Source: Deltaproteobacteria bacterium
Lineage (GTDB): Bacteria; UBA10199; JADFYH01
Direction: 5' to 3'
Length of the DNA: 64,000 nucleotides
Assembly (NCBI GenBank): GCA_015233135.1
Contig: JADFYH010000012.1
Span: 1-64,000, forward strand
How positions within the stretch are numbered: the stretch's first letter is position 1; each line of letters begins with the position of its first letter. Below are positions 1-64,000 of this stretch, in pieces. The notes beneath the pieces were generated by a model. The model made no database searches, was not told the DNA's origin, and worked only from the letters and a program-made list of their open reading frames with translations. The translations under genes were made by a program, and so were the position numbers.

Positions 1-32
1 AAGATCCGTCGCTATTTTTTAGAGGAAAAAGT

Positions 33-124
33 GGGTCCCTATCCTTGCGAACCACCGGGTCCCTATCATGCGTACAGGTGGGGCCCTATCATGCGAACTC
101 CAGGCTCCCTGTCATGCGCGCTGA
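33..124. repeat. degenerate 22-24 bp tandem repeat, four units
   Basis: Four consecutive units begin at 33, 57, 81 and about 103. Each opens with GGGTCCCTATC or a close variant and continues with ATGCG plus a variable tail. The first two units are 24 bp, the third is 22 bp and the fourth is more diverged. The array lies just upstream of the delta-60 repeat gene. It is open in that gene's frame from base 31, but the strong ribosome site at 163-167 places the real start after it. It could be a remnant of a larger repeat that begins outside the window. Confidence 0.6.
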
Positions 125-171
125 CATATCGGACGGTTTTTTATTTGTTAACCATTTTTGATGGAGGAAAT

Positions 172-1701
172 ATGAAACAAAAACTTATTGGCTGTGCCGT
201 ATTGGTATTGGCCTTGCTGGGTGGGGTAAGGCAGGGCTTTGCTAGGCCGGGGGATTTGGATACGAGTTTTGGGAGTGGGGGATTAATAACTCAATCTATA
301 TCTATTGCCCCATATTACTGGCTCGTTTCTGCCGCTCTTCAAGCAGATGGCAAATATTTAGTGGCTGGGGAGTCCGGCAACACCAATCTGTCACACCATA
401 TTCTCCAAAGATACAATCCTGATGGAAGTTTAGATAGTGACTTTGGCGTTTCTGGTAGCATTAATATTCTGAATGTTTCGAACAGTGTTACATTGCAACC
501 AGATGGCAAAATCTTGATTCAAGCCTCTAGAGATAACCTTTGCTTAGTTGAAAGATTTAATTCTGACGGTAGCATAGACCCTGGTTTTGGTATTGATGGT
601 TTAGCACAGGTAAGTTGCCCTTCAACAAATTTGAATCAAGCCTACCCTATAATGACACTTCAGAGAGATGGGAAAATTCTTCTCCACGCTACCAGAAATT
701 CGAACAGTTGTAGTAATGCCATGGGGACCCATGGAACCCTTTTAGAACTAGCTCGACTAAATGCAAATGGTAGCCTTGATACCACATTTGGCGCTGAGGG
801 CTATACTAATACATGTTTAAGCGTTGCTTCTGCTCTTGATCTTCCAAAAACGATCACTGAATTGACAGATGGTAAACTATTAGTTGCTGGTGGTCATTAT
901 TGCGAACCCTATCTCATAAGGTATAATCCAGATGGAAGTTTGGATCGCACTTTTGCAAGTAGCTCATCGACTCCAGGGGTGTGGATCGAAAGAAGAGTAG
1001 ATCTGGGAAGATCTTCAAGTGGTGCAGGGAGACTTGCAAAGGGCGTTGGAATTTCACCAGAGGGAAAGGTCACCATAGCTTACTCGATGGGAACCACAGA
1101 TGGAAACAATTTAACAATTTTTCCAACCCCTGAAAGCAATGATCAATATGTGAATTTATACCGATATAATCCTGATGGGAGTCCCGACAATACCTTTGGG
1201 GAAAGTGGTTTGCTGAGAATACAAACACCTTATGCAGATATAAGATTCTTTAGCTTACAGAACAATCAGAAGATGTTACTTGTTGGAAGACACTTTTTAG
1301 AACAAAGTGGGAACCGGCTGAGTGACTTTACTGTTATGAGACTTAATGTTGACGGGAGTTTTGACTCAGATTTCGGCACTACAGGCAAAGTAACCACCGA
1401 TTTTGGTGGTAATTTAGATTTTGCAAATGGTTCAATCATCAGTAGCGACAACTGCAAACTAACCGTCGTGGGGAGCTCCTTTGACGTTGTTCCCAGCAGT
1501 TTAGAAATGTCCCGTTATCTATTGGGTTGTGAAGACCATCAAGTTGTCCGCCCCCCACCCATCTACCAACAACTGCCACAGCCCATTCCCCATTTTGAAC
1601 CCAGACCAATCACACCAATCATTAACAGCAGGCCAGCTATACAACCAGTGCAGCAAAAAAATGTTTGGTATAATAGTCTCTTTAATTTTTTCAAGAAATA
1701 A
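172..1701 (+). CDS. exported delta-60 repeat protein (probable beta-propeller)
   Basis: A 509-residue protein beginning with a typical signal peptide (hydrophobic residues 7-17, likely cleavage after FA near residue 23), so probably secreted or on the cell surface. At least seven copies of the motif G-S-x-D-x-x-F-G follow, about 50-70 residues apart, often preceded by YNPDGS or a variant. This is the signature of the uncharacterised delta-60 repeat family, usually thought to fold as a beta-propeller. The C-terminus (about residues 455-500) is rich in proline. The start at 172 is chosen for its GGAGG five bases upstream and the signal peptide; the frame is open further upstream through a tandem repeat. 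No enzymatic residues are apparent and the function is unknown. A strong terminator follows. Confidence 0.82.
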   Translation: MKQKLIGCAVLVLALLGGVRQGFARPGDLDTSFGSGGLITQSISIAPYYWLVSAALQADGKYLVAGESGNTNLSHHILQRYNPDGSLDSDFGVSGSINILNVSNSVTLQPDGKILIQASRDNLCLVERFNSDGSIDPGFGIDGLAQVSCPSTNLNQAYPIMTLQRDGKILLHATRNSNSCSNAMGTHGTLLELARLNANGSLDTTFGAEGYTNTCLSVASALDLPKTITELTDGKLLVAGGHYCEPYLIRYNPDGSLDRTFASSSSTPGVWIERRVDLGRSSSGAGRLAKGVGISPEGKVTIAYSMGTTDGNNLTIFPTPESNDQYVNLYRYNPDGSPDNTFGESGLLRIQTPYADIRFFSLQNNQKMLLVGRHFLEQSGNRLSDFTVMRLNVDGSFDSDFGTTGKVTTDFGGNLDFANGSIISSDNCKLTVVGSSFDVVPSSLEMSRYLLGCEDHQVVRPPPIYQQLPQPIPHFEPRPITPIINSRPAIQPVQQKNVWYNSLFNFFKK

Positions 1702-1720
1702 TAAAGTTGCAATTCAGCAA

Positions 1721-1751
1721 AAAGGCAGCCCGATGGGGCTGCCTTTTTTTT
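1721..1751 (+). terminator. Rho-independent terminator
   Basis: An 11-bp perfect stem (AAAGGCAGCCC with GGGCTGCCTTT) around a GATG loop is followed by a T run. It lies 19 bases after the delta-60 repeat gene. The opposite strand also ends in TTTTT, so it may also stop transcription arriving from the kimA-like gene on the minus strand. Confidence 0.9.
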
Positions 1752-1838
1752 GCGCCAGACACCAGACAGGAGAAAAACGGAGACATGGCCATCAGTGAAG
1801 CTCATGCGTCTTGAAATGTGTCGGAAGCCATAGATTGT

Positions 1839-3656
1839 CTAATACTCCAAAAAATGCCTCACACTCGTCACCACCACATTCTTTTTGAAGTGCAACATCC
1901 CTCGAATGAGTAGCGCGGTTTGATTGTGCAGAATTTGCTGCCACCACTTCGCGGGAACAAATTCTGGGAGCACCACCGTGATGAGTTGATCCGTTTCTTC
2001 TCTTTTTAAGGCGTCGATATAATCCACCAAGGGTTCTACAATCGACCGATATTCCGATTCGAGGATGACCAGTTGAACTCCCTGCCCCCACTCCTTCCAA
2101 ATATCTATAAAGCGCTCGGTACGATCGGGATCGAGGGCGACGTATACGGCTCGAACATCATTCGAAATTGACTTTGCGTAGGCCAGAGCCCGCACTGCGC
2201 CTTTGTGATAGGCGGACAAGGGAATAAGCACCCGATGCAGCTTGGGAGGATCTACCGTAAAATCTTTAGGAGAAAGTTGCGGAGATAAAGAATCGTAATG
2301 ATGGCGGATGGTGAGAAAGATAAAGATCATGAAAGGAATAAATACAATCACCATCCAGGCCCCATGAGTGAATTTGGTGGATCCAATCACGAGGGTGGCC
2401 AAGGCTGTGGCCAAGGCGCCCAGGCCATTGATGAAAATCCGGTAAATCCAGCCCTTTCCTTTTTCACGAAACCAATGCATCACCATCCCCGATTGAGAAA
2501 GGGTAAAGGAAATAAAAACTCCCACGGCGTAGAGAGGAATCAGCGCATGCACATTGGCTTGAAACAGCACAATGAGAAAGCCTGCAGCGAGACCCAGCGA
2601 GATAATGCCGTTGGAAAAAGCGAGTCGGTCACCCAGGCTTGCCAGCTGTCTGGGAAGAAAACCATCTCGGGCAATCAGGGACGATAAACGGGGAAAGTCC
2701 GAAAAGCTTGTATTGGCCGCTAATAATAAAATGAGCGCCGTAGAGACTTGCAGCAGATAATAAAAAAAGCCGTGTCCAAAAACCTGGCCCGCCAATTGGG
2801 AAACCACCGTTTCTCTTTCCAAAGGGGCAATTTGGTAAAACCGCGCCAGTTCAGTAATTCCTAAAAATAAAATCAGGAGGATGAAGCCCATCCATACCAA
2901 AGTCGTAATCGCATTGCGAGGTTCAGGAGCACGAAAGGCGGGGACTCCGTTGGAAATAGCCTCCACTCCCGTGAGAGCGGTACAGCCCGAAGAAAAAGCC
3001 CTAAGCAACAAAAAGGCATTCACCATGCCCAAAGATCCGCTCGCTTGTTGAAAGAGCTGTTCGTGTGCGCCCCCTTTAAAATACTGGTAAAAGCCCCATA
3101 AAATCATCGCCGAAAAGCTAATAATAAAAAGATAAGTAGGCACAGCAAACACGACACCCGATTCTTTTACCCCGCGGAGATTGATCAGGGTCACCAAAAA
3201 GATGCAGCTTAAACAAAGGGCAACACTGTAAGGATAAAGCAGGGGAAAAGCCGAGGTGATGGCCGCTACTCCTGAGGCAGAGCTCACGGCAACAGTGAGC
3301 ACATAATCGATGAGTAAGGAGGCCCCCGCAATAAGCCCCGGGTATTTGCCCAGGTTTTCCTTGGCAACAATGTAGGCCCCTCCGCCAGAAGGATAGGCCT
3401 GAATTGTTTCGCTGTAAGAGATGATCAGAATAAGCAGCAGAAAGGCAATGGCCAGGGCGATAGGAAGAGAGAGATTCAAGGCGCCTGTGCCGGCCAGCAT
3501 CAACACGATTAGGATTTCCTCAGTGGCATAGGCCACAGAAGAAAGGGCATCGGAGGAAAAAACAGCCAGGGCCACTTTTTTGGAAAGACGTTGATGACAC
3601 AACTCTTTGCTGGCCAAGGGCCGACCCAGCATAAACTTTTTTAGGGTTCTAAACAT
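1839..3656 (-). CDS. kimA: KimA-like potassium importer (APC superfamily)
   Basis: A 605-residue membrane protein of the APC superfamily with about 12 membrane segments in residues 28-450 and a soluble C-terminal region of about 140 residues that resembles a universal-stress-protein fold. Length and layout match Bacillus KimA (formerly YdaO), a proton-coupled high-affinity potassium importer. Residues D36, Y43 and D117 fall at the same numbers as residues I recall as functionally important in KimA (SSDALSSVAY; LLIDYVLT). Many databases label this family simply amino acid permease, so an amino acid substrate cannot be excluded. In Bacillus the gene is controlled by a cyclic-di-AMP riboswitch; I see no such structure in the 120 bases upstream. 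It is divergent from aspS, with a family 1 repeat between them. Confidence 0.75.
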   Translation of the reverse strand: MFRTLKKFMLGRPLASKELCHQRLSKKVALAVFSSDALSSVAYATEEILIVLMLAGTGALNLSLPIALAIAFLLLILIISYSETIQAYPSGGGAYIVAKENLGKYPGLIAGASLLIDYVLTVAVSSASGVAAITSAFPLLYPYSVALCLSCIFLVTLINLRGVKESGVVFAVPTYLFIISFSAMILWGFYQYFKGGAHEQLFQQASGSLGMVNAFLLLRAFSSGCTALTGVEAISNGVPAFRAPEPRNAITTLVWMGFILLILFLGITELARFYQIAPLERETVVSQLAGQVFGHGFFYYLLQVSTALILLLAANTSFSDFPRLSSLIARDGFLPRQLASLGDRLAFSNGIISLGLAAGFLIVLFQANVHALIPLYAVGVFISFTLSQSGMVMHWFREKGKGWIYRIFINGLGALATALATLVIGSTKFTHGAWMVIVFIPFMIFIFLTIRHHYDSLSPQLSPKDFTVDPPKLHRVLIPLSAYHKGAVRALAYAKSISNDVRAVYVALDPDRTERFIDIWKEWGQGVQLVILESEYRSIVEPLVDYIDALKREETDQLITVVLPEFVPAKWWQQILHNQTALLIRGMLHFKKNVVVTSVRHFLEY

Positions 3657-3771
3657 AAGTAACTATTTTTCGTCACCTTGAAAGCAGAGTCAATGGAAAG
3701 ATATTTAACTTGATCTTGAATGTTGAAGGAATTACGGAATCGCCTTGATTGTTTTCTTCTTTCTTAATTTT

Positions 3772-3870
3772 CCTCCCCTTAAGCTAAGGGGAGGTTAGGA
3801 GGGGTTATGGTCCACTTGCACACAATTGCCATAACGCCCCCTGACCCCCTCTTAGCTTAAGAGGGGGAGG
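3772..3870. repeat. family 1 palindromic repeat, copy 1
   Basis: A 99-bp element made of three nested hairpins: CCTCCCCTTA-AGC-TAAGGGGAGG, then an inner stem AGGAGGGGTTATGG...CCATAACGCCCCCT, then CCCCCTCTTA-GCT-TAAGAGGGGG. Two other copies lie at 55112-55208 and 56202-56322. Its right end supplies GGGGGAGG ten bases before the aspS start codon. Confidence 0.9.
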
Positions 3871-3880
3871 CAGGAATCTT

Positions 3881-5665
3881 ATGCCTCTCTTCATAGAACA
3901 ACTCAAACGTAGTCATCCTTGCGCAGCGTTGCGAGCAAGTGATGAAGGAAAGCAAGTCGTCCTTTTTGGCTGGGTCGCCACCCGACGCGATCATGGGGGC
4001 GTCATGTTTGTCGACCTCCGCGACCGTGAAGGGATTACGCAAATTGTGTTCAATCCGGAACTGAATGAAAAAATTCATGAACTGGCCAAAGATCTGCGCA
4101 GCGAATATGTTTTGGGAATTCAAGGCAAAGTAAGGCTTCGTCCTCCAGGCATGAGCAATGCGAAACTTCCCACCGGGGAAATTGAAGTTTACGTCGAAGA
4201 TTTTGAAGTCTTCAATAAATCGAAAACCCCTCCCTTTCCCATAGAAAATGATACCGATGTAAATGAAGAACTTCGTTTGAAATATCGTTATCTCGACCTG
4301 CGACGACCGGTGCTGGCCAAAAATTTAATCCTGCGTCATCAGGTGATGCAAATTGCCCGAAATTATCTCAGTGAAAATCACTTTTTGGAAATTGAAACCC
4401 CTTTCCTGGGCAAAAGCACCCCCGAAGGTGCACGCGATTATCTGGTGCCCTCTCGCGTGCATCCCGGAAAGTTTTTTGCCCTACCTCAATCGCCCCAACT
4501 CTTTAAACAAATTTTGATGGTGTCGGGATTCGACCGCTACATGCAGATCGTCCGCTGTTTTCGGGATGAAGATCTTCGAGCCGATCGACAACCGGAGTTT
4601 ACGCAAATCGATTTAGAAATGAGCTTCGTCTCTCAAGACGATGTCTTAAAAGTGATGGAAGGCCTCATTGTAAAGGTTTGGAAAGAAGTAGGCGGCGTAG
4701 AATTAAAGGCCCCCTTCCCTCGCATGACTTATGATGAAGCCATGGATCGATATGGCCTGGACGCCCCCGACACTCGATTTGGACTGGAACTCAAAAATAT
4801 TTCTTCGGTTTTTGCAAATACTTCGTTCAAGGTATTTGCCAACATCCTGTCTAAAAAAGGCATTATCAAGGCAATCAAGATTGAAGACGGAGCAAAACTC
4901 AGTCGCAGTGAAATCGATGAATTTGAAAAGTTTGCCTCGGTTTATGGAGCCAAAGGCCTGGCCTGGATTAAAGTGTTGGAGAATGAGTGGCAATCGCCCA
5001 TTGTGAAGTTTTTTTCGGATGCAGAAAAAGCAGACTTATCAAAATTGTTAGACATGAAAGTGGGAGACATCGTCTTCTTCGTCGCCGATAAACCTAAGGT
5101 GGTCAACGATGCCCTCGGAAATCTTCGGGAACACCTCGCTGCAAAGTTGAAGAGGATTGATGAAAGCAAGCTCAACTTTTTGTGGATCGTCGATTTCCCG
5201 ATGTTCGAATACAGTGAAGAAGAAAAACGTCTTACGGCAGTGCATCATCCCTTCACCTCGGCTCGCCCCAGCGATTTGCCTTTGTTAGATTCGGAACCTT
5301 TGAAGGCAAAAGCAAATGCCTACGATCTAGTGCTCAATGGAAATGAAATCGGTGGAGGTTCCATTCGTATCCACTCGATGGAAGTGCAGCAAAAAGTTTT
5401 TTCACTTTTGGGAATTGGCGAAGAAGAGGCGCGGGAAAAATTTGGTTTCTTGCTCGAAGCCCTGGAATTCGGTGCGCCCCCGCATGGCGGGCTTGCCTTT
5501 GGTCTGGATCGCCTCATCATGCTCCTCACGGGAGCTGCCTCTATTCGCGATGTCATCGCTTTCCCCAAAACTCAAAAAGCCGTGTGTCAAATGACAGAAG
5601 CACCTTCGGAAGTAAGCGCCAAACAGCTTTTGGAGTTAGGCATAAAAGTTAACAAACAAATCTAA
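3881..5665 (+). CDS. aspS: aspartyl-tRNA synthetase, probably non-discriminating
   Basis: A 594-residue bacterial-type AspRS, a cytosolic class II synthetase that charges tRNA with aspartate. The N-terminal OB-fold anticodon domain covers about 1-110. The catalytic core has motif 2 (FRDEDLRADRQPEFTQID, about 225-245) and motif 3 (GLAFGLDRL, ending near 545), with the bacterial GAD insertion between about 285 and 400. His38 in RRDHGG matches the histidine associated with non-discriminating AspRS enzymes, which also charge tRNA-Asn and depend on GatCAB; this point is inference. The start is supported by family length. The likely ribosome site is the GGGGGAGG end of the family 1 repeat, or AGGA closer in. 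The methyltransferase gene follows after 11 bases. Confidence 0.97.
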   Translation: MPLFIEQLKRSHPCAALRASDEGKQVVLFGWVATRRDHGGVMFVDLRDREGITQIVFNPELNEKIHELAKDLRSEYVLGIQGKVRLRPPGMSNAKLPTGEIEVYVEDFEVFNKSKTPPFPIENDTDVNEELRLKYRYLDLRRPVLAKNLILRHQVMQIARNYLSENHFLEIETPFLGKSTPEGARDYLVPSRVHPGKFFALPQSPQLFKQILMVSGFDRYMQIVRCFRDEDLRADRQPEFTQIDLEMSFVSQDDVLKVMEGLIVKVWKEVGGVELKAPFPRMTYDEAMDRYGLDAPDTRFGLELKNISSVFANTSFKVFANILSKKGIIKAIKIEDGAKLSRSEIDEFEKFASVYGAKGLAWIKVLENEWQSPIVKFFSDAEKADLSKLLDMKVGDIVFFVADKPKVVNDALGNLREHLAAKLKRIDESKLNFLWIVDFPMFEYSEEEKRLTAVHHPFTSARPSDLPLLDSEPLKAKANAYDLVLNGNEIGGGSIRIHSMEVQQKVFSLLGIGEEEAREKFGFLLEALEFGAPPHGGLAFGLDRLIMLLTGAASIRDVIAFPKTQKAVCQMTEAPSEVSAKQLLELGIKVNKQI

Positions 5666-5676
5666 AAACTACCTCT

Positions 5677-6528
5677 ATGAAAATTTACGATCTCGATTAC
5701 TTAATCAACATCGACAATGAATCCATCCTGTACAACGAAGTCTCTTCGCAGTTTGATGCCATTACGCGAGGCTTCTATGCCCAGGCCAACAATAAGCTGC
5801 TGGAAAAATTAGCCCCAAAAGCAGATTCCAGAATTGTGGAATTTTGCTGTGGTACCGGCAATCTGGCGCTGCAGATGGCTAAGATGGTTCCACAGGGAAA
5901 AGTGCTCGGCGTGGACATGTCTTCACAGATGATTGCAGAGGCCAAAAAAGCCGCTTCCGAAGCGGGCATTCAAAACGCAGAATTTATACAAAAAAAAATT
6001 GAAGAGATCCTCCCGAAAATTCATCCTGGAAATTATGACATCGGCATCAGCTGTTTTGCACTCTCCTATTTAGGTTGTGAATTTGCGCTGAAGAGTTTCC
6101 ATAAAATTCTGGGGAATCAGGGGCAAGTGGGCATCACCACAAGTTCGGGGAATTCCCTGGTAGAATGGCAGCCCCTGTTTATGGAGTTTATCTCTGAACA
6201 CATGGAACTGATTGCCGATTTTGATATTCACGAGTTACCGGATATTCCGGCAGATCCAGAAGACATGAAGACAAGAATGATTCAGGCAGGATTTAAAAAT
6301 CCTCAAGTGGAACCGCTGACCATTTCTTTTCAATTCAAGAATGCCGAAGAAGCCGCTTCTTACTTAATCTCCGCCGGATGGCTTTCCAATTATTTCTTTC
6401 GCGTCAAAGACAAAAAACTGCGCCGCGAATTTCTGGATTGGGGAATCCAGCGCGTGGACTCCCATCATCAGAATGACCCGCATATAGCCGCCAGTATTGA
6501 GTTTTTAGTGGCTTGGAATGTGTTGTAA
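5677..6528 (+). CDS. class I SAM-dependent methyltransferase
   Basis: A 283-residue protein with the Rossmann methyltransferase motif I VEFCCGTGN at 54-62 and a following acidic-strand motif (VLGVDMSS), the region that binds S-adenosylmethionine. The substrate is not apparent. The N-terminal half resembles UbiE/Methyltransf_25-type enzymes, and the C-terminal half (about 150-283) matches no family I recognise. It starts 11 bases after aspS and is probably cotranscribed with it. There is no convincing Shine-Dalgarno site, which would fit coupling to the upstream gene. Confidence 0.75.
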   Translation: MKIYDLDYLINIDNESILYNEVSSQFDAITRGFYAQANNKLLEKLAPKADSRIVEFCCGTGNLALQMAKMVPQGKVLGVDMSSQMIAEAKKAASEAGIQNAEFIQKKIEEILPKIHPGNYDIGISCFALSYLGCEFALKSFHKILGNQGQVGITTSSGNSLVEWQPLFMEFISEHMELIADFDIHELPDIPADPEDMKTRMIQAGFKNPQVEPLTISFQFKNAEEAASYLISAGWLSNYFFRVKDKKLRREFLDWGIQRVDSHHQNDPHIAASIEFLVAWNVL

Positions 6529-6550
6529 ACTCTTGACGCCTGACTCAAAT

Positions 6551-6581
6551 GGTAATACCCTCGGTCGACGGAGGTATTACC
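6551..6581. promoter_or_regulatory. palindromic operator covering the antitoxin ribosome site
   Basis: A 9-bp inverted repeat (GGTAATACC ... GGTATTACC) extended inward by TC/GA with one bulged C; the loop contains GTCGAC. The right arm contains GGAGG (6570-6574), the ribosome site of the antitoxin gene that starts at 6582. Ribbon-helix-helix antitoxins commonly bind such sites to repress their own operon. As RNA the same sequence would hide the ribosome site. Confidence 0.6.
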
Positions 6582-6881
6582 ATGCAAACCATGACCCTCA
6601 AAATATCAGACACCCTTCTTGAACAGGTTGGACTCTTGGCCGAAGAAAAGGGGCTTTCAAAATCAGAAATAGTCCGACAGGCAATTGCAAAATTATTTAA
6701 AGGAAAAAAATCGAAGCAAAGTGATTGGGAAAGAATCGAACTCGCTACAAAAGCCCATTTTCATAACAAAAAGATCAAAAACACAATGACCTTGGAAGAT
6801 TTTCGAAAAAAATTAAAAGGGATAAAGACGACTATGTCCCCCGAAGAAGAAGTGCTTTTCTACCGCAGGCGCGGGTTATGA
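6582..6881 (+). CDS. ribbon-helix-helix antitoxin
   Basis: A 99-residue protein. Its N-terminal 45 residues (TLKISDTLLEQVGLLAEEKG, then LSKSEIVRQAI) are a clear ribbon-helix-helix DNA-binding domain of the CopG/MetJ type. The rest is lysine-rich and probably wraps the toxin. The start at 6582 is chosen for its GGAGG six to eight bases upstream; the frame is open upstream but has no ribosome site there. The stop overlaps the PIN toxin start by four bases (ATGA), the usual coupling in type II toxin-antitoxin pairs. A palindrome at the start codon suggests autoregulation. Confidence 0.82.
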   Translation: MQTMTLKISDTLLEQVGLLAEEKGLSKSEIVRQAIAKLFKGKKSKQSDWERIELATKAHFHNKKIKNTMTLEDFRKKLKGIKTTMSPEEEVLFYRRRGL

Positions 6882-7321
6882 AAAGGATTTTTCTCGATAC
6901 GGATCTCTTCGTCAGATATCTGAGGTATCCGAAAGACGCGCATCGGGCTGACAATAACGCTTTATTGGATAAGATCAAAAATTCTGAAATTCAGGGAGTA
7001 ACTTCCGTATTCAATGTTCTCGAAACCTGTGGGGTACTTTCTTACAATCTTTCTCAAGAAGACCTGATTTCTCTTTTTGAAGGGTTTCAAGGTTATTTTA
7101 ACCTGCAAATTCTATTTCCTTCCTCCCGCCAAGATCACCTCAATTACCTTCTTCCCGATGTTTTCGAACAAATCAAAAAAAAGCAAAGCTTTGGTGATGC
7201 CCAGGTTTCAATGATCGTAGAGCAATATCATCACCAACTTTCCTGTTTCATTACCTGGAATGCAAAACACTTTGAAGGTAAGCTTTCCATTCCAGTCAAA
7301 ACACCAAAACAATACCTCTAA
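6878..7321 (+). CDS. PIN-domain ribonuclease toxin (VapC-like)
   Basis: A 147-residue PIN-domain protein, expected to cut RNA when not held by its antitoxin. Metal-binding acidic residues expected of the family are visible: D7 in FLDTDLF, E49 in NVLET, and D108 in SFGDAQ. The last conserved position (usually TxD) reads TWNAKHF, so an asparagine replaces the aspartate; this is common in PIN toxins. The gene overlaps the RHH antitoxin by four bases and its last bases overlap the convergent porin gene. Confidence 0.85.
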   Translation: MKRIFLDTDLFVRYLRYPKDAHRADNNALLDKIKNSEIQGVTSVFNVLETCGVLSYNLSQEDLISLFEGFQGYFNLQILFPSSRQDHLNYLLPDVFEQIKKKQSFGDAQVSMIVEQYHHQLSCFITWNAKHFEGKLSIPVKTPKQYL

Positions 7322-8703
7322 TACTCGAAATGCACTCGAGCCGAGACAACGCGGACAGGTCCGCGGTCCGCGTTGTAGGCAGGGTTCCAGATGTGCTGAA
7401 ATCCTGCACTCAGCCATACCCCCTTGAAGGCTCGGAATGAATAGTAGGTATCGAGGATCCGCTCTGGGACATAATTGATACGTCCATCCCCAATGAAATT
7501 GCCGAGCCCGCCGGTCGAGAGATAATCGCGGTGAGCAGCAGATAGGCCATTCTGCACAAAGGCCAGACCGAGCGTATCGTTCGGCCGATACCAGGGTTTC
7601 CCCTTCATGACACAACCCAGAGTCAGAGACTGGTCAATCTCCGCAAAGGCAAAAGTTTCGGTACGACCATCGTTCCTACTGAAGCGGCCAAAACAACCAA
7701 GATCCGTGGTCACGTTTTGTTCCAGAGAGATACCAAAGCCAAGTTTGGCGCGATCTCTGCGCACAGTCGCAACATCGGGTGTACCACCACTACCGCTCGC
7801 ATTATTCAGCGCGTCTCTAAAACCCCCCATGTTGGCATAATTCAGGAATCCCATGGCACGAAGCTTTCCCGCATGGCCCCAGACGGCATGGTTGTGCTCA
7901 ACTTCAAGATTGTCTCCAAAGTGGACCCAGAGCCGATAGTCAAGGGCAAGACCATTGGATTCTTTCGGTTGGGCAAAATGTCCAAAGCGGAAAACCCAGT
8001 TGTCATGATAGTACTCGAGGGCGGCCCCAACGGTATAGCCTCGTGCATCTGCAGCGTAATCCGATGCCCCATAGGCAAGTAGCGCCCAATTGAAAAACTG
8101 GGTTCGTGAATCGTGGGCAAAAGAGTTGTTGTCAAAAATATCAGTCAGCGCCATCTGCCCGACGGTCAGAACAAAACGACGGCTTTGAACCTCCCCACCA
8201 AACTGGTTAGGGCCATCTTCGACAGGCAACGATTTACCCCCAAGGCCAATAGTCTGGCGCAAGAATGCCCGGGCGCTATAGATGGATACCGTTGGCCCAC
8301 CCGTTTTCTGATTTTCACCATTGGTCAAGCCCCCCAAACCGTGGAGATCTGAAAATTCGATACTCTGAATAATCTCCGGATTCGCAAAAATCTCCGCGCC
8401 CTTCCACAGACGATGCCCCAGAAACAGCGTTGATGTAAGTGTATAACCAGTTTCCTTGTGAGAGGCAAGGCTGTGAGGGCCATCATAGGCGGCGGGAAAA
8501 CCAGGGTGTTCCTGCCAGACATAGGTTGCCTGAAAGTGGGCACTCCAATTGTCGCGTTTGAAGACAAGGCGAATCCATTCCGGCTGCTTATCCTGTGAAT
8601 CCTCTTTCTCAACCACCGCTTCGCTAGCGAAGCAATGGCCAGAAAACATGGCTCCAACAAAAACAATGAGCATCCACATCACAATTTTTATTAAACGGAG
8701 CAT
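7318..8703 (-). CDS. OprB-family carbohydrate-selective porin
   Basis: A 461-residue outer-membrane protein. A signal peptide spans about residues 1-26 (cleavage near CFA), followed by alternating beta-strand sequence and a C-terminal aromatic residue (ARVHFEY), the usual signal for outer-membrane barrel assembly. Segments such as GQMALTDIFDNNSF and YANMGGFRDALN are typical of the OprB family, whose members pass sugars across the outer membrane. The start has AAGGA seven bases upstream. It lies 10 bases after cinA on the same strand, so it may be the third gene of pgpA-cinA-oprB, although the functions do not obviously belong together. It converges with the PIN toxin gene, overlapping by four bases. 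Confidence 0.83.
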   Translation of the reverse strand: MLRLIKIVMWMLIVFVGAMFSGHCFASEAVVEKEDSQDKQPEWIRLVFKRDNWSAHFQATYVWQEHPGFPAAYDGPHSLASHKETGYTLTSTLFLGHRLWKGAEIFANPEIIQSIEFSDLHGLGGLTNGENQKTGGPTVSIYSARAFLRQTIGLGGKSLPVEDGPNQFGGEVQSRRFVLTVGQMALTDIFDNNSFAHDSRTQFFNWALLAYGASDYAADARGYTVGAALEYYHDNWVFRFGHFAQPKESNGLALDYRLWVHFGDNLEVEHNHAVWGHAGKLRAMGFLNYANMGGFRDALNNASGSGGTPDVATVRRDRAKLGFGISLEQNVTTDLGCFGRFSRNDGRTETFAFAEIDQSLTLGCVMKGKPWYRPNDTLGLAFVQNGLSAAHRDYLSTGGLGNFIGDGRINYVPERILDTYYSFRAFKGVWLSAGFQHIWNPAYNADRGPVRVVSARVHFEY

Positions 8704-8713
8704 CAGACATCCT

Positions 8714-9982
8714 TCATCCTTCCCCGATCAAATCTACAAATAATAACTTTCTTATCCAATTCAAAGCCACCGAGCTCACAATCAATTTAAACCATTCTCG
8801 ATTGGTGGGATAAAGAAATTGTTTTACTTCGAGGTCTTTATCTTTCTGCGCAAGGGCGATAAACACAGTCCCTACCGGCTTTTCAGCACTTTCCCCTTCA
8901 GGACCTGCAATCCCGGTGATAGAAAGACAAAAATCTGCCCCCGTTAACTTTTGCAAACCCAAGGCCATTTCTCGGACGCATTCTTCGGAAACTGCCCCAA
9001 AATTTTTCAGGGTTTTTTCACTCACCCCCAATATTTTTTTCTTCAGTTCATTCGAGTAAACCACAGCTCCACCCAAAAAATATTGGGAAGAGCCTGGAAT
9101 ATTGCTGAGACGATTGGCTAAATGCCCTCCGGTGCAGGATTCCGCCACGGCTAAGGTCTTTTGTTTTTCTTTCAAAAGATTTCCCACACATTCTTCCAGG
9201 GTTTGATCTTTTTCTCCGTAAATAAAAGCCCCCACTTTTTCGCGCACCAAGGCCTCTGCACTGGCAATCTTTTGCTGGGCCGCTTCTTGCGAGACATCCC
9301 AGGCCGACAACTTGATAAAAACATCCGGAAGAGAAACACGAAAAGCGATTTGCGACCCAAACAAATCGACTCGATCTTTCAACAAGGGGCTCAAGAGATG
9401 ATCGAGCTTCGCTTCTTCGGCTCCAAAACAGCGCAGCATCTGAAAGGCAAAAAAACGCTGGGGAGAATTGTGTTGCTCTAAAAAGGGAAAAACAAAGCCC
9501 TTGGAAATTTCCTTCATTTCTTTAGGCACCCCGGGCATGAAAAAAAATTGAGTTTGCTGAAATTGCACACGAACACCCGGCGCAGAGCCGACGGGATTAA
9601 GAAAGGCCTCTGCTCCCTCAGGAATGAATGCCTGTTTTTCCTGATTGGGAGTCATGGCCCTGCCACGTACGGTATAGAACTGATGAAGTTGGGCAATCAC
9701 TTCCGCATTCATTTTCATCGATAAGCCAAAAAATTTTGCGGCCACCTCTAAAGTAAAATCATCTACTGTAGGGCCTAAGCCACCAGTAATCAATACAACT
9801 TGTACTTTTTGACTAGCAGCCTGCAGAGCCAAAGCAATCTCCGTTTCATCATCCGCCACAGTCGTATGACGTACGACTTCAAATCCTCTTTGATACAGCT
9901 CTGCTGAAAGCCAGGCAGCATTCGAGTTGATAACGTCTCCGCAAAGCACTTCGTTTCCGATGGCAATAATTTCTATTTTCAT
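8714..9982 (-). CDS. cinA: CinA-family protein: nicotinamide-nucleotide amidase with N-terminal MoCF domain
   Basis: A 422-residue two-domain CinA protein. Residues 1-170 are the molybdopterin-binding-like domain (IAIGNEVLCGDVINSNAAWL, then TGGLGPTVDD), which in homologues hydrolyses ADP-ribose or NAD-related pyrophosphates. Residues about 260-415 are the PncC domain (AVAESCTGGHLANRL; SITGIAGPEG), which deamidates nicotinamide mononucleotide in pyridine-nucleotide recycling. Full length, no breaks. Its start overlaps the pgpA stop by four bases, indicating translational coupling. Confidence 0.95.
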   Translation of the reverse strand: MKIEIIAIGNEVLCGDVINSNAAWLSAELYQRGFEVVRHTTVADDETEIALALQAASQKVQVVLITGGLGPTVDDFTLEVAAKFFGLSMKMNAEVIAQLHQFYTVRGRAMTPNQEKQAFIPEGAEAFLNPVGSAPGVRVQFQQTQFFFMPGVPKEMKEISKGFVFPFLEQHNSPQRFFAFQMLRCFGAEEAKLDHLLSPLLKDRVDLFGSQIAFRVSLPDVFIKLSAWDVSQEAAQQKIASAEALVREKVGAFIYGEKDQTLEECVGNLLKEKQKTLAVAESCTGGHLANRLSNIPGSSQYFLGGAVVYSNELKKKILGVSEKTLKNFGAVSEECVREMALGLQKLTGADFCLSITGIAGPEGESAEKPVGTVFIALAQKDKDLEVKQFLYPTNREWFKLIVSSVALNWIRKLLFVDLIGEG

Positions 9983-10428
9983 AAATGAATAATCACCCTC
10001 AACAGCAGATTCGCCACGACTCCCGCAAGCACATCATCAATCACCACCCCAAATCCGCCTTTGGTATTTTTTTCTATCCAACAGATGGGAAAAGGCTTCC
10101 AGATATCAAACAAACGAAAAAGCCCAAAGCCCAAGGCAATCCAAAGCCAATGGAAAGGAATGGCAAGCATCGTCACCAAAAAACCAGCCACTTCATCAAT
10201 AACGATTTTTGAACTATCTTTTTCATTGAAATAAGTCTCGGCGAGTGAAGACACCCAAATGGAAAATACAATAAACGTAAATAAAAACAGACTGTAGGAA
10301 GTAAGAGGAAGCGCATAGACGGCCCAGTAAAGCAGAATACCTACAAGTGTGCCAAAGGTTCCGGAACCTTTTTTGATATAGCCCAGGCCCCCGGCGGTCG
10401 CAAAAAAAAGAATGATTTTTTTATGCAT
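9979..10428 (-). CDS. pgpA: phosphatidylglycerophosphatase A
   Basis: A 149-residue inner-membrane enzyme of the PgpA family, which dephosphorylates phosphatidylglycerol phosphate to make phosphatidylglycerol. The family motifs are present: GSGTFGTL near residue 22, KIVIDEVAG near 80, and VIDDVLAG near 130, with hydrophobic segments between them. It heads the leftward pgpA-cinA-oprB group and is divergent from the parvulin lipoprotein gene. Confidence 0.94.
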   Translation of the reverse strand: MHKKIILFFATAGGLGYIKKGSGTFGTLVGILLYWAVYALPLTSYSLFLFTFIVFSIWVSSLAETYFNEKDSSKIVIDEVAGFLVTMLAIPFHWLWIALGFGLFRLFDIWKPFPICWIEKNTKGGFGVVIDDVLAGVVANLLLRVIIHL

Positions 10429-10434
10429 AAATGT

Positions 10435-10463
10435 TTGACAGTGAGCTATAAAAGAAATTGAAT
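10435..10463 (+). promoter_or_regulatory. candidate sigma-70-type promoter
   Basis: A perfect TTGACA -35 box (10435-10440) stands 17 bases before TTGAAT (10458-10463), a 4-of-6 match to the -10 consensus. It would transcribe the parvulin lipoprotein gene from about 10470, in the short divergent gap after pgpA. Confidence 0.45.
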
Positions 10464-10522
10464 ACCCAATCGAAAAAGACTTCTTTTAAGTCTCACAAAA
10501 ACCTTTAGGAGGCAAAAAAAAT

Positions 10523-11596
10523 ATGAAACGGAAAGCATCTTCGCTCTATTTAGCGTTAGCAACAGCGGCTGCGTTGGGAGTAGTTGCCTGCAACTCTTCT
10601 TCCTCTATCGACAGATATCTCAGCCAAGGAAAGGCCTTGGCGCGAGTGGGCAACGAGAAAATCAACGAGGGTTATCTATTACTACTTCAAAAAGTAAATC
10701 CGGGCATCAAGGCCCAAATCGAAACTCCTCAGGGCAAGAAACGCATTGTAGATAATTTGATTGAACAGGAAATGTTGTACCAGGAGAGCGTTTCCCGAGG
10801 GCTCGACAAGCAGGCTGCCATCCAGGAAAAAGTAGACCTCTACAAACGGGTAATGGTGGCGCAGTCGTTGTTGGAAAACGAGTTGGATAAAAAAACACTC
10901 GATTATTACAACCAAAATAAAGCCAAGGAATTTGAACGAATAAAGGTTTCGCATATTTTCTTTGCCTCCCAGCCACCTGCTCAAAACATGACTCCTGGAA
11001 ATCCCCCGCCCCCTCCTCCTAGTGATGAGGAGCGAAAAAAAGCAGAGACCGAAGCAGAAGCAAAGGCAAAGAAGGCCTATGATCGCCTAAAAGCCGGCGA
11101 ACCCTGGGACACCCTAGTGAAAGACAGCAGCGACGATAAAATGTCTGCCGAAAATGGAGGAGATTTTGGATATATTACCCGTGGAGATCGCCGGATCGAA
11201 CGTCTGGAGTACCAAGGCTTGGTAGATGCCGCCTTCAAGATGAAAAAAGGTGAATATTCCGAGCCCATCAAGGCGAAGGATGGTTGGCACATTCTAAAGG
11301 CGATTGAAGAAAAAGAAATTCAAAGCTTCGAGGAAGCCTCTAATGCCATTAAACTCAAAATGAGAGGCGAAGTAAAAGGCCTGGTGATGGCGGATCTCAA
11401 AAAGAAGATGAAGGTGGAATATTTGGACACCTCATTGGCGGATAGCACTCCATCCAATGGCTTGCCAGTACCTCCTGCACATGTGGATGGAGCTCCCACA
11501 ACTCATCCCACTGCCAAGCCCGAAGCTAAATCTGAAGTAAAAGCAGAAGCAAAGCCTGCTGCCAAACCTGAAGTGAAAAAAGAAGAAAAGAAGTAA
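10523..11596 (+). CDS. parvulin-type peptidyl-prolyl isomerase lipoprotein
   Basis: A 357-residue exported folding factor of the SurA/PrsA type. A lipoprotein signal ends in VVAC with the modified cysteine at residue 23. Residues about 35-135 form the helical chaperone region, and about 143-275 the parvulin domain (VSHIFFASQ ... SAENGGDFGYITRG ... AFKMKKGEYSEPIKAKDGWHI is its conserved path). A proline-rich stretch and charged helix (about 155-190) interrupts the domain after its first strand. The C-terminal tail is a run of Lys/Ala/Glu/Pro repeats, possibly crossing the periplasm. AGGAGG lies ten bases before the start. Confidence 0.9.
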   Translation: MKRKASSLYLALATAAALGVVACNSSSSIDRYLSQGKALARVGNEKINEGYLLLLQKVNPGIKAQIETPQGKKRIVDNLIEQEMLYQESVSRGLDKQAAIQEKVDLYKRVMVAQSLLENELDKKTLDYYNQNKAKEFERIKVSHIFFASQPPAQNMTPGNPPPPPPSDEERKKAETEAEAKAKKAYDRLKAGEPWDTLVKDSSDDKMSAENGGDFGYITRGDRRIERLEYQGLVDAAFKMKKGEYSEPIKAKDGWHILKAIEEKEIQSFEEASNAIKLKMRGEVKGLVMADLKKKMKVEYLDTSLADSTPSNGLPVPPAHVDGAPTTHPTAKPEAKSEVKAEAKPAAKPEVKKEEKK

Positions 11597-11615
11597 TTTG
11601 TACTACTACCTCTAT

Positions 11616-11653
11616 CCCCCCTCTCCTAGAGTTAGGAGAGGGCCGGGGTGAGG
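11616..11653. repeat. family 2 palindromic repeat
   Basis: CCCCTCTCCTAGAG and GGAGAGGGCCGGGGTGAGG form an imperfect hairpin between the convergent parvulin and DUF192 genes, where it could act as a terminator-like stem. Related palindromes occur at 13207, 17496, 31692, 31830, 47371 and 62506. Confidence 0.75.
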
Positions 11654-11660
11654 TATTTTC

Positions 11661-12089
11661 CTAAAACTCCACTTTATCCCCTGCCTTAATTTTATTCTTC
11701 TCAACGAAGCCCGCATTGACCTCCAGCACATATCGATACAGATGAGCTGGCTGTATTTCTGTCTCCGAGAAGGCATGGCCTCGAAGAACATCCGTAATTT
11801 TTTTATCTCCCCCAATAAAAATAAGGTCTAAATCGACATAGGTGTTTTTCATCCAGAAAGACCGAAGTTGCTCTTGGGGAAAAATAAAAAGCATCCCGGA
11901 ATCTTTTTCTAAAACTTGCCGATACATTAACCCCCTCATGAGTTCGGCTTCAGTTTGGGCCTTTTCTGCATTTACGACGAGAGGCGCTGAATTAGTTGGA
12001 AAAATTTTGATCATAGCAGAAATGTCAGAAGTAGAAGGTCTTGAGCAGGCGAGTACAAAAAATAAAATTAAAAGGACTTTTTTTTTCAT
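11661..12089 (-). CDS. DUF192 family lipoprotein
   Basis: A 142-residue protein. The first 15 residues form a lipoprotein signal (VLAC, cysteine 15). Residues about 35-142 are a complete DUF192 domain with its hallmark pattern: ERxRGLMYR-like EAELMRGLMYRQ, then MLFIFPQE, SFWMKNTYVDLDLIFI and YVLEVNAGF. The family has a small beta-barrel fold and no established role. It lies 16 bases after the TPR gene on the same strand and is probably cotranscribed with it. Confidence 0.9.
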   Translation of the reverse strand: MKKKVLLILFFVLACSRPSTSDISAMIKIFPTNSAPLVVNAEKAQTEAELMRGLMYRQVLEKDSGMLFIFPQEQLRSFWMKNTYVDLDLIFIGGDKKITDVLRGHAFSETEIQPAHLYRYVLEVNAGFVEKNKIKAGDKVEF

Positions 12090-12105
12090 AATATTTTTTT
12101 AGGAA

Positions 12106-13083
12106 CTACTGATAATTCTTCAAAATATCATCAATAATGGCCTTGGTCTTCTTATCCATGGGAAGCTTTGTTTTTTTGCCCGAATTTAAAGGCATGGGTT
12201 TTGTTTCCAAAACAGGCATTTGCTTTTTTTGTTCTAGGATCCCATTTTGATGACGCTTTTCGTATTCCTTTCTTCTCTCCTGATTACGCGCAATCTGTAA
12301 TTCAATCACCTTAGGATTGGGATAAGTAGACTGAATTTCCTGATAAAGTTTGAGGGCCTTGTCAAATTCTCCACCATCTTCGTAACAACCGGCCATATTG
12401 AATTTGGCCTCATCCACTAGATTACTTTTAGGATAATTTTGAATCAGCGATTGATAAACCTCCAAGGCCTGTTTGGAATTTCCTTCTAAAAAATAACTGT
12501 TCCCCATTTGAAACAGCACTTGATCGGCCAGAGGAGTCTTTAGATTGTCATCCAGAATGATTTTCAATTCACGTCGTGCGGCTTCAAACTGTTTCAGTTT
12601 AATGTGGGAGATCGCCAACTTTAAGCGATATTGAGCGGCTTCCGGTATTTTTGGGAAGTTTTCCAAAACATTTTGATATTCCTTAAGGGCCTTATCAAAT
12701 TGGGAAGTCTCGAAATAAATTTCACCTTTGTGAATAAAGGCTTGTAAAGCAAAAAGAGTCGCGGGATAGCGGACGGTCACCAACTCATAAGTCTGAAGTG
12801 CCCTGGCTACCTGAAGTAGAGAAAGCTGATAAATCTCCCCCACGCGAAGTAGCAAGTCCGGATTTTTAGAATTCTGCGGCTCCCCTTGCACCGCCCCTAA
12901 ATACTGGGAGATGGCTTCTTCAAACTTATTCTGCTTCCAAAATTTTTCAGCCCTTTTGACGCGGTCGTTGTAGGAGAAGGGTTTAAGGCCATATAAAAAA
13001 GTAAGGGCCACGAGGCCCAAGATTAAAAGGACAGCAAAAAACTGCCAGTAACCAAATTTTCGCTTGGAGAAATTTAGACTCAT
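12106..13083 (-). CDS. membrane-anchored TPR protein
   Basis: A 325-residue protein. One membrane segment at residues 13-31 leaves the rest probably in the periplasm. Residues 38-260 are tetratricopeptide repeats with an order resembling YbgF/YfiO-type proteins (EEAISQYLGAV, KALKEYQNVLENFPK, QALEVYQSLIQNYPK, KALKLYQEIQSTYP). Such repeats bind partner proteins; the partner is unknown. The C-terminal 60 residues are basic and low in structure. The start overlaps the stop of a 40-codon gene by four bases (ATGA). Confidence 0.85.
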   Translation of the reverse strand: MSLNFSKRKFGYWQFFAVLLILGLVALTFLYGLKPFSYNDRVKRAEKFWKQNKFEEAISQYLGAVQGEPQNSKNPDLLLRVGEIYQLSLLQVARALQTYELVTVRYPATLFALQAFIHKGEIYFETSQFDKALKEYQNVLENFPKIPEAAQYRLKLAISHIKLKQFEAARRELKIILDDNLKTPLADQVLFQMGNSYFLEGNSKQALEVYQSLIQNYPKSNLVDEAKFNMAGCYEDGGEFDKALKLYQEIQSTYPNPKVIELQIARNQERRKEYEKRHQNGILEQKKQMPVLETKPMPLNSGKKTKLPMDKKTKAIIDDILKNYQ

Positions 13084-13202
13084 TTCAAAGCCTCAAAATC
13101 AGCTTCCTTCAAAACACTTTCACCAGCTTTGGTGAGCAATCGGCCTTTTCCTCTTAAAAGTTCCCAAGGTTTTTTTGTTTTAGTTTCGGAAAATGTACTC
13201 AT
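13080..13202 (-). CDS. small conserved-looking 40-residue protein, unknown
   Basis: An open frame of 40 codons (begins MSTFSETKTKKPWELLRGKG, ends EADFEALK). Its TGA stop overlaps the ATG of the TPR gene by four bases, an arrangement typical of translational coupling. GAGGGG, supplied by the end of a family 2 repeat, lies four bases before the start. The product is basic at its N-terminus and acidic at its C-terminus, with no membrane segment or signal. I do not recognise it; it could be a real small protein or a leader that controls TPR translation. Confidence 0.45.
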   Translation of the reverse strand: MSTFSETKTKKPWELLRGKGRLLTKAGESVLKEADFEALK

Positions 13203-13206
13203 TTTT

Positions 13207-13244
13207 CCCCTCACCCTGCCCTCTCCCCCAAGGGGAGAGGGTGA
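13207..13244. repeat. family 2 palindromic repeat
   Basis: CCCCTCACCCTGCCCTCTCC and GGGGAGAGGGTGA form a hairpin between gyrA and the small gene upstream of the TPR gene. On the minus strand its end gives the GAGGGG ribosome-site-like sequence for the 40-codon gene. Confidence 0.8.
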
Positions 13245-13277
13245 AGTACTCGCCAATTAAGAAATCCGCTTTCATAC

Positions 13278-15767
13278 TTACTCCGAAACAATAGGATCAG
13301 AACCAGGATTTTCTTCCTCCCCTTCCACACTTACCTCTTCCTCTTCGCTCTCCGCCAGTTTTGCTACTGCGGTTACTTTTTCTTTTTCATCCACATTGAG
13401 GAGGCGAACGCCTTGGGTGTTTCTGCCGATGATGGAGATATCTTTTACCTTCAAGCGAATGATTTTTCCGCCATCGCTAATCACCATGATTTCGTCGGTA
13501 TCCAACACCTGCTGCGCACTCACCACGGGGCCGGTTTTGTCCGTCACTTTCATGGTGATAATTCCTACTCCGCCGCGGCCTTGAATGCGGTATTCATCGG
13601 TGGTGGTGCGTTTGCCGTAGCCGTGTTCCGAGACGGTGAGCACGCTGGCGCCTGGATTAAGCACCTGCATGGCTACCACTTTGTCACCTTCCTCCAACCT
13701 CATTCCGCGAACGCCCACCGCGTTGCGGCCCATAGAACGGACTTCGTCTTCTTTATAGCGGATACTCATGCCCCCCTTGGTGCTCATCAAGATATCCTGG
13801 CTGCCATCGGTGAGTTGAGCATCGATGAGCGCGTCCCCTTCTTCGATGCCCAAAGCGATGATCCCGCCCGCACGAGGGTTGGAATAGGCCATCAAATCGG
13901 TCTTCTTTACCGTGCCATTTCGCGTGGCTAAAAACACATATTTATTTTCGACAAATTCCTTCACCGGCAAAACCGCGGCCACACTTTCGTTGCCGGCCAT
14001 GTTTACCACATTCACAATTGCCTTTCCTTTGGTCGTACGACCCGCCTGGGGGATATCGTACACTTTTAGCCAATAGACTTTTCCGTAAGTGGAAAAAACC
14101 AACAGATAGGTATGCGTGGAGGCAATGAAGAGATTTTCCACAAAATCTTCTTCCTTGGTCGTCATCCCGGTTTTTCCTTTTCCACCGCGGCGTTGCGCAC
14201 GGTAGAGCGAGATGGGATTTCGCTTGATATAACCGGTGTGACTGATGGTCACCACCATGTCTTCTTCCTGAATCATGTCTTCGATGGAAATTTCGCCCGT
14301 GCTGCTCTGAATCTCAGTGCGACGAGCATTGGCATAGAGCCTTTTGATTTCTTCGGTTTCGTCGACGATGATTTTGTAGACCTTGCGTTCATCGGCCAGA
14401 ATGGATTTCAATTCTTTGATGAGGGCCAGAATTTCATTGTACTCCGCAATAATCTTGTCGCGTTCCAGACCAGTTAAACGCTGCAGGCGCATCTCCAGAA
14501 TGGCTTGGGCTTGTAGGACGGACAGCGTAAAGCGTTTGATCAATTCGTTTTTGGCCTCTTCGGGATTTTTCGATTTTTTGATCAGCTCAATCATTTCGTC
14601 GATATTATCCAGTGCAATCTTTAGCCCTTCTAAAATATGTGCCCGGTCTTCGGCCTTACGCAGTTCGAAGAGGGTGCGGCGCGTCACAATTTCTTTGCGA
14701 TGATCGATAAAAATACCCAGATACTGACGCAGACTCAGCACCTTAGGTTGCCCTTGCACAATGGCCAGCGTAATCACCCCAAAACTCGATTGCATGGCGG
14801 TGTGCTTGTAGAGTTGATTGAGGACGACCGCCGCAATGCTGCCTCTTTTGAGTTCTACCACAATGCGCATTCCATCCCGATCGGATTCATCGCGCAGGTC
14901 GGAAATTCCCTCCACTTTTGCCTCGCGGACCAGTTCGGCAATTCTTTCAATCAGCTTGGCCTTGTTGACCTGATAGGGGATTTCGGTGACGATGATCGCT
15001 TCACGGTCTCCCTTCGCAATTTTTTCAATGGCCGCCTTGGCACGCAGGGTAATAATGCCACGGCCCGTTTGCATGTATTCCCGGATGCCTTCGGTTCCGT
15101 AGATGAAGGCACCGGTGGGAAAATCGGGCCCTGGAATAATTTTATAGATTTCTTCCTGCGTCAGCTCGGGGTTTTGGATGAGGGCCACGACGGCTGAACA
15201 CAACTCCGCCAGATTGTGGGGAGGAATTTTGGTGGCCATTCCTACGGCGATGCCTTCGGAGCCGTTGAGCAGCAGGTTGGGAACTTTGGAAGGAAGCAGA
15301 TGCGGTTCTGTGGTCGCCGAATCAAAGTTGGGTCCAAAGGCCACCGTGTTTTTATCGATATCTGCCAACATTTCCTCGGCAAGCTTGGTGAGTCGCGCTT
15401 CGGTGTAACGATAGGCCGCGGGAGGATCTCCATCCACCGAACCAAAGTTTCCCTGACCGTCGATGAGCAAATGACGCATGTTCCAATATTGGGCCATGCG
15501 TACCAAGGCATCATAAACTGAGCTATCGCCATGAGGATGATATTTTTTGAGCACTTCCCCAACCACACCCGCACATTTGGAATAGCGTTTACTGGAGAGC
15601 AAACCCTCGCGGAACATGGCGTAGAGGATACGCCGATGCACCGGTTTCAAGCCGTCTCGAACATCCGGCAAGGCGCGGCCTACAATAACGCTCATTGAAT
15701 AATCGAGGTAGGCCCCTTTCATTTCATCTTCAATATTAATGGGGATAATTTCGGCTGATCCGGCCAT
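13278..15767 (-). CDS. gyrA: DNA gyrase subunit A
   Basis: An 829-residue GyrA, the DNA-cutting and rejoining subunit of the type II enzyme that introduces negative supercoils. The active-site tyrosine is Y121 in AYRYTEARL. The quinolone region reads HPHGDSSVYD, with S82 and D86 matching the drug-sensitive E. coli residues S83 and D87. The C-terminal domain carries the GyrA box QRRGGKG (about residue 540), which separates gyrase from topoisomerase IV, and a beta-pinwheel with repeats such as GRTTKGKAIVN and GRGGVGIITMK. The tail is acidic. AAGGAAG precedes the start. gyrB is not nearby. Confidence 0.98.
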   Translation of the reverse strand: MAGSAEIIPINIEDEMKGAYLDYSMSVIVGRALPDVRDGLKPVHRRILYAMFREGLLSSKRYSKCAGVVGEVLKKYHPHGDSSVYDALVRMAQYWNMRHLLIDGQGNFGSVDGDPPAAYRYTEARLTKLAEEMLADIDKNTVAFGPNFDSATTEPHLLPSKVPNLLLNGSEGIAVGMATKIPPHNLAELCSAVVALIQNPELTQEEIYKIIPGPDFPTGAFIYGTEGIREYMQTGRGIITLRAKAAIEKIAKGDREAIIVTEIPYQVNKAKLIERIAELVREAKVEGISDLRDESDRDGMRIVVELKRGSIAAVVLNQLYKHTAMQSSFGVITLAIVQGQPKVLSLRQYLGIFIDHRKEIVTRRTLFELRKAEDRAHILEGLKIALDNIDEMIELIKKSKNPEEAKNELIKRFTLSVLQAQAILEMRLQRLTGLERDKIIAEYNEILALIKELKSILADERKVYKIIVDETEEIKRLYANARRTEIQSSTGEISIEDMIQEEDMVVTISHTGYIKRNPISLYRAQRRGGKGKTGMTTKEEDFVENLFIASTHTYLLVFSTYGKVYWLKVYDIPQAGRTTKGKAIVNVVNMAGNESVAAVLPVKEFVENKYVFLATRNGTVKKTDLMAYSNPRAGGIIALGIEEGDALIDAQLTDGSQDILMSTKGGMSIRYKEDEVRSMGRNAVGVRGMRLEEGDKVVAMQVLNPGASVLTVSEHGYGKRTTTDEYRIQGRGGVGIITMKVTDKTGPVVSAQQVLDTDEIMVISDGGKIIRLKVKDISIIGRNTQGVRLLNVDEKEKVTAVAKLAESEEEEVSVEGEEENPGSDPIVSE

Positions 15768-15884
15768 AGTCTTCCTTTCAAAAAATTGCTTGGAATCGAG
15801 TCGCTGGAATTATCACGGGGAAAGCTAATGTCAATGAGGGAGTGGGATATTTTAACTAGACTAACGCCTTAGAAATAAGACACA

Positions 15885-16499
15885 ATGCCGCCTATGCTGC
15901 AAAAGAAATTCAAGCTTTATAGTGAAATAGATTTTAATGAATCTACTTCCTATTCTCGCCTGGCAAAGCCCTGGAATTTGTATGCAAAACATCTCCTCAG
16001 CATTTTCCCCACATTAAAACTTTTAAAGAGCTTTTATAAAGTCCCCCACCAAAATTCTGTGGTGGACTTTGTTGCGCTTCGAAAACCCCAGGAACTGGTC
16101 TTTGTTTGGTACTGCCCCAATTTGCAATGGTACGGCCTCTCCAAGCTTTTGCCCATTTTTTTGAGGGTTGAAGAAAATTTTAAAGAAATTGTTTCAACCG
16201 TTCCCCAGCTCAATGAAAAAGAGCATCCACTCAAACCCATTTTTTTATTGATGACCGCAACCATTGATACGTCGCTACTTTCTTGTCTCAAGTATTTTCA
16301 GGGGCTCTCCCTCGAAGTCCTTCAATTTCGCCAGGAAAAAAACAAGATAGAAACCCTCCATCTTTTTTCCAGCAAGGAACCTGCAAATTCTTCAAAGAAA
16401 AAAGAATTTGAAATGGTGAGCCTGAGCGAAGAAGAAAGGATGGATTTTATGAGCATCGATTCCGAGGAAATTGACGAGGAAGCAGAGGAATGGAAGTGA
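15885..16499 (+). CDS. hypothetical protein upstream of srkA
   Basis: A 204-residue protein I do not recognise. It has no signal peptide or clear membrane segment; residues 35-150 are mixed hydrophobic and aromatic (FVWYCPNLQWYGLSKLLPIF), consistent with a globular alpha/beta domain. The last 45 residues are very acidic (SLSEEERMDFMSIDSEEIDEE). A second ATG lies nine bases downstream, so the exact start is uncertain. It ends nine bases before srkA, which suggests cotranscription and perhaps a role as a partner or substrate of the kinase; that link is only positional. Confidence 0.6.
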   Translation: MPPMLQKKFKLYSEIDFNESTSYSRLAKPWNLYAKHLLSIFPTLKLLKSFYKVPHQNSVVDFVALRKPQELVFVWYCPNLQWYGLSKLLPIFLRVEENFKEIVSTVPQLNEKEHPLKPIFLLMTATIDTSLLSCLKYFQGLSLEVLQFRQEKNKIETLHLFSSKEPANSSKKKEFEMVSLSEEERMDFMSIDSEEIDEEAEEWK

Positions 16500-16508
16500 T
16501 GATCCATC

Positions 16509-17495
16509 ATGACTCAAAAATTCTCCAAACCCTTCGAAAAGCTGCTCCCCTCCCTCCTCCTCGATGCTGTGAGCGTTCAGGGTTTTGAGCCTACCGGAAT
16601 ATTCTACTCGCTCAACAGTTACGAAAATCGTGTGTATGAAATTCGTTTGGAAGAAGGAGAGCCAATAGTGGCCAAATTTTACAGGCCCGGGCGCTGGAGC
16701 CTGGAGGCCATTCGCGAGGAACATCTTTTTATGGATGCCTTGGACGAACTCGAAATTCCTGTGGTGGCGCCTTATTATTTGGATAAACCCCTTTCAAGCT
16801 GTAAAAGTCTGGCAGAAAGGGATGGATTTTATTATGCGCTTTATCCCAAATTCAGGGGCCGCGAAAATCCGGATCTTTCCCTGCAAGACCGTGAATGGCT
16901 GGGACGCAGTCTGGCCAGGCTTCACAGGGTAGGTGAAAGTTTTGAGACGAAGCATCGCCTCACTTTAACGCCTCAGACCTATGGTTACGATTCTCTGGAA
17001 TTTATTTTGAGCCAGACTTTTTTACCCGCAGATCTCGTCCACAACATCAAACATTTACTCACCCAGGCCATCCAACTCAGCGAAACTTTTTTTTCTTCAC
17101 ACACGAGAAATATTTTACTCCATGGCGATTGCCACCTGGGAAATATCCTGTGGAACAAGGAGGGCGCCTTCTTGCTGGATTTTGATGATCTGGTAAGGGC
17201 CCCCGCGGTGCAGGATTTGTGGATGCTCTTTCATGGCAGCGAAGAAGAAATTTTTGAACAACGAGAGGCCTTTTTTAAAGGCTATGAAATGTTCTGGGAC
17301 TTCGATACCCGCGAACTACGACTGAGCGAGGCCTTGCGCACTTTAAGAATGATTCGTTACGCGGCCTGGATAGGCCAACGTTATGAAGAAGAAATTTTTC
17401 AGCGGGCGTTTCCTTATTATACCGAGAGAAGATATTGGGAAGATTTTCTGTTGAGTTTGAAGGAACAGATTTCGGCGATGCAGGAGACACGGTAA
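16509..17495 (+). CDS. srkA: stress response kinase A (YihE/RdoA family)
   Basis: A 328-residue aminoglycoside-phosphotransferase-fold serine/threonine kinase. Its catalytic loop is HGDCHLGN at 205-212 (D207, N212) and its metal-binding segment is LLDFDD (D224), matching E. coli SrkA positions closely. Residues 36-60 (SLNSYENRVYEIRLEEG ... IVAKFYRP) are the nucleotide-binding lobe with K56 as the likely ATP lysine. SrkA phosphorylates proteins during envelope and oxidative stress and counters toxin-induced death in E. coli; the role here is inferred from the family. Confidence 0.9.
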   Translation: MTQKFSKPFEKLLPSLLLDAVSVQGFEPTGIFYSLNSYENRVYEIRLEEGEPIVAKFYRPGRWSLEAIREEHLFMDALDELEIPVVAPYYLDKPLSSCKSLAERDGFYYALYPKFRGRENPDLSLQDREWLGRSLARLHRVGESFETKHRLTLTPQTYGYDSLEFILSQTFLPADLVHNIKHLLTQAIQLSETFFSSHTRNILLHGDCHLGNILWNKEGAFLLDFDDLVRAPAVQDLWMLFHGSEEEIFEQREAFFKGYEMFWDFDTRELRLSEALRTLRMIRYAAWIGQRYEEEIFQRAFPYYTERRYWEDFLLSLKEQISAMQETR

Positions 17496-17540
17496 CTCCC
17501 TCACCCTCTCCTACTCCAGGAGAGGGTGAGGGTGAGGGAG
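17496..17540. repeat. family 2 palindromic repeat
   Basis: CTCCCTCACCCTCTCCTACT pairs with a right arm ending in GAGAGGGTGAGGGTGAGGGAG. The near-perfect 20-bp stem starts at the base after the srkA stop codon and ends just before the convergent 17542-18537 gene, so it fills the whole gap and could terminate both genes. Confidence 0.85.
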
Positions 17541-17541
17541 A

Positions 17542-18537
17542 TCACTTCTTCCTCAACATAAAATTCAAAAGCCCCATCAATCCCGCCATTCCAAGCCCCA
17601 CCAAGAGGGAAACCACAAAGTCGTGTTCAATACCATAAGAAACCACAAAGCAAAGCACGGCCAGCAGAATATACCAAAAACGAATAGGCTTAATTTCTTC
17701 TTTGCCCCAAAGAGCCGCATGTTGTTCCGGAGGAGCCCTAAAACTCTGCATATATCTTAAATATTCGTTCTCATCCAACACCCCGCGACGTTTCAGATAG
17801 CTTAATAATTTTTGAGTATTCTCCGTATTAAATTCCTTGGAAAAAATTTGAAGGGCGACCAAAAAATGTTCGGGCTGTTGGGGATTGATTTCTCCCTTCA
17901 CCATTTCCAAAACCGCCAGGGCCGGATTTCGACTCTGTGCCTCGGGACTTTGATTTTTTTGAAGAAAGGCCCCCAAGGCCTCCGCAGAACCAAAGATATT
18001 TTTCACTGCCTCGGGCGATAGGTTTTCCAACTTTTGAAAAAACTGATTTCTCTCCAGGGGAAAGGTTTTCGATAAAAAATCCTGGAAACGCTGATACAAG
18101 GCGCCTCCCTGATCGACCCGCAACATGTTGAGCGCTTGCATGATGTCCATGCCCTGGGCAAAAACAGCTTCCCGAACCTGGCGAACCACTTCTCGAAACA
18201 TAGTCATTTCTCGTTGTAGCTCAGGAGCCTGCTCGCGGATGAATTCCAAACGGGTGGATAAATTTTCTGCGTCACTGCGCGAGGGATCGGGAGGCAAGAG
18301 ATGATCCAGCAAATCATTGGCCATCTGGTCTAAAATCTGCACACTCTCGGGAGAGTAATTGATGTGCCCACTACCTTCTGGAACAATGCTCATGTCTGGA
18401 TTTGCTGTTTGCGGGGCACTTGCAGAAATCTCTGCTTTTTTGAAAACATCCATTCTATTTTGAAAGCGATTCTGCATCACGGCATCGTTTGCAGAACTTG
18501 GATTGGAAGGAGGGAGTCGATTTTGGACATTGGTCAT
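17542..18537 (-). CDS. hypothetical protein with C-terminal membrane segments
   Basis: A 331-residue protein I do not recognise. Residues 1-60 are polar and likely unstructured (Asn, Ser, Pro rich). Residues 60-270 are predicted mostly helical and soluble. Two adjacent membrane segments lie at about 286-303 and 307-327, ending in a basic tail (MLRKK). It could be a tail-anchored cytosolic protein. There is no signal peptide. Its neighbours give no clue to function. Confidence 0.65.
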   Translation of the reverse strand: MTNVQNRLPPSNPSSANDAVMQNRFQNRMDVFKKAEISASAPQTANPDMSIVPEGSGHINYSPESVQILDQMANDLLDHLLPPDPSRSDAENLSTRLEFIREQAPELQREMTMFREVVRQVREAVFAQGMDIMQALNMLRVDQGGALYQRFQDFLSKTFPLERNQFFQKLENLSPEAVKNIFGSAEALGAFLQKNQSPEAQSRNPALAVLEMVKGEINPQQPEHFLVALQIFSKEFNTENTQKLLSYLKRRGVLDENEYLRYMQSFRAPPEQHAALWGKEEIKPIRFWYILLAVLCFVVSYGIEHDFVVSLLVGLGMAGLMGLLNFMLRKK

Positions 18538-18633
18538 GTTTGAGATATAACATCAGATTTTAAAAATCTTCCATCATAAACAGGGGGCGACACCTTGCGT
18601 TATAAGAATTGTTAAAATTTGCTTAATTAGTCA

Positions 18634-18661
18634 TTGACTTCACTCGGCATCTTCGTAAGAT
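18634..18661 (+). promoter_or_regulatory. candidate promoter of the HU gene
   Basis: TTGACT (18634-18639) and TAAGAT (18656-18661) stand 16 bases apart, 5-of-6 and 4-of-6 matches to the sigma-70 boxes. Initiation would be near 18668, right at the left edge of a perfect palindrome. Confidence 0.45.
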
Positions 18662-18670
18662 ACCATCAAT

Positions 18671-18696
18671 GTTTGCTGTTTATGCAAACAGCAAAC
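18671..18696. promoter_or_regulatory. perfect 11-bp inverted repeat upstream of HU
   Basis: GTTTGCTGTTT and AAACAGCAAAC flank a 4-base ATGC spacer. It lies 80 bases before the HU start and immediately after the proposed -10 box, so it is either an operator at the transcription start or a hairpin at the 5' end of the HU mRNA. The hexamer ATCAAT stands on both sides (18665 and 18701). Confidence 0.55.
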
Positions 18697-18775
18697 TTGC
18701 ATCAATACTGTACTTCCAAGTTTTATTAATTAACCTTATCCTGCGAATAGCGGGATTCATGACCAGGAGGGTCTC

Positions 18776-19048
18776 ATGACCAAAGCCGAACTCATCAATC
18801 AGGTCGCCAAAGAAACTGGCCTCTCAAAGGCAGCTTCCGAAAATGCGATCAACTCACTCACCACCGTCATCACCAAATGTCTTAAGAAAAAAGACAAGAT
18901 TACCTTAACGGGTTTTGGGACCTTCCAAGTGAGCAAGAGAAAAGCTCGCAAAGGCCGCAATCCTCAGACTGGCGCAGAAATCAACATTAAAGCCGCCAAT
19001 GTTCCCCGATTCAAGCCAGGTAAAACCCTAAAAGATTCTGTGAAATAG
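18776..19048 (+). CDS. hup: HU-family DNA-binding protein
   Basis: A 90-residue HU/IHF-family nucleoid protein: N-terminal helices (MTKAELINQVAKETGLSKAA), the dimer core GFGTFQVSKRKARKGRNPQTG (residues 43-63, where HU proteins begin the DNA-binding arm), and the arm tip and last helix (AANVPRFKPGKTLKD). It bends DNA as a dimer; the sequence is nearer HU than IHF. AGGAGG precedes the start by five to six bases. A terminator follows. Confidence 0.96.
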   Translation: MTKAELINQVAKETGLSKAASENAINSLTTVITKCLKKKDKITLTGFGTFQVSKRKARKGRNPQTGAEINIKAANVPRFKPGKTLKDSVK

Positions 19049-19075
19049 TTTTGTAAGTGAGGAGTGAGAAGTTAC

Positions 19076-19111
19076 AAAAAACCCTACTTCTTTCGAGGTG
19101 GGGTTTTTTTA
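19076..19111. terminator. bidirectional terminator between HU and the chemotaxis operon
   Basis: A stem of AAAACCCTACTTC and GAGGTGGGGTTTT (with one mismatch or wobble) around TTTC has a T run on the right, and an A run on the left that becomes a T run on the minus strand. It can stop both HU and the leftward chemotaxis operon, whose last gene ends at 19137. Confidence 0.8.
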
Positions 19112-19136
19112 TTTTTAAAATTTCTGTTCAATGTTT

Positions 19137-19625
19137 CTAATAGGCCAAAAGTGCAAACTTGCCCTTTCCATACGAGGCAATTTCAATTTCCACGGCAACA
19201 ACTTGAGCAGCCTTCTTTTGAAGCAACGTTGTAAATTCTTCAGGCAGGCTTTTGCTGTCAAACATATCCTTCAATTTCAAATGGGCGTAGAATTCCCTGT
19301 TGCACAAGGCCAAGGTGATATTCATAATTTCTTTTAAATTATCGAGGATGTTCGGTGTCACCTTGTTCTCTTTAATATCCTCTTTGACTACAGCTGCGGG
19401 AATCATCGACAGAGCCCCACCTGCAAAACAAGCGAATGGCAAATCAGTAACTACCAGCACCTTGATTTCCAAACTATTCGAATCAATAAAAGACCCTACC
19501 AGGGTAGGCGTGGTGAATGGATAAGAAAAAGCAGGAGCAGTTTCCACTTCTATTTTTTTTGCAAACAAGTCTTCAAAAAATAATTTTATTTCTTTGGGGG
19601 CAGGAATATAGATGATTTTTTCCAT
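19137..19625 (-). CDS. CheC/CheX-like chemotaxis phosphatase, divergent
   Basis: A 162-residue protein, the last gene of the chemotaxis operon. The segment NLKEIMNITLALCN (about residues 95-108) carries the E-x-x-N pattern that CheC, CheX and FliY use to remove phosphate from CheY, after a strand-rich region (VLVVTDLPFACFAGGALSM) like that of CheX. Overall similarity is weak, so it may be a CheX relative with a changed function. It lies 12 bases after the cheY at 19638. Confidence 0.6.
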   Translation of the reverse strand: MEKIIYIPAPKEIKLFFEDLFAKKIEVETAPAFSYPFTTPTLVGSFIDSNSLEIKVLVVTDLPFACFAGGALSMIPAAVVKEDIKENKVTPNILDNLKEIMNITLALCNREFYAHLKLKDMFDSKSLPEEFTTLLQKKAAQVVAVEIEIASYGKGKFALLAY

Positions 19626-19637
19626 AGGGCTGACTCT

Positions 19638-19997
19638 TTATCTTAGAGCCAACAAATTTTGTTTAAAGGCTTCGGGGGTAAACGGTTTTGCAATCAGAAA
19701 AAGTGCTCCGGTATCAAAAGCCAGTTTCTTCATCTCTGCTGTGCCTTCCGCGGTGACAAAACCAAATTTGATTTTAATCTCACGTTCATTCATTTTTTGT
19801 AGAAATTCAATTCCAGACATCTCGGGCATGTTCCAATCGGACAGAATCAAATCGGGTGTCCAGTTTTCCATCACAGCCAAGGCCTCTTTTCCATTTCCGG
19901 CCTCTTTCAGTTCGCTAATCTCTATCCCTGATTGTCGGATATTTCGGCTAACAATCATTCTCATGGCCTTGCTATCGTCGACAATCAAGATTTTCAT
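19638..19997 (-). CDS. cheY: CheY-like response regulator
   Basis: A 119-residue stand-alone receiver domain. The phosphorylated aspartate is D54 in LSDWNMPEMSG; the acidic pocket is D7-D8, the switch threonine is in FVTAEG and the lysine in IAKPF. It lacks a DNA-binding output, so it probably acts on a motor or motility apparatus, or as a phosphate sink. Second of two CheY genes in the operon, placed between two CheX-like phosphatases. Confidence 0.93.
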   Translation of the reverse strand: MKILIVDDSKAMRMIVSRNIRQSGIEISELKEAGNGKEALAVMENWTPDLILSDWNMPEMSGIEFLQKMNEREIKIKFGFVTAEGTAEMKKLAFDTGALFLIAKPFTPEAFKQNLLALR

Positions 19998-20009
19998 AAC
20001 ACCAGCTCC

Positions 20010-20453
20010 TTATCTGCGGCCCTGCAACACAGTCACTTCAAAGGTCTCTTTCTGGGTTTCAAACATCAGGTGACAGATCTGCTCCGTCCTTGGAATAACC
20101 ACATTCCCCTGAAGGACTGAAGGAAGTGAAAGCTGGCAATTTCCCTCTAGCATCGATTTAAAACTGCCACTCACCATATTCGTCAGCTCCCCCAAGACAT
20201 CTCGAACTTCATCTTCTGTAGCAGAACCCGGCGCTGAAGCAAACATTGCTTCAGTCGCTTTTTGGGCCAGACTCAGTGGCATTTTAAGAAAAAATTCTCC
20301 CTGCCAGGCTCCCGTGATCGAAATATTTCCACAGAGACAACTGGAGTCGTTTTGGCAGCCATTGGACGCCTCTGTCTTAACCACCACCTCCCAGCCTAGC
20401 ATGGTTTGGCAGATGTTTGTCACTATACTCCCTAATTCTTCTTCGTAAGCCAT
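20010..20453 (-). CDS. cheX: CheX-type CheY-P phosphatase
   Basis: A 147-residue CheX family protein. The phosphatase motif is DVLGELTNMVSG (about residues 84-95), with the catalytic E and N three apart, and the surrounding strand-helix pattern (GNISITGAWQGEFFLKMP; FKSMLEGNCQLSLPSVLQG) is typical of CheX. It should remove phosphate from CheY and end the signal. A cysteine-rich stretch (CQNDSSCLCG, about 33-42) is unusual and could bind metal or form disulfides. It lies 12 bases upstream of the adjacent cheY. Confidence 0.85.
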   Translation of the reverse strand: MAYEEELGSIVTNICQTMLGWEVVVKTEASNGCQNDSSCLCGNISITGAWQGEFFLKMPLSLAQKATEAMFASAPGSATEDEVRDVLGELTNMVSGSFKSMLEGNCQLSLPSVLQGNVVIPRTEQICHLMFETQKETFEVTVLQGRR

Positions 20454-20468
20454 GAGTCCCCCTCTCTC

Positions 20469-21299
20469 CTATTTCTTTCTTTTCAATTGATAACAAACTG
20501 CCTGATCAAAACGAATTCTTTCAAAATCTTCATCAATCCCAAAGGTGGTTTCCGCACCTCCAAGATACAAATAAGCATCCGGTTTGAGCATCGTTTTAAT
20601 TCCAGCCAAAACTTTTTTTTTGGTTTCCACATCAAAATAAATCAGCACATTTCGGATAAACACAAGATCCAATGGAGGCAACTGGGGAAGGGGTTGGCAA
20701 AGATTGATATTTCTGTATTCAACCATCTTCCGGAGGTCATCTTTCAGCTGCCAGTTCAGTGTTTTTTTTTGAAAATATTTAACCAACAGAGACGCGGGTA
20801 AACCCCGGTTGACTTCAAGCTGGGTATAAATTCCTTCTCGGGCCTTGTTCAAAACAGTTTCATTAATGTCGCTCGCTATTATTTTCAGTCTTCCATCATT
20901 TTTGAGTTGAGGAAAATTTTCTGCAATCAGCATCGCAATGGTGTAGGGCTCCTGGCCTGTAGAAGAGGCTGCACACCAAATATTTAAAGGCCCCGAAGGA
21001 CTTCTTCTCGACAACAGATCGGGCAAAATATTTTTTTTTAGTGAATCAAAGGGATAAATATCTCGAAAGAAAAAGGTCTCATTGGTGGTCATGGCCTCCA
21101 CTACTTTTTGGATCACCAAATACTCACCGACACCTTTCAATTTTTGAATCAGCGTAGATAAATTGGGAAGTTTGAATTCCCTGGCCACAGGATTAAGACG
21201 AGCCTCCACCAGATATTCCTTGCCCTCCTCCAAAACGATTGCGGAGCGATCCCTCACCACCTTTCTCACCAAATCAAATTCGTCTTTGCTTAAGGGCAT
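20469..21299 (-). CDS. cheR: chemotaxis protein methyltransferase CheR
   Basis: A 276-residue CheR that methylates glutamates on chemoreceptors with S-adenosylmethionine for adaptation. N-terminal helical domain at 1-75; the linker motif TTNETFFFRD follows; the SAM-binding motif NIWCAASSTGQEPYTIAM lies at about 104-121; the second signature LDLVFIRNVLIYFD is near 210. There is no C-terminal receptor-binding pentapeptide region or TPR extension. It starts 10 bases after cheB. Confidence 0.96.
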   Translation of the reverse strand: MPLSKDEFDLVRKVVRDRSAIVLEEGKEYLVEARLNPVAREFKLPNLSTLIQKLKGVGEYLVIQKVVEAMTTNETFFFRDIYPFDSLKKNILPDLLSRRSPSGPLNIWCAASSTGQEPYTIAMLIAENFPQLKNDGRLKIIASDINETVLNKAREGIYTQLEVNRGLPASLLVKYFQKKTLNWQLKDDLRKMVEYRNINLCQPLPQLPPLDLVFIRNVLIYFDVETKKKVLAGIKTMLKPDAYLYLGGAETTFGIDEDFERIRFDQAVCYQLKRKK

Positions 21300-21309
21300 A
21301 CGCTCTTTC

Positions 21310-22368
21310 TTAAATTTTTCCCATTTTAACAGCCTGGGTTCTTCTCACCATTTCGGGGACAATCTCGGACAAAGGAAGCACTGCCGATGCCAGACCTGCT
21401 TTTGCAACAACTCCTGGCATACCCCACACCACGCTTGTAGCCTCATCCTGAACAATCACACTTCCACCATTTTCCAGAATTTTTTCCGTCCCCCTCAAAC
21501 CATCCTGACCCATTCCTGTAAAAATAATTCCCAGGATATTCCCCCCAAAAATTTCTGCCGCAGAACGAAACATATAATCTACAGCGGGACGACAGGAGTT
21601 TTCCGGAGGATTTTGATTCAACTCAATGCTCACCTGAAAGCCATCCTTGCGAAGCCCCATATGAAAATCCCCAGGTGCAATATAGGCGGTATCACTGAGA
21701 AGCGTTAACTTGTTCTCACCTTCCGTAATGTTGTATTTTGACTTGCTGCTCAAACGTTCTGCCAGCAATTTGGTAAACACCGGAGGCATGTGTTGAGTCA
21801 CCAAAATGGGAGTGGTAAAGCTTGTCGGTATTTTTGAAAAAAATTCCGAGAGGGCATTGGGACCACCCGTAGAGGCCCCCACCACAACTAAATCAATTTT
21901 TTTATTGGGACTGGTCGCTTTCACCTGCAAAGAAGCCTGCGCCGCAGACTGCTGGGCCAAACGGGTAACAGGGCTGAGCGTCCTGATTTTTTCAAGCAAA
22001 ATACAGCGAATGGCCTTTGAAGATTCCTCGATGCTCGAATTGGATGGCTTTTGAGCGTAGTCACTGGCACCCAAAAAGAGGGCCTCAACCGTCTCCTTTG
22101 CTCCCGCTCCAGTCAGCGTCGAAAACATAATGACAGGCAACTGTTTGTAGGTTTTCCGAAGTTCTTTTAAAGTTTCTATCCCGTTCAACTCGGGCATCTC
22201 CACATCCAGCACAATGACATCGGGATTTACCTGGGGAATCATCTGCAAGGCGAGCCTGCCATTGGCTGCGCGTCCCACCAGCTCCATATCGGGCTCTGCC
22301 CCAAGAATATCCCCCACCATCTTCCTGATGACCACTGAATCATCAACGATAAGCACCCGGGTTTTCAT
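21310..22368 (-). CDS. cheB: chemotaxis response regulator protein-glutamate methylesterase CheB
   Basis: A 352-residue CheB: receiver domain (phospho-acceptor D55 in VLDVEMPELNG) joined to a methylesterase/deamidase domain from about residue 155. The catalytic triad regions are VVGASTGGPNAL (serine), LVTQHMPPVFT (histidine) and FTGMGQDGLRG (aspartate). It removes receptor methyl groups in response to CheA phosphorylation, balancing CheR. Six bases separate it from the preceding cheY. Confidence 0.97.
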   Translation of the reverse strand: MKTRVLIVDDSVVIRKMVGDILGAEPDMELVGRAANGRLALQMIPQVNPDVIVLDVEMPELNGIETLKELRKTYKQLPVIMFSTLTGAGAKETVEALFLGASDYAQKPSNSSIEESSKAIRCILLEKIRTLSPVTRLAQQSAAQASLQVKATSPNKKIDLVVVGASTGGPNALSEFFSKIPTSFTTPILVTQHMPPVFTKLLAERLSSKSKYNITEGENKLTLLSDTAYIAPGDFHMGLRKDGFQVSIELNQNPPENSCRPAVDYMFRSAAEIFGGNILGIIFTGMGQDGLRGTEKILENGGSVIVQDEATSVVWGMPGVVAKAGLASAVLPLSEIVPEMVRRTQAVKMGKI

Positions 22369-22374
22369 ACTTTC

Positions 22375-22752
22375 CTACTCCTTCATCGGCAGAAGACCCA
22401 ACTGAATCAGTTTGTCAAAGACGATCTCCTTGTTAAAAGGCTTCATGACATACTCATCGGCCCCTTCCGCCAGGGCCAATTTCATTCCACTCATTCCAGA
22501 CTCGGTAGTCACCATCATGATCTTTGTTTTTTTGAAAAAGGCAATGGAACGTAGCTCCTTCACAAAATCAAGCCCACTCATCACCGGCATGTTCCAATCC
22601 ACCAGAACGACGTCACAATTCTTCATCTCCCTGAGGCACTTCATGGCATCCCGGCCATTTGCAGCCTCAAAGGTTTCAAAACCGAAGGACTCCATCATTT
22701 TTTTCAAAATCGACCGAATCGCTTTAGAATCATCTATGATGAGTGTTTTCAT
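22375..22752 (-). CDS. cheY: CheY response regulator
   Basis: A 125-residue receiver-only protein with phospho-acceptor D52 in LVDWNMPVMSG, acidic pocket D7-D8, and TTESG/MKPFN at the switch and lysine positions. The start at 22752 is preferred because GAGG, which overlaps the receptor gene's stop, lies six bases upstream; an upstream in-frame ATG would overlap that gene by four bases. It is the nearer of two CheY genes to cheA and is likely the main output. Confidence 0.94.
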   Translation of the reverse strand: MKTLIIDDSKAIRSILKKMMESFGFETFEAANGRDAMKCLREMKNCDVVLVDWNMPVMSGLDFVKELRSIAFFKKTKIMMVTTESGMSGMKLALAEGADEYVMKPFNKEIVFDKLIQLGLLPMKE

Positions 22753-22760
22753 TATATACC

Positions 22761-24182
22761 TCAAAACTGGGAAACTTTATCTTTCAGATTGAGAGAAGTT
22801 TGTGAAAGCATTTCTGCTGAGCTTTGCATTTCAGTAACACCCTGGGTTGTATTTTGTGCGGCCTGGGCAACTCCAGTCACATTGCTGGCAATCTCGAAAG
22901 ATCCTTTTGCCGCCTCCATCACGTTGCGACTCATTTCATTGGCGGTCGCGCTCTGCTCTTCGATGGCAGAAGCAATGGTATTTTGGATATCATTAATTTT
23001 GCCAATAATTGTGGTAATCTGCTGGATAGAGCGAACGGCAGCACCCGTGTCCGATTGTATCACCCCAATCTTCTGCCCAATTTCCTCGGTGGCTTTTCCC
23101 GTCTGTTTGGCAAGCTCTTTCACCTCGTTGGCAACCACGGCAAAACCTTTTCCAGCCTCACCTGCCCGAGCCGCTTCAATCGTTGCATTCAGGGCCAGCA
23201 GGTTGGTTTGCTCGGCAATGGAGGCAATCACATTCAATACGCTTCCAATTTCGGCACTGCTTTTTCCAAGCTTGGAGATCGTTCGATTCGTTTCTTCTGC
23301 CGCTTTTACAGCATCTCCGGCCACCTGGGTTCCATCACCGGTATTTTTTGCAATTTCCTTAATGGTCAAATTCATTTGTTCCACACCTGTTGCCACCGTC
23401 TGAACATTCTTGCTCACCTGCTCGGCCGCAGCAGACACCACATTCGCCTGCACTGCTGTCTCTTCGGCATTTGCGCCCAATTGCTGACTAATGTTTTGAA
23501 GACCATTTGCCGAAGCGCTGATCTCTTCTTCCACTTTCACAAAGACGCCTCTGAAATTTTTCAAATTGCGATACACCAAATAAGCCGATGTGAGGGATCC
23601 CAACAAAACGATGGCAAGGGCAACGATGACAGAAATTCTCAGCATACGCTCTGCACTATTCAGACCCTCCACTGTCTCCCTGAATTCCTTGTCAGAGGCT
23701 TCAGAGATCGTATTGTGATCTCTCATGATATCCTCGCGAGCCCCATCAAACTCCCCCCTCAGCTTGACAATTTCTTCTTTGCTTTTTCTAAAACCTTTGA
23801 ACAGCTCATAACCTTTTTTGTAGTAATCCGGAAGTAGGGTCCTGATGTCTTGTACATAGCCCTGCAGACTTGCCTCTACCAGTGCACCCAATTCCTCGCT
23901 TTCCTTGCTTGCCTTGTCGATATTCTCCGAAACATTCGTGTCCATCTCCTCCTTGTCATTCGTCAGAGCGGCATCATTGACCTGTTCTGCAGCCTTGTCC
24001 AAATGACTTCGAAGCTCACTCAGCAAAGTTGAGAGGGCCAGCATCTTGTTTACACGCTCATTTTTTTCTTTCAGGTGAGCAAGTTGGACAAAATTGAAAA
24101 TAGAGGTAATGACCACCACCGCAGCAATCATCAAAACGCTTATAATCACTCTTTTTGAAAGTCTCATTTTTTTTGAAGACAT
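22761..24182 (-). CDS. methyl-accepting chemotaxis protein
   Basis: A 473-residue chemoreceptor. Membrane segments at about 11-30 and 182-203 bracket a periplasmic region of about 150 residues that is helical and rich in charged residues, consistent with a four-helix-bundle sensor. The cytoplasmic part has the signalling hairpin tip [20 protein letters not shown] near residue 330, flanked by coiled-coil helices. The ligand is unknown. GGGAG precedes the start. Its place inside the che operon suggests it is the cognate receptor for this CheA. Confidence 0.95.
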
Positions 24183-24219
24183 GTTTTACTCCCTTTTTAT
24201 TGCAATTTGACCCGTCGGA

Positions 24220-24648
24220 TTATTCTACCTGCACCACTTTATTGGTATCGAGGACCAGCAATAGTTTTTCCTTGAGCTTGTAAGTTCCAACAATCAGCTC
24301 ACGGATAGGCCCGTAAAGCGTTTCAGGACAATTCTCAAAGTTTTCCTCTTCCATTTCTATCACGTCCCCAATTTCATCCACCATCAGACTCACTGCACCC
24401 TCATCGGTTTTGATAACAACGTTCATGGCTTTCTTTTCTTTTTTCTTCGACTCCAGACCGAGACGCTTTGCAAGATCCAGAGCCGTGACAATCTGACCCC
24501 GAATATTAATCAGGCCCTGTACCACCCCGTTCGCCAGGGGAACCCTGCTCATCACCTGATAGCGAATAATTTCTTGAACCTTTGAGGCCTCCACTCCAAA
24601 ATAATGTTTGTCTAAATAAAAGGTACAAAAGAGTTTGTTTTTAAACAT
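24220..24648 (-). CDS. cheW: chemotaxis coupling protein CheW
   Basis: A 142-residue CheW-domain protein (FCTFYLDKHYFGVEASKVQE; GLINIRGQIVTALDLAKRLG) that links receptors to CheA. The start at 24648 (MFKNKLF) is chosen because AGGAGGGG lies just upstream, within the end of cheA, giving an eight-base overlap with the cheA stop; an earlier in-frame start has no such site. Confidence 0.92.
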   Translation of the reverse strand: MFKNKLFCTFYLDKHYFGVEASKVQEIIRYQVMSRVPLANGVVQGLINIRGQIVTALDLAKRLGLESKKKEKKAMNVVIKTDEGAVSLMVDEIGDVIEMEEENFENCPETLYGPIRELIVGTYKLKEKLLLVLDTNKVVQVE

Positions 24649-27019
24649 AAAGCCCCTCCTCTTTTCCCCCACGGCGTATAGCGAAATCCTCAGACTCTTC
24701 AAAATTCACTTCTCTTTTCTTTGACAGAAGCCCTTCATGAATTTCTATCAACGACTTGATATCCAGCAGCTCGGTGACACGATTTTGAATGACGATGGAT
24801 CCCAAAATCCCTTTTCGGGAGGCGTTGCATTGAATTTTTTCTGTAGTCTCCACAATGTCGATCACTTTTTCGATAAGGATTCCCACCCTTGAATCTCCGC
24901 GTGAATAGACAATCACCTCGACAAAATCTTTCTCTATTTTCTGAAGACTGGAGGCATTGCGCAACATCTTCCGTCTTTCAGGAAGCAGACCCGAAACACT
25001 GATGAGGGGCATAATCTCATTTCGGTATTGAATCACCTGTTGCCCTCCCGCCCACTCGATTTGCTGGGTAGCAAATTTTTCCAATCGGGTAACCTCCGAG
25101 AGTGGCACGGCCATTCTTCCATCATCTGAAGAAGCAAAAAGCAGCAAGGCCAGCGCATCTTCCTTCTTTCCCAGTACTTGTTGTTCCAATTCATGAAGAC
25201 TAGGGTCTTTCAATTCAGAAACAACATTAGCCATTTTTGCAATTCCCATCACATCGAGTATGAGTATTACATTGCCATCTCCCAGGATGGTTGCACCGGC
25301 ATAAATATGGATACCCTTCATTTGTTTTCCAAGCGGCTTAACAACAATTTCCTGCGTGTCGTTGATGGCATCCACGACCAGACCAAACTGTCTTCCATCG
25401 GCCTGAAGCACCACAATATTCACCTGATCCTCTTCCATTTCGGAGTAGTCATTTCTGAGTTCATGGTTGAGAAAAACCAGGGGAAGCAGATTGCCTCTCA
25501 AACGATAAACCGGAATTCCATGAAGCCTCTCAATCTTTGTACCAGTCCCCCCCTTCTCAACACGCAGCAGTTCAAGCAGAGAGGCCTGGGGAATGGCATA
25601 TTTCTCTCCCCCGCTCGTCACAATCAGTGCGGGAATAATGGCCAAAGTCAGAGGAATCTTTATTTTGATGGTGGTCCCTTTTCCAAAACTGCTTTGAATC
25701 TCCACCAAGCCACCAATTTTTTCGATATTGGTCCTCACCACATCCATCCCCACCCCTCGACCGCTAATGTTGCTCACTCTTTCTGCCGTGGAAAACCCGG
25801 GTAAAAAAACAAAATTCGCCACCTGTCTATCACTCATTTGCAAGGCTTCCTCCGGTGTAATCAATCCTCTCTGTAGCGCCTTAGCTTTCACTTTGTCGGG
25901 ATTGATCCCCCCTCCATTATCACTAATCTCTATATTCACCTGACCCCCTTCGTGGTAGGCGCGAAGTAGAATATATCCCTCCTCATCTTTTCCTTTTGCC
26001 AATCTTTCTTTGGGATCTTCAATGCCATGATCAACAGAATTTCGAATAATATGAGTGAGCGGATCTTTGATAGCTTCCAGCAGCGATTTATCCAGTTCAG
26101 TCTCCTGACCTTCCATCTGAAGTCGAATTTTTTTATTACAAAGTCCGGCCAGGTCTCTCACCACTCTGGGAAACTTGCCCCAAATATTCCCGATGGGTTG
26201 CATGCGGGTCTTCATGACCCCTTCCTGCAGTTCGGAAGTAATCAGGTTTAGGCGCTGGGTGACGGCAAGAAAACCGCTGTCTTCTTGAGGATTGCTGAAT
26301 TGCAAAATTTGATTACGAGTCAACACCAACTCCCCCACCAGATTCATCAATTTATCGAGCAAATCTACATCCACACGGATATTGGTGTCGGCAATGCTGC
26401 CACCTTTCGTCTCCATCTTATTCTCTCCAACTTCTTTTTTAATATCTTCCTTGTGAAGTTGCGGGCGTGGCCCCAGGCGATTTTCTTGTAGAAGCTCTAA
26501 AATACTTCTGCCAACTTCAGACTGCACAGCAGGGGTTTTGGTTTTTTCCTCTTTGGCCTGCACTTCAACGAGGGGAGGAGTTTGTTCCATTGCCTTTTCC
26601 TGAACCACTTTTGCTGCAGGCAAAGGAGCTACAGGAGCCACAGGAGCGTTCAGGTGAGCGGCCACTTCCTCCACCAAAAGCGAATAATCGGCAGATCCCT
26701 CATTTTGGGAACTTTCGATATTTGCCAGCATCGCCCGTATCGCATCTACCATTTTAAGCAGGGTACTCGTAATGCTTGGGGTAAGCAGTATGAGTCCATC
26801 CCTCATTTTTGAGAGAAGACTCTCCCCCACATGGGCCACCTTTTCCAATTTGGAATAACCTAAAAAGCCGCAGGTCCCCTTAATCGTATGAATGACTCTA
26901 AAGATTGAAGCCAACCTCTCTTTATCCGTAGGGTTTTTTTCAAGTTCTACAAAATTTCTATCTAATTGATCGAGGTTTTCGGCACTTTCAACCAAGAACT
27001 CCTTAACGATATCATCCAT
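24641..27019 (-). CDS. cheA: chemotaxis histidine kinase CheA with duplicated CheW-like domain
   Basis: A 792-residue kinase, first gene of the operon. The Hpt domain (1-105) has H44 in VIHTIKGTCGF. A Pro/Ala-rich linker without a clear P2 domain leads to a dimerisation domain (LMNLVGELVLTRNQI, about 230), an ATPase domain with the N box (HIIRNSVDHGIEDP), G1 (ISDNGGGINPDK) and G2 (FSTAERVSNISGRGVGMDVV) regions, and a P5 CheW-like domain (about 485-620). A second CheW-like domain occupies about 635-775, not present in the standard enzyme. GGAGGGA precedes the ATG at 27019. Confidence 0.95.
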   Translation of the reverse strand: MDDIVKEFLVESAENLDQLDRNFVELEKNPTDKERLASIFRVIHTIKGTCGFLGYSKLEKVAHVGESLLSKMRDGLILLTPSITSTLLKMVDAIRAMLANIESSQNEGSADYSLLVEEVAAHLNAPVAPVAPLPAAKVVQEKAMEQTPPLVEVQAKEEKTKTPAVQSEVGRSILELLQENRLGPRPQLHKEDIKKEVGENKMETKGGSIADTNIRVDVDLLDKLMNLVGELVLTRNQILQFSNPQEDSGFLAVTQRLNLITSELQEGVMKTRMQPIGNIWGKFPRVVRDLAGLCNKKIRLQMEGQETELDKSLLEAIKDPLTHIIRNSVDHGIEDPKERLAKGKDEEGYILLRAYHEGGQVNIEISDNGGGINPDKVKAKALQRGLITPEEALQMSDRQVANFVFLPGFSTAERVSNISGRGVGMDVVRTNIEKIGGLVEIQSSFGKGTTIKIKIPLTLAIIPALIVTSGGEKYAIPQASLLELLRVEKGGTGTKIERLHGIPVYRLRGNLLPLVFLNHELRNDYSEMEEDQVNIVVLQADGRQFGLVVDAINDTQEIVVKPLGKQMKGIHIYAGATILGDGNVILILDVMGIAKMANVVSELKDPSLHELEQQVLGKKEDALALLLFASSDDGRMAVPLSEVTRLEKFATQQIEWAGGQQVIQYRNEIMPLISVSGLLPERRKMLRNASSLQKIEKDFVEVIVYSRGDSRVGILIEKVIDIVETTEKIQCNASRKGILGSIVIQNRVTELLDIKSLIEIHEGLLSKKREVNFEESEDFAIRRGGKEEGLYV

Positions 27020-27224
27020 ACTTCCCTCCAAAAAAGGCCAAATTATCGGCTATTTATAACTCGGACAACGGCTCTCTAAGGCAAAAACTTGAGCCCTATT
27101 TTGAATGGAATGCTTAAAAAAGTAAGATATTGGGGATCTTTTTTATGAAGCGGGCATTTCACCGTCATGCCTCAAAAAAGAAACAAGTCTCGACGAGTCT
27201 TCTTCTGAGCTACTCATTGATTCC

Positions 27225-27467
27225 TTACTTTTCATTCTCTTCAGTTCTTTCACTATAGTAATAAACTAATTCTGGAAGATTGAATACCGCTCCAAAAAGC
27301 CGTGCATACTTAGAGTCATTTTTGGAATCCCTTGTTTCCAAAAAGTCGTTAGAAAAAGTTGTTTCATTTTTTACGCTTATTTCTTTTTGTCTATCCCGAG
27401 TCTGAGTCTTATGAACAATTGGATTTAAATTTTCATTTTTAACGGTGCAGGATATTGTATTAGACAC
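27225..27467 (-). CDS. small hypothetical protein
   Basis: An 80-residue frame starting at GTG with AAGGAGG well placed upstream (27473-27479), which supports real translation. The product is polar, rich in Asn, Thr, Glu and Lys, with one more hydrophobic patch near the end (LFGAVFNLPELVYYYSE). There is no signal peptide or recognised domain. It lies 205 bases upstream of cheA on the same strand; that gap shows only a possible promoter-like AT-rich stretch and no other gene. Confidence 0.5.
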   Translation of the reverse strand: MSNTISCTVKNENLNPIVHKTQTRDRQKEISVKNETTFSNDFLETRDSKNDSKYARLFGAVFNLPELVYYYSERTEENEK

Positions 27468-27617
27468 ACGGCCCTCCTTAGTTTTTAGGGTGGGGAATTC
27501 CCCTATTTGTCGATGAGTTCAAGTTCGAAATAAAAAAAGACGATTTTGAAAATAGAGGCTTATCGAAGTCGGGAAGTTAACTCGCGAACTGCGCTGAGAC
27601 AATTTCGATCAAGAAGT

Positions 27618-28133
27618 TTACGAAATGAGCGAACATCTTCGTGCAACCTTCCTTAACTCACGAACTCTAATAACTGCTTTCCCTCGCAAAGGAGAATGCA
27701 TGACAAAGATTCTCGTGTTGTGGATGGGATTTTGCCAACCAAAAGAGAAATCTTTTGATCCGATATATTTTTCATAAGTAACTTTACCAATGAAACATAC
27801 GACCTGCGGCATCTCAGTCTTTATGATACGGGAGATTTTTCTGCGACCAGACAACTCTTCGCCCTTCTTCAGCTCTGTAATATCGCATGTTGGTCTATTA
27901 ATAATATTCACGAATCCCAATTGATAGACTGGATTGAATTTATTTTTGTAAATCCTTTTTAGAGTTTCATCATTACAAAACTCGTCCTTTTTTTCCTTAA
28001 GAATTCCAGCTTGCGAGAGAAGATACCAAAACATCTTATTATTAGAAAAGGGCACACCCCGGTTGAACGATCCGGGGTGAGGGTTAATCCCAACGAAAAG
28101 TATTTTTGGTTTCTTGTAGTGATAGAAGATCAT
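27618..28133 (-). CDS. Mug/TDG-family mismatch uracil-DNA glycosylase
   Basis: A 171-residue protein of the uracil-DNA glycosylase superfamily, nearest the Mug/TDG type, which removes uracil or thymine mispaired with guanine. The active-site motif reads VGINPHPGSFNRGVPFSNN (about residues 14-32), matching GINPG of Mug with a His-Pro variant; NKMFWYLL follows as in Mug. The C-terminal motif, PNPSG-like in the family, here reads MHSPLRGKA, a clear departure. The overall length fits. Substrate range cannot be judged from sequence. Confidence 0.75.
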   Translation of the reverse strand: MIFYHYKKPKILFVGINPHPGSFNRGVPFSNNKMFWYLLSQAGILKEKKDEFCNDETLKRIYKNKFNPVYQLGFVNIINRPTCDITELKKGEELSGRRKISRIIKTEMPQVVCFIGKVTYEKYIGSKDFSFGWQNPIHNTRIFVMHSPLRGKAVIRVRELRKVARRCSLIS

Positions 28134-28180
28134 ATTTTAGACGTTAGCATGATTCTCGAGGCCATGAGTTGGGTGAATTT

Positions 28181-29239
28181 TCATCGGCAGACCCCAATCT
28201 CGACTTTTTGCTGCTGGAATATTCTCTTTCGGAAATAAAAAGCCACGTGGACGAGAGCAATCATCACGGGCACCTCCACCAGAGGCCCGACCACTGCAGC
28301 GAACGCCGCTCCGTGACTAAGCCCAAAGGTTGCAATGGCAACCGCGATGGCCAACTCAAAATTATTAGATGCCGCAGTGAAGGAGAGTGTTGTCGACTCG
28401 CTGTAACTGGCGCCCATTTTTTTGCTTATGAGAAATGAGAACACGAACATGATCACGAAATAAAACAAAAGTGGAATGGCAATGCGAAGCACATCCAAGG
28501 GTAACTGCACAATGTATTCCCCCTTGAGTGAAAACATAAGGATGATCGTAAAAAGCAATGCGATCAAGGTCATGGGGCTAACGCGAGGCAGAAACTCCCT
28601 TTTATACCAGTCAGCTCCTTTTGTTTTGAGCAGGATGAATCGTGTCCACAAGCCACCCAAAAAAGGAATTCCCAGATAAATAAAAACACTCTTGGCAATT
28701 TCCAGCATGGTAATGTGTATTTCTACACCCTTAAGCCCCAGCCATGTTGGAATCACCCTCAGAAAAGCATAGGCGTATACCGAAAAAAACAAGACCTGAA
28801 AAATGGAATTAAAGGCAACTAGTCCGGCACAGTATTCCGTATTGCCCTCGGCCAGGTCATTCCAGACCACCACCATTGCAATGCACCGCGCCAGACCAAT
28901 CAGGATGAGACCGGTCATGTATTCGGGTTTGTCCGATAGAAAAAGAACGGCCAAACTAAACATGAGTATGGGGCCAACGATCCAATTTTGAATGAGAGAC
29001 AGCACAAGAATTCTGTAGTTTTTGAAAACCCGACCCAACTCTTCATATTTCACTTTGGTAAAAGGCGGGTACATCATCAAGATTAAACCAACGGCAATCG
29101 GAATGGAAGTATTGCCATATTGGAGATGCTGTAGAATTTCCGACAAAGCGTGGTAAAAGTATCCCAATGCCACGCCGATAGCCATGGCAGCAAAAATCCA
29201 GAGTGTGAGAAATCGATCCAAAAATTGAAGTTTTTTCAT
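28181..29239 (-). CDS. acr3: ACR3-family arsenite efflux transporter
   Basis: A 352-residue, ten-segment membrane protein of the ACR3 (BASS superfamily) arsenite exporters. The conserved cysteine segment [16 protein letters not shown] and the [18 protein letters not shown] and [11 protein letters not shown] motifs are all present. The start at 29239 ([13 protein letters not shown]) is preferred over a TTG 27 bases upstream that overlaps the previous gene. No arsR or arsC gene is adjacent, so regulation by arsenic is not evident locally. Confidence 0.9.
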
Positions 29240-29255
29240 AAAAATATTTAAAACC

Positions 29256-29588
29256 TTAAAATCCAAACTCTCTTCTTGTTATTTTTGTACTTAAAAATTT
29301 TATACAGTAAAGTGAGAATAGCACGCTTACTGCCATTCCAATGTTAAGTTGCCTGAGAACTAGCCCCAATAAAAATACTGCTACGCTTAAACAGGAATAG
29401 ATGAGGATTACCCACCAAGCCCATTTTTTATATTTCGAAAGTGAATAGTAACTGATGAGTATAAACAGGTTCATCAAGACAGCGAAGGCAAGAAACAAAA
29501 ATTCATTTCTTTCATCCAGAAGGGCTAACATAAAAAGAAAGGCTCGGAGAAGAATTCCAAAAATACTGATAAACTGGATAGGCTTCAT
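29256..29588 (-). CDS. small four-segment membrane protein, unknown
   Basis: A 110-residue protein, mostly hydrophobic, with probably four membrane segments (residues 6-22, 28-47, 55-71, 76-100) joined by short basic loops. I do not recognise it. The start at 29588 is chosen because upstream in-frame codons run back into the DUF3999 gene through sequence that looks like overlap. It follows DUF3999 by eight bases and precedes the acr3 gene by 16, so the three are likely cotranscribed. Confidence 0.6.
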
Positions 29589-29596
29589 GCTGTTAA

Positions 29597-31642
29597 TTAC
29601 TTCCCCTCTCCCCCCTTCGCTAGTCGAAGGGAAAACACCGCCAGCACCACCAGTGCGGCACCCAGGAGAATCCATAGATAAAATTGCTTTTCACCCCCGC
29701 CACCCATCTCTCGAGTCACTTGAGAAACTTTCGCTTCCAGTATATTTTTTTGAATAGGCCCTAATTCGCTGGGGGCCTCTTGAAGGTTTTCGATGAGGTC
29801 TTTGAATTGCGTAATTTCATAAGTGGGAAACAACACATTGGGGTTTCCAAAATAGAGCGTGTAATCTCCCTTCAGCAAAGCATTGAAAATAGGCGTTTCT
29901 ACGTTGGAGGTCGCCTGGCTGAGCTCGAGAGCCTGTTCGTTGCCGTCACTCACAATCAGTTCCAAAGATTCAAAACGCAGGCGGCCCAGCGAGATGGAGA
30001 TATTCGAAGAGGAACCCGGTCGACGATAAAGACTTCCCGTCGAAACCAGCTGTTCTTCCACCTCTCCTCGATGTGAAAAGATTTGGTAGGGCCTGTCGAA
30101 TAGGAGGTTGTCAATTTTGAGTTGGATGGAACTTAAATCAATTTTGGGATGAGGATTGGTGATTTTATAAATTGTTTTCTGATTCTGAGTATTTTGTTTT
30201 TGAATGTTTAATTCCACTTTTACTTCCTGCGTATCCCGCGAAAGCTGATAGGGCCATTGTTGCTGGTCTTTATCCAGAATTCTAAAATCCCCCAGATCTT
30301 TTCTGAGATTTTCGAGATGGGCCAAACTGAGGGGAATGGCAACAATGCCACCCGGTTCAGAAACTTTTAAGCTTTGGGAATAAGCAAAAGATTTGGGATC
30401 TTCCTGAATGCCCGGCTTGAGAAATTCTTCAAAACTTTTTTCAGCGATATAATCGCCATTGGCTGTCACTGGAGCCAGCTGTACTTCATGAGAGGATAAA
30501 AAAAGCTTCTCAATCTCCACACCTTGCGCAAGCTCTTGTAAATCGTAACGTGGAGCTTTGACTCGTGCTCCGCCAAAATAAAGAGAGCCAAAATTGGATT
30601 CGAGATTTGCATATTTTTCAGAATCGACAAAAAAGAAAAGCAGATTATTTCGGCTGAGGGCCTCCACAGAGAGGTTTACAAGCGGGGGAGAATCTTCATT
30701 CTCTATTTCAATTTTAAGTTTGTCGCCAAAGGTAGAAGACACACGAATTTCCTGATTTCCAGTCTCCCCTAATATCAGCCCATTAAATATTTTCCCCACA
30801 CCCACCAGACGCACTTCCTGGCCTTTTTTGACATCAAACACCTTCACCGAGCGCGAATAATTACTGTCGCTGTTTTTGAGTAGAATCGATTCAGGCACAA
30901 TTCCAGAAGGTCTACCCACTATCAAAACTGTTTTCTTTCCCTCTTCGCTTGTGTCAACAATAGACAGCACGTCTTTGCGTGCTTCCTCTGAATGCCCTTC
31001 ATTCTGCCGGGGAACATTTTCATTTTCCTGCACCCAATGAAAAGTAGGCTCCAGATAATCTCCCTCTCCTTCCAGGCTGAACAAAATTTTATGCACGCCC
31101 TTGTGATTCCAATCAATACTCATTTTTTCTTGAGCCCTTCCATAACGAAAGAGTGAGGTTTTTTCGAGCAGTGCCTCTTCGGCGTCGTCTTCTTTGTTTT
31201 TAATCTGCACCTGTTTTACAAAATTATCCTGGAGACTTTTGAGGACAATAAAATAATGGGCCTGTTCGTTTAGTGAGCCAGGAAGCTCAATTTCATAGGT
31301 TTCCAGAAAAATATTTTCTTTCACTTTTTCGCGCTTGGCATTCAACACCTTCAAAACCTGCTCTTGCGAGGCAGGGACTTCTTTGGGACCTTGATATTGG
31401 CCTACAAAAAATGGGGTTTCCTTTCCTTGGGCATCAAAAATTCTCAGGTCGGAATAATCGGATTGTATTTTGGATCGGATCTCCGGCGTTAAATCGATGC
31501 GCTGCCAACCGGCTTGGGAGACAGAGAGGTCGGACTTTTGCGGGAAGAGAGTTTTGAGCGAGCCGGGAGTTTGGGCGTGGGAGAGGGTGGCCAGTAATAA
31601 AGAAGAGAGAACAATTATTTTATAATTTATTTTCAATTTCAT
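29597..31642 (-). CDS. DUF3999 family membrane-anchored protein
   Basis: A 681-residue exported protein: signal peptide at residues 1-23 (cleavage after SHA), a long periplasmic region of beta-rich sequence, and a C-terminal membrane segment (about 656-674) followed by basic residues. The start (WQRIDLTPEIRSKIQSDYSD, then LRIFDAQG) is typical of DUF3999, a family of unknown function that is often encoded beside DUF2339 proteins, as here. The two probably form an inner-membrane or envelope complex; that is inference from the recurrent pairing. Confidence 0.82.
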   Translation of the reverse strand: MKLKINYKIIVLSSLLLATLSHAQTPGSLKTLFPQKSDLSVSQAGWQRIDLTPEIRSKIQSDYSDLRIFDAQGKETPFFVGQYQGPKEVPASQEQVLKVLNAKREKVKENIFLETYEIELPGSLNEQAHYFIVLKSLQDNFVKQVQIKNKEDDAEEALLEKTSLFRYGRAQEKMSIDWNHKGVHKILFSLEGEGDYLEPTFHWVQENENVPRQNEGHSEEARKDVLSIVDTSEEGKKTVLIVGRPSGIVPESILLKNSDSNYSRSVKVFDVKKGQEVRLVGVGKIFNGLILGETGNQEIRVSSTFGDKLKIEIENEDSPPLVNLSVEALSRNNLLFFFVDSEKYANLESNFGSLYFGGARVKAPRYDLQELAQGVEIEKLFLSSHEVQLAPVTANGDYIAEKSFEEFLKPGIQEDPKSFAYSQSLKVSEPGGIVAIPLSLAHLENLRKDLGDFRILDKDQQQWPYQLSRDTQEVKVELNIQKQNTQNQKTIYKITNPHPKIDLSSIQLKIDNLLFDRPYQIFSHRGEVEEQLVSTGSLYRRPGSSSNISISLGRLRFESLELIVSDGNEQALELSQATSNVETPIFNALLKGDYTLYFGNPNVLFPTYEITQFKDLIENLQEAPSELGPIQKNILEAKVSQVTREMGGGGEKQFYLWILLGAALVVLAVFSLRLAKGGEGK

Positions 31643-31691
31643 TTTTTCTCCTTTTTTCCTCTACTTTAGTAAGGCTCATTTGCCGTCTATT

Positions 31692-31728
31692 CCCCTCTCC
31701 CTCGAGGGGAGAGGGCAGGGTGAGGGTG
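31692..31728. repeat. family 2 palindromic repeat
   Basis: CCCCTCTCCCTCGAGGGGAG and the following AGGGCAGGGTGAGGG form a hairpin in the 267-base gap between DUF3999 and DUF2339. A second, inverted copy lies 100 bases to the right (31830); together they could pair into a long hairpin. Confidence 0.85.
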
Positions 31729-31829
31729 ATATTGGATGCAATTTGCATTCTTTTTTTTCTATTCTCACTTCATTATTCATTCCTTACAAAAATAGAAAAC
31801 AGACTAAAAGCTCAAATTAAATCCAGTTA

Positions 31830-31869
31830 CCCCCTCACCCTACCCTCTCCCCCGGATGGGGCGAGGGGA
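31830..31869. repeat. family 2 palindromic repeat, inverted partner
   Basis: CCCCCTCACCCTACCCTCTC faces GGATGGGGCGAGGGG, in opposite orientation to the 31692 copy. Between the two lies only AT-rich sequence. The pair occupies the 3' flank of the DUF2339 gene. Confidence 0.8.
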
Positions 31870-31909
31870 CTTTCTTCATCACACCTACTGATAGATAATG
31901 CTGGCCCAC

Positions 31910-34900
31910 CTACGGGGAGGGAAACCTAGTAACACCCACATCATCCTTCTTAAACACAAATTTCTGGTATGCCAGCGATACAATAATGAGTGAAAATGCG
32001 AGTCCCAAAAGCGACATCACGCGATATAAATCTTTCAATCCCGACAAGTCATACAAAAATACTTTGCCAATGGTAATCATCAACATCACCAAACTCACCC
32101 AGCGCAGGCCTTTGCTGACGCGGTACATTCCTATGCCCAACAGGATAAGCGCATAGAGTCCCCAGGCGATGGAGGTGGCCAGATCGCGGGCCTGGTTTTT
32201 TTCAAACTGAATCGATAGAAAGGAAGTGGTTCCAAACCAGTCGGCAATGGCCAGATTGATCCAATAAAAAATAACGAGGATGGAAGCCGCACTGCAGAGC
32301 ATCCCCCAGAAATTCCATCCTTTTTGATAGAGTGCGGCCTCCCAGGCACGTGCCCATTCACGTTCCAGCTTGATCAGGATTTGTCCCGATCCAATCAAGG
32401 CCAGTGCAGGTACCCAGTAGGTATAGAGGATCCAATTCAAGATACGCAGGCCTCCACGCTCGTGATAGAGTAAAACCTCGGAGTTGCAAACCAGACGCAC
32501 AGTAACCGCAGCGAGCAGCAAAAGCGCATAATATTTGAGCCCTACGTGATCCAGTTTCTTCCAAAGGAGGAGCATCATAAATCCTTCGATGGCCCAGCCT
32601 ATAGTCCACCATTCGTTTTTCAATTGCAGAGGAATGGCCACACTCACAAAGCTGAGGGTAATGGCCAAGAAAAGAACCAGGTAATTTTTCTCTCGCGAAG
32701 AAGTGGCAAAAGACATCTGCGAAATTTGACGCGCTGAAAAGAGGGAAAGAACGGCAAGCCCTACAGGCAGCACGGCAATAAAAGCATCGCCCCATTGATG
32801 AATAAAAAGGTGTTTGAGAGGGATAAACCAAAGAGGCGCAGCCAGGGCAGAAAAGAGCCAGATCCATTTGTCTTGCAAAAAACGTTTTTTGAAGAGAAAA
32901 GGCCAGAGGGTGAAAAAACAGACGGCGGCCAGTTCGATGAAAAACATTTTTTCATAAAGTTCTGGAATCTTCACATCCAGCATCAGCAAGACATGACTGA
33001 GCAGCGTCAAGATCATCGCCGCCCCGTACCAAAGCCCCGCCGGTAAACGGCTGGCGGCCAGTACCACCATGAAGGCATACAGGGAAAGCATGCCCATACT
33101 CTCCAAGAGGTTCTTGTCCGAAAATTCCCCCAGTGCAAAAAGGATCATTTGAACAATGGCAAAAGCCGCAGCGGCATGCTCGTTAAAAACATTAGGCCAT
33201 TTGAGGGCAAAGCCCTGGTAGAGCAGCATCCAAAAGAAGACAAAAAGCCAAAAGCTGTGCAAGGCAGGCATTGCCTCGGTCACAGGGCCCAGCAAAAGAG
33301 TTTGCACGCTTGTAAAGCCGTAAGAAAGGATGACGGCGCCGATCAGGTTAAAATATTTTTTATCAAAAACATGAGCCTGTCGGAACAACAGCAGGGCGTA
33401 GAAACTCCAGCAGAGCATCCAGGTCCAAAAGAATAATTTTTGTTCCTGGAAAAACAGCTCTGCTAAGACTAGGCTGGCAATGGAATAAGTAAGGGCTCCA
33501 GTCTTGAGTGACTTTATACTGGAAAAAATTTCTGAAAAAATTTGCAGCACCAAGGCGTAGAGAACAAAGAAGCTCAAGCCCTCCAGAAAAAGGGGATAAT
33601 GAGCGAGAGGGATTTCCGTGAGCGAAAAATGTGCAAGACGCCCGGCATAAAACCAGAGCGCAAAAGAGATAATCAAATTGATGGCCGTCAGCAGCGACAG
33701 CGGCGCCTTTGCATAACGTTTGTTGCTGTGCAGATTGAGGCCTAAGAGTAAAAGCTGCAATAGTCCCAAAGGATAATAATACTCAAAAAGACCAGGTTTG
33801 AGCCCCAGGATCCACACAAAAAGAAAGGGCGCCTGCAGGCCGATGAGAGAGGCCAAGGGGATTTCCAGAGCTTCCAGTTTTCCAGCGGAGGGAAGAAAAC
33901 TGAGAGCAAACAAGGCCATAAAGCCAATAAACTCAAACAGCGAAAACCCTTGATCCCATCGAACCACCAAGGCCACCAGAAATATCAGAAAGGTAAGTCC
34001 CGCGGCTGCAGCCCAGGCCCAGACTTTGTTGGATTGATAGGCCACACGACGAATCATGAAGCCAAACAGTAATGATAGCATCCCCACCGGCAGAATCGAC
34101 AAGCCCGCATGCACATTGCCAATTACAAAAATCAGCAAGAGCATCGAGAACAATAAAGTCACAAGGCTCCCCGACGCAGAAAGTTTGGCATCTCCAATCA
34201 TCTTGGGAGAAAAATACCAGAGGCTAGAATAAGCCAGCAGACTGCCCATCAACTCCCAGGCCTTGGCGCTATTGAGTGTCTGGGTGGAAAGCCAAATGGA
34301 AAAAACCAGCATGGTGGCAAAAGATGCGGAACTGAGCAGAAAGCCATGGCCTTGTTGACGCACGATCCAGATGGCCAGCAGATTCATCACGATCATGAAG
34401 GCCGCGATGGGATAGAGATGCAGCCCCATCTGCGCGTTAGACGCAAAATAGAGGGCAAAAACAAAGGGCACTAAAATAGAAAAGCCTTGTTGAAAGAGAT
34501 TGCCTTCTTTGGAGTCGGAATTTTTAAAATGGTAAAAAGCAAAAACAGCGGCAAAGAGAATAAGCACGCCCAAAATTAATGGAAGACGATCGGGCCCCAT
34601 TTTGCCGAAGATATACATCGCTTGAATCACAAAGGTTAAAACCAGAGCCAGATTGGAAATGACCGTCCATTTCTGTTTTTGAGCTACCCACAAAAAAGCC
34701 AGATCCAGCAAGAGGACATAGCCAAAAAGACCGATTGGATTATCGGAGCCCGAGCTTAAAACCAGAGGCGTTAAAAATCCGCCGACTAAACCCAGCACGG
34801 CAACAAAGAGAGACTTGTAACGCTGACACAGCAAGGCACAGGAGAGCGTCACCATCAGCATCAACACAAAGGCCATGGGGAAAGTAATGAGTTCGTAGAT

Positions 34901-35602
34901 AGACTTAGCCGCCCAAAACGACGTATAAAGCGCCACAATCCCTGCCCCACTGAGGGCGTTCGGCACCTGATCAAATTTTCGTTTGCGCAAAAATTCCGAA
35001 AAAATAAGGAAAAAAAGCCCCGCGAGGGTTCCCAGGGCCACGCGTACAATAGGTGTGAATTTGATGTATTCATTCTCCACAGCATATTGAAAAAAGAGAA
35101 AGGCCGCGATGACCAAAACGATTCCACCCAGCAAAGCCGCGCCACGCACACCAATCCAACGCTCCCACTCGATTTTCTTTCGCGGGGGTGGAGGAGGGGC
35201 TGGGGCTGCTTTTGGAATTGGAGGAGGAGGTGGTGGTGGAAGATTTTTTGGTAGAGGTAGATTGGCCTGAGAAGAAGATTCAGATTTTACCTCCTGATGC
35301 ACTTCCTGAGCTACATTGACATTTTGCGAAGTTCTCAGATCTACAATCGGTGAAACCACTGGGGCAGAAGCTGCCTGGGCTTGAGGCTGAGGCTTCTGCA
35401 CCGGAGCCTCGGTTTTTACTGGCGGAGAACTGGGAAGCCCCTGATTGAAAAGCTTCTGAAGCTCTTTGATTTCTTCCCGAAAAATTTTGATCTCTCGCTC
35501 CAGCGAAGCAATCTTGGAGCCTGCAGAACTGGCCTTGATGAGTGCAATGATAGTAAGAATAATGAAAAAGAAGGTGAAGCAGATCGAAAGACCAAAATCC
35601 AT
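31910..35602 (-). CDS. DUF2339 family polytopic membrane protein
   Basis: A 1230-residue protein. The N-terminus has one membrane segment (5-24), a coiled coil (about 28-52) and a Pro/Ala/Gln-rich linker (55-145). From about residue 150 to the end there are around 30 hydrophobic segments, as in DUF2339 proteins. The function of this very large membrane family is unknown; it co-occurs with DUF3999, which follows here on the same strand. AAGGAG precedes the start by six bases. Confidence 0.88.
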   Translation of the reverse strand: MDFGLSICFTFFFIILTIIALIKASSAGSKIASLEREIKIFREEIKELQKLFNQGLPSSPPVKTEAPVQKPQPQAQAASAPVVSPIVDLRTSQNVNVAQEVHQEVKSESSSQANLPLPKNLPPPPPPPIPKAAPAPPPPPRKKIEWERWIGVRGAALLGGIVLVIAAFLFFQYAVENEYIKFTPIVRVALGTLAGLFFLIFSEFLRKRKFDQVPNALSGAGIVALYTSFWAAKSIYELITFPMAFVLMLMVTLSCALLCQRYKSLFVAVLGLVGGFLTPLVLSSGSDNPIGLFGYVLLLDLAFLWVAQKQKWTVISNLALVLTFVIQAMYIFGKMGPDRLPLILGVLILFAAVFAFYHFKNSDSKEGNLFQQGFSILVPFVFALYFASNAQMGLHLYPIAAFMIVMNLLAIWIVRQQGHGFLLSSASFATMLVFSIWLSTQTLNSAKAWELMGSLLAYSSLWYFSPKMIGDAKLSASGSLVTLLFSMLLLIFVIGNVHAGLSILPVGMLSLLFGFMIRRVAYQSNKVWAWAAAAGLTFLIFLVALVVRWDQGFSLFEFIGFMALFALSFLPSAGKLEALEIPLASLIGLQAPFLFVWILGLKPGLFEYYYPLGLLQLLLLGLNLHSNKRYAKAPLSLLTAINLIISFALWFYAGRLAHFSLTEIPLAHYPLFLEGLSFFVLYALVLQIFSEIFSSIKSLKTGALTYSIASLVLAELFFQEQKLFFWTWMLCWSFYALLLFRQAHVFDKKYFNLIGAVILSYGFTSVQTLLLGPVTEAMPALHSFWLFVFFWMLLYQGFALKWPNVFNEHAAAAFAIVQMILFALGEFSDKNLLESMGMLSLYAFMVVLAASRLPAGLWYGAAMILTLLSHVLLMLDVKIPELYEKMFFIELAAVCFFTLWPFLFKKRFLQDKWIWLFSALAAPLWFIPLKHLFIHQWGDAFIAVLPVGLAVLSLFSARQISQMSFATSSREKNYLVLFLAITLSFVSVAIPLQLKNEWWTIGWAIEGFMMLLLWKKLDHVGLKYYALLLLAAVTVRLVCNSEVLLYHERGGLRILNWILYTYWVPALALIGSGQILIKLEREWARAWEAALYQKGWNFWGMLCSAASILVIFYWINLAIADWFGTTSFLSIQFEKNQARDLATSIAWGLYALILLGIGMYRVSKGLRWVSLVMLMITIGKVFLYDLSGLKDLYRVMSLLGLAFSLIIVSLAYQKFVFKKDDVGVTRFPSP

Positions 35603-35624
35603 AAATTCTCCTTATTCTGAGGCT

Positions 35625-35789
35625 CAATGCATTTGAGATAAAATAGGCTTGTTTGAAGGATTTGCCAAACTCCTGGGCCAGACGACTTTTACCAATGCGG
35701 CGCCTACCCTTAATGACCACCAGACTGGCACTTTTCTTTGCCAACAGGCCCTTCAGCTCTTCCAACTCCTCTTTTCTGCCAATAAATGG
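35625..35789 (-). pseudogene. remnant of an AAA ATPase (N-terminal fragment)
   Basis: The minus-strand frame opens immediately after a TAG and reads PFIGRKEELEELKGLL, then LVVIKGRRRIGKSRLAQEF and KSFKQAYF. This is the start of the archaeal-type/DUF4143-like ATPases, including a full Walker A (GRRRIGKS). Homology ends at about 35625, just before the DUF2339 gene, with no start codon, Walker B or C-terminus. The frame then runs on into DUF2339 only by chance. A leftover of a deleted gene. Confidence 0.75.
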
Positions 35790-35802
35790 CTAGAAATTGA
35801 AT

Positions 35803-37527
35803 CTATTTTATTTTTTTGTTTCTAGAATTCTCTTCCAAAAACAATTCCGCCTGACCATTTTTGAATACCGGAGTTTCCATCGGCAGAATACCCGCAACCT
35901 GCTCCATCTTCAACAGCGCTTCTTCTGCATGCTCTGTCGCAATCTTAAGTTCTTGTTCAGCAAGGGCGGCGTCGCGGCCCAGAATTTTTGCCAGGCCTTC
36001 GAGGGCTTTTTCACGGCGGGCTTTGGGGGATTTGGTAATGCGGCAGGCTCCGTCGACTAGAATTGGAGCAAACATCTCGATGTGTTGACGCTTCTTTTCC
36101 AGGTCGGCTTCTTTGTTTTCTCGCTTGATATATTTTGACAACCTTTGACCGGCTTGAATCAGCGTGCGGCGGATTTCTTCGACGAGTTCATCGCTGGCAT
36201 CCACCGTTTCTTTGGAGGCATTTTTAAATTTAATAAAAGGAGACACCACGCTCACCGCAATAATGAAAGGTCCGAGCGGTAAACTATTTTTGGGCTGATT
36301 GAGGCCGTAAGCACGCCAATTGATCGACTCTACCGCCTTGGTCATAGCGCAGGAAGATTTATCAAATTGCAGCGGCACCCGGTTGGCAAAGCGTTGCAGG
36401 ATAACGGTCTGATCTTCGGACATATTTTTATCCAAGAGCCTGGCAATCGCCACTTCCACCAAAACGGGTTTAAAATCACAAATGGCGGGCTTGCGAGACA
36501 CCACCGAAAAGAAATCCACCTGACCTACGCGTTGGATACTCTTGGAGAGAGCCGCCTCTCCGATACTGAGTACGCTTTTGGTGGAGGGCGCCATCAGTTT
36601 TGCCTTTTGTAGCGCGGCAAATACCTTCTTGAAATCTTCTTCGGTGGCTTTATCCACACTTTTGTCAAAAAGAGTTTGGGTAATTCCGTCTTTCTTCATC
36701 TCATCCAAGACCGAATCAGAAATACGCGAAAAACCCTTTCTCAGCCAGGCGCCTAGGGAGACACGACCAAACAGATGCGAATGGGCGATAAATTCACCCA
36801 GCTTCATGGTGTGAGGGTGAGGGTCGGTAGAATCAGGAATCTCGGGCAGCACGTCGCTTACCCGTTCGATCTCTACCCAGTCTTGATCCAGAATTTTATA
36901 ACGCAGACTCAGGTGAGGATTCACCAAGGTGGTACCACTGAGGTAGGCCAGCAGTCCTCCTTCGCCATTTAATTGGATGCGGGCATCAATCACAAATTCA
37001 CAAGCGACGCCGTGATCTCTATCCCACTCAATAGCTTCCTTGGATTTCATCACCCCTTTGTTGTGCTTGATATCGACTTCTACCACACACTGGCAGGCCT
37101 TGCGCATCTTGGCCGTTTTGGTGATGATGTTTGCACCGCGCGCACTCGTCAATTGAGCCCAAGTGGTGACTGCAGAAATACCAATCCCTTGCTGACCTCG
37201 ACTACATCGGCCTCGGCCGAGTTTGGAACTGGCCAGATACTCGCCAAATACTTTAACGACCTCTTCAACCTCAAGACCCGGGCCATTGTCTTCGACACGA
37301 ATACGGATGGAATCGGCATTCTTGGCCGTGCCTTCCCCCACTTTTTCAACGAGGACGGAAATCTCCGGAAGGATGCCCGCGTCTTCGCAGGCATCCAAAG
37401 AATTATCGACGGCCTCTTTCACGCTGGTGAGCACCGCCTTGGTGTAAGAAGAAAAACCCACCTGTTGGAGGTTCTTTGAAAAATATTCGGCGCTGCTTGA
37501 GGAGGTGATGCTTTGTGCTTTTGCCAT
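35803..37527 (-). CDS. top6B: DNA topoisomerase VI subunit B
   Basis: A 574-residue GHKL ATPase subunit of a type IIB topoisomerase. The Bergerat fold shows the N box KEAVDNSLDACEDAG (catalytic E38, N42), the second motif EDNGPGLE (D80) and the glycine lid SRGQQGIGIS (109-118). Residues about 230-470 form the transducer region, with NRVPLQFDKSSCAMTKA containing the likely switch lysine. It passes duplex DNA only with subunit A (Spo11-like), which is not encoded nearby. The element at 37534-37677 ends seven bases before the start and supplies AAGAGG. Confidence 0.92.
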   Translation of the reverse strand: MAKAQSITSSSSAEYFSKNLQQVGFSSYTKAVLTSVKEAVDNSLDACEDAGILPEISVLVEKVGEGTAKNADSIRIRVEDNGPGLEVEEVVKVFGEYLASSKLGRGRCSRGQQGIGISAVTTWAQLTSARGANIITKTAKMRKACQCVVEVDIKHNKGVMKSKEAIEWDRDHGVACEFVIDARIQLNGEGGLLAYLSGTTLVNPHLSLRYKILDQDWVEIERVSDVLPEIPDSTDPHPHTMKLGEFIAHSHLFGRVSLGAWLRKGFSRISDSVLDEMKKDGITQTLFDKSVDKATEEDFKKVFAALQKAKLMAPSTKSVLSIGEAALSKSIQRVGQVDFFSVVSRKPAICDFKPVLVEVAIARLLDKNMSEDQTVILQRFANRVPLQFDKSSCAMTKAVESINWRAYGLNQPKNSLPLGPFIIAVSVVSPFIKFKNASKETVDASDELVEEIRRTLIQAGQRLSKYIKRENKEADLEKKRQHIEMFAPILVDGACRITKSPKARREKALEGLAKILGRDAALAEQELKIATEHAEEALLKMEQVAGILPMETPVFKNGQAELFLEENSRNKKIK

Positions 37528-37533
37528 AATTAT

Positions 37534-37677
37534 TAGACCTCTTGGATAACCGTCACGAGCGGTTCAAGAGCAAGGCGCGGAGGGTCCAAAACACCGGAGT
37601 TTACTACTGTAAATGAGGATGTTTTGGATACCGCAACGCCGCAATTGAATCGCGCAGTAGGTTATGCAAGAGGTCTA
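37534..37677. repeat. family 3 structured repeat, copy A
   Basis: A 144-bp element bounded by 18-bp inverted repeats (TAGACCTCTTGGATAACC / GGTTATGCAAGAGGTCTA, one mismatch) that folds on itself along almost its full length. The centre is CCGGAG-TTTAC-TACT-GTAAA-TGAGGAT. Its right terminus contains the TAG stop of the FKBP gene (minus strand), and its left terminus is seven bases from the top6B start. Confidence 0.9.
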
Positions 37678-38094
37678 TTTCACTTCAAATAACTCCACAT
37701 CAAAGATCAAATCCGCATTAGGAGGAATAGCCGCTCCAGCTCCACGAGCCCCGTAGCCTAATTTTGAAGGGATATAGAGCGTGCGTTTTCCGCCTACTTT
37801 CATTCCAGCGACTCCTTCATCCCAACCTTTAATGACCTGGCCCGCACCCAGATGAAATTCAAATTTCTGTCCGCGATCAACGGAGCTGTCAAACTTTTTC
37901 CCTTTTGCACCCTTTTCATCTAACCAACCTGTATAATGCACGCTGACCGTTTTCCCCGCAGTCGCCACGGCCCCCGTTCCCACTTTCAATTCTGCATATC
38001 GAAGCCCGCTGGGATTGGTAGTAATAGGATTGGTGGAACAAAGAGGAAGGGTAAAAAGTGAAAATAAAAAGATGAATAGAAAAATCCTTTTCAT
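37675..38094 (-). CDS. exported FKBP-type peptidyl-prolyl isomerase
   Basis: A 139-residue protein: a signal peptide (1-18, with LPLC near the cleavage site, a weak lipobox) followed by one complete FKBP domain. Family landmarks are VSVHYTGWL, FDSSVDRG, FHLGAGQVIKGWDEGVAGMK, KLGYGARG and IPPNADLIFDVEL. It speeds proline isomerisation in the envelope. Its stop codon is formed by the terminus of a family 3 repeat, and top6B follows on the same strand after that repeat. Confidence 0.93.
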   Translation of the reverse strand: MKRIFLFIFLFSLFTLPLCSTNPITTNPSGLRYAELKVGTGAVATAGKTVSVHYTGWLDEKGAKGKKFDSSVDRGQKFEFHLGAGQVIKGWDEGVAGMKVGGKRTLYIPSKLGYGARGAGAAIPPNADLIFDVELFEVK

Positions 38095-38178
38095 GGGGTC
38101 TCCTTTTAGTAATAGGTTTTTACAAAAATAGGAGGACGAAACTTATTCAATTTTAAAAAACAAGCAAGTTGAAAGCTC

Positions 38179-38223
38179 ATGAATATGGACTTGCTTCTCA
38201 TTTCCTCATCCTGTAAGGGTTAG
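38179..38223 (+). promoter_or_regulatory. candidate ilvC leader peptide (attenuator)
   Basis: A 14-codon frame (MNMDLLLISSSCKG) 36 bases before ilvC has three consecutive Leu codons then Ile, the pattern of leader peptides that sense branched-chain amino acids. The Leu codons lie in the right arm of an inverted repeat (AAGCAAGT 38162-38169 / ACTTGCTT 38189-38196), so a stalled ribosome would open that hairpin. A T run at 38231-38238 follows, but I do not see a strong terminator stem before it. No good ribosome site precedes the frame. Confidence 0.4.
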
Positions 38224-38258
38224 AACTCAATTTTTTTTAACGAATGAAGGAGCAAATT

Positions 38259-39275
38259 ATGGCAACAGTCTACTACGATAGCGATGCAAACCTCGAGCAT
38301 CTCAAAAACAAAAACATTGTGATCTTTGGATATGGTTCTCAAGGACACGCCCACGCCCTGAATTTGAAGGAAAGTGGACTCCATGTAAAAGTTTCTCTCC
38401 AGGCAGGATCCGCCAGCATCGCCAAGGCAAAGGCTGCCGGCCTTGAAGTGTTCAGCGACAACAGCGAGGCCGCCAAATGGGCCGATGTGGCCATGCTTGT
38501 GGTTCCCGATGAAGCTCAGAAAGCCCTGTATGACAATCATTTAAAAGCCAATCTTAAAAAAGGTTCTGCCCTCTTTTTCGCGCATGGTTTTAATATTCGC
38601 TTCGGACGCATAGTCCCTCGCGAAGATTTAGACGTCATCCTCATTGCCCCCAAAGGCCCCGGGCATCTTGTTCGGGATCAGTTTAAAGAAGGCAAGGGAG
38701 TTCCTGCCCTGATCGCTGTACAACAAAATGCCAGCGGAAAGGCCAAAGAAATTGGCCTGGCCTACGCCAAAGGAATTGGCGGAACACGAGCCGGCGTCAT
38801 CGAAACCACTTTCACCGAAGAATGTGAAACCGATTTATTCGGGGAGCAGGTAGTGCTCTGCGGGGGTGTTTCTGCTCTCATTCAAAAAGGCTTCGAAACC
38901 TTGGTGGAAGCCGGTTACCAGCCCGAAGTGGCTTATTTTGAATGCCTGCACGAAGTAAAACTCATTGTGGATCTCATCTATGCCGGTGGCATTGCCAACA
39001 TGAGATATTCTATTTCGGATACCGCGGAATATGGCGATCTCACTCGCGGCCCTCGAATTATCGATTCTTACGTCAAAAACAACATGAAAAAAATTCTGGG
39101 TGAAATTCAGTCCGGTGAGTTTGCCAAAGAATATATCAACGAAAAAGAAAGCGGTGCCGCTAATTTTAACCGTCTTCGCAAAGAAGGTGAAAATCATCCT
39201 GTTGAAAAAGTGGGTGCCAAGCTGAGAGCGATGATGCCTTGGTTGGGTGGGGGAATTGATCGAAGTAAGAGATAG
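38259..39275 (+). CDS. ilvC: ketol-acid reductoisomerase (NADP+)
   Basis: A 338-residue class I (short) KARI, the second enzyme of isoleucine and valine synthesis. The dinucleotide-binding motif is [14 protein letters not shown]; the cofactor loop LQAGSAS keeps the serines that favour NADPH; the metal and substrate region includes [22 protein letters not shown] and the C-terminal E-rich helices. The start at 38259 (MATVYYD) is set by AAGGAG six bases upstream. It stands alone, without ilvBN or leuABCD neighbours. Confidence 0.97.
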
Positions 39276-39298
39276 TAAAAAAACATGAATCTAACTCA

Positions 39299-39334
39299 CA
39301 AAGCCCCTGAATATTTTTAGGGGCTTTGTATTTT
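39299..39334 (+). terminator. ilvC terminator that overlaps the greB ribosome site
   Basis: CAAAGCCCCT and AGGGGCTTTG form a 10-bp stem around a 10-base AT loop, followed by TATTTT. The right arm contains AGGGG, the only ribosome-site-like sequence before the greB start at 39335, so the hairpin would both terminate ilvC transcripts and mask greB translation in any that read through. Confidence 0.7.
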
Positions 39335-39889
39335 ATGAGCAAAGCCTTTACCAAAGAAAATGATTCGGAAGATTTAGAAGATATCCCCGAACCCCTTATG
39401 CCCAGCGGAGTGAAGAATTACATCACGCCTCAAGGTTTTTCAAAATTGCAGCAAGAACTGCAGCGCCTCAAATATGAAGAAAGACCCAAGGTGACCGCAA
39501 TCGTTTCCTGGGCTGCGGGAAACGGAGATCGCTCCGAAAATGGGGATTACATTTATGGTAAAAAACGGCTACGGGAAATCGACAGCCGCATTCGTTTTCT
39601 CACCAAAAGAATCGAAGCTGCTGAACAAGTAGCCCCTGGCCAAGTGAAGTCGGATCAAATATTTTTTGGCGCCACCGTGACTTATCAGGATGAAGACGGC
39701 GAAGAAAAAACTTATTCGATTGTGGGTGTAGACGAAGCCGATATTTCGAAGAAGAAGATTTCCTGGGTGTCTCCCCTCACCTTAAGCCTGCTCAAGGCAA
39801 GGGTGGGAGATGTAGTCACCGTGCGAACTCCCAAGGGACCTAAAGAAGTTGAAATTATTAGAATTGAGTATAAGGAGATTGAGGAATAA
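39335..39889 (+). CDS. greB: transcription elongation factor GreB
   Basis: A 184-residue Gre factor. The N-terminal coiled coil inserted into the polymerase channel has SWAAGNGDRSENGDYIYGKK, with the acidic tip residues, and LREIDSRIRFLTKRIE, which is typical of GreB rather than GreA. The C-terminal FKBP-like domain (110-184) binds polymerase. Residues 1-25 are an additional acidic, proline-containing tail. It rescues backtracked transcription complexes by stimulating RNA cleavage. Confidence 0.94.
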   Translation: MSKAFTKENDSEDLEDIPEPLMPSGVKNYITPQGFSKLQQELQRLKYEERPKVTAIVSWAAGNGDRSENGDYIYGKKRLREIDSRIRFLTKRIEAAEQVAPGQVKSDQIFFGATVTYQDEDGEEKTYSIVGVDEADISKKKISWVSPLTLSLLKARVGDVVTVRTPKGPKEVEIIRIEYKEIEE

Positions 39890-39902
39890 TAAGTGCTTAT
39901 AA

Positions 39903-39931
39903 TCTTGAAGTCACAAATTGTGACTTCAAGA
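39903..39931. promoter_or_regulatory. 29-bp perfect palindrome upstream of the ORF6N gene
   Basis: Left arm TCTTGAAGTCACAA, central A, right arm TTGTGACTTCAAGA: perfect. It ends nine bases before the ORF6N start codon. The central 15 bases GTCACAAATTGTGAC recur exactly inside the gene (40140-40154) with different but again perfectly complementary flanks. A likely operator for the ORF6N protein itself. Confidence 0.75.
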
Positions 39932-39939
39932 AAACTCTT

Positions 39940-40452
39940 ATGCCCCAAATAATCCCAGTTCAAAACATTCAGGACAGTATTTACTTATTTCGAGGAGAAA
40001 AAGTAATCTTGGATTCAGATTTAGCCAAAATGTATGGAGTAGAAGTCAAAACTCTTAATCAAGCAGTAAAAAGAAATCTTGAGAGATTCCCTTCAGACTT
40101 TATGTTTCAGCTTAATTATCAGGAACTTGCATTTCTAAGGTCACAAATTGTGACCTTAGAAACCTCGAATAGGGGCGCTCACCGAAAATACACACCTTAC
40201 GCCTTTACCGAACAAGGCGTCGCCATGCTCTCAAGCGTGTTGAATAGTCCTCGAGCCATCCAAGTAAACATCGAAATCATGCGAGCTTTCGTCAAAATTC
40301 GTCAGCTCATTTCGACTAATACAGATCTATCCAAAAAATTAAACTCCCTTGAAAGAAAATACGACGGTCAATTCAAAATAGTCTTTGAAGCCATCCGTCA
40401 ACTAATGGAAGAACCGGTAAAACCAAAACGAAAAATGGGATTTCGAAATTAA
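39940..40452 (+). CDS. ORF6N-domain DNA-binding protein
   Basis: A 170-residue protein. Residues 8-95 are an ORF6N domain (SIYLFRGEKVILDSDLAKMYGVE; LNQAVKRNLERFP; YAFTEQGVAMLSSVLNS), a family found in phages and bacteria and believed to bind DNA, related to KilA-N and Bro proteins. The C-terminal 60 residues form a probable coiled coil (STNTDLSKKLNSLERKYDGQ) for dimerisation. It stands alone with no phage genes around. There is no clear ribosome site; the upstream palindrome occupies that region. A 31-bp palindrome lies within the coding sequence at SQIVTLE. Confidence 0.85.
   Translation: MPQIIPVQNIQDSIYLFRGEKVILDSDLAKMYGVEVKTLNQAVKRNLERFPSDFMFQLNYQELAFLRSQIVTLETSNRGAHRKYTPYAFTEQGVAMLSSVLNSPRAIQVNIEIMRAFVKIRQLISTNTDLSKKLNSLERKYDGQFKIVFEAIRQLMEEPVKPKRKMGFRN
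40132..40162. repeat. 31-bp perfect palindrome inside the ORF6N gene
   Basis: Left arm TTTCTAAGGTCACAA, central A, right arm TTGTGACCTTAGAAA. The core of 15 bases equals that of the upstream palindrome; the eight flanking bases on each side differ from it but pair perfectly. It encodes FLRSQIVTLET in frame. Confidence 0.9.
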
Positions 40453-40464
40453 ATGGAGCTATAC

Positions 40465-40779
40465 ATGAACCCCATCGAAAATGTCATCGTCCCTCTCAAA
40501 GCCAATATTTATTTTGACGGCAAGGTCGTCAGTCACAGCCTGTTATTCAAAGATGGCTCCAAAAAAACATTGGGCCTGATTTATCCTGGCTCGTACACCT
40601 TCAACACCACATCTGCCGAAGTAATGCAGATTACCGCAGGCGGCTGCCGCGCAAAAATTGCGGGCTCAAACGAGTGGAAAAATTATAAAGAGACAGAAGC
40701 CTTTCAAGTGCCGGCGAATTCTTCTTTTGAGATTGCGGTTGAAAATGGAATCTGCGAATACCTGTGTAGTTTTGAATAG
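40465..40779 (+). CDS. ppnP: pyrimidine/purine nucleoside phosphorylase PpnP
   Basis: A 104-residue cupin-fold protein (formerly DUF1255/YaiE) that splits nucleosides with phosphate. It shows the typical start (VIVPLKANIYFDGKVVSHSL), LGLIYPGSYTFNT, and the C-terminal VPANSSFEIAV ... YLCSF. The start at 40465 is chosen for GGAG seven bases upstream; an ATG 12 bases earlier lies directly after the ORF6N stop. It precedes gltX by 14 bases. Confidence 0.92.
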   Translation: MNPIENVIVPLKANIYFDGKVVSHSLLFKDGSKKTLGLIYPGSYTFNTTSAEVMQITAGGCRAKIAGSNEWKNYKETEAFQVPANSSFEIAVENGICEYLCSFE

Positions 40780-40793
40780 AGGATAAGAATTTT

Positions 40794-42194
40794 ATGACCA
40801 AACCCCGACTCCGCTTCGCCCCCTCTCCCACCGGCCATCTCCACATCGGAGGGGCACGCACGGCGCTTTACAATTGGCTGATTGCCCAAAAAACCGGAGG
40901 CACTTTTGTTTTGCGTGTGGAAGACACCGATCGTGAACGCTCCACCCAGGAATATGTCGATTCGATTATGCAGGCCATGACCTGGTTGGGCTTAAGCTGG
41001 CAAGAAGGTCCCTTTTTTCAAACCCAGCGCTTCGATTTGTATCGCGAGCACATGCAAAAGCTCTTGGCTGAAAAAAAGGCCTATCGTTGTTATTGCACCG
41101 CGGAAGAATTGGAAGCCAAGCGTGCACAAGCCACCCAAGAACACCGCAAACCCAAATACGAAGGCACGTGTAGAAATTTGACGGAGGCCGATTGGGCCAA
41201 GGAAACCCGGCCCTTCTGTATCCGCTTCAAGGCCCCTCAAGAAGGCAGCACCCTGGTGAAAGATGAAATCAAGGGAAACATCGAATTTCAAAACAAAGAA
41301 ATGGACGACCTGATTATTTGGCGCACCGATGACAGTCCCACTTATAATTTTACCGTCGTGGTGGATGACGTCACCATGAATATTACTCACGTGATTCGCG
41401 GAGACGATCATCTCAACAACACCCCCCGGCAAATTTTACTTTACGAAGCCTTCGATTATCCGCTTCCCATTTTTGCCCATGTGCCGATGATTTTGGGTGC
41501 TGATAAAGCGCGTCTGTCAAAACGACATGGTGCTACATCGGTGATTGCTTATCGCGACATGGGATACTTACCCGAGGCCTTGTTGAATTATCTGGCCCGC
41601 CTGGGCTGGTCTTATGGGGATAAAGAAGTGATGCGTCTTAAAGAAATGGTGAATTACTTTGAAACCAGCGCGGTGGGAAAATCTCCTTCTATTTTTAATC
41701 CGGAAAAATTATTGTGGTTGAATGGCATCTATATTCGCGAATCCAAGCCGGAAGATCTGGCAGAGGAATTGATTCGCCTTTTTAAACTTCGAGAAATTGA
41801 AGTTGAAAACAATGCGACTTTGATAGCTGCCATCAAGGCCTCTCAGGAAAAATCGAAAACTTTGGCAGAAATGGCCGATCTGGTGGAATTTGCTTTCTTG
41901 GATCATGTCCCCTGGAGTGAAGCAGGGAAAAAGATGCTTGAAAATGAAAAGGTCAAAGATTACTTTGGCAGGCTCATTCCAAAACTGGAAGCCTTGAATA
42001 CTTTCGATAGAGATTCCTTGCACCAAGTGGTGGAAACTTGCATCGCCGAATTGGGAATTAAACTCAAAGAACTCGCTCAACCCATACGGGCCGCCTTAAC
42101 AGGAACAACCATTAGCATCGGTATTTATGAGGCGATGTTGTTGCTTGGAAAAGAAAAAAGTTTGGAGAGATTGAAAAATTGTTTAAAAGATTGA
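40794..42194 (+). CDS. gltX: glutamyl-tRNA synthetase
   Basis: A 466-residue class I synthetase with the HIGH-type motif PSPTGHLHIGGART (11-24) and KMSKS-type motif ARLSKRHGAT (about 241-250). A zinc-site pattern C-x-C ... Y-x3-C (RCYCTAEE ... KYEGTCR) lies at about 97-125 as in E. coli GluRS. The C-terminal helical anticodon domain is complete. With a predicted non-discriminating AspRS in the same genome, indirect amidation pathways are plausible, but whether this GluRS also charges tRNA-Gln cannot be told by eye. Confidence 0.97.
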   Translation: MTKPRLRFAPSPTGHLHIGGARTALYNWLIAQKTGGTFVLRVEDTDRERSTQEYVDSIMQAMTWLGLSWQEGPFFQTQRFDLYREHMQKLLAEKKAYRCYCTAEELEAKRAQATQEHRKPKYEGTCRNLTEADWAKETRPFCIRFKAPQEGSTLVKDEIKGNIEFQNKEMDDLIIWRTDDSPTYNFTVVVDDVTMNITHVIRGDDHLNNTPRQILLYEAFDYPLPIFAHVPMILGADKARLSKRHGATSVIAYRDMGYLPEALLNYLARLGWSYGDKEVMRLKEMVNYFETSAVGKSPSIFNPEKLLWLNGIYIRESKPEDLAEELIRLFKLREIEVENNATLIAAIKASQEKSKTLAEMADLVEFAFLDHVPWSEAGKKMLENEKVKDYFGRLIPKLEALNTFDRDSLHQVVETCIAELGIKLKELAQPIRAALTGTTISIGIYEAMLLLGKEKSLERLKNCLKD

Positions 42195-42206
42195 AAGGAG
42201 AAACTC

Positions 42207-42452
42207 ATGGCCCATAAAACTATTTTGAATTGGGATGAGGAACAATACAGCTATCTTAAAAAAATTTCCAAATCAGAAAAATTGAGCATTCCTGATCTTT
42301 TAAAAAACTGGGTAGATGAAAAAAGGAAGAAAAGAAAAGAAAAAAAATATTTTGGAGATTCTCTTTTTAAGATGAAAGGAATTTTTAATAGTGGAAAAAA
42401 AGATGTAGGGGAAAAATTTGATGACTACCTCTATGGAAATAAAAAGTGGTAA
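42207..42452 (+). CDS. VapB-like antitoxin
   Basis: An 81-residue protein with a predicted DNA-binding N-terminal half (TILNWDEEQYSYLKKISKSE, then IPDLLKNWVDEK), followed by lysine-rich sequence and the C-terminal pattern FxxxKxDVGEKFDDYLYG, which resembles the toxin-wrapping tail of many VapB antitoxins. AAAGGAG precedes the start. It overlaps the PIN toxin gene by 32 bases and follows gltX by 12. Confidence 0.8.
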   Translation: MAHKTILNWDEEQYSYLKKISKSEKLSIPDLLKNWVDEKRKKRKEKKYFGDSLFKMKGIFNSGKKDVGEKFDDYLYGNKKW

Positions 42453-42852
42453 TGCTTGCTTTGTTGATTCCAGTGTATTTTATGAGTGGATGGACCAATC
42501 GAGTGTCTACTCCGAGTCCATTTTAAATTTTTTACATCATAAACCTACACCTCTTCTTACATCGAACTTTATTATTGCCGAAACGACCTCCCTTTTGACA
42601 AAAAGATTGGGAAAGAAAATAGGAACTTTTTTTCTGCGAGAAATTTTTAATAGCAAGATTGTGGAAATTATAAGAATTTCACAAGCACAAGAAGAACAAG
42701 CAATGAGAGACTACTTTAAATATCAAGATAAAGATTTTGATCTCATTGACGCAACAAGTTTTGTCCTCTGCAAAGAAAAAGGCGTTCGTGAAGTACTGAC
42801 ATTAGACAAACATTTTAAGCAAATGGGTTTTAAAACAATTCCAACTTTTTAG
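42421..42852 (+). CDS. VapC-like PIN-domain toxin
   Basis: A 143-residue PIN-domain ribonuclease. Acidic metal ligands are visible in FVDSSVFYEW, IIAETTSLL, FDLIDATSF and LTLDKHFKQMGF, the four standard positions. The start at ATG 42421 has GGGG nine bases upstream; a second ATG 12 bases later is possible. It is the second of two VapBC-type pairs in the window and has little similarity to the one at 6878. Confidence 0.86.
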   Translation: MTTSMEIKSGNACFVDSSVFYEWMDQSSVYSESILNFLHHKPTPLLTSNFIIAETTSLLTKRLGKKIGTFFLREIFNSKIVEIIRISQAQEEQAMRDYFKYQDKDFDLIDATSFVLCKEKGVREVLTLDKHFKQMGFKTIPTF

Positions 42853-42888
42853 AGCCCGCGCAAAAACAACTTATCCTCTGGAGACCCC

Positions 42889-43788
42889 ATGCAAATCCTC
42901 GTCGTCGGATCCATCGCCCTAGACAGTGTTGAAACCCCCTTCGGAAAAATCGAGGAGGGTCTAGGAGGCTCTGCTACCCACTTTTCTACTTCTGCCAGTT
43001 TTTTAAGCCCACCCTATTTGGTGGGAGTTGTCGGACAAGATTTTCCGCAACAACACCTCGATTTTTTAGCCTCGCGCGGTGTGCACCTCGAAGGCCTGCA
43101 GAAAAAAGAGGGCAAAACTTTTCGATGGAAAGGCCGCTACGAATTTGACCTCAACACCGCTCATACTTTAGACACGCAACTGAATGTTTTTTTAAGTTTT
43201 TACCCCGAGCTTCCCAGTTCTTATCGCAATAAAGAAATTGTTTTTCTAGCGAATATTGATCCTGAATTACAGATGAAGGTGATTGAACAAGCCCAGAATC
43301 CAAAACTCATCGCACTCGATACGATGAATTTTTGGATCTCTTCTAAAAAAGAGGCCCTGATAAAAACTTTGAACAAAGTAAATTTAATGTTCATCAACGA
43401 AGGCGAGGCGCGAGAACTCACCGGTGAAAGTAATTTGGTGAAAGCCGCCCGAAAGATTAGGAGCTGGGGGCCTCAAACGATAGCCCTGAAACGCGGCGAA
43501 TACGGAGCCTTGCTGTTCCACGGGGATGAAATTTTCTCTGCCCCTGGACTCCCTTTAGAAGAAATCAAAGACCCTACCGGAGCGGGAGACAGTTTTGCCG
43601 GTGGATTCTTGGGCTATCTCGCCAAAAGCGGCGATTTGAGTTTTAATAATCTCAAAAAAGCTACTATTTATGGATCTGTCATGGCCAGTTTCAATGTCGA
43701 AGACTTTAGCCTGGATAGATTCCGTCGACTAAAAAATGAAGAGATTGAGATGCGCTATCAGGAGTTTATGAAGCTCGCTCATTTTTAG
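42889..43788 (+). CDS. PfkB-family carbohydrate or nucleoside kinase
   Basis: A 299-residue ribokinase-fold enzyme. The N-terminal signature GGSATHFSTSASFL binds the sugar, and DPTGAGDSFAGGFLGYLA near residue 228 is the ATP site with the catalytic aspartate. Sequence such as ALDTMNFWISSK and FINEGEARELTG places it with the PfkB group, perhaps nucleoside or ribokinase-like; the substrate is not clear. It ends one base before the M24 peptidase gene. Confidence 0.87.
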   Translation: MQILVVGSIALDSVETPFGKIEEGLGGSATHFSTSASFLSPPYLVGVVGQDFPQQHLDFLASRGVHLEGLQKKEGKTFRWKGRYEFDLNTAHTLDTQLNVFLSFYPELPSSYRNKEIVFLANIDPELQMKVIEQAQNPKLIALDTMNFWISSKKEALIKTLNKVNLMFINEGEARELTGESNLVKAARKIRSWGPQTIALKRGEYGALLFHGDEIFSAPGLPLEEIKDPTGAGDSFAGGFLGYLAKSGDLSFNNLKKATIYGSVMASFNVEDFSLDRFRRLKNEEIEMRYQEFMKLAHF

Positions 43789-43789
43789 A

Positions 43790-44923
43790 ATGAAAAAATC
43801 TTCCGCCCTGCTCCTTTATGGAGATTCCGAAAACAACGCCGACCTTTATTATGCCACCAAGTTCCTGGTTCCAGACCCTGTTTATTTTGTTCAAATCAAA
43901 AACAAAAAATATCTTTTTTTAAATGATCTCGAAGTCGACCGCGGACGAAGCGAATCTCAAGTAGATGAAGTCGTCTCCATCAGTGAGCTGACGGAGAAAT
44001 TGAAAAAGGTCAAAAAAGCAAAGGCCTTTCCCCTGCTGGAACTGCTGGAATTTTTCCTCAAAGAAAAAGGGGTTTCTGCGATCACGATCCCCCACAACTT
44101 TCCTGCTTATAGCGCGCAAAAATTAAAAAATAAAAAATTTAAACTCCAATTTCAGGCCGATCCCTTCTGGCCCACACGAGTAATTAAAAATCAGGAAGAA
44201 AAGAAAAATATTAAACTAGCGCTCAAACATACTGCCAATGCCATCAAGAGGGCCTATGCCATTTTGGCAGAATGCGGGATCAAAAAAAATCTGCTCTATT
44301 ATAAAGGCAAAAAACTGGGTTCTGAGGGTTTGCGCTCCCTCATCGATCTCTATTTGTTTGAACAGGGATGCCTCGCCCAGCAAACTATTGTTGCCGGCGG
44401 TGAGCAGGGCGTGGACCCGCACAATCGGGGAGATGCCTTATTGCATGCTCATGAGTCGATTGTGATGGATGTTTTCCCTCGTCACATCGCCAGCCGATAT
44501 TATGCCGATATGAGTCGAACGGTAGTGAAGGGCAAGGCCAGCCCCCAACTCAAAAAACAATGGCAGGCCGTAAAAGAGGCTCAGGAATGGACGATGGCCC
44601 ACCTGAAGGCAGGAGTGAATGGACGGAAAATCCATGAAGGGATCTTGAAACTTTTTGAGAAAAAGGGATTCAAAAGCGGAAATATCAATGGACGCATGCA
44701 GGGTTTTTTTCACGGGACAGGCCACGGCCTAGGCCTGGACATTCACGAGGCCCCTCGAATTTCTAAATTCGATCATACCTTGAAAGAAGGCACGGTAGTC
44801 ACAGTGGAACCCGGGCTTTATTATTCCGGTGTAGGCGGAGTGAGGATTGAAGACGTGGTTTATATTACGAAAGACGGATGCGAGATCCTGTCGAGTTGTC
44901 CGAAGATTTTGGAAATTGAGTAA
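43790..44923 (+). CDS. M24-family metallopeptidase (Xaa-Pro aminopeptidase-like)
   Basis: A 377-residue creatinase/prolidase-fold protein. Metal ligands: two aspartates in MDVFPRHIASRYYADMSRT, a histidine in HGTGHGLGLDIHEAP, and glutamates in TVEPGLYY and VRIEDVV. The N-terminal domain (1-140) has no catalytic role in relatives. It probably releases N-terminal residues next to proline, in the cytosol. It starts two bases after the kinase stop, so the two are translationally linked, although a metabolic link is not obvious. Confidence 0.9.
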   Translation: MKKSSALLLYGDSENNADLYYATKFLVPDPVYFVQIKNKKYLFLNDLEVDRGRSESQVDEVVSISELTEKLKKVKKAKAFPLLELLEFFLKEKGVSAITIPHNFPAYSAQKLKNKKFKLQFQADPFWPTRVIKNQEEKKNIKLALKHTANAIKRAYAILAECGIKKNLLYYKGKKLGSEGLRSLIDLYLFEQGCLAQQTIVAGGEQGVDPHNRGDALLHAHESIVMDVFPRHIASRYYADMSRTVVKGKASPQLKKQWQAVKEAQEWTMAHLKAGVNGRKIHEGILKLFEKKGFKSGNINGRMQGFFHGTGHGLGLDIHEAPRISKFDHTLKEGTVVTVEPGLYYSGVGGVRIEDVVYITKDGCEILSSCPKILEIE

Positions 44924-44949
44924 TTAATAGACGAGGCGCGAGCGAAGGG

Positions 44950-44984
44950 GCAACCGGAGCGTAGCAACGCTACGTGAGGATTGC
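44950..44984. repeat. family 3 core hairpin, copy C
   Basis: GCAA-CCGGAG-CGTAGC-AAC-GCTACG-TGAGGAT-TGC: the same CCGGAG/TGAGGAT core as at 37534 and 63026, with a 6-bp central stem of entirely different sequence. Surrounding bases (44931-45010) have GAGGCGCGAGCG and GAGCAACGAAG, but the outer inverted repeats of the longer copies are absent. Confidence 0.75.
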
Positions 44985-45028
44985 GACTAAGTGAGCAACG
45001 AAGTATAAAGGAATTTATGTTCTCATAC

Positions 45029-45880
45029 CTACAAATCCTTCAAAATTTCTTTCTTCTTCGCCTCATATTCTGCAGGGCTAATCAGCCCCTGCTCTTTCAA
45101 GGCCTTTAAATCTTTCAAACGTTCTGCGGGGGCTTTTTTCACCTCGGAACTTGGAGCTTTAGTGGAGCTAGCTGCTGTGGAAGTTGTTGAGGAATCACTT
45201 CGCTTCACCCTTTTGTTTTTTTCTTTTTCTTTCTCAGTTTCTTCTTCGGCTTTTTTATCCACCAAAGCCGCAAAATCATAATTTAAATCTAAAATCACTT
45301 CCTGGGCATCCGCAAAGGACAGCTTTTGGCCCGGTTGCGGCTCCAAACTTATTTTCATACCCTTGGCGCCTTGGATCAGCTTTGTCCCCGTGGTGTGCGC
45401 TTGATAATCTCCCGAAAGATGAGAATCGGTCTTCATAAATTTAATATGCATGCCGTCCTGGGCCACAAACATTTTAAAAACACTCAAGCGATCATTCCTT
45501 AAGACGAAAAAAGGATCTTTTTGTACCATGGAAACCACCACCACTTGATTGGGGCTAGCTTTTTGGAAGGCCTCCTCAATGCGAGGGGCAAACTTCTTCT
45601 CGACCAAATCGGTATCAAAAAAAACCTGCTGGTCTTTAATATCTTTTCGAAACAGCAGGGCCTTGTTATAACGAACCGAAAGCAACATGTCGGTGATTTT
45701 CTTGGCGTCGATGTGATAGGGATGATTCAAAATCAGATCTTCTGCCACAGAGTCTTTGATAGATTCCAAATCGATATAATTAGCAGGGTTGTTATTTTGC
45801 TTCCAAATTTTTTCTGCAGCCTTTAAGGGCAAGGGGGAAAAGCAAAGAGTGAAAAGAGAAAATAAAATCATCTTACGCAT
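45029..45880 (-). CDS. exported SHOCT-domain protein
   Basis: A 283-residue protein with a signal peptide (1-21, cleavage after KA). Residues 22-210 are of unknown fold, perhaps several short helices and strands. A Ser/Thr/Lys-rich linker (215-250) leads to a C-terminal SHOCT motif (ERLKDLKALKEQGLISPAEY, then EAKKKEILKDL), a small helical hairpin seen at the ends of many exported and membrane proteins. Function unknown. It lies divergent from the DUF2752 gene. Confidence 0.75.
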   Translation of the reverse strand: MRKMILFSLFTLCFSPLPLKAAEKIWKQNNNPANYIDLESIKDSVAEDLILNHPYHIDAKKITDMLLSVRYNKALLFRKDIKDQQVFFDTDLVEKKFAPRIEEAFQKASPNQVVVVSMVQKDPFFVLRNDRLSVFKMFVAQDGMHIKFMKTDSHLSGDYQAHTTGTKLIQGAKGMKISLEPQPGQKLSFADAQEVILDLNYDFAALVDKKAEEETEKEKEKNKRVKRSDSSTTSTAASSTKAPSSEVKKAPAERLKDLKALKEQGLISPAEYEAKKKEILKDL

Positions 45881-45936
45881 AAGAACTCCTTTAGGTGAAG
45901 ATCGCCTCTACTGCAGACATTACTCAGAGGTCAAAC

Positions 45937-46368
45937 ATGTATTCAATCAAGCCTTCTATTATTTTAAGTCGCCTCTTTCTGTTGATTTCGAGTTCCGGAA
46001 TCCTTTTGCTTTCCTTTTGGCTAAAGCCTGATACTCGTGGATTTGGCACCCATGAACAGCTGGGCCTTCCCCCCTGCCCTTTTTTATTTTTTACCGGCTA
46101 CCCTTGCCCTGCTTGCGGTTTGACCACCAGTTTTTCCCATATGGCCCATGGTCACTTTATGGCAGCCTTTTCTTCCCATCCCCTGGGCCCCTTTTTATTC
46201 TTGATGAATGTTGCATTAATTTTCATTTCGCTGAAAAATCTCTTGAGCAAAAAAAACTTCTGGGATCTACTGCCCGATAAGCAACTCAATGCCTTTTTAA
46301 TATTATTTGTCTTTTCTTTTCTATCAAGCTGGGGCTATCGAATTTTACAAATTTGGAGAACTTTATGA
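45937..46368 (+). CDS. DUF2752 membrane protein
   Basis: A 143-residue protein with about three membrane segments. The DUF2752 signature is present: PCPFLFFTGYPCPACGLTTSFSHMAHGHFMAAFSSHP, including paired cysteines (quoted here in two parts: PCPFLFFTGYPCPACGLTTS and HGHFMAAFSSHP). The start at 45937 has AGAGG six bases upstream; an earlier ATG has no ribosome site. Function unknown; members are often next to DUF4190 proteins, as here. Confidence 0.82.
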   Translation: MYSIKPSIILSRLFLLISSSGILLLSFWLKPDTRGFGTHEQLGLPPCPFLFFTGYPCPACGLTTSFSHMAHGHFMAAFSSHPLGPFLFLMNVALIFISLKNLLSKKNFWDLLPDKQLNAFLILFVFSFLSSWGYRILQIWRTL

Positions 46369-46820
46369 GCGATCAACCATTTTCTGAAGACAACGAAGCC
46401 ACTCAAATGATGTCTGCCCCTCCACCTCTTGCAAATACGGCTCCCCCGGCTCAAGCTCAAAGCCCTACTTTTGCTGGAGCAGGCCCTTCCGGAGGAAATT
46501 CAGGTGGAGCGTCAGGACGTGCCATTGCCGCATTAGTTTTAGCCATCGCTTCTTTTTTATGCTGTGGATTCTTTACCGGCATACCAGCGATCATCGTGGG
46601 TCGAATAGAAGAAGGAGCCATCAAGCGCGGAGAAGCTCCGGAATCCGGAAGGATGCTGGCGAAGGTAGGATGGATTCTGGGCCTCATTTCCACCCTTCTG
46701 AATTGTCTTTTCATGGCTATTTTAGGCATCTACCTGTTGCTCGTCGGGGGAACCATAGGTTCTGGCGTATTGGACATCCTGCATCAGGCCAAACAACAAG
46801 ACACCCACTTCGCGCCTTAA
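46365..46820 (+). CDS. DUF4190 membrane protein
   Basis: A 151-residue protein. Residues 1-55 are Pro/Ala/Gly/Ser rich and likely disordered; two membrane segments follow (59-80 and about 105-130) with GRIEEGAIKRGEAPESGRMLAKVG between, the DUF4190 pattern. The start overlaps the DUF2752 stop by four bases (ATGA), and GGAG lies six bases upstream. Together they may form a small membrane complex of unknown role. Confidence 0.8.
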   Translation: MSDQPFSEDNEATQMMSAPPPLANTAPPAQAQSPTFAGAGPSGGNSGGASGRAIAALVLAIASFLCCGFFTGIPAIIVGRIEEGAIKRGEAPESGRMLAKVGWILGLISTLLNCLFMAILGIYLLLVGGTIGSGVLDILHQAKQQDTHFAP

Positions 46821-46826
46821 ACCTTT

Positions 46827-47420
46827 ATGCGCGTGATCTCTGGGCTCGCCAAAGGCCGAAAACTTTTCTCACCCACTACCCTCAAGGTAAGGCCTGCCAC
46901 CGATAAGGTGAAAGAGGCCATTTTCAACATCTTGGGAGATTTAGAAGGCGTAAAGGTATTGGATCTCTTTGCAGGCACGGGATCAGTAGGGATTGAAGCC
47001 CTCTCCCGAGCTGCGGCTCACTGCAGCTTTGTCGAGGCCGATCGCAACATCGCTGCCTATATCGAAAAAAATCTGGAACACTGTCGCTTGAAGGAATCCG
47101 GGCAGGTCATTAAAATGTTGGTGAATAAAGCGATTCCTTTTTTAGAAAAAAAAGGGGGGAAATTCGATCTGATTTTTATCGATCCTCCCTACGATAAAAA
47201 TTTACTGAACCCCAGCCTGGAACTATTGCAGCACCATTCTTCAATCCTCACTCCTCATACCCTGATCGTCTGCGAGCACAGCGGACGCGAACTTCCCAAG
47301 GCGCAAGAAAAGCTTGAAATTAATGATCAGCGCAAGTATGGGCAAACCTATATTACTTTTCTAAAATTACCCCCTCACCCCACCCTCTCCCTCGAGGGGA
47401 GAGGGCCAGGGAGAGGGTGA
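46827..47420 (+). CDS. rsmD: 16S rRNA (guanine966-N2)-methyltransferase
   Basis: A 197-residue RsmD. SAM-binding motif DLFAGTGSVGIEALSR and catalytic motif FIDPPYDKN are intact, with the RsmD start MRVISGLAKGRKLFSP. The last 17 residues (LPPHPTLSLEGRGPGRG) are not part of the family: they are encoded by a family 2 repeat that runs through the original gene end, so the natural C-terminus has been replaced. The change is probably harmless, as the fold ends before it. coaD follows after 13 bases. Confidence 0.93.
   Translation: MRVISGLAKGRKLFSPTTLKVRPATDKVKEAIFNILGDLEGVKVLDLFAGTGSVGIEALSRAAAHCSFVEADRNIAAYIEKNLEHCRLKESGQVIKMLVNKAIPFLEKKGGKFDLIFIDPPYDKNLLNPSLELLQHHSSILTPHTLIVCEHSGRELPKAQEKLEINDQRKYGQTYITFLKLPPHPTLSLEGRGPGRG
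47371..47419. repeat. family 2 palindromic repeat inside the rsmD end
   Basis: CCCCCTCACCCCACCCTCTC faces GAGGGGAGAGGGCCAGGGAG. It lies within the rsmD reading frame, whose TGA stop is formed by the last bases of the element (GAGGGTGA). Confidence 0.9.
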
Positions 47421-47433
47421 ACAGAGGATTCAC

Positions 47434-47922
47434 TTGAAAAAATCCATCGCCATCTGCCCCGGTTCCTTCGATCCCCCCACGCATGGGCACATCAACATTA
47501 TAGAACGCAGCCTGAGATTGTTTGAAAAAGTCATCGTCGCCGTTGCCTTCAACACCAGTAAATCCGGGCTTTTTAGCCCAGACGAACGCGTGGAAATGCT
47601 GAAGGCCCTTTTCAAAAACCAAAAAAATGTAGTCATCGATTCTTTTGAAGGGCTGTTGGTGGATTACGCCCGCAAAAACAATGCAGGCGCTATTTTGAGA
47701 GGGTTGCGCACCGTTCCCGACTACGAATACGAACTGCAAATGTCGCTGGCCAATAAAATGATGGCCCCCGATATCGAAACCGTTTTCATGATGACAGAAT
47801 CCGCCTATTCGCATATCAGTTCTTCGCTCATTAAAGAGATTGTCCGTTTTGGTGGATCGGTCAAAGGGATGATTCATCCTTTGGTAGAAAAAAGATTAAA
47901 AGAAAAAATGAAGAAGGTATAA
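47434..47922 (+). CDS. coaD: phosphopantetheine adenylyltransferase
   Basis: A 162-residue CoaD, the fourth enzyme of coenzyme A synthesis. The nucleotidyltransferase motif PGSFDPPTHGHINIIERS (9-26), the RGLRTVPDYEYE segment and MMTESAYSHISSSLIKEI are all present. Translation appears to start at TTG, since no ATG gives the N-terminus and AGAGG lies seven bases upstream. The rsmD-coaD order is common in bacteria. Confidence 0.95.
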   Translation: MKKSIAICPGSFDPPTHGHINIIERSLRLFEKVIVAVAFNTSKSGLFSPDERVEMLKALFKNQKNVVIDSFEGLLVDYARKNNAGAILRGLRTVPDYEYELQMSLANKMMAPDIETVFMMTESAYSHISSSLIKEIVRFGGSVKGMIHPLVEKRLKEKMKKV

Positions 47923-47960
47923 GGTGTAAGGCATAGGGTATAAGGGAAAAGCATATAAAA

Positions 47961-47995
47961 CCTTAAACCTTAAACCTTAGACCTTAAACCTTAAT
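47961..47995. repeat. five tandem CCTTAAA heptamers upstream of the aminotransferase
   Basis: Five consecutive 7-base units: CCTTAAA, CCTTAAA, CCTTAGA, CCTTAAA, CCTTAAT. The preceding bases (47917-47946) have GGTATAAGGTGTAAGG, AAGG-rich sequence partly complementary to the array. It lies in the 77-base gap between coaD and the aminotransferase and ends four bases before the start codon. Confidence 0.85.
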
Positions 47996-47999
47996 AACC

Positions 48000-49199
48000 A
48001 TGATTAAATTAACTCAACGTATTGCCCGCGTAAAACCCTCTCCCACTTTAGCCATCGACAGCAAGGCCAAGGCCATGAAGGCCGAGGGCATTGATGTGGT
48101 AGGCTTTGGTGCCGGTGAGCCCGATTTCGATACTCCGGATCACATCAAACAAGCCGCCATTGATGCACTGAAGGCGGGAAAGACAAAATATACTCCCGTA
48201 GGCGGTGTGAATGAACTCAAAGACGCTATTATCGCCAAACTGAAACGCGACAACCACTTAACCTATACTCGAGACGAAGTGCTGGTTTCTTGCGGCGGCA
48301 AACATTCGCTTTACAATCTGGCTCAAGTCCTCTTTGAAGCGGGCGATGAGGTGCTGATTCCCGCTCCCTATTGGGTGAGCTATCCCGATCAGGTGCTGCT
48401 GAATGATGCCACGCCAGTGATCGTTCAAACACTGGAAAAAAACGGCTTTAAAATTACCGCCCAGGAACTGGAAAAAGCGATTACTCCCAAAACCAAGGCC
48501 TTCATCCTGAACAGCCCTTCCAATCCCACGGGATCTGCTTATTCCAAAAAAGAATTAGAGGCCCTGGCGGAAGTGCTGGTGCGGAAAAATGTGCTTTGTA
48601 TCTCGGACGAAATTTACGAAAAAATTATTTACGATGGATTTCAATTCACCTCCATTGCCTCCCTCAATGACGCAATTAAAAAGATCACCTTCACCGTCAA
48701 TGGTGCCAGCAAGGTTTATTCGATGACGGGTTGGCGCATGGGTTACGTGGCCGGTCCTGTGGAAGTCATCAAGGCCGCCACCAAGCTGCAAGGTCAAGTC
48801 ACCACCAACATCGCCACCGCCACCCAATGGGCCTGCGTCGAGGCCTTGAACGGCTCTCAAGAATTTCTAAAAACCTGGGTGACCGAATTCAAAAACCGCC
48901 GAGACTACATCCTAAGCCGCTTCGCCGCCATTCCCCAAGTCACTTGCTACAAACCCGAAGGCGCTTTCTACGTCTTCCCCAATCTCAACGCCTACCTGGG
49001 CAAGAAAAGCCCCGAAGGAAAAACACTCAGCACCGACACCGAACTCGCCGACTACCTATTAGAAAAGCACCTAGTAGCCGTAGTTGCCGGCTCCGGCTTC
49101 GGCGCCCCCGGCTTCGTGCGCCTCTCTTACGCCACTTCGATGCAAAATATTGAAAAGGGTCTGGATCGAATTGCGAAGGGGTTGAGGGATCTGGGTTGA
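48000..49199 (+). CDS. pyridoxal-phosphate aminotransferase (aspartate aminotransferase-like)
   Basis: A 399-residue class I/II aminotransferase of subgroup I-gamma/beta, as in aspartate aminotransferases of Bacillus and Thermus. The cofactor lysine lies in NGASKVYSMTGWRMGY (about residue 238); NSPSNPTGSAY and RLSYATS (substrate arginine, near the end) are conserved. It likely interconverts aspartate and oxaloacetate, but related enzymes use other amino acids. No ribosome site is visible before the start because the heptamer array fills that region. The last third has unusually C-rich codons. Confidence 0.9.
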   Translation: MIKLTQRIARVKPSPTLAIDSKAKAMKAEGIDVVGFGAGEPDFDTPDHIKQAAIDALKAGKTKYTPVGGVNELKDAIIAKLKRDNHLTYTRDEVLVSCGGKHSLYNLAQVLFEAGDEVLIPAPYWVSYPDQVLLNDATPVIVQTLEKNGFKITAQELEKAITPKTKAFILNSPSNPTGSAYSKKELEALAEVLVRKNVLCISDEIYEKIIYDGFQFTSIASLNDAIKKITFTVNGASKVYSMTGWRMGYVAGPVEVIKAATKLQGQVTTNIATATQWACVEALNGSQEFLKTWVTEFKNRRDYILSRFAAIPQVTCYKPEGAFYVFPNLNAYLGKKSPEGKTLSTDTELADYLLEKHLVAVVAGSGFGAPGFVRLSYATSMQNIEKGLDRIAKGLRDLG

Positions 49200-49216
49200 T
49201 TGTTTTTTGATGGATT

Positions 49217-49241
49217 AAACGATATCACAAGAAACGATATC
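49217..49241. promoter_or_regulatory. direct repeats upstream of the mazE-like gene
   Basis: AAACGATATC occurs at 49217-49226 and again at 49232-49241, a 15-base period with a GATATC palindrome in each. It lies 32 bases before the antitoxin start and is a plausible operator for the module. Confidence 0.45.
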
Positions 49242-49272
49242 CGTATTGATACATCCAATCTGTCACAATAAG

Positions 49273-49557
49273 ATGACATCTATCATGTCTACTTCTTTCT
49301 CAAAAAACATTCATATCCCTCTCGATGCTTCCATCCATTTGGAACTCAAAAAAATTGCAGATGCTCTCAAGCTTCCCCTGACTACTCTTGCTCATATGGC
49401 CATTCAATACTGGATTAAGGCCAAAAAGCGTTATCAGGTTCAAAAAGAATTAGCGGCCTATGTTTCAAAACATGCAGGGTCTGAACTGGATATGGACACT
49501 TCGCTGGAAAAAGAAGCGCTCAAAGAGCTGCAGAAAATTTTTGAGGAACAACAATGA
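49273..49557 (+). CDS. MazE/CopG-like antitoxin
   Basis: A 94-residue protein. Residues 8-45 (NIHIPLDASIHLELKKIADA, then LKLPLTTLAHMAI) resemble a ribbon-helix-helix domain; the C-terminal half is acidic (SELDMDTSLEKEALKELQK). The start is uncertain: ATG 49273, or ATG 49285, neither with a strong ribosome site. Its stop overlaps the mazF start by four bases. The partner toxin is truncated, so the antitoxin may be an orphan. Confidence 0.65.
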   Translation: MTSIMSTSFSKNIHIPLDASIHLELKKIADALKLPLTTLAHMAIQYWIKAKKRYQVQKELAAYVSKHAGSELDMDTSLEKEALKELQKIFEEQQ

Positions 49558-49862
49558 AACGGGGAGACATTTATTGGGCAAATATCTGGCCTCGATCCGG
49601 TTCAGAACAAGGCGGTAAACGTCCAGTGCTTTTGATTTCAAATGATGAATTCAATCAACATAAAAATTGGCGTTCGATTATCATCATACCGCTAAGCACT
49701 TCGTCCAAACAGGCTATGCAACGAAAAAAACTCATTCACTCCTCTAAATATTTATTTTTCGATTTGGGAGTGAGAAGACTCTGTGCCAAAGAGGGAAGAA
49801 AAATGTTGCCCGAGCGCCTGACCGAATTTACTTTTGGAGAGATGCAGATGGACCTGAGGTAG
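49554..49862 (+). pseudogene. truncated MazF toxin fused to an ATPase remnant
   Basis: The first 57 residues are a clear MazF/PemK start (MKRGDIYWANIWPRSGSEQG, then GKRPVLLISNDEF and IIIIPLSTSS), the strands that carry the RNA-binding surface. From about residue 59 (position 49728) the sequence changes to KYLFFDLGVRRLCAKEGRK, which belongs to the C-terminal domain of DUF4143 ATPases. The toxin therefore lacks its second half and is probably inactive. GGGG lies within the first codons, and the antitoxin stop overlaps the start. Confidence 0.75.
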
Positions 49863-50077
49863 ACTGGGTGATTGAAAGAGAGGAAGAATACATCCCTATT
49901 GAAGTAAAGTGGTCCGAAGCTCCTCGCCTGAATGACGCCAAACATCTTCAAATTTTTCTCTCCGAATATCCCAATGCAAAAAAAGCATACATTGTTTCGC
50001 GTACAGCAAAACCTTATAAATTAAGCCCACGGATTGAGGTGCTGTCTTGGAAAGAATTGTGGAGTTTGTTTGAGTAA
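49728..50077 (+). pseudogene. remnant of a DUF4143 ATPase C-terminus
   Basis: KYLFFDLGVRRLCAKEG in the frame of mazF, then, from about 49835 in the next frame, RDADGPEVDWVIEREEEYIP, IEVKWSEAPRLN and YIVSRTAKPYKLSPRIEVLS. This is the DUF4143 C-terminal domain, whose restriction-endonuclease-like core includes EVDxxI and IEVKW. A frameshift and an internal deletion separate the two parts, and the ATPase domain is missing. Confidence 0.78.
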
Positions 50078-50186
50078 CCGATCACAAAAGCATATGAAGA
50101 ACACAAGCAAAGCCATTGACTGCCTATTTTGAATTCGCTAAGGCCCACTAAAACCCATAACCCATTCAAGTCTTCAAGGAGCAGAC

Positions 50187-51182
50187 ATGCCGCCATTTAG
50201 TGCAAACAAAGTGAAACATCTTGAAAAACTCTCCAACTCAAAAGGCATCATTGCTGCAGCAGCCATGGATCAGCGAGGATCTCTCAAAAAAGGGATTGCC
50301 AAAGAAAAAGGCTGTGACCCTTCTTTGGTGACCGATTTGATGATGGAAGAGTTTAAAACGGCCGTCACAAAAATCCTCACTCCTCATGCCACCGCTATTT
50401 TGTTGGATCCCGAATGGGGACTCCCCGCTAGTCGGGTTCGTTCCTCGAATGCAGGTTTATTGCTTGCCTATGAATCTACCGGCTACGAACAAAATACCCC
50501 GGGGCGCGTGCCTAAATTGATTCCCCATTGGACCGTTTCCAAATCGATTGCCGAAGGAGCCAATGCCATCAAAATTTTGCTCTATTATTCTCCTTACGAA
50601 AATAAAAAGGTAAACGACATCAAACATGCCTGGGTAGAACGCATTGGAGCGGAATGTGCCTACCACGATATCCCTTATTTTCTGGAGTTCGTCAGCTATC
50701 CCACCCAGGAAGGTGAAGAAGAAAATAGTGTCAGCTTTGCTCAAAAGAAACCCGACATCGTGGCCCGCAGCATGGAAGAGTTTTCCAAGGAGCGTTACAA
50801 CGTGGATGTCTTGAAGGTAGAAATTCCCGTCAACATGAAATTTGTAGAAGGCAGCAAATCATATAAAGGCGAAAAGGCTTATGGGCTGGCTGAAGCGAAA
50901 AAACATTATCAGGTGACCGCCGGTGCCACCAGCAAACCCTTTATTTACCTCTCTGCCGGAGTTTCGGATGATGTATTTCGCGAAAGTCTGGAGCTTGCCG
51001 CGGAAGCCGGTGTCAAATACAACGGCGTCCTCTGTGGTCGTGCCACCTGGAAAGACGGGATTCCCATTTACGCCAAATCCGGCATCAAGGCCCTGGAATC
51101 CTGGCTATCGGACCGTGGGGTACAGAACATTCAGGCCTTGAATAAGGTGTTGGAGGCGGGGGCCACGAGCTGGAAAAAGTAG
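50187..51182 (+). CDS. lacD: tagatose 1,6-diphosphate / class I aldolase (LacD-like)
   Basis: A 331-residue TIM-barrel aldolase of the LacD type. The start KGIIAAAAMDQRGSLKKGI, LLDPEWGLPAS, NAIKILLYYSP and VLKVEIPVN (with the likely Schiff-base lysine) are family features, as is the C-terminal GVKYNGVLCGRATWKDG. It cleaves tagatose 1,6-bisphosphate, or fructose 1,6-bisphosphate in some relatives, to triose phosphates. No tagatose genes are nearby, so it may serve central glycolysis. AAGGAG precedes the start by nine bases. Confidence 0.9.
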   Translation: MPPFSANKVKHLEKLSNSKGIIAAAAMDQRGSLKKGIAKEKGCDPSLVTDLMMEEFKTAVTKILTPHATAILLDPEWGLPASRVRSSNAGLLLAYESTGYEQNTPGRVPKLIPHWTVSKSIAEGANAIKILLYYSPYENKKVNDIKHAWVERIGAECAYHDIPYFLEFVSYPTQEGEEENSVSFAQKKPDIVARSMEEFSKERYNVDVLKVEIPVNMKFVEGSKSYKGEKAYGLAEAKKHYQVTAGATSKPFIYLSAGVSDDVFRESLELAAEAGVKYNGVLCGRATWKDGIPIYAKSGIKALESWLSDRGVQNIQALNKVLEAGATSWKK

Positions 51183-51186
51183 GAGT

Positions 51187-52401
51187 TTAAGCCACTCCCA
51201 TTTTCTGAGACTGCTGACTCAGCAACTGTTCTCTCATCCATTTATGTAGGGAGAGCATGTGGAAATGCCCTTGTTCGACTAAAGGAGAACTGGCCTTCCA
51301 GTCTTTCCAGGAAAGCAATAAAATGCCTTCTTTTTCTATCTTGCGCAGGTGTAAGGGGATCAAGTCTTCGCTGACAATCACTGCAGCTTCTCGAATTTCC
51401 TCAAATTGTGTAATCGAGTAATCCACTGCTTCGATCCCCATAGCTGAAAGCAGCAAATTCAAATAACTTTTTTCATCTAAATCACTAATTACCATAGCCA
51501 CACGAGGGCTATTCGAATCGGGCTTTGCAAAAGCAGCACTCAATTCCAAATCAAAAAAAGCGCCCAGATGATTTAATTCCTCGGGAAGCTGACGAAATAT
51601 TTTTTTTACATCTTTTTCTTCCAAGCCAATCAGCCTGCAAATTTGAATGGCCTGGATCTCAAAGAAAGGATTTCCACTGTCCCCAACAGGAATAAGTTTG
51701 GCTAAATTATTGGCAATTTTAATCACTGTTAAATCTTGATCTTCTACGGGCGCTGGCCATGTTATTTTTATTTTTTCGTGATGCTGTGTGATTGTTTTGG
51801 ATAACGAGGCAGGAAAATTCCAGTGTTTACACAACACCTTTCCAACTTCAGTGTGATCCAATCCAAAACTTTCATTTTCTAATTCAGTCAACAGGCCTTC
51901 CTGTTTTTTAGCCCGAGTAACGGCCAGAGAGAACTCTTTTGGAAAATATTTCATAATCACTATTTTTCCAAAATCGTGCAATAACCCCGCAGTGAAGGCA
52001 TTTTCAGGATCTTCAAACTTTAACTGTTTTGCAATAAGACGTGCCAAACAGGCCACCACCAAGGAATGCTTCCAGAATTCATCGGGTTTTAAGATTAAAT
52101 CGGAGCTGGGCCGAAACATTTGAAACAGGCTTACGCTCAGCGCTATATTGCGTGTGGCATCCAGACCAAGTATCATCACCGCCTGACCTACTCGAGTCAC
52201 CTCGCGGCGAAGTCCATACAGAGGAGAATTTGCCACCAAAAGCACTCTGGCCGTTAAGGAGGGGTCTACGTGAAGGATTTGAACAACTTTCAAGACATCC
52301 ACCTCTGCATCATTGATACACTCCATAAGCCTTTGGACGTGCTGAGGCAGAACCGGAAGCTGCGTAATTTTTTCAAAAAACATTTTCTTGTTTTGAATCA
52401 A
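51187..52401 (-). CDS. HDOD-domain signalling protein
   Basis: A 404-residue protein. Residues about 8-205 are an HDOD domain (LPVLPQHVQRLMECINDAEV; VLLVANSPLYGL; AVMILGLDATRNIALS; AFTAGLLHDFGKIV). The HD pair is kept, while HDOD proteins often lose it, so residual phosphohydrolase activity is possible. The C-terminal 190 residues are of unknown fold. HDOD proteins act in signalling and motility in proteobacteria. The TTG at 52401 is the preferred start, with GGGGGAGG five bases upstream; ATG at 52383 has no such site. Convergent with lacD. Confidence 0.82.
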   Translation of the reverse strand: MIQNKKMFFEKITQLPVLPQHVQRLMECINDAEVDVLKVVQILHVDPSLTARVLLVANSPLYGLRREVTRVGQAVMILGLDATRNIALSVSLFQMFRPSSDLILKPDEFWKHSLVVACLARLIAKQLKFEDPENAFTAGLLHDFGKIVIMKYFPKEFSLAVTRAKKQEGLLTELENESFGLDHTEVGKVLCKHWNFPASLSKTITQHHEKIKITWPAPVEDQDLTVIKIANNLAKLIPVGDSGNPFFEIQAIQICRLIGLEEKDVKKIFRQLPEELNHLGAFFDLELSAAFAKPDSNSPRVAMVISDLDEKSYLNLLLSAMGIEAVDYSITQFEEIREAAVIVSEDLIPLHLRKIEKEGILLLSWKDWKASSPLVEQGHFHMLSLHKWMREQLLSQQSQKMGVA

Positions 52402-52507
52402 CAAGACCTCCCCCAAAAAAAAGGTCAATATCGCCCGCCAGTTTAACTGCTATCAAATACTTCTCAAAGCCTTTTCTTTTTTTCGTAAGTTTTTTTCTTG
52501 CCCAAAC

Positions 52508-53224
52508 TCATTCCAATCTGAATTCCATCATCTCTTCCGCCGATAGAGTTCTGTATCGTCTTTTATTCAAATCCTTCAAGTCAAAAGGTCCCACTTTCAC
52601 ACGAATGAGACGCAGCACCTTAAGACCTGCCCAGGCAAACATCTTGCGAACTTGGCGTTTTTTCCCTTCGTGGATTTCTATCGAATACCAGATTTCATTC
52701 TTTTCACCTTTCAGCGCCCTTATCTGCGCCGGAGCAGTAAGCCCCTCGTCCAACACAATTCCCTTTTCCATTTCCTCGCAGACTTCCTCCTCCAACTCTT
52801 GGTTCACCCACACATGATAAAGTTTTTTAATTTGAGAAGAAGGATGCATGAAACGATGAGACAAGGCACCATCATTCGTGAGCAAAATCAAACCTTCCGA
52901 ATCATAGTCTAAACGACCCACCGCATTTACCGAGGGATGCAGATGAGGAATGAGGTCATACACCGTTTTTCGACCCTGCGGATCCCGCTTGGAAACAATC
53001 ACCCCACGCGGCTTGTAGAGCAGATAATAGTATTTTTTTTCTTCGCGTTCTATCTTTTTGCCTTGAAGACAGATGCGATCGGTATCGGGATCCACCTTCA
53101 CACCCAACTCGGACACCACTTTTCCATTGAGGGTAATTTTGCCCTTTAGGATAAGGCCTTCGGCCTTGCGACGAGAGGCAATACCTGCCTGGGAGAGATA
53201 TTTTTGAAGACGTAGGAGAGGCAT
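52508..53224 (-). CDS. rluB: 23S rRNA pseudouridine synthase RluB-like
   Basis: A 238-residue RsuA/RluB-family enzyme. The S4 RNA-binding domain covers 4-50 (RLQKYLSQAGIASRRKAEGL). The catalytic aspartate is D106 in NAVGRLDYDSEGLIL. The motif HEGKKRQVRKMFAWAGLKV follows at about 183. It lacks the long C-terminal extension of E. coli RluB, so RluE or RsuA activity is possible; the scpA-scpB-rluB order is typical of RluB in many bacteria. The start abuts scpB, sharing base 53224. Confidence 0.9.
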   Translation of the reverse strand: MPLLRLQKYLSQAGIASRRKAEGLILKGKITLNGKVVSELGVKVDPDTDRICLQGKKIEREEKKYYYLLYKPRGVIVSKRDPQGRKTVYDLIPHLHPSVNAVGRLDYDSEGLILLTNDGALSHRFMHPSSQIKKLYHVWVNQELEEEVCEEMEKGIVLDEGLTAPAQIRALKGEKNEIWYSIEIHEGKKRQVRKMFAWAGLKVLRLIRVKVGPFDLKDLNKRRYRTLSAEEMMEFRLE

Positions 53225-54312
53225 TACTCTAAGCTTGAATGTCCTGTTTGTTTTACAAAAGGTTCTTCGACTTTAGGATTCAAGGTCCCTTTTACTTTTT
53301 CGTCTAAACTGTGCAGGAGCTGTACCTCCTGATCTAGGGCTGAAAAGGTTTCTTCTTCCTCTTCCTCTAATTCAGCAAAATGAAGTTCCATCTCACTTTC
53401 CACTTCCTGGATTTCTTCTTCGATCTCCGTCTCCAAACGGACTACATTTCCAGGTTCCTCGTTGCGCTTCATCTCCTCTTCAATTTGATGCAATTCTTTT
53501 AGACTGGGCAAATCTTGAAGAGAATCGAGGTTGAAGATTTCCAAAAATCCTTCTGTGGTACCATAAAGCAGTGGCCGCCCAGGCTCATCTTTTTTACCCA
53601 CAATGCGAATCAATTCCCTATCACTTAAACTCTTAACTACCCCCCCCGAATCCACTCCTCGAATTTGGTCAACCTCGATTCGAGTAATGGGTTGGCGATA
53701 GGCAATAATGGATAACGTTTCCAGGGCAGCCTGCGAAAGTCGAGTAGGAACAGCTTTACTCATCGCTCGGATGTAAGGCGCCAGTGAAGGTTTGCTTCTA
53801 AATTGATAGGCCTGGGCCACCTTTACTAAAGTAAAACCCCGTTCGGAATTTTTTTCATATTCCTGCATCAGATCATTGATGGCTTCCTGAATATCTGCAC
53901 GACCCAACTTTTCTTCTTCTTCATTTTGCTTTTGGAGTAACTGCTCTTCCGCAGAAAGCTCCCGGCCAGCATCTTCTGGGGATAGAACTGCCAAACCCTC
54001 TAAACTTTCAGAAGCCGGCAAATCGGAAATGGAAGTTTCACTCTTTCCTTTAGAATCCAACACCATTTCCTCCATAAAACCCTCCTCATCCGAAAAAATA
54101 TTGGCTATCTGTAGTTTTAAAAGATCCCCTTTCCCCACTTCTTCGAATTGAGCATTTACCTGGGTTTGAAATCCTTCGTTTGTTTTTTTGTCATCCTTTT
54201 CAACCTCAGGATCAACGCGCTGAATAATCTTTAAAAGATCAGTGGCATCCAAAGGTTTTTCGCAGGCAAAAAGCAAGGCCTCAACAACAGATTTAAGAGT
54301 TTGTGGATTCAT
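53224..54312 (-). CDS. scpB: condensin subunit ScpB
   Basis: A 362-residue ScpB, longer than the usual 180-200. The two winged-helix domains are at 1-27/135-185 and 185-250 (RGFTLVKVAQAYQFRSKPSL; LSQAALETLSIIAYRQPITR; IEVDQIRGVDSGGVVKSL). A 100-residue acidic insertion (about 30-130) separates the first helices from the rest, and a very acidic tail (about 275-362) follows. ScpB dimers bind ScpA and SMC in chromosome segregation. Joined to scpA with stop and start sharing one base. Confidence 0.9.
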   Translation of the reverse strand: MNPQTLKSVVEALLFACEKPLDATDLLKIIQRVDPEVEKDDKKTNEGFQTQVNAQFEEVGKGDLLKLQIANIFSDEEGFMEEMVLDSKGKSETSISDLPASESLEGLAVLSPEDAGRELSAEEQLLQKQNEEEEKLGRADIQEAINDLMQEYEKNSERGFTLVKVAQAYQFRSKPSLAPYIRAMSKAVPTRLSQAALETLSIIAYRQPITRIEVDQIRGVDSGGVVKSLSDRELIRIVGKKDEPGRPLLYGTTEGFLEIFNLDSLQDLPSLKELHQIEEEMKRNEEPGNVVRLETEIEEEIQEVESEMELHFAELEEEEEETFSALDQEVQLLHSLDEKVKGTLNPKVEEPFVKQTGHSSLE

Positions 54313-55103
54313 TAAAATTCTCCTTGGGGCTTTGGACAGGGGCCTTCGTCAAATTCAGAACTTAATTCAAGATTCGTAGGAATTTCGGTTTGACCACGCA
54401 GTTCAATACGGATAGCAGCTTGTGCCTCTGCCTGCCAAACACGAATAAGTTTAAGACGAATCATTTCGAGCAAAGCCAAAAAGGTAACAATGCATTCGCC
54501 TTTTGTCTGCGCTGTTTCAAACACTTCTTCAAAGGTAATGGAACTTGCAGTTTTAAAATACTCAATCAGCTGGTAAATTCTTTGACTAACAGATAAACGC
54601 TCCATCGCCACTTCATGATACTTTTCGGGCTTTAATCTTTTGAGCACCCCGTTAAAGGCAAGCAAAAGCTTGTAAGAATCTGCTTGCAAGACTGGTTCTT
54701 CTATATTTCCCGTTTCGCGGTAAGGAGGATGAATAAAAACATCACGGCCCAAAAAAGGCCGCTCCGCTAATCTCGACGCCACATCTTTAAAGCGCTGATA
54801 CTCCAGTAAACGCCTGGCCAGTTCAGCCCGAGGATCTTCCCCTTCATCCTCTTCTTCACTTTTTTCTTCGGGTAAGAGCATTTTTGATTTGATGTGAGCC
54901 AACTCCGCCGCCATCAAAATAAACTCACCGGCCAAATCGATATTTAATTCCTGCATCAGGTTGATATAGTGCAAGTATTGTTCAAGAATAGTGACAATGG
55001 GAATATTCTCTACCTGCACATCATTTTTGCGAATGAGGTGCATGAGCAAATCCAAAGGACCTTCAAAGGCAGGGAGATTGATTTTATAAGCTTCTTGGAG
55101 CAT
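54312..55103 (-). CDS. scpA: condensin kleisin subunit ScpA
   Basis: A 263-residue kleisin that bridges SMC heads and ScpB. N-terminal pattern FEGPLDLLMHLIRKNDVQVENI (given in parts: FEGPLDLLMHLIRK, DVQVENIPI), then AAELAHIKSKMLLPEE; the C-terminal winged helix has VTFLALLEMIRLKLIRVWQ. The GAGGGGGG end of a family 1 repeat lies eight bases before the ATG and probably serves as its ribosome site. Order scpA-scpB-rluB is as in many bacteria. Confidence 0.95.
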   Translation of the reverse strand: MLQEAYKINLPAFEGPLDLLMHLIRKNDVQVENIPIVTILEQYLHYINLMQELNIDLAGEFILMAAELAHIKSKMLLPEEKSEEEDEGEDPRAELARRLLEYQRFKDVASRLAERPFLGRDVFIHPPYRETGNIEEPVLQADSYKLLLAFNGVLKRLKPEKYHEVAMERLSVSQRIYQLIEYFKTASSITFEEVFETAQTKGECIVTFLALLEMIRLKLIRVWQAEAQAAIRIELRGQTEIPTNLELSSEFDEGPCPKPQGEF

Positions 55104-55111
55104 TCAGATGT

Positions 55112-55208
55112 CCCCCCTCTTAAGCTAAGAGGGGGTCAGGGGGCGTTATGGCAATTGGGTGCAAATTGATCATAACCCCTCCTAACCTCCCCTTAGCTTA
55201 AGGGGAGG
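55112..55208. repeat. family 1 palindromic repeat, copy 2
   Basis: On the minus strand it reads like copy 1: CCTCCCCTTAAGCTAAGGGG, AGGAGGGGTTATG...CATAACGCCCCCTGA, CCCCCTCTTAGCTTAAGAGG. It fills the gap between trpS and scpA, four bases after the trpS stop. Confidence 0.92.
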
Positions 55209-55212
55209 AAAT

Positions 55213-56193
55213 TTAAATTTTCATGACTTCTTTTATTTTTTTTAAATTCGCACTCGCCACTTTTCGAGCACGTTCCACCCCAGCTTCAATAATTTCATTC
55301 ACCCGTTTGGGATTATTCTCAAATTCCTTACGTCTTTCCTGATGGGCTTTCAAGAAGGGAATTAAAGTTTCCAAGAAAACTTTTTTGCAATCCACACAGC
55401 CAATCGCCGCACTGCGGCATCCAGCGGCGAGTTCTGCCTGTTTCGTTTCGGCTGTATAAATTTTATGGTAATCGAATACCGGGCAAAGATCTGGATTGCC
55501 TACATCCGTGCGGCGTTTGCGAGCGGGATCGGTCATCATACTCAACACTTTTTTCTGCACGGCCTCGGGATTTTCAGACAAAAACAGTGAATTCCCAAAA
55601 CTTTTGGACATCTTACGGCCATCGGTTCCCAGTAGCTTGGGAACCTCGGTAAGCATCGCCTCAGGCTCCACAAAGGTTTCGCCGTAGAGATGATTGAAGC
55701 GCCGAACCACTTCCCGAGAAAGTTCGATATGTGCCAGCTGATCTTGTCCTACAGGCACTTTGTTGGCTTGATAGAGGATCACATCGGCGGTTTGTAAAAG
55801 GGGGTAACCTAAAAATCCATAAGTGGAGAGGTCTTTTTCAGACAGTTCCTTTCGAAGTTCTTTGTAAGAGGGAACGCGCTCCAGCCAGGAAATGGGCGTA
55901 ATCATCGAAAGCAGCAAGTGCAATTCCGCATGTTCAGGGACACGAGACTGAATAAAAAGCGTTGCGGAGTTTGGATCGATGCCACAAGCCAGCCAGTCGA
56001 GCAGCATCTGGTGAGTAAATTCTTTGATCGGACTTGGATTCGCATACTCGGTAGTCAAAGAATGCCAATCGGCTACAAAGAAATAGCAATCGTATTTTTT
56101 TTGCAGCTCCAGCCAGTTTTTAAGCACCCCGTGATAATGGCCTAAATGTAAATAGCCTGTGGGACGCATGCCCGAGACGACGCGTTGTTTCAT
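55213..56193 (-). CDS. trpS: tryptophanyl-tRNA synthetase with Fe-S-type cysteine loop
   Basis: A 326-residue class I TrpRS: HIGH-type motif PTGYLHLGHYHG (12-23) and KMSKS motif DGRKMSKSFGNS (about 194-205). Near residue 235-275 it has four cysteines in the pattern C-x21-C-x6-C-x2-C (DLCPVFDYHK ... AAGCRSAAIGCVDCKK). This closely resembles the loop that binds a [4Fe-4S] cluster in Thermotoga maritima TrpRS and is absent from E. coli TrpRS. The ribosome site GAGGGGGA is provided by a family 1 repeat eight bases upstream. Confidence 0.95.
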   Translation of the reverse strand: MKQRVVSGMRPTGYLHLGHYHGVLKNWLELQKKYDCYFFVADWHSLTTEYANPSPIKEFTHQMLLDWLACGIDPNSATLFIQSRVPEHAELHLLLSMITPISWLERVPSYKELRKELSEKDLSTYGFLGYPLLQTADVILYQANKVPVGQDQLAHIELSREVVRRFNHLYGETFVEPEAMLTEVPKLLGTDGRKMSKSFGNSLFLSENPEAVQKKVLSMMTDPARKRRTDVGNPDLCPVFDYHKIYTAETKQAELAAGCRSAAIGCVDCKKVFLETLIPFLKAHQERRKEFENNPKRVNEIIEAGVERARKVASANLKKIKEVMKI

Positions 56194-56201
56194 AAAAAGT
56201 T

Positions 56202-56322
56202 CCCCCTCTTAAGCTAAGATCGGGGAAAAACAATAACGATTTATTGTTTTTCGGGGGCGTTATGGCAATTGGATGCAATTGAAACATAAGCCCTCCTAAC
56301 CTCCCCTTAGCTTAAGGGGAGG
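56202..56322. repeat. family 1 palindromic repeat, copy 3 (with inserted hairpin)
   Basis: Same orientation relative to its downstream gene as the other copies, but one arm has been replaced by an extra stem: GAAAAACAATAA and TTATTGTTTTTC around four bases (about 56224-56252). It lies between the M50 protease stop and trpS. Confidence 0.9.
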
Positions 56323-56325
56323 CAT

Positions 56326-56955
56326 TCAATTCGGTATCAACCTCTCCGCCAAAAAACTCACCGGTTTGGTAATAAAACCAAAACCCCAAATGTAATACAC
56401 CGCAAAAATAATCAAAAATCCGTAGCGCGCCACCTGGGCGTAGGCAGGCACCCAGGCTTCGGGAAGCAGACCTTCAATAATTTTTCCACCATCCAAAGGA
56501 TGCAGAGGAACCAGATTGAAAAACGCCAGACCCAAATTTAACCAGATTCCAATTTCTAAAACTGCAAAGACATAAGGAAAATTCTGAACGAAAAAAATAC
56601 GCATCAATGCGGCACAAAATATTGCCAGCAGCAAATTAGAAGCAGGCCCTGCCAGTGAAATCCACAAACCATCTTTACGCGGATCTTTAAGCTGGTACGG
56701 ATTCACCGGAACCGGCTTCCCCCAGCCCCCGATGGGAAAACGAAGTCCGGGGGTGAAAAAAAAGAAAATGGGGAGCAAAAAAGTTCCCACAAAATCCATG
56801 TGTCGAATAGGATTTAAACTGATACGCCCCAAATTTTTTGCGGTGTCGTCACCAAACAAAAACGCCACCCAGGCATGCGCGGATTCATGCACCGAAAGGG
56901 AGATCAGAAAAGTAGGGAAATAGAGAAGAAAGAATAGGAGACGATTGGACATCAT
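56326..56955 (-). CDS. M50-family site-2-type membrane protease
   Basis: A 209-residue polytopic membrane metalloprotease of the short cyanobacterial/YwhC-like type. The zinc motif HESAHAW begins at residue 23 in the first membrane segment, and the third ligand is in NLVPLHPLDGGK (about 155). GPASNLLLA is also conserved. It cleaves proteins within the membrane; the substrate is unknown. The start (ATG 56955) is preferred over a GTG further upstream that overlaps the toxin gene more deeply; the six-base spacing to the toxin stop is typical of a shared transcript. Confidence 0.87.
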   Translation of the reverse strand: MMSNRLLFFLLYFPTFLISLSVHESAHAWVAFLFGDDTAKNLGRISLNPIRHMDFVGTFLLPIFFFFTPGLRFPIGGWGKPVPVNPYQLKDPRKDGLWISLAGPASNLLLAIFCAALMRIFFVQNFPYVFAVLEIGIWLNLGLAFFNLVPLHPLDGGKIIEGLLPEAWVPAYAQVARYGFLIIFAVYYIWGFGFITKPVSFLAERLIPN

Positions 56956-56960
56956 AGTAG

Positions 56961-57248
56961 CTAGGCTTTCTTCAAACACTCATCATGATTATCAATATTT
57001 CTCAGAGTAATCATTCCTTGATCAGGGCCATATTCCCAGGTGAGACGATATTTCATGGTTACATAGGCCTCAAATACATCGCTGCCAAAATTACCTACTG
57101 CTCTTAAAACCTTATGTGTTTTTAGAGAGGGATGTTTGGGATTCTCGCTAAGAAGTTTGGTGGTTTTTCGTGTTGCTTCCAGAATATCTTTGGGAAGTTT
57201 TTTAAGTTTTTTCTCAAACAAAGGACTGATGAAAAGTTTATAGTTCAT
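56961..57248 (-). CDS. RelE/ParE-family toxin
   Basis: A 95-residue protein of the RelE/ParE superfamily: KLFISPLFEKKLKKLPKDI at the N-terminus, then YRLTWEYG and the C-terminal DNHDECLK. Relatives such as YafQ and HigB cut mRNA at the ribosome; the mode of action here is not certain. It follows its AbrB-type antitoxin after two bases and precedes the M50 gene. Confidence 0.78.
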   Translation of the reverse strand: MNYKLFISPLFEKKLKKLPKDILEATRKTTKLLSENPKHPSLKTHKVLRAVGNFGSDVFEAYVTMKYRLTWEYGPDQGMITLRNIDNHDECLKKA

Positions 57249-57250
57249 TT

Positions 57251-57529
57251 TTAAAGAGAGTCAAAAAAATCATCAATTTTGTCAGGTGAGATAATTTTAC
57301 CTTTACCTTTTTTAATATCCTCTGATGCTTCTTTTTCGCCCTTTTGCCAACGATCCGTCCAAAAATAAGCCTGTTTATTCGTGATCACTCCTACAATAGG
57401 AAGCAAGCGAATGGTCCCATCCCTATCTTTTTCATAGGAGTAATATTTACTGTTTTTTGAACGAAGTGTTTTGGGCAAGCAGATACGACCCTGCTTATCT
57501 ACTTCCAGAATTTGCTGTGAATTTGACAT
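57251..57529 (-). CDS. AbrB/MazE-type antitoxin
   Basis: A 92-residue protein. Residues 6-45 (ILEVDKQGRICLPKTLRSKN) are an AbrB/SpoVT swapped-hairpin DNA-binding domain; the C-terminal part (WQKGEKEASEDIKKGKGKII) wraps the toxin in relatives. The ATG at 57529 (MSNSQQ) is preferred to an earlier TTG/ATG. AbrB-type antitoxins paired with RelE-type toxins are a recognised combination. Confidence 0.77.
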   Translation of the reverse strand: MSNSQQILEVDKQGRICLPKTLRSKNSKYYSYEKDRDGTIRLLPIVGVITNKQAYFWTDRWQKGEKEASEDIKKGKGKIISPDKIDDFFDSL

Positions 57530-57562
57530 GGTTCTCAGTGTAATAAATAAGAACATTAAAGG

Positions 57563-59641
57563 TCAATGGTCATTGTCAGGGAAAGGCTCCATCCATCTCC
57601 CCTGCGCCTTAATCAACTCTACCAGACGCTCATCCGCAATCTCCTGAGGAATATTTTTTTCCACACATTCTTTACCGACATACAAATGAATCTTGTTGGG
57701 TCCTCCGCCCACATAGCCAAAATCGGCATCCGCCATCTCACCCGGACCATTCACAATACAACCCATGATTGCAATTTTAACCCCTTTGAGATGAGAAGTA
57801 ATTTTTTTGATGCGTGCCGTAGTCGTTTGAAGATCAAACATCGTTCGACCACAAGAAGGGCAGGCAATAAATTCGGTTTTGGTCACCCGCTGACGCGCCG
57901 CCTGCAAAATATTGTAAGAAAGATTGATGGAATCCCGTAGGGGCGCAGCAAGCGGCGCCCCTACCTCGATGGAATCCCCCATCCCATCCAAAAGCAAGGC
58001 CCCCAATTGTCCCGCACTGCGGATCAAAACATCTTCTTCTTTTTGTAAATGCGGAACCAGATGCAAGACCGCTTCAATCTTCTTCTCGGCCAAACTCGCC
58101 GCCAAGGCTCGATTCACATGCAGCATATCCACTCCGGACCAACATAAGCCAAAACGATCCAGACCTTCTTGTTGAGAAAGCTGAGCCAGATTTAATAAAG
58201 CGAATCCCCTCTCCCCTTCTTCCATCCTCCACTCCAAAGCCAAGGGAAGCTGTTTTGCGATACGAATCATCTCAATCGCCTGAGCCTTCCATCCTTCAGG
58301 CGTTTTTTCTCGAGAAGGGCAAATACTCACCTTATCGACGGCAGGCGCAATTTGGGGAAAGAGATGAGGTGCTTCTTGAAGCGCTACCCCGAGAGCTAAT
58401 CCTGAAAATTTTTTCTTAAAATGTGCTGCGTATTCCAGAAAAGAATCGACGGCCTCTAAATCATCCGGAATTTGAAAAGAAATAATTTCGGGAGGTCTAT
58501 CTTTTTTAATTAATTCAGCAATGTCCTGCTCTAGCTTCTGTAATTTTTTCTCATCTTTTTCCCAAGGCAAACTATACTGCACTCGAATCAGATGCTTCCC
58601 GCTAAGATAGATGGGTCCTGCTTTTACGGTTTCAGAAGGGCGACGGCAGTATTGGAGAGGATTCCAGGAGGGAGGAGGGAAGTGGGAAGTGGGAAGTGGG
58701 AAGTGGGTAAAACTCCTCCCATCTCCCGTCTCCCGTCTCCCGTCTCCCATCTTCCCTCTTCCCTCATTAAACTCCCCCACCATCTCCCTCGCCACCGGAA
58801 TCTCATGAATCGCATCTTCCGTCAGAGAAACCCGAATCGTATCGCCAATACCATCTTGCAACAAAGTCATAATGCCCACAGCAGACTTGATTCGGCCGTC
58901 TTCTCCATCGCCTGCTTCAGTCACTCCCAGGTGTAAGGGATAAGGCTCCAGACCCTCGGCATCCATTCGCTCGACTAACATGCGATAGGCCTGCACCATC
59001 ACCTGGGTGTTGGAGGCCTTCATCGAAAGGACCAGTTCGTGATAATTTTGCTCCGCCGCAATGCGCAAAAATTCCAAAGCCGATTCCACCATGCCCAGCG
59101 GCGAATCCCCGTAGCGATTCATAATGCGGTCAGACAGCGAACCGTGATTCGTCCCAATACGCATCGCCACACCCCGCTCTTTGCATTTGAGAACTAGGGG
59201 AATAAATTTTTCTTTAATGCGGATCAGTTCGTCGTCGTATTCCGCATCGCTATATTCTTTGATCGCAAAAAGTTTTCGATCGGCAAAGTTTCCGGGATTA
59301 ATTCGTACTTTATCGACATAATCTGCCGCAATCATGGCCGCCTGAGGCGTAAAATGAATATCGGCTACCAGCGGTGTGTTGTAACCTTGGGCGCGAAGTG
59401 CATCCCGAATATTTTTTAAATTTTCTGCATGATGAATGGTCGGGGCGGTGATGCGAACAATTTCACAGCCTGCTTCGATGAGACCCACAGCCTCTTTCAC
59501 CACGGCTTCCGTGTTAAGGGTGTCAGAAATTGTCATGGATTGGACCCGGATAGGATTGTCACCTCCGATACCCACATTGCCAACCTGGACAACACGGGTT
59601 TTCCTTCGCTGATACTGGAATAAAGAGGGAGTGTAGCTCAT
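57563..59641 (-). CDS. ispG: 4-hydroxy-3-methylbut-2-enyl diphosphate synthase, long form
   Basis: A 692-residue IspG (GcpE), the Fe-S enzyme before last in the MEP isoprenoid pathway. The three cluster cysteines are C594 and C597 in ACPSCGRT and C628 in MGCIVNGPGE. The TIM barrel (1-290) starts with NPIRVQSMTISDT. A central domain (about 330-570) makes it the large form found in Chlamydia, plants and Bacteroidetes, against 372 residues in E. coli. An extra in-frame segment at about 293-325 is encoded by a low-complexity repeat. Antitoxin genes lie upstream and downstream. Confidence 0.95.
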   Translation of the reverse strand: MSYTPSLFQYQRRKTRVVQVGNVGIGGDNPIRVQSMTISDTLNTEAVVKEAVGLIEAGCEIVRITAPTIHHAENLKNIRDALRAQGYNTPLVADIHFTPQAAMIAADYVDKVRINPGNFADRKLFAIKEYSDAEYDDELIRIKEKFIPLVLKCKERGVAMRIGTNHGSLSDRIMNRYGDSPLGMVESALEFLRIAAEQNYHELVLSMKASNTQVMVQAYRMLVERMDAEGLEPYPLHLGVTEAGDGEDGRIKSAVGIMTLLQDGIGDTIRVSLTEDAIHEIPVAREMVGEFNEGRGKMGDGRRETGDGRSFTHFPLPTSHFPPPSWNPLQYCRRPSETVKAGPIYLSGKHLIRVQYSLPWEKDEKKLQKLEQDIAELIKKDRPPEIISFQIPDDLEAVDSFLEYAAHFKKKFSGLALGVALQEAPHLFPQIAPAVDKVSICPSREKTPEGWKAQAIEMIRIAKQLPLALEWRMEEGERGFALLNLAQLSQQEGLDRFGLCWSGVDMLHVNRALAASLAEKKIEAVLHLVPHLQKEEDVLIRSAGQLGALLLDGMGDSIEVGAPLAAPLRDSINLSYNILQAARQRVTKTEFIACPSCGRTMFDLQTTTARIKKITSHLKGVKIAIMGCIVNGPGEMADADFGYVGGGPNKIHLYVGKECVEKNIPQEIADERLVELIKAQGRWMEPFPDNDH
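58667..58765. repeat. low-complexity repeat inserted in ispG
   Basis: On the plus strand GGAGGGAAGTGGGAAGTGGG (four tandem GGGAAGT units) is followed by CTCCTCCCATCTCCCGTCTC (three CTCCCGT units) and CTTCCCTCTTCCC. The two halves are nearly complementary, so the element can fold into a hairpin. It is in frame with ispG and adds about 33 residues (RGKMGDGRRETGDGRSFTHF...) not expected in the family. Confidence 0.85.
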
Positions 59642-59697
59642 GCTGGGGGTCTATCTTTAGAGGGCGATGGAGGTCAAGTGCTTCGAAAGACTAGACC

Positions 59698-59767
59698 TTA
59701 TGACTATTTTGGACTCAAGTCCATTTTAGCCATGGCTATTTTGGAGTAGAGTCCAAAATAGTCATAA
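59698..59767. promoter_or_regulatory. nested inverted repeats upstream of the phd-parE module
   Basis: TTATGACTATTTTGGACTC (59698-59716) faces its exact complement GAGTCCAAAATAGTCATAA (59749-59767). Between them lie another CTATTTTGGA (59735-59744) and the 12-bp palindrome TAGCCATGGCTA. Four ordered copies of related half-sites suggest an operator; the whole can also fold as one hairpin. It lies 81 bases before the antitoxin start. Confidence 0.6.
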
Positions 59768-59847
59768 AAAGAAAATTAATTTGCCTTTCATCATAGACCT
59801 TAATAAAGTCGTAATTCTGGTCTAACGTAGTAAAAACGGAGAATAAC

Positions 59848-60138
59848 ATGAAACTAAGTACGGCGGTAAAACCCATCAGCTATCTCAAAGCCCATGCGTC
59901 CGAGCTTATTCGTAATATCAGCAATACCCAGCAAACATTAGTCATTACTCACAATGGAGAGGCAAAGGTAGTCATACAAGACATTCGCTCTTTCGAAAAA
60001 ATGCAGGAGACCTTAGCCCTGCTAAAAATTCTAACAAACAGCAAACAAAACATCAGACGTGGCAAAACCAAATCGCTAGAGGCAACTTTTTCCAGTTTAG
60101 AAAAGCGAATACAGGCATTTAAAAATGAAAAAGTTTAA
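59848..60138 (+). CDS. Phd/YefM-family antitoxin
   Basis: A 96-residue protein with the Phd/YefM start (KPISYLKAHASELIRNISNT, then LVITHNGEAKVVIQDI), a DNA-binding fold that represses its own operon. The C-terminal half is helical, basic and probably toxin-binding. It overlaps the toxin gene by 14 bases. GGAG lies about eight bases before the start. Confidence 0.87.
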   Translation: MKLSTAVKPISYLKAHASELIRNISNTQQTLVITHNGEAKVVIQDIRSFEKMQETLALLKILTNSKQNIRRGKTKSLEATFSSLEKRIQAFKNEKV

Positions 60139-60454
60139 TGTAATTTTGGATCAGGCAGCCGAGGATGATCTCTTTGAAATCTATACTTATATTGCACTAA
60201 ACAACTCTGAAGAACGTGCGGATATGATTTTTAAATCTCTGCGCGATACTTGTTACTTATTATCCTCACAACCTCAAAGAGGACATATTCCGCCAGAGCT
60301 ACTGGAAATTGGAAGAGTCGAATTCAAAGAAATCCATTGCAAACCCTATCGAATTTTTTATTCCATTGAAAAGAGTACGGTTCAAATCCATTGTATTTTG
60401 GATGGACGAAGAGACATTCAAAGTATCTTACAAGAACGAGTGCTTAGAGATTGA
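60125..60454 (+). CDS. ParE/RelE-family toxin
   Basis: A 109-residue ParE-type toxin (ILDQAAEDDLFEIYTYIALN; CYLLSSQPQRGHIPPELLEI; YRIFYSIEKSTVQIHCILDG). ParE toxins block DNA gyrase, while RelE toxins cut mRNA; the overall features and Phd partner favour ParE but do not settle it. Coupled to its antitoxin by a 14-base overlap. Confidence 0.85.
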   Translation: MKKFNVILDQAAEDDLFEIYTYIALNNSEERADMIFKSLRDTCYLLSSQPQRGHIPPELLEIGRVEFKEIHCKPYRIFYSIEKSTVQIHCILDGRRDIQSILQERVLRD

Positions 60455-60495
60455 TGGGGCTGCTCACGATGACACAGCAAGGATTAGAAAAAAGC

Positions 60496-61410
60496 CTAAT
60501 CCCTCGGATGAAGCTTGACCACCTCTTTCAGGCGCCGTTCATCGATATGCGTATAAATCTCCGTCGTGGAAATATCGGAGTGCCCCAGCATCGTTTGCAC
60601 GGCCCTCAGATCGGCGCCGCGCTCTAACAAGTGTGTGGCAAAGGAATGCCGCAACGTATGCGGGGAGATGTGTTTTTGAATTCCTACCTGAAGCGTATAA
60701 CGTTGAATCAAAATCCAAAATTGCTGTCTCGTAATCACCGATCTTTTTTGAGAGATGAACACCTGGCTGAGATTTTTTCCTTTCAAGATTCTCTCTCGGG
60801 CCCCTTGCAGATATTCTCGCAGATGACGCACTGCTGAGCGTCCCATGGGCACCAGGCGTTCTTTGGAGCCCTTTCCTAAAGTGCGCAGATAGCCTTCGTT
60901 CAGTGATAAATTTTCAATTTTCAAATTCACCAGTTCTGAAACCCGCAGGCCGGTGGCGTACATCAGCTCCAGCATGGCCTTGTCGCGAAGCCCCAAGGGC
61001 TTTGAAAGATCGGGAGCCGCGAGCAGCTTTTCCACTTCTTCCAGACTGAGCCAATGAGGCAATTTACGTCCCATTTTGGGCATATCCAGAGTTTCTGTGG
61101 GATCTTCTGTAAACACTTGTTCTTGCCCCAATACCCGGTAAAGCTGACGAATACTGCTTTGTGCGCGGCTGCGCGAACGGATGGAAAGCCCTTCTTTTTG
61201 CAAGAGCTGAAAATAATCGATCAGGTGGAGAGGAGTAACTTGAGCCAGGGAAAGTTTTTTTAGTTTTACAAATCTTGAAAAACGCTGCAGGTCTCGGGCA
61301 TAGGCCTCCAGCGTTGCTGAAGACAGGCCCTTGTCGAGGCGCAAGATCTGAAGAAACAAATCGAGCTGTTCATCCAAAGAAAGATTTTTAAAATTTATGG
61401 AAGAAGACAT
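60496..61410 (-). CDS. xerD: tyrosine recombinase XerC/XerD
   Basis: A 304-residue site-specific recombinase. The SAM-like N-terminal domain (10-110) is followed by the catalytic domain with R156 (TGLRVSE), K180 (TLGKGSKE), H251 and R254 (SPHTLRHSFA), H277 (MLGHSDIS) and Y286 (TEIYTH). Length and pattern fit XerD, which resolves chromosome dimers at dif; XerC cannot be excluded. No dif-like site was located. Its start overlaps the trmB start (divergent) by 14 bases. Confidence 0.93.
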   Translation of the reverse strand: MSSSINFKNLSLDEQLDLFLQILRLDKGLSSATLEAYARDLQRFSRFVKLKKLSLAQVTPLHLIDYFQLLQKEGLSIRSRSRAQSSIRQLYRVLGQEQVFTEDPTETLDMPKMGRKLPHWLSLEEVEKLLAAPDLSKPLGLRDKAMLELMYATGLRVSELVNLKIENLSLNEGYLRTLGKGSKERLVPMGRSAVRHLREYLQGARERILKGKNLSQVFISQKRSVITRQQFWILIQRYTLQVGIQKHISPHTLRHSFATHLLERGADLRAVQTMLGHSDISTTEIYTHIDERRLKEVVKLHPRD

Positions 61411-61981
61411 AGAAATAAAAGATTGGCAAAAACCCTTTCAGATCTTTCCAGCCCTTCCGGATATTCAAAATACATCCGACTGGATTCTAGAGATAGGCCC
61501 CGGCAATGGAAAGTTTATTTTATGGATGGCCCAAAATCATCCCCAAAAAACCTTTTTTACCTTGGAACTGCGAAACATGCGCTACCAGAATGTCGTGGAA
61601 AAAACGAAGAAATTAAAGCTGAACAATCTCATTTCAGTACATGGCGATGCTCGTTATTGCCTGACTGAGCTTTTGGAAAAAGAAACACTGAGTGAAATCT
61701 TTATTTTATTCCCCGATCCCTGGTTTAAAAGACGTCATTATAAACATCGCTTAATTAACGAAGAGCGTACAGAGTTATTTCATAAGTTATTAAAAACCGT
61801 AGGAAAAGTTTGGGTGGCTACCGACGACGCCCCTTACGCCGAGCACATCCAGCAAGTGTTCTTAGAAAAACATTGGGAGATTCAAGAAGGCAAATCGCTT
61901 TTTCCCACTTACTTCGAGACTAAATGGAAAAAAATGGGTAGAACCATTCATTATTTTTGTTTTGTGAAGAAACTTTTATAG
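61397..61981 (+). CDS. trmB: tRNA (guanine-N7-)-methyltransferase
   Basis: A 194-residue TrmB that methylates G46 of tRNA. SAM motif EIGPGNGKFILWMA (about 31-44), the guanosine-binding motif LFPDPWFKRRHYKHRLINEE (about 110-129) and the FETKWKKMGRTIHYF end are characteristic. The N-terminus is short, and the start lies inside the divergent xerD start region. Confidence 0.95.
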   Translation: MEEDIEIKDWQKPFQIFPALPDIQNTSDWILEIGPGNGKFILWMAQNHPQKTFFTLELRNMRYQNVVEKTKKLKLNNLISVHGDARYCLTELLEKETLSEIFILFPDPWFKRRHYKHRLINEERTELFHKLLKTVGKVWVATDDAPYAEHIQQVFLEKHWEIQEGKSLFPTYFETKWKKMGRTIHYFCFVKKLL

Positions 61982-62013
61982 AAGATTGCCGATAATAAAT
62001 TGAGGAGTTGCTT

Positions 62014-62490
62014 ATGAAAAAATTGTTAAAACTTGCTGGCCTTGGTTTGTTTTTGTTAAGTTTTCTCGTTTCTCAAAAATCATTCGCACAATATTACCCT
62101 GGATATTACGATACTTGGAGCGCCCCCATTTGGGGAGGCTATTCCCTTTATGGATGTCTAAAAGGATCTGATTGTTCTTCAGGCGATCGGGCGGCAACGA
62201 TTACAGGACTGGGGGTCACTGCCATTGATTTGGGGGTAAGCAGCTATCTCAATTCAAAAGCAAATGAAAAAGCCATTCAAGAGATGCAATACAAGGCCGA
62301 TGCAGCCAAAGAGGCCTACAATCCTCAACGCATTCAGGATTTTCAAAATATTCAAAAGCTCAATTCTTTTTTCCTAGACACCCCTGTATCCCCCACAACA
62401 CCGACCGTACAGAGCAGTCACCCCAATAATCCAGGAGCTCATAGTCCACAAATTACTCCGGCACCTCAATCGAGGGAGTTGAGGCCCTAG
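62014..62490 (+). CDS. exported hypothetical protein, Tyr-rich N-terminus
   Basis: A 158-residue protein with a clear signal peptide (1-26, cleavage after SFA). The mature N-terminus is aromatic (QYYPGYYDTWSAPIWGGYSL) with two cysteines (YGCLKGSDC), followed by a hydrophobic stretch (ATITGLGVTAIDLGVSSYL), a coiled coil, and a Pro/Ser/Thr-rich tail. I do not recognise the family. GAGGAG precedes the ATG by seven bases. Confidence 0.7.
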   Translation: MKKLLKLAGLGLFLLSFLVSQKSFAQYYPGYYDTWSAPIWGGYSLYGCLKGSDCSSGDRAATITGLGVTAIDLGVSSYLNSKANEKAIQEMQYKADAAKEAYNPQRIQDFQNIQKLNSFFLDTPVSPTTPTVQSSHPNNPGAHSPQITPAPQSRELRP

Positions 62491-62505
62491 ATTATAACAT
62501 AAAAG

Positions 62506-62544
62506 TCCCCTCTCCCTTGAGGGGAGAGGGTTAGGGTGAGGGTG
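62506..62544. repeat. family 2 palindromic repeat
   Basis: CCCCTCTCCCTTGAGGGGAG then AGGGTTAGGGTGAGGGTGA, 15 bases after the exported protein gene. A second palindrome of similar base content follows at 62568-62603. Confidence 0.85.
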
Positions 62545-62567
62545 ACAACTCGAAAGTACTTTGAGCA

Positions 62568-62603
62568 CCCTCCCTCCAACTCCCTCCCCTCAAGGGAGGG
62601 AGG
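62568..62603. repeat. family 2-like palindrome providing a ribosome site
   Basis: CCCTCCCTCCAACTCCCTCC faces CTCAAGGGAGGGAGG. The right arm ends in GGAGG, 11 bases before a GTG start codon at 62615. Confidence 0.75.
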
Positions 62604-62614
62604 ACTTCAACAAA

Positions 62615-63013
62615 GTGCAAAACAATAAAAAAACTTTCTTCTTCATTTTTCTTCTTCTCACTTACCCCCTCCTCTGCATGGCCCAAGCAATGGGGACTCC
62701 CCCCGTGGTAGCCGCCAATGGCTTTGGCTGTGTCAAAACGCAGATGATGGTGAGCTGCAAAGGCCGGTTTCCAGGGGTTCCCGGCACCTTCAGTGCTTCC
62801 GGTGCTCATCAGGTGAATATTACCTACGAAACCCCCGACCTGCCTGGAAATCGTTTTAGTTTTGACAGCAGCAACGGCTGTTTGATGCGAGTGAGTTTCG
62901 ACCGGGGAGGAAGATCGACTGAGGTGACGGTGTGGAATGCTGCAGCGATTTCAAAAAGTTTTCTCATGCCGATGCAACAGGCCGAAGCCTCGCGGTTTTG
63001 TCAGGGGAAGTAG
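62615..63013 (+). CDS. exported cysteine-containing hypothetical protein
   Basis: A 132-residue protein if started at GTG 62615, preceded by GGAGG from the repeat. The frame is open further upstream, but only through repeat sequence. The signal peptide is FFFIFLLLTYPLLCMAQA (about 7-24). The mature part has cysteines at GFGCVKTQ, VSCKGRF, NGCLMRV and RFCQGK, probably two disulfides, and looks beta-rich. Family not recognised. It is adjacent to a family 3 repeat. Confidence 0.65.
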   Translation: MQNNKKTFFFIFLLLTYPLLCMAQAMGTPPVVAANGFGCVKTQMMVSCKGRFPGVPGTFSASGAHQVNITYETPDLPGNRFSFDSSNGCLMRVSFDRGGRSTEVTVWNAAAISKSFLMPMQQAEASRFCQGK

Positions 63014-63025
63014 AAAGAATTCTAT

Positions 63026-63168
63026 TAGATCTCTTTCATAAATCAGCGAACGGTCCAAGTGCAAGGCGCGGAGGGTCCAAAATACCGGAGTTTGCTACTG
63101 CAAATGAGGATTTTTTGGATACCGCAACGCCGCAATTGGATCGTGCAGCGATTTATGAAAGAGATCTA
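63026..63168. repeat. family 3 structured repeat, copy B
   Basis: A 143-bp element with perfect 19-bp terminal inverted repeats (TAGATCTCTTTCATAAATC / its complement), the internal GCAAGGCGCGGAGGGTCCAA and ACCGCAACGCCGCAATTG segments shared with copy A, and the core CCGGAG-TTTGC-TACT-GCAAA-TGAGGAT. Its right end contains the TAG stop of the minus-strand gene 63166-64000. Confidence 0.92.
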
Positions 63169-64000
63169 TTGGCAATAAGTTCTAGCGCTGCCCCGTCTCA
63201 GCATTTCCCATTCTGGGAATCCATAACGCTGCACCATTCCTTCGATGACGGATTCATCTACTCCCATCCTCTCTGCAAACAAGGCAATGGCATCAAACGA
63301 TTGACAGGTACTAAAGCCGGAGTCGTGTCCTAAAAAAGAGAGAAGGGAGCGAAAACGGTCACGATCGAGATGTTCCAGGGCTTCAAAAAAGCAAGCACCC
63401 GCCTCATAGGGAAAATGCCCTGCGGAGTAGAGAGAGGTATCAACAGGGATTTCAAAACTTCCTCCATCACTCAAGTTTAAGACTTGGGCCACACTAAATC
63501 CGCTCTCCCCACAGATCAGACGATAGGATTGACTCAAGTTGATATCCCGATTCAAGAGCAAGAGATTGACGGTAGACGGATCGGTTTCGTTTCTTAGCAT
63601 ACAGGAATCTCCAATACCAAAATTTCGGGTAAGGCCGGAATCCAGATGGAAGGAATCGTTCTGCCTGTCACTGCAGCGAAAAGAGAAGAGGGCTGTTGGG
63701 GTGCTGCTAATATGAATCAACTCTGTGTCTGTTCCCCGACTGAGACGAAGCAGTAATCCTCCACCCACAGGGAAATCGGCATAAAGACTCACAGACAAAC
63801 CTTGCAATGCCGGAACGGCAGGATCCAATGCCAATGCAAGCCCGGAATGATTTGCGCTACAACAGGTAAGCCTCAAGCTTGCCTCTACATGGATATCACC
63901 ACACTCCGATCCATAAGCATAATAGCAATTTCGGGCATCTGTGCTGGCGGCCTGAACCATCGGCATATTAATAGGACTTTCCAATACAGTCTGGTAAGAC
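63166..64000 (-). CDS. partial hypothetical cysteine-rich protein (5' end beyond window)
   Basis: At least 277 codons, open to the right edge of the window, so the true start lies outside. The visible part is rich in cysteine (CYYAYGSECG, LTCCSANHSG, FRCSDR, DSCMLRNE, LICGESG, CFFEA, STCQSF, TYCQ), which suggests disulfide bonds and export. A beta-rich region is followed by a helical C-terminus (DRDRFRSLLSFLGHDSG; VDESVIEGMVQRYGFPEWEM). I do not recognise it. The stop is provided by a family 3 repeat terminus. Confidence 0.65.
   Translation of the reverse strand, partial: SYQTVLESPINMPMVQAASTDARNCYYAYGSECGDIHVEASLRLTCCSANHSGLALALDPAVPALQGLSVSLYADFPVGGGLLLRLSRGTDTELIHISSTPTALFSFRCSDRQNDSFHLDSGLTRNFGIGDSCMLRNETDPSTVNLLLLNRDINLSQSYRLICGESGFSVAQVLNLSDGGSFEIPVDTSLYSAGHFPYEAGACFFEALEHLDRDRFRSLLSFLGHDSGFSTCQSFDAIALFAERMGVDESVIEGMVQRYGFPEWEMLRRGSARTYCQ

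Follow-up and report, generated by a model that had tools for sequence, protein, structure and literature searches.

A mobile, ERIC-like folded repeat with a 3-bp target in a 'Deltaproteobacteria' genome and across its class

Results

Two copies of a palindromic element lie against gene ends

The window, a stretch of 64,000 nucleotides from contig JADFYH010000012.1 of a Deltaproteobacteria bacterium (GCA_015233135.1), carries two copies of a near-perfect inverted repeat in the same orientation. With a flanking TA counted on each side, they occupy 144 nt at 37534-37677 and 143 nt at 63026-63168, which is the common 143-144 bp layout described in the original prediction. The places were correct, but the true ends lie one base further in, at 37535-37676 and 63027-63167, where a 3-bp target duplication begins, so that the element itself measures 141-142 bp. 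The features at and around the copies are as follows.

35803-37527, minus strand: topoisomerase VI subunit B gene (PF09239, E = 2.3e-45)
37532-37534, unstranded: left target-site duplication ATT of copy 1 (sequence, flank comparison)
37535-37676, plus strand: element copy 1, AGACCTCTTGGATAACC...GGTTATGCAAGAGGTCT, 142 bp (sequence, fold, flanks)
37594-37619, plus strand: core hairpin of copy 1, CCGGAGTTTACTACTGTAAATGAGGA; invariant G-U, GNA/GA loop (fold, covariation)
37677-37679, unstranded: right target-site duplication ATT of copy 1, which together with the element end remakes the FKBP gene's TAG stop
37675-38094, minus strand: FKBP-type peptidyl-prolyl isomerase gene (PF00254, E = 1.8e-36)
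44909-45026, plus strand: third core-bearing element, with different arms (R2, E = 7.6e-17)
63024-63026, unstranded: left target-site duplication ATT of copy 2 (sequence, flank comparison)
63027-63167, plus strand: element copy 2, AGATCTCTTTCATAAAT...ATTTATGAAAGAGATCT, 141 bp (sequence, fold, flanks)
63085-63110, plus strand: core hairpin of copy 2, CCGGAGTTTGCTACTGCAAATGAGGA (fold, covariation)
63168-63170, unstranded: right target-site duplication ATT of copy 2; the TAG at the junction terminates the converging gene
63166-63984, minus strand: gene converging on copy 2, ending in the element-junction TAG

The start codon of the topoisomerase VI subunit B gene is 7 bp from copy 1, and the FKBP gene, with its TAG stop at the copy 1 junction, has a complete C-terminus. 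The gene that converges on copy 2 is in a frame that stays open past the window (500 aa from stop to stop in locus L002) and had no match in a Pfam search. The core of the third element is CCGGAGCGTAGCAACGCTACGTGAGGA, at 44954-44980.

Other palindromes occur in the window. A repeat of the form CCCCCTCTTAAGCTAAGAGGGGG...CATAACC is present at 3771-3868 and 55113-55208, in opposite orientations, and is probably one of the other repeat families of the original prediction. Palindromes built on CCCCTCTCCC...GAGGGGAGAGGG lie at 31692-31866 and 62503-62607, the latter with weak, chance-like matches to Rfam microRNAs, and a nearly perfect 70-bp palindrome (TTATGACTATTTTGGACTC...) is found at 59698-59767.

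The copies are MITEs that insert at an ANT target and often at stop codons

The two window copies are MITEs, that is, mobile DNA that encodes no protein. The original prediction described their structure correctly and missed their mobile nature, which is evident from the flanks. Terminal inverted repeats are common to dispersed copies, and the 142 bp have no coding capacity, with no open reading frame of at least 100 aa belonging to the element. When the element is taken as AGACC...GGTCT, 3-bp direct repeats of the ANT type flank it exactly in 11 of 22 instances, compared with 4.1 in shuffles (as many in 0 of 5,000). The flanking types are ATT/ATT, AAT/AAT, ACT/ACT, and AAG/AAG; duplications other than ATT include ACT/ACT in L021, AGT/AGT in L005 (ACT/ACT in the sense of the gene), and AAG/AAG in L062. 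Because ATT/ATT flanks each side, TAG...CTA represents element end plus target rather than a single repeat, and the flanking TA of the original prediction consists of the outer A/T of the element together with the duplication.

Nine of 27 copies, both window copies among them, lie in or beside the stop codon of a gene, read as TAG. When the element and one 3-bp copy were removed in silico, seven of these nine cases again had a stop at that codon (P = 2e-4). A TA duplication as the sole model restored the stop in five of nine, a chance-level result, and fits worse than 3 bp. The proteins beside stop-codon insertions that were checked by Pfam (FKBP and TsaE) are full length. In eight of the nine cases the gene reads into the 3' end of the element, a count to which we attach no weight at n = 9. 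At the one locus that was compared (L053 in genome G002), relatives retain the flanking genes and no element aligned there; no base-level empty site was found, and the corresponding locus in G014, from the same genus as G002, has a diverged spacer.

No autonomous element with these ends was found in the four genomes searched, and the own genome had no match to PF01609, PF13359, or PF13340, in assemblies of a kind from which repeats are often lost. An IS5-type element in a MITE-carrying relative (L179) was considered as a partner and rejected, since its ends, AGGGCGTGTCCTCATTAG, are unrelated. Within the IS5 family, a 3-bp ANT target is the type used by the ISL2 group. Judged by target type, we infer that the mover would be a transposase most like those of the ISL2 group. 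IS5-family MITEs with an ISL2-type target resemble the element in their 3-bp ANT duplication but differ in that no partner IS with its ends was found here.

The element and its core recur across the class

The 2.61-Mb genome (64 contigs) contains about 14 copies of the full element family, one of them truncated (L012), and 24 to 26 copies of the core. The element ends, AGACCTCTTGCATAACC, are also present in genomes from other families within the class, where they bound elements of equal length whose core stem differs (GCGTAT...ATACGT). The pattern CCGNAGNGTA(4-9)TACNTGAGGA is present in 13 of 46 genomes, and a reversed control gave no matches. A covariance model of class cores (R2), whose E-values are rough owing to short calibration, placed the core in 33 of the 46 genomes, with up to 73 copies in each, which bears out the earlier suggestion that similar repeats exist in other deltaproteobacteria. 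Between families the arms vary while the core and its AGGCG/CAACG shoulders are constant. A search for plasmids returned none.

Two members of the family defined by the terminal repeats, L118 (G003:C1:68936-69146) and L119 (G002:C51:502-727), exceed the usual length of about 142 bp, measuring about 211 and 226 bp; further repeat-like DNA lies close to the 3' half of L118, which looks like a nested insertion. Copies L003, L011, and L033 adjoin tRNA genes, with L033 abutting the apparent CCA end of one. In genome G018, L032 and L036 are shortened derivatives (about 75 bp and less), of which L032 retains both ends.

The fold outlives the sequence

Both window copies fold far more stably than expected, at -75.2 and -74.5 kcal/mol (z of about -10.6 and -11.0), and none of 200 dinucleotide shuffles folded as well. 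The compensating changes on which the original prediction was based are present: in the terminal stems C-G becomes T-A at position 5, G-C becomes T-A at position 11, and C-G becomes A-T at position 17, and in the central hairpin TTTAC/GTAAA becomes TTTGC/GCAAA. Covariation is strong over many copies. Among 13 full-length copies of the own genome, 32 of 54 pairs changed on both sides, giving 94 two-sided cells compared with 25 in shuffles (0 of 500 as high) and at most 21 in slid controls. The outer arms of L010, L011, and L003 have diverged over much of their length with pairing kept. In a deep core set of 34 diverse copies from across the class, two-sided change affected 24 of 29 pairs, with 198 cells compared with 67 expected in shuffles and at most 74 in slid controls. 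The fold has thus outlived the sequence.

The original prediction read the paired changes as selection for a folded form, either RNA or cruciform. The fold is indeed kept over many copies and beyond the own genome, and the paired changes may reflect selection on RNA or on a cruciform. Matched changes in the outer arms would also follow from a transposase that must recognize both ends, and palindromes could be mended without selection through arm-to-arm templated correction. In the core, selection on the fold is favored by internal pairs that covary beside conserved unpaired or non-standard positions, namely a G-U that never varies and a GNA/GA loop. If the RNA of one strand were selected, G-U and A-C counts should differ. 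They numbered 6 and 8 in own-genome copies, which is no strand bias, and 26 and 10 in the deep set at a threshold of 0.6, a modest bias that is only suggestive, since the copies are related to one another and the RNA fold of that strand served to choose the pairs.

The core has the architecture of ERIC

R2 was built without ERIC and applied to 120 kb of Escherichia coli DNA containing three ERICs. It returned three matches, all of them ERIC, each on the correct strand and in register (E = 1.9e-5 to 3e-4), and it also scored the same ERIC locus in two further strains. None of the window's remaining long palindromes received an R2 score. A sequence-only model (R3) found no ERIC at an E-value of 10 or below in the same 120 kb; hence a common architecture is demonstrated and common descent is not. 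The likeness lies in layout and a short core motif, and convergence is possible. The match in shape makes the element a new branch of an established kind of element and not a new system.

ERIC (IRU, RU-1) is likewise a single long hairpin, of about 127 bp against 142 bp here. The element has the core features of ERIC, a GGAG...GTGA hairpin and tandem G-A, and in both repeats the core stem-loop is flanked by tandem G-A and G-U on the same strand, which is also the more stable strand in each. Both occupy intergenic sites, including the 3' ends of genes, and have TA at their ends. They differ in their outer arms, which are unrelated, and in their targets: a TA duplication is reported for ERIC (PMC2759123), whereas the element duplicates 3 bp, ANT. 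Other bacterial MITEs such as RUP and Correia/NEMIS (PMC2229807) resemble the element in being small, mostly non-coding, bounded by terminal inverted repeats, close to genes, and folded when transcribed; they differ in sequence and in the TA motif at their termini. No Rfam family matched the element at its gathering score, and ERIC itself was matched weakly, as V_AS5. Among the matches listed, a literature search with the core letters gave only chance hits in unrelated papers.

Discussion

We consider it likely that the repeat is a MITE of about 142 bp, with a 3-bp ANT target and an ERIC-like core fold, that is moved in trans and probably acts at the level of mRNA. As a non-autonomous DNA transposon with matching ends, it would insert with a 3-bp ANT duplication, mobilized by a transposase acting in trans that was not found in its own assembly. 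Insertions would be tolerated between genes and at stop codons, where they survive because the element end rebuilds TAG. Read-through of a neighboring gene would place a copy in the mRNA tail as one long hairpin. Its core (CCGNAG-stem-loop-stem-TGAGGA) would be an older fold of ERIC architecture, kept by selection on the fold, and its likeliest use would be to influence mRNA 3' ends at the RNA level, as reported for ERIC, whose copies at gene 3' ends in Yersinia alter mRNA levels in a manner for which orientation is important (PMC2229807, PMC10969869).

The main competitor, which we hold to be a real possibility though short of probable, is a selfish MITE that plays no part as RNA and brings the host no gain, and whose arm changes arise from transposase end-matching, single-stranded DNA hairpins, and arm-to-arm repair. 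Ends that are nearly unchanged across genera, own copies free of strand bias, and stop-codon sites that look like least-harm insertions all suit it. However, internal pairs of the core, remote from the ends, covary beside conserved non-standard positions, which repair would erase, and the deep set leans to G-U. The strong fold and covariation would also suit a stand-alone structured RNA, an sRNA or cis-regulator repeated by chance, but the target duplications and conserved ends, the mixed gene content and orientation around the copies, and the lack of an Rfam match make this improbable.

Less credible again is a REPIN/BIME-type repeat spread by RAYT, a Y1 tyrosine transposase. Y1 genes occur in most genomes of the class, yet their number is uncorrelated with copy number (rho = 0.05, P = 0.72), the own genome has one weak Y1 match, and the 3-bp duplications and matching ends are clear. 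In being a long, imperfect palindrome and in preferring one strand, the element recalls an integron attC-like recombination site, an identity we would almost dismiss given target duplications and copies that occur singly, scattered next to ordinary chromosomal genes, with no cassette arrays.

ERIC has been described from Enterobacteriaceae and Vibrionaceae (PMC10969869), and how small bacterial elements, including ERIC, move was an open question as of a 2007 review (PMC2229807). The element described here adds a second, independent lineage. Its clear 3-bp target, conserved ends, and numerous copies make it a place where the mover can be sought and where the parts of the fold that matter can be tested. 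Its insertions at stop codons are a neat case of an element end that mends the stop it has entered. A bolder idea, which we regard as rather doubtful, is that ERIC and the 'Deltaproteobacteria' elements form one superfamily of mobile folded repeats, with a single ancient core hairpin recognized by a common host or mobile factor, and a mover of the same kind for ERIC.

R2 also matches a repeat that lies between genes in Yersinia, Salmonella, and E. coli. This repeat, of which E. coli has about five copies per genome and which also occurs in a P2-like phage of Yersinia, shares the core CCGGAGCGTACACG.AGTACGTGAGGA with the element and differs from it in arms and length; in E. coli it is perhaps RSA. 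YPAL (RU-2) was considered as the identity of the phage element and set aside, as its published sequence (table 1b, PMC2759123) is without the core when compared by eye. In the phage, vB_YenM_42.18, the core-bearing hairpin (L166, 3079-3182) lies just after the stop codon of gpM, the terminase endonuclease gene.
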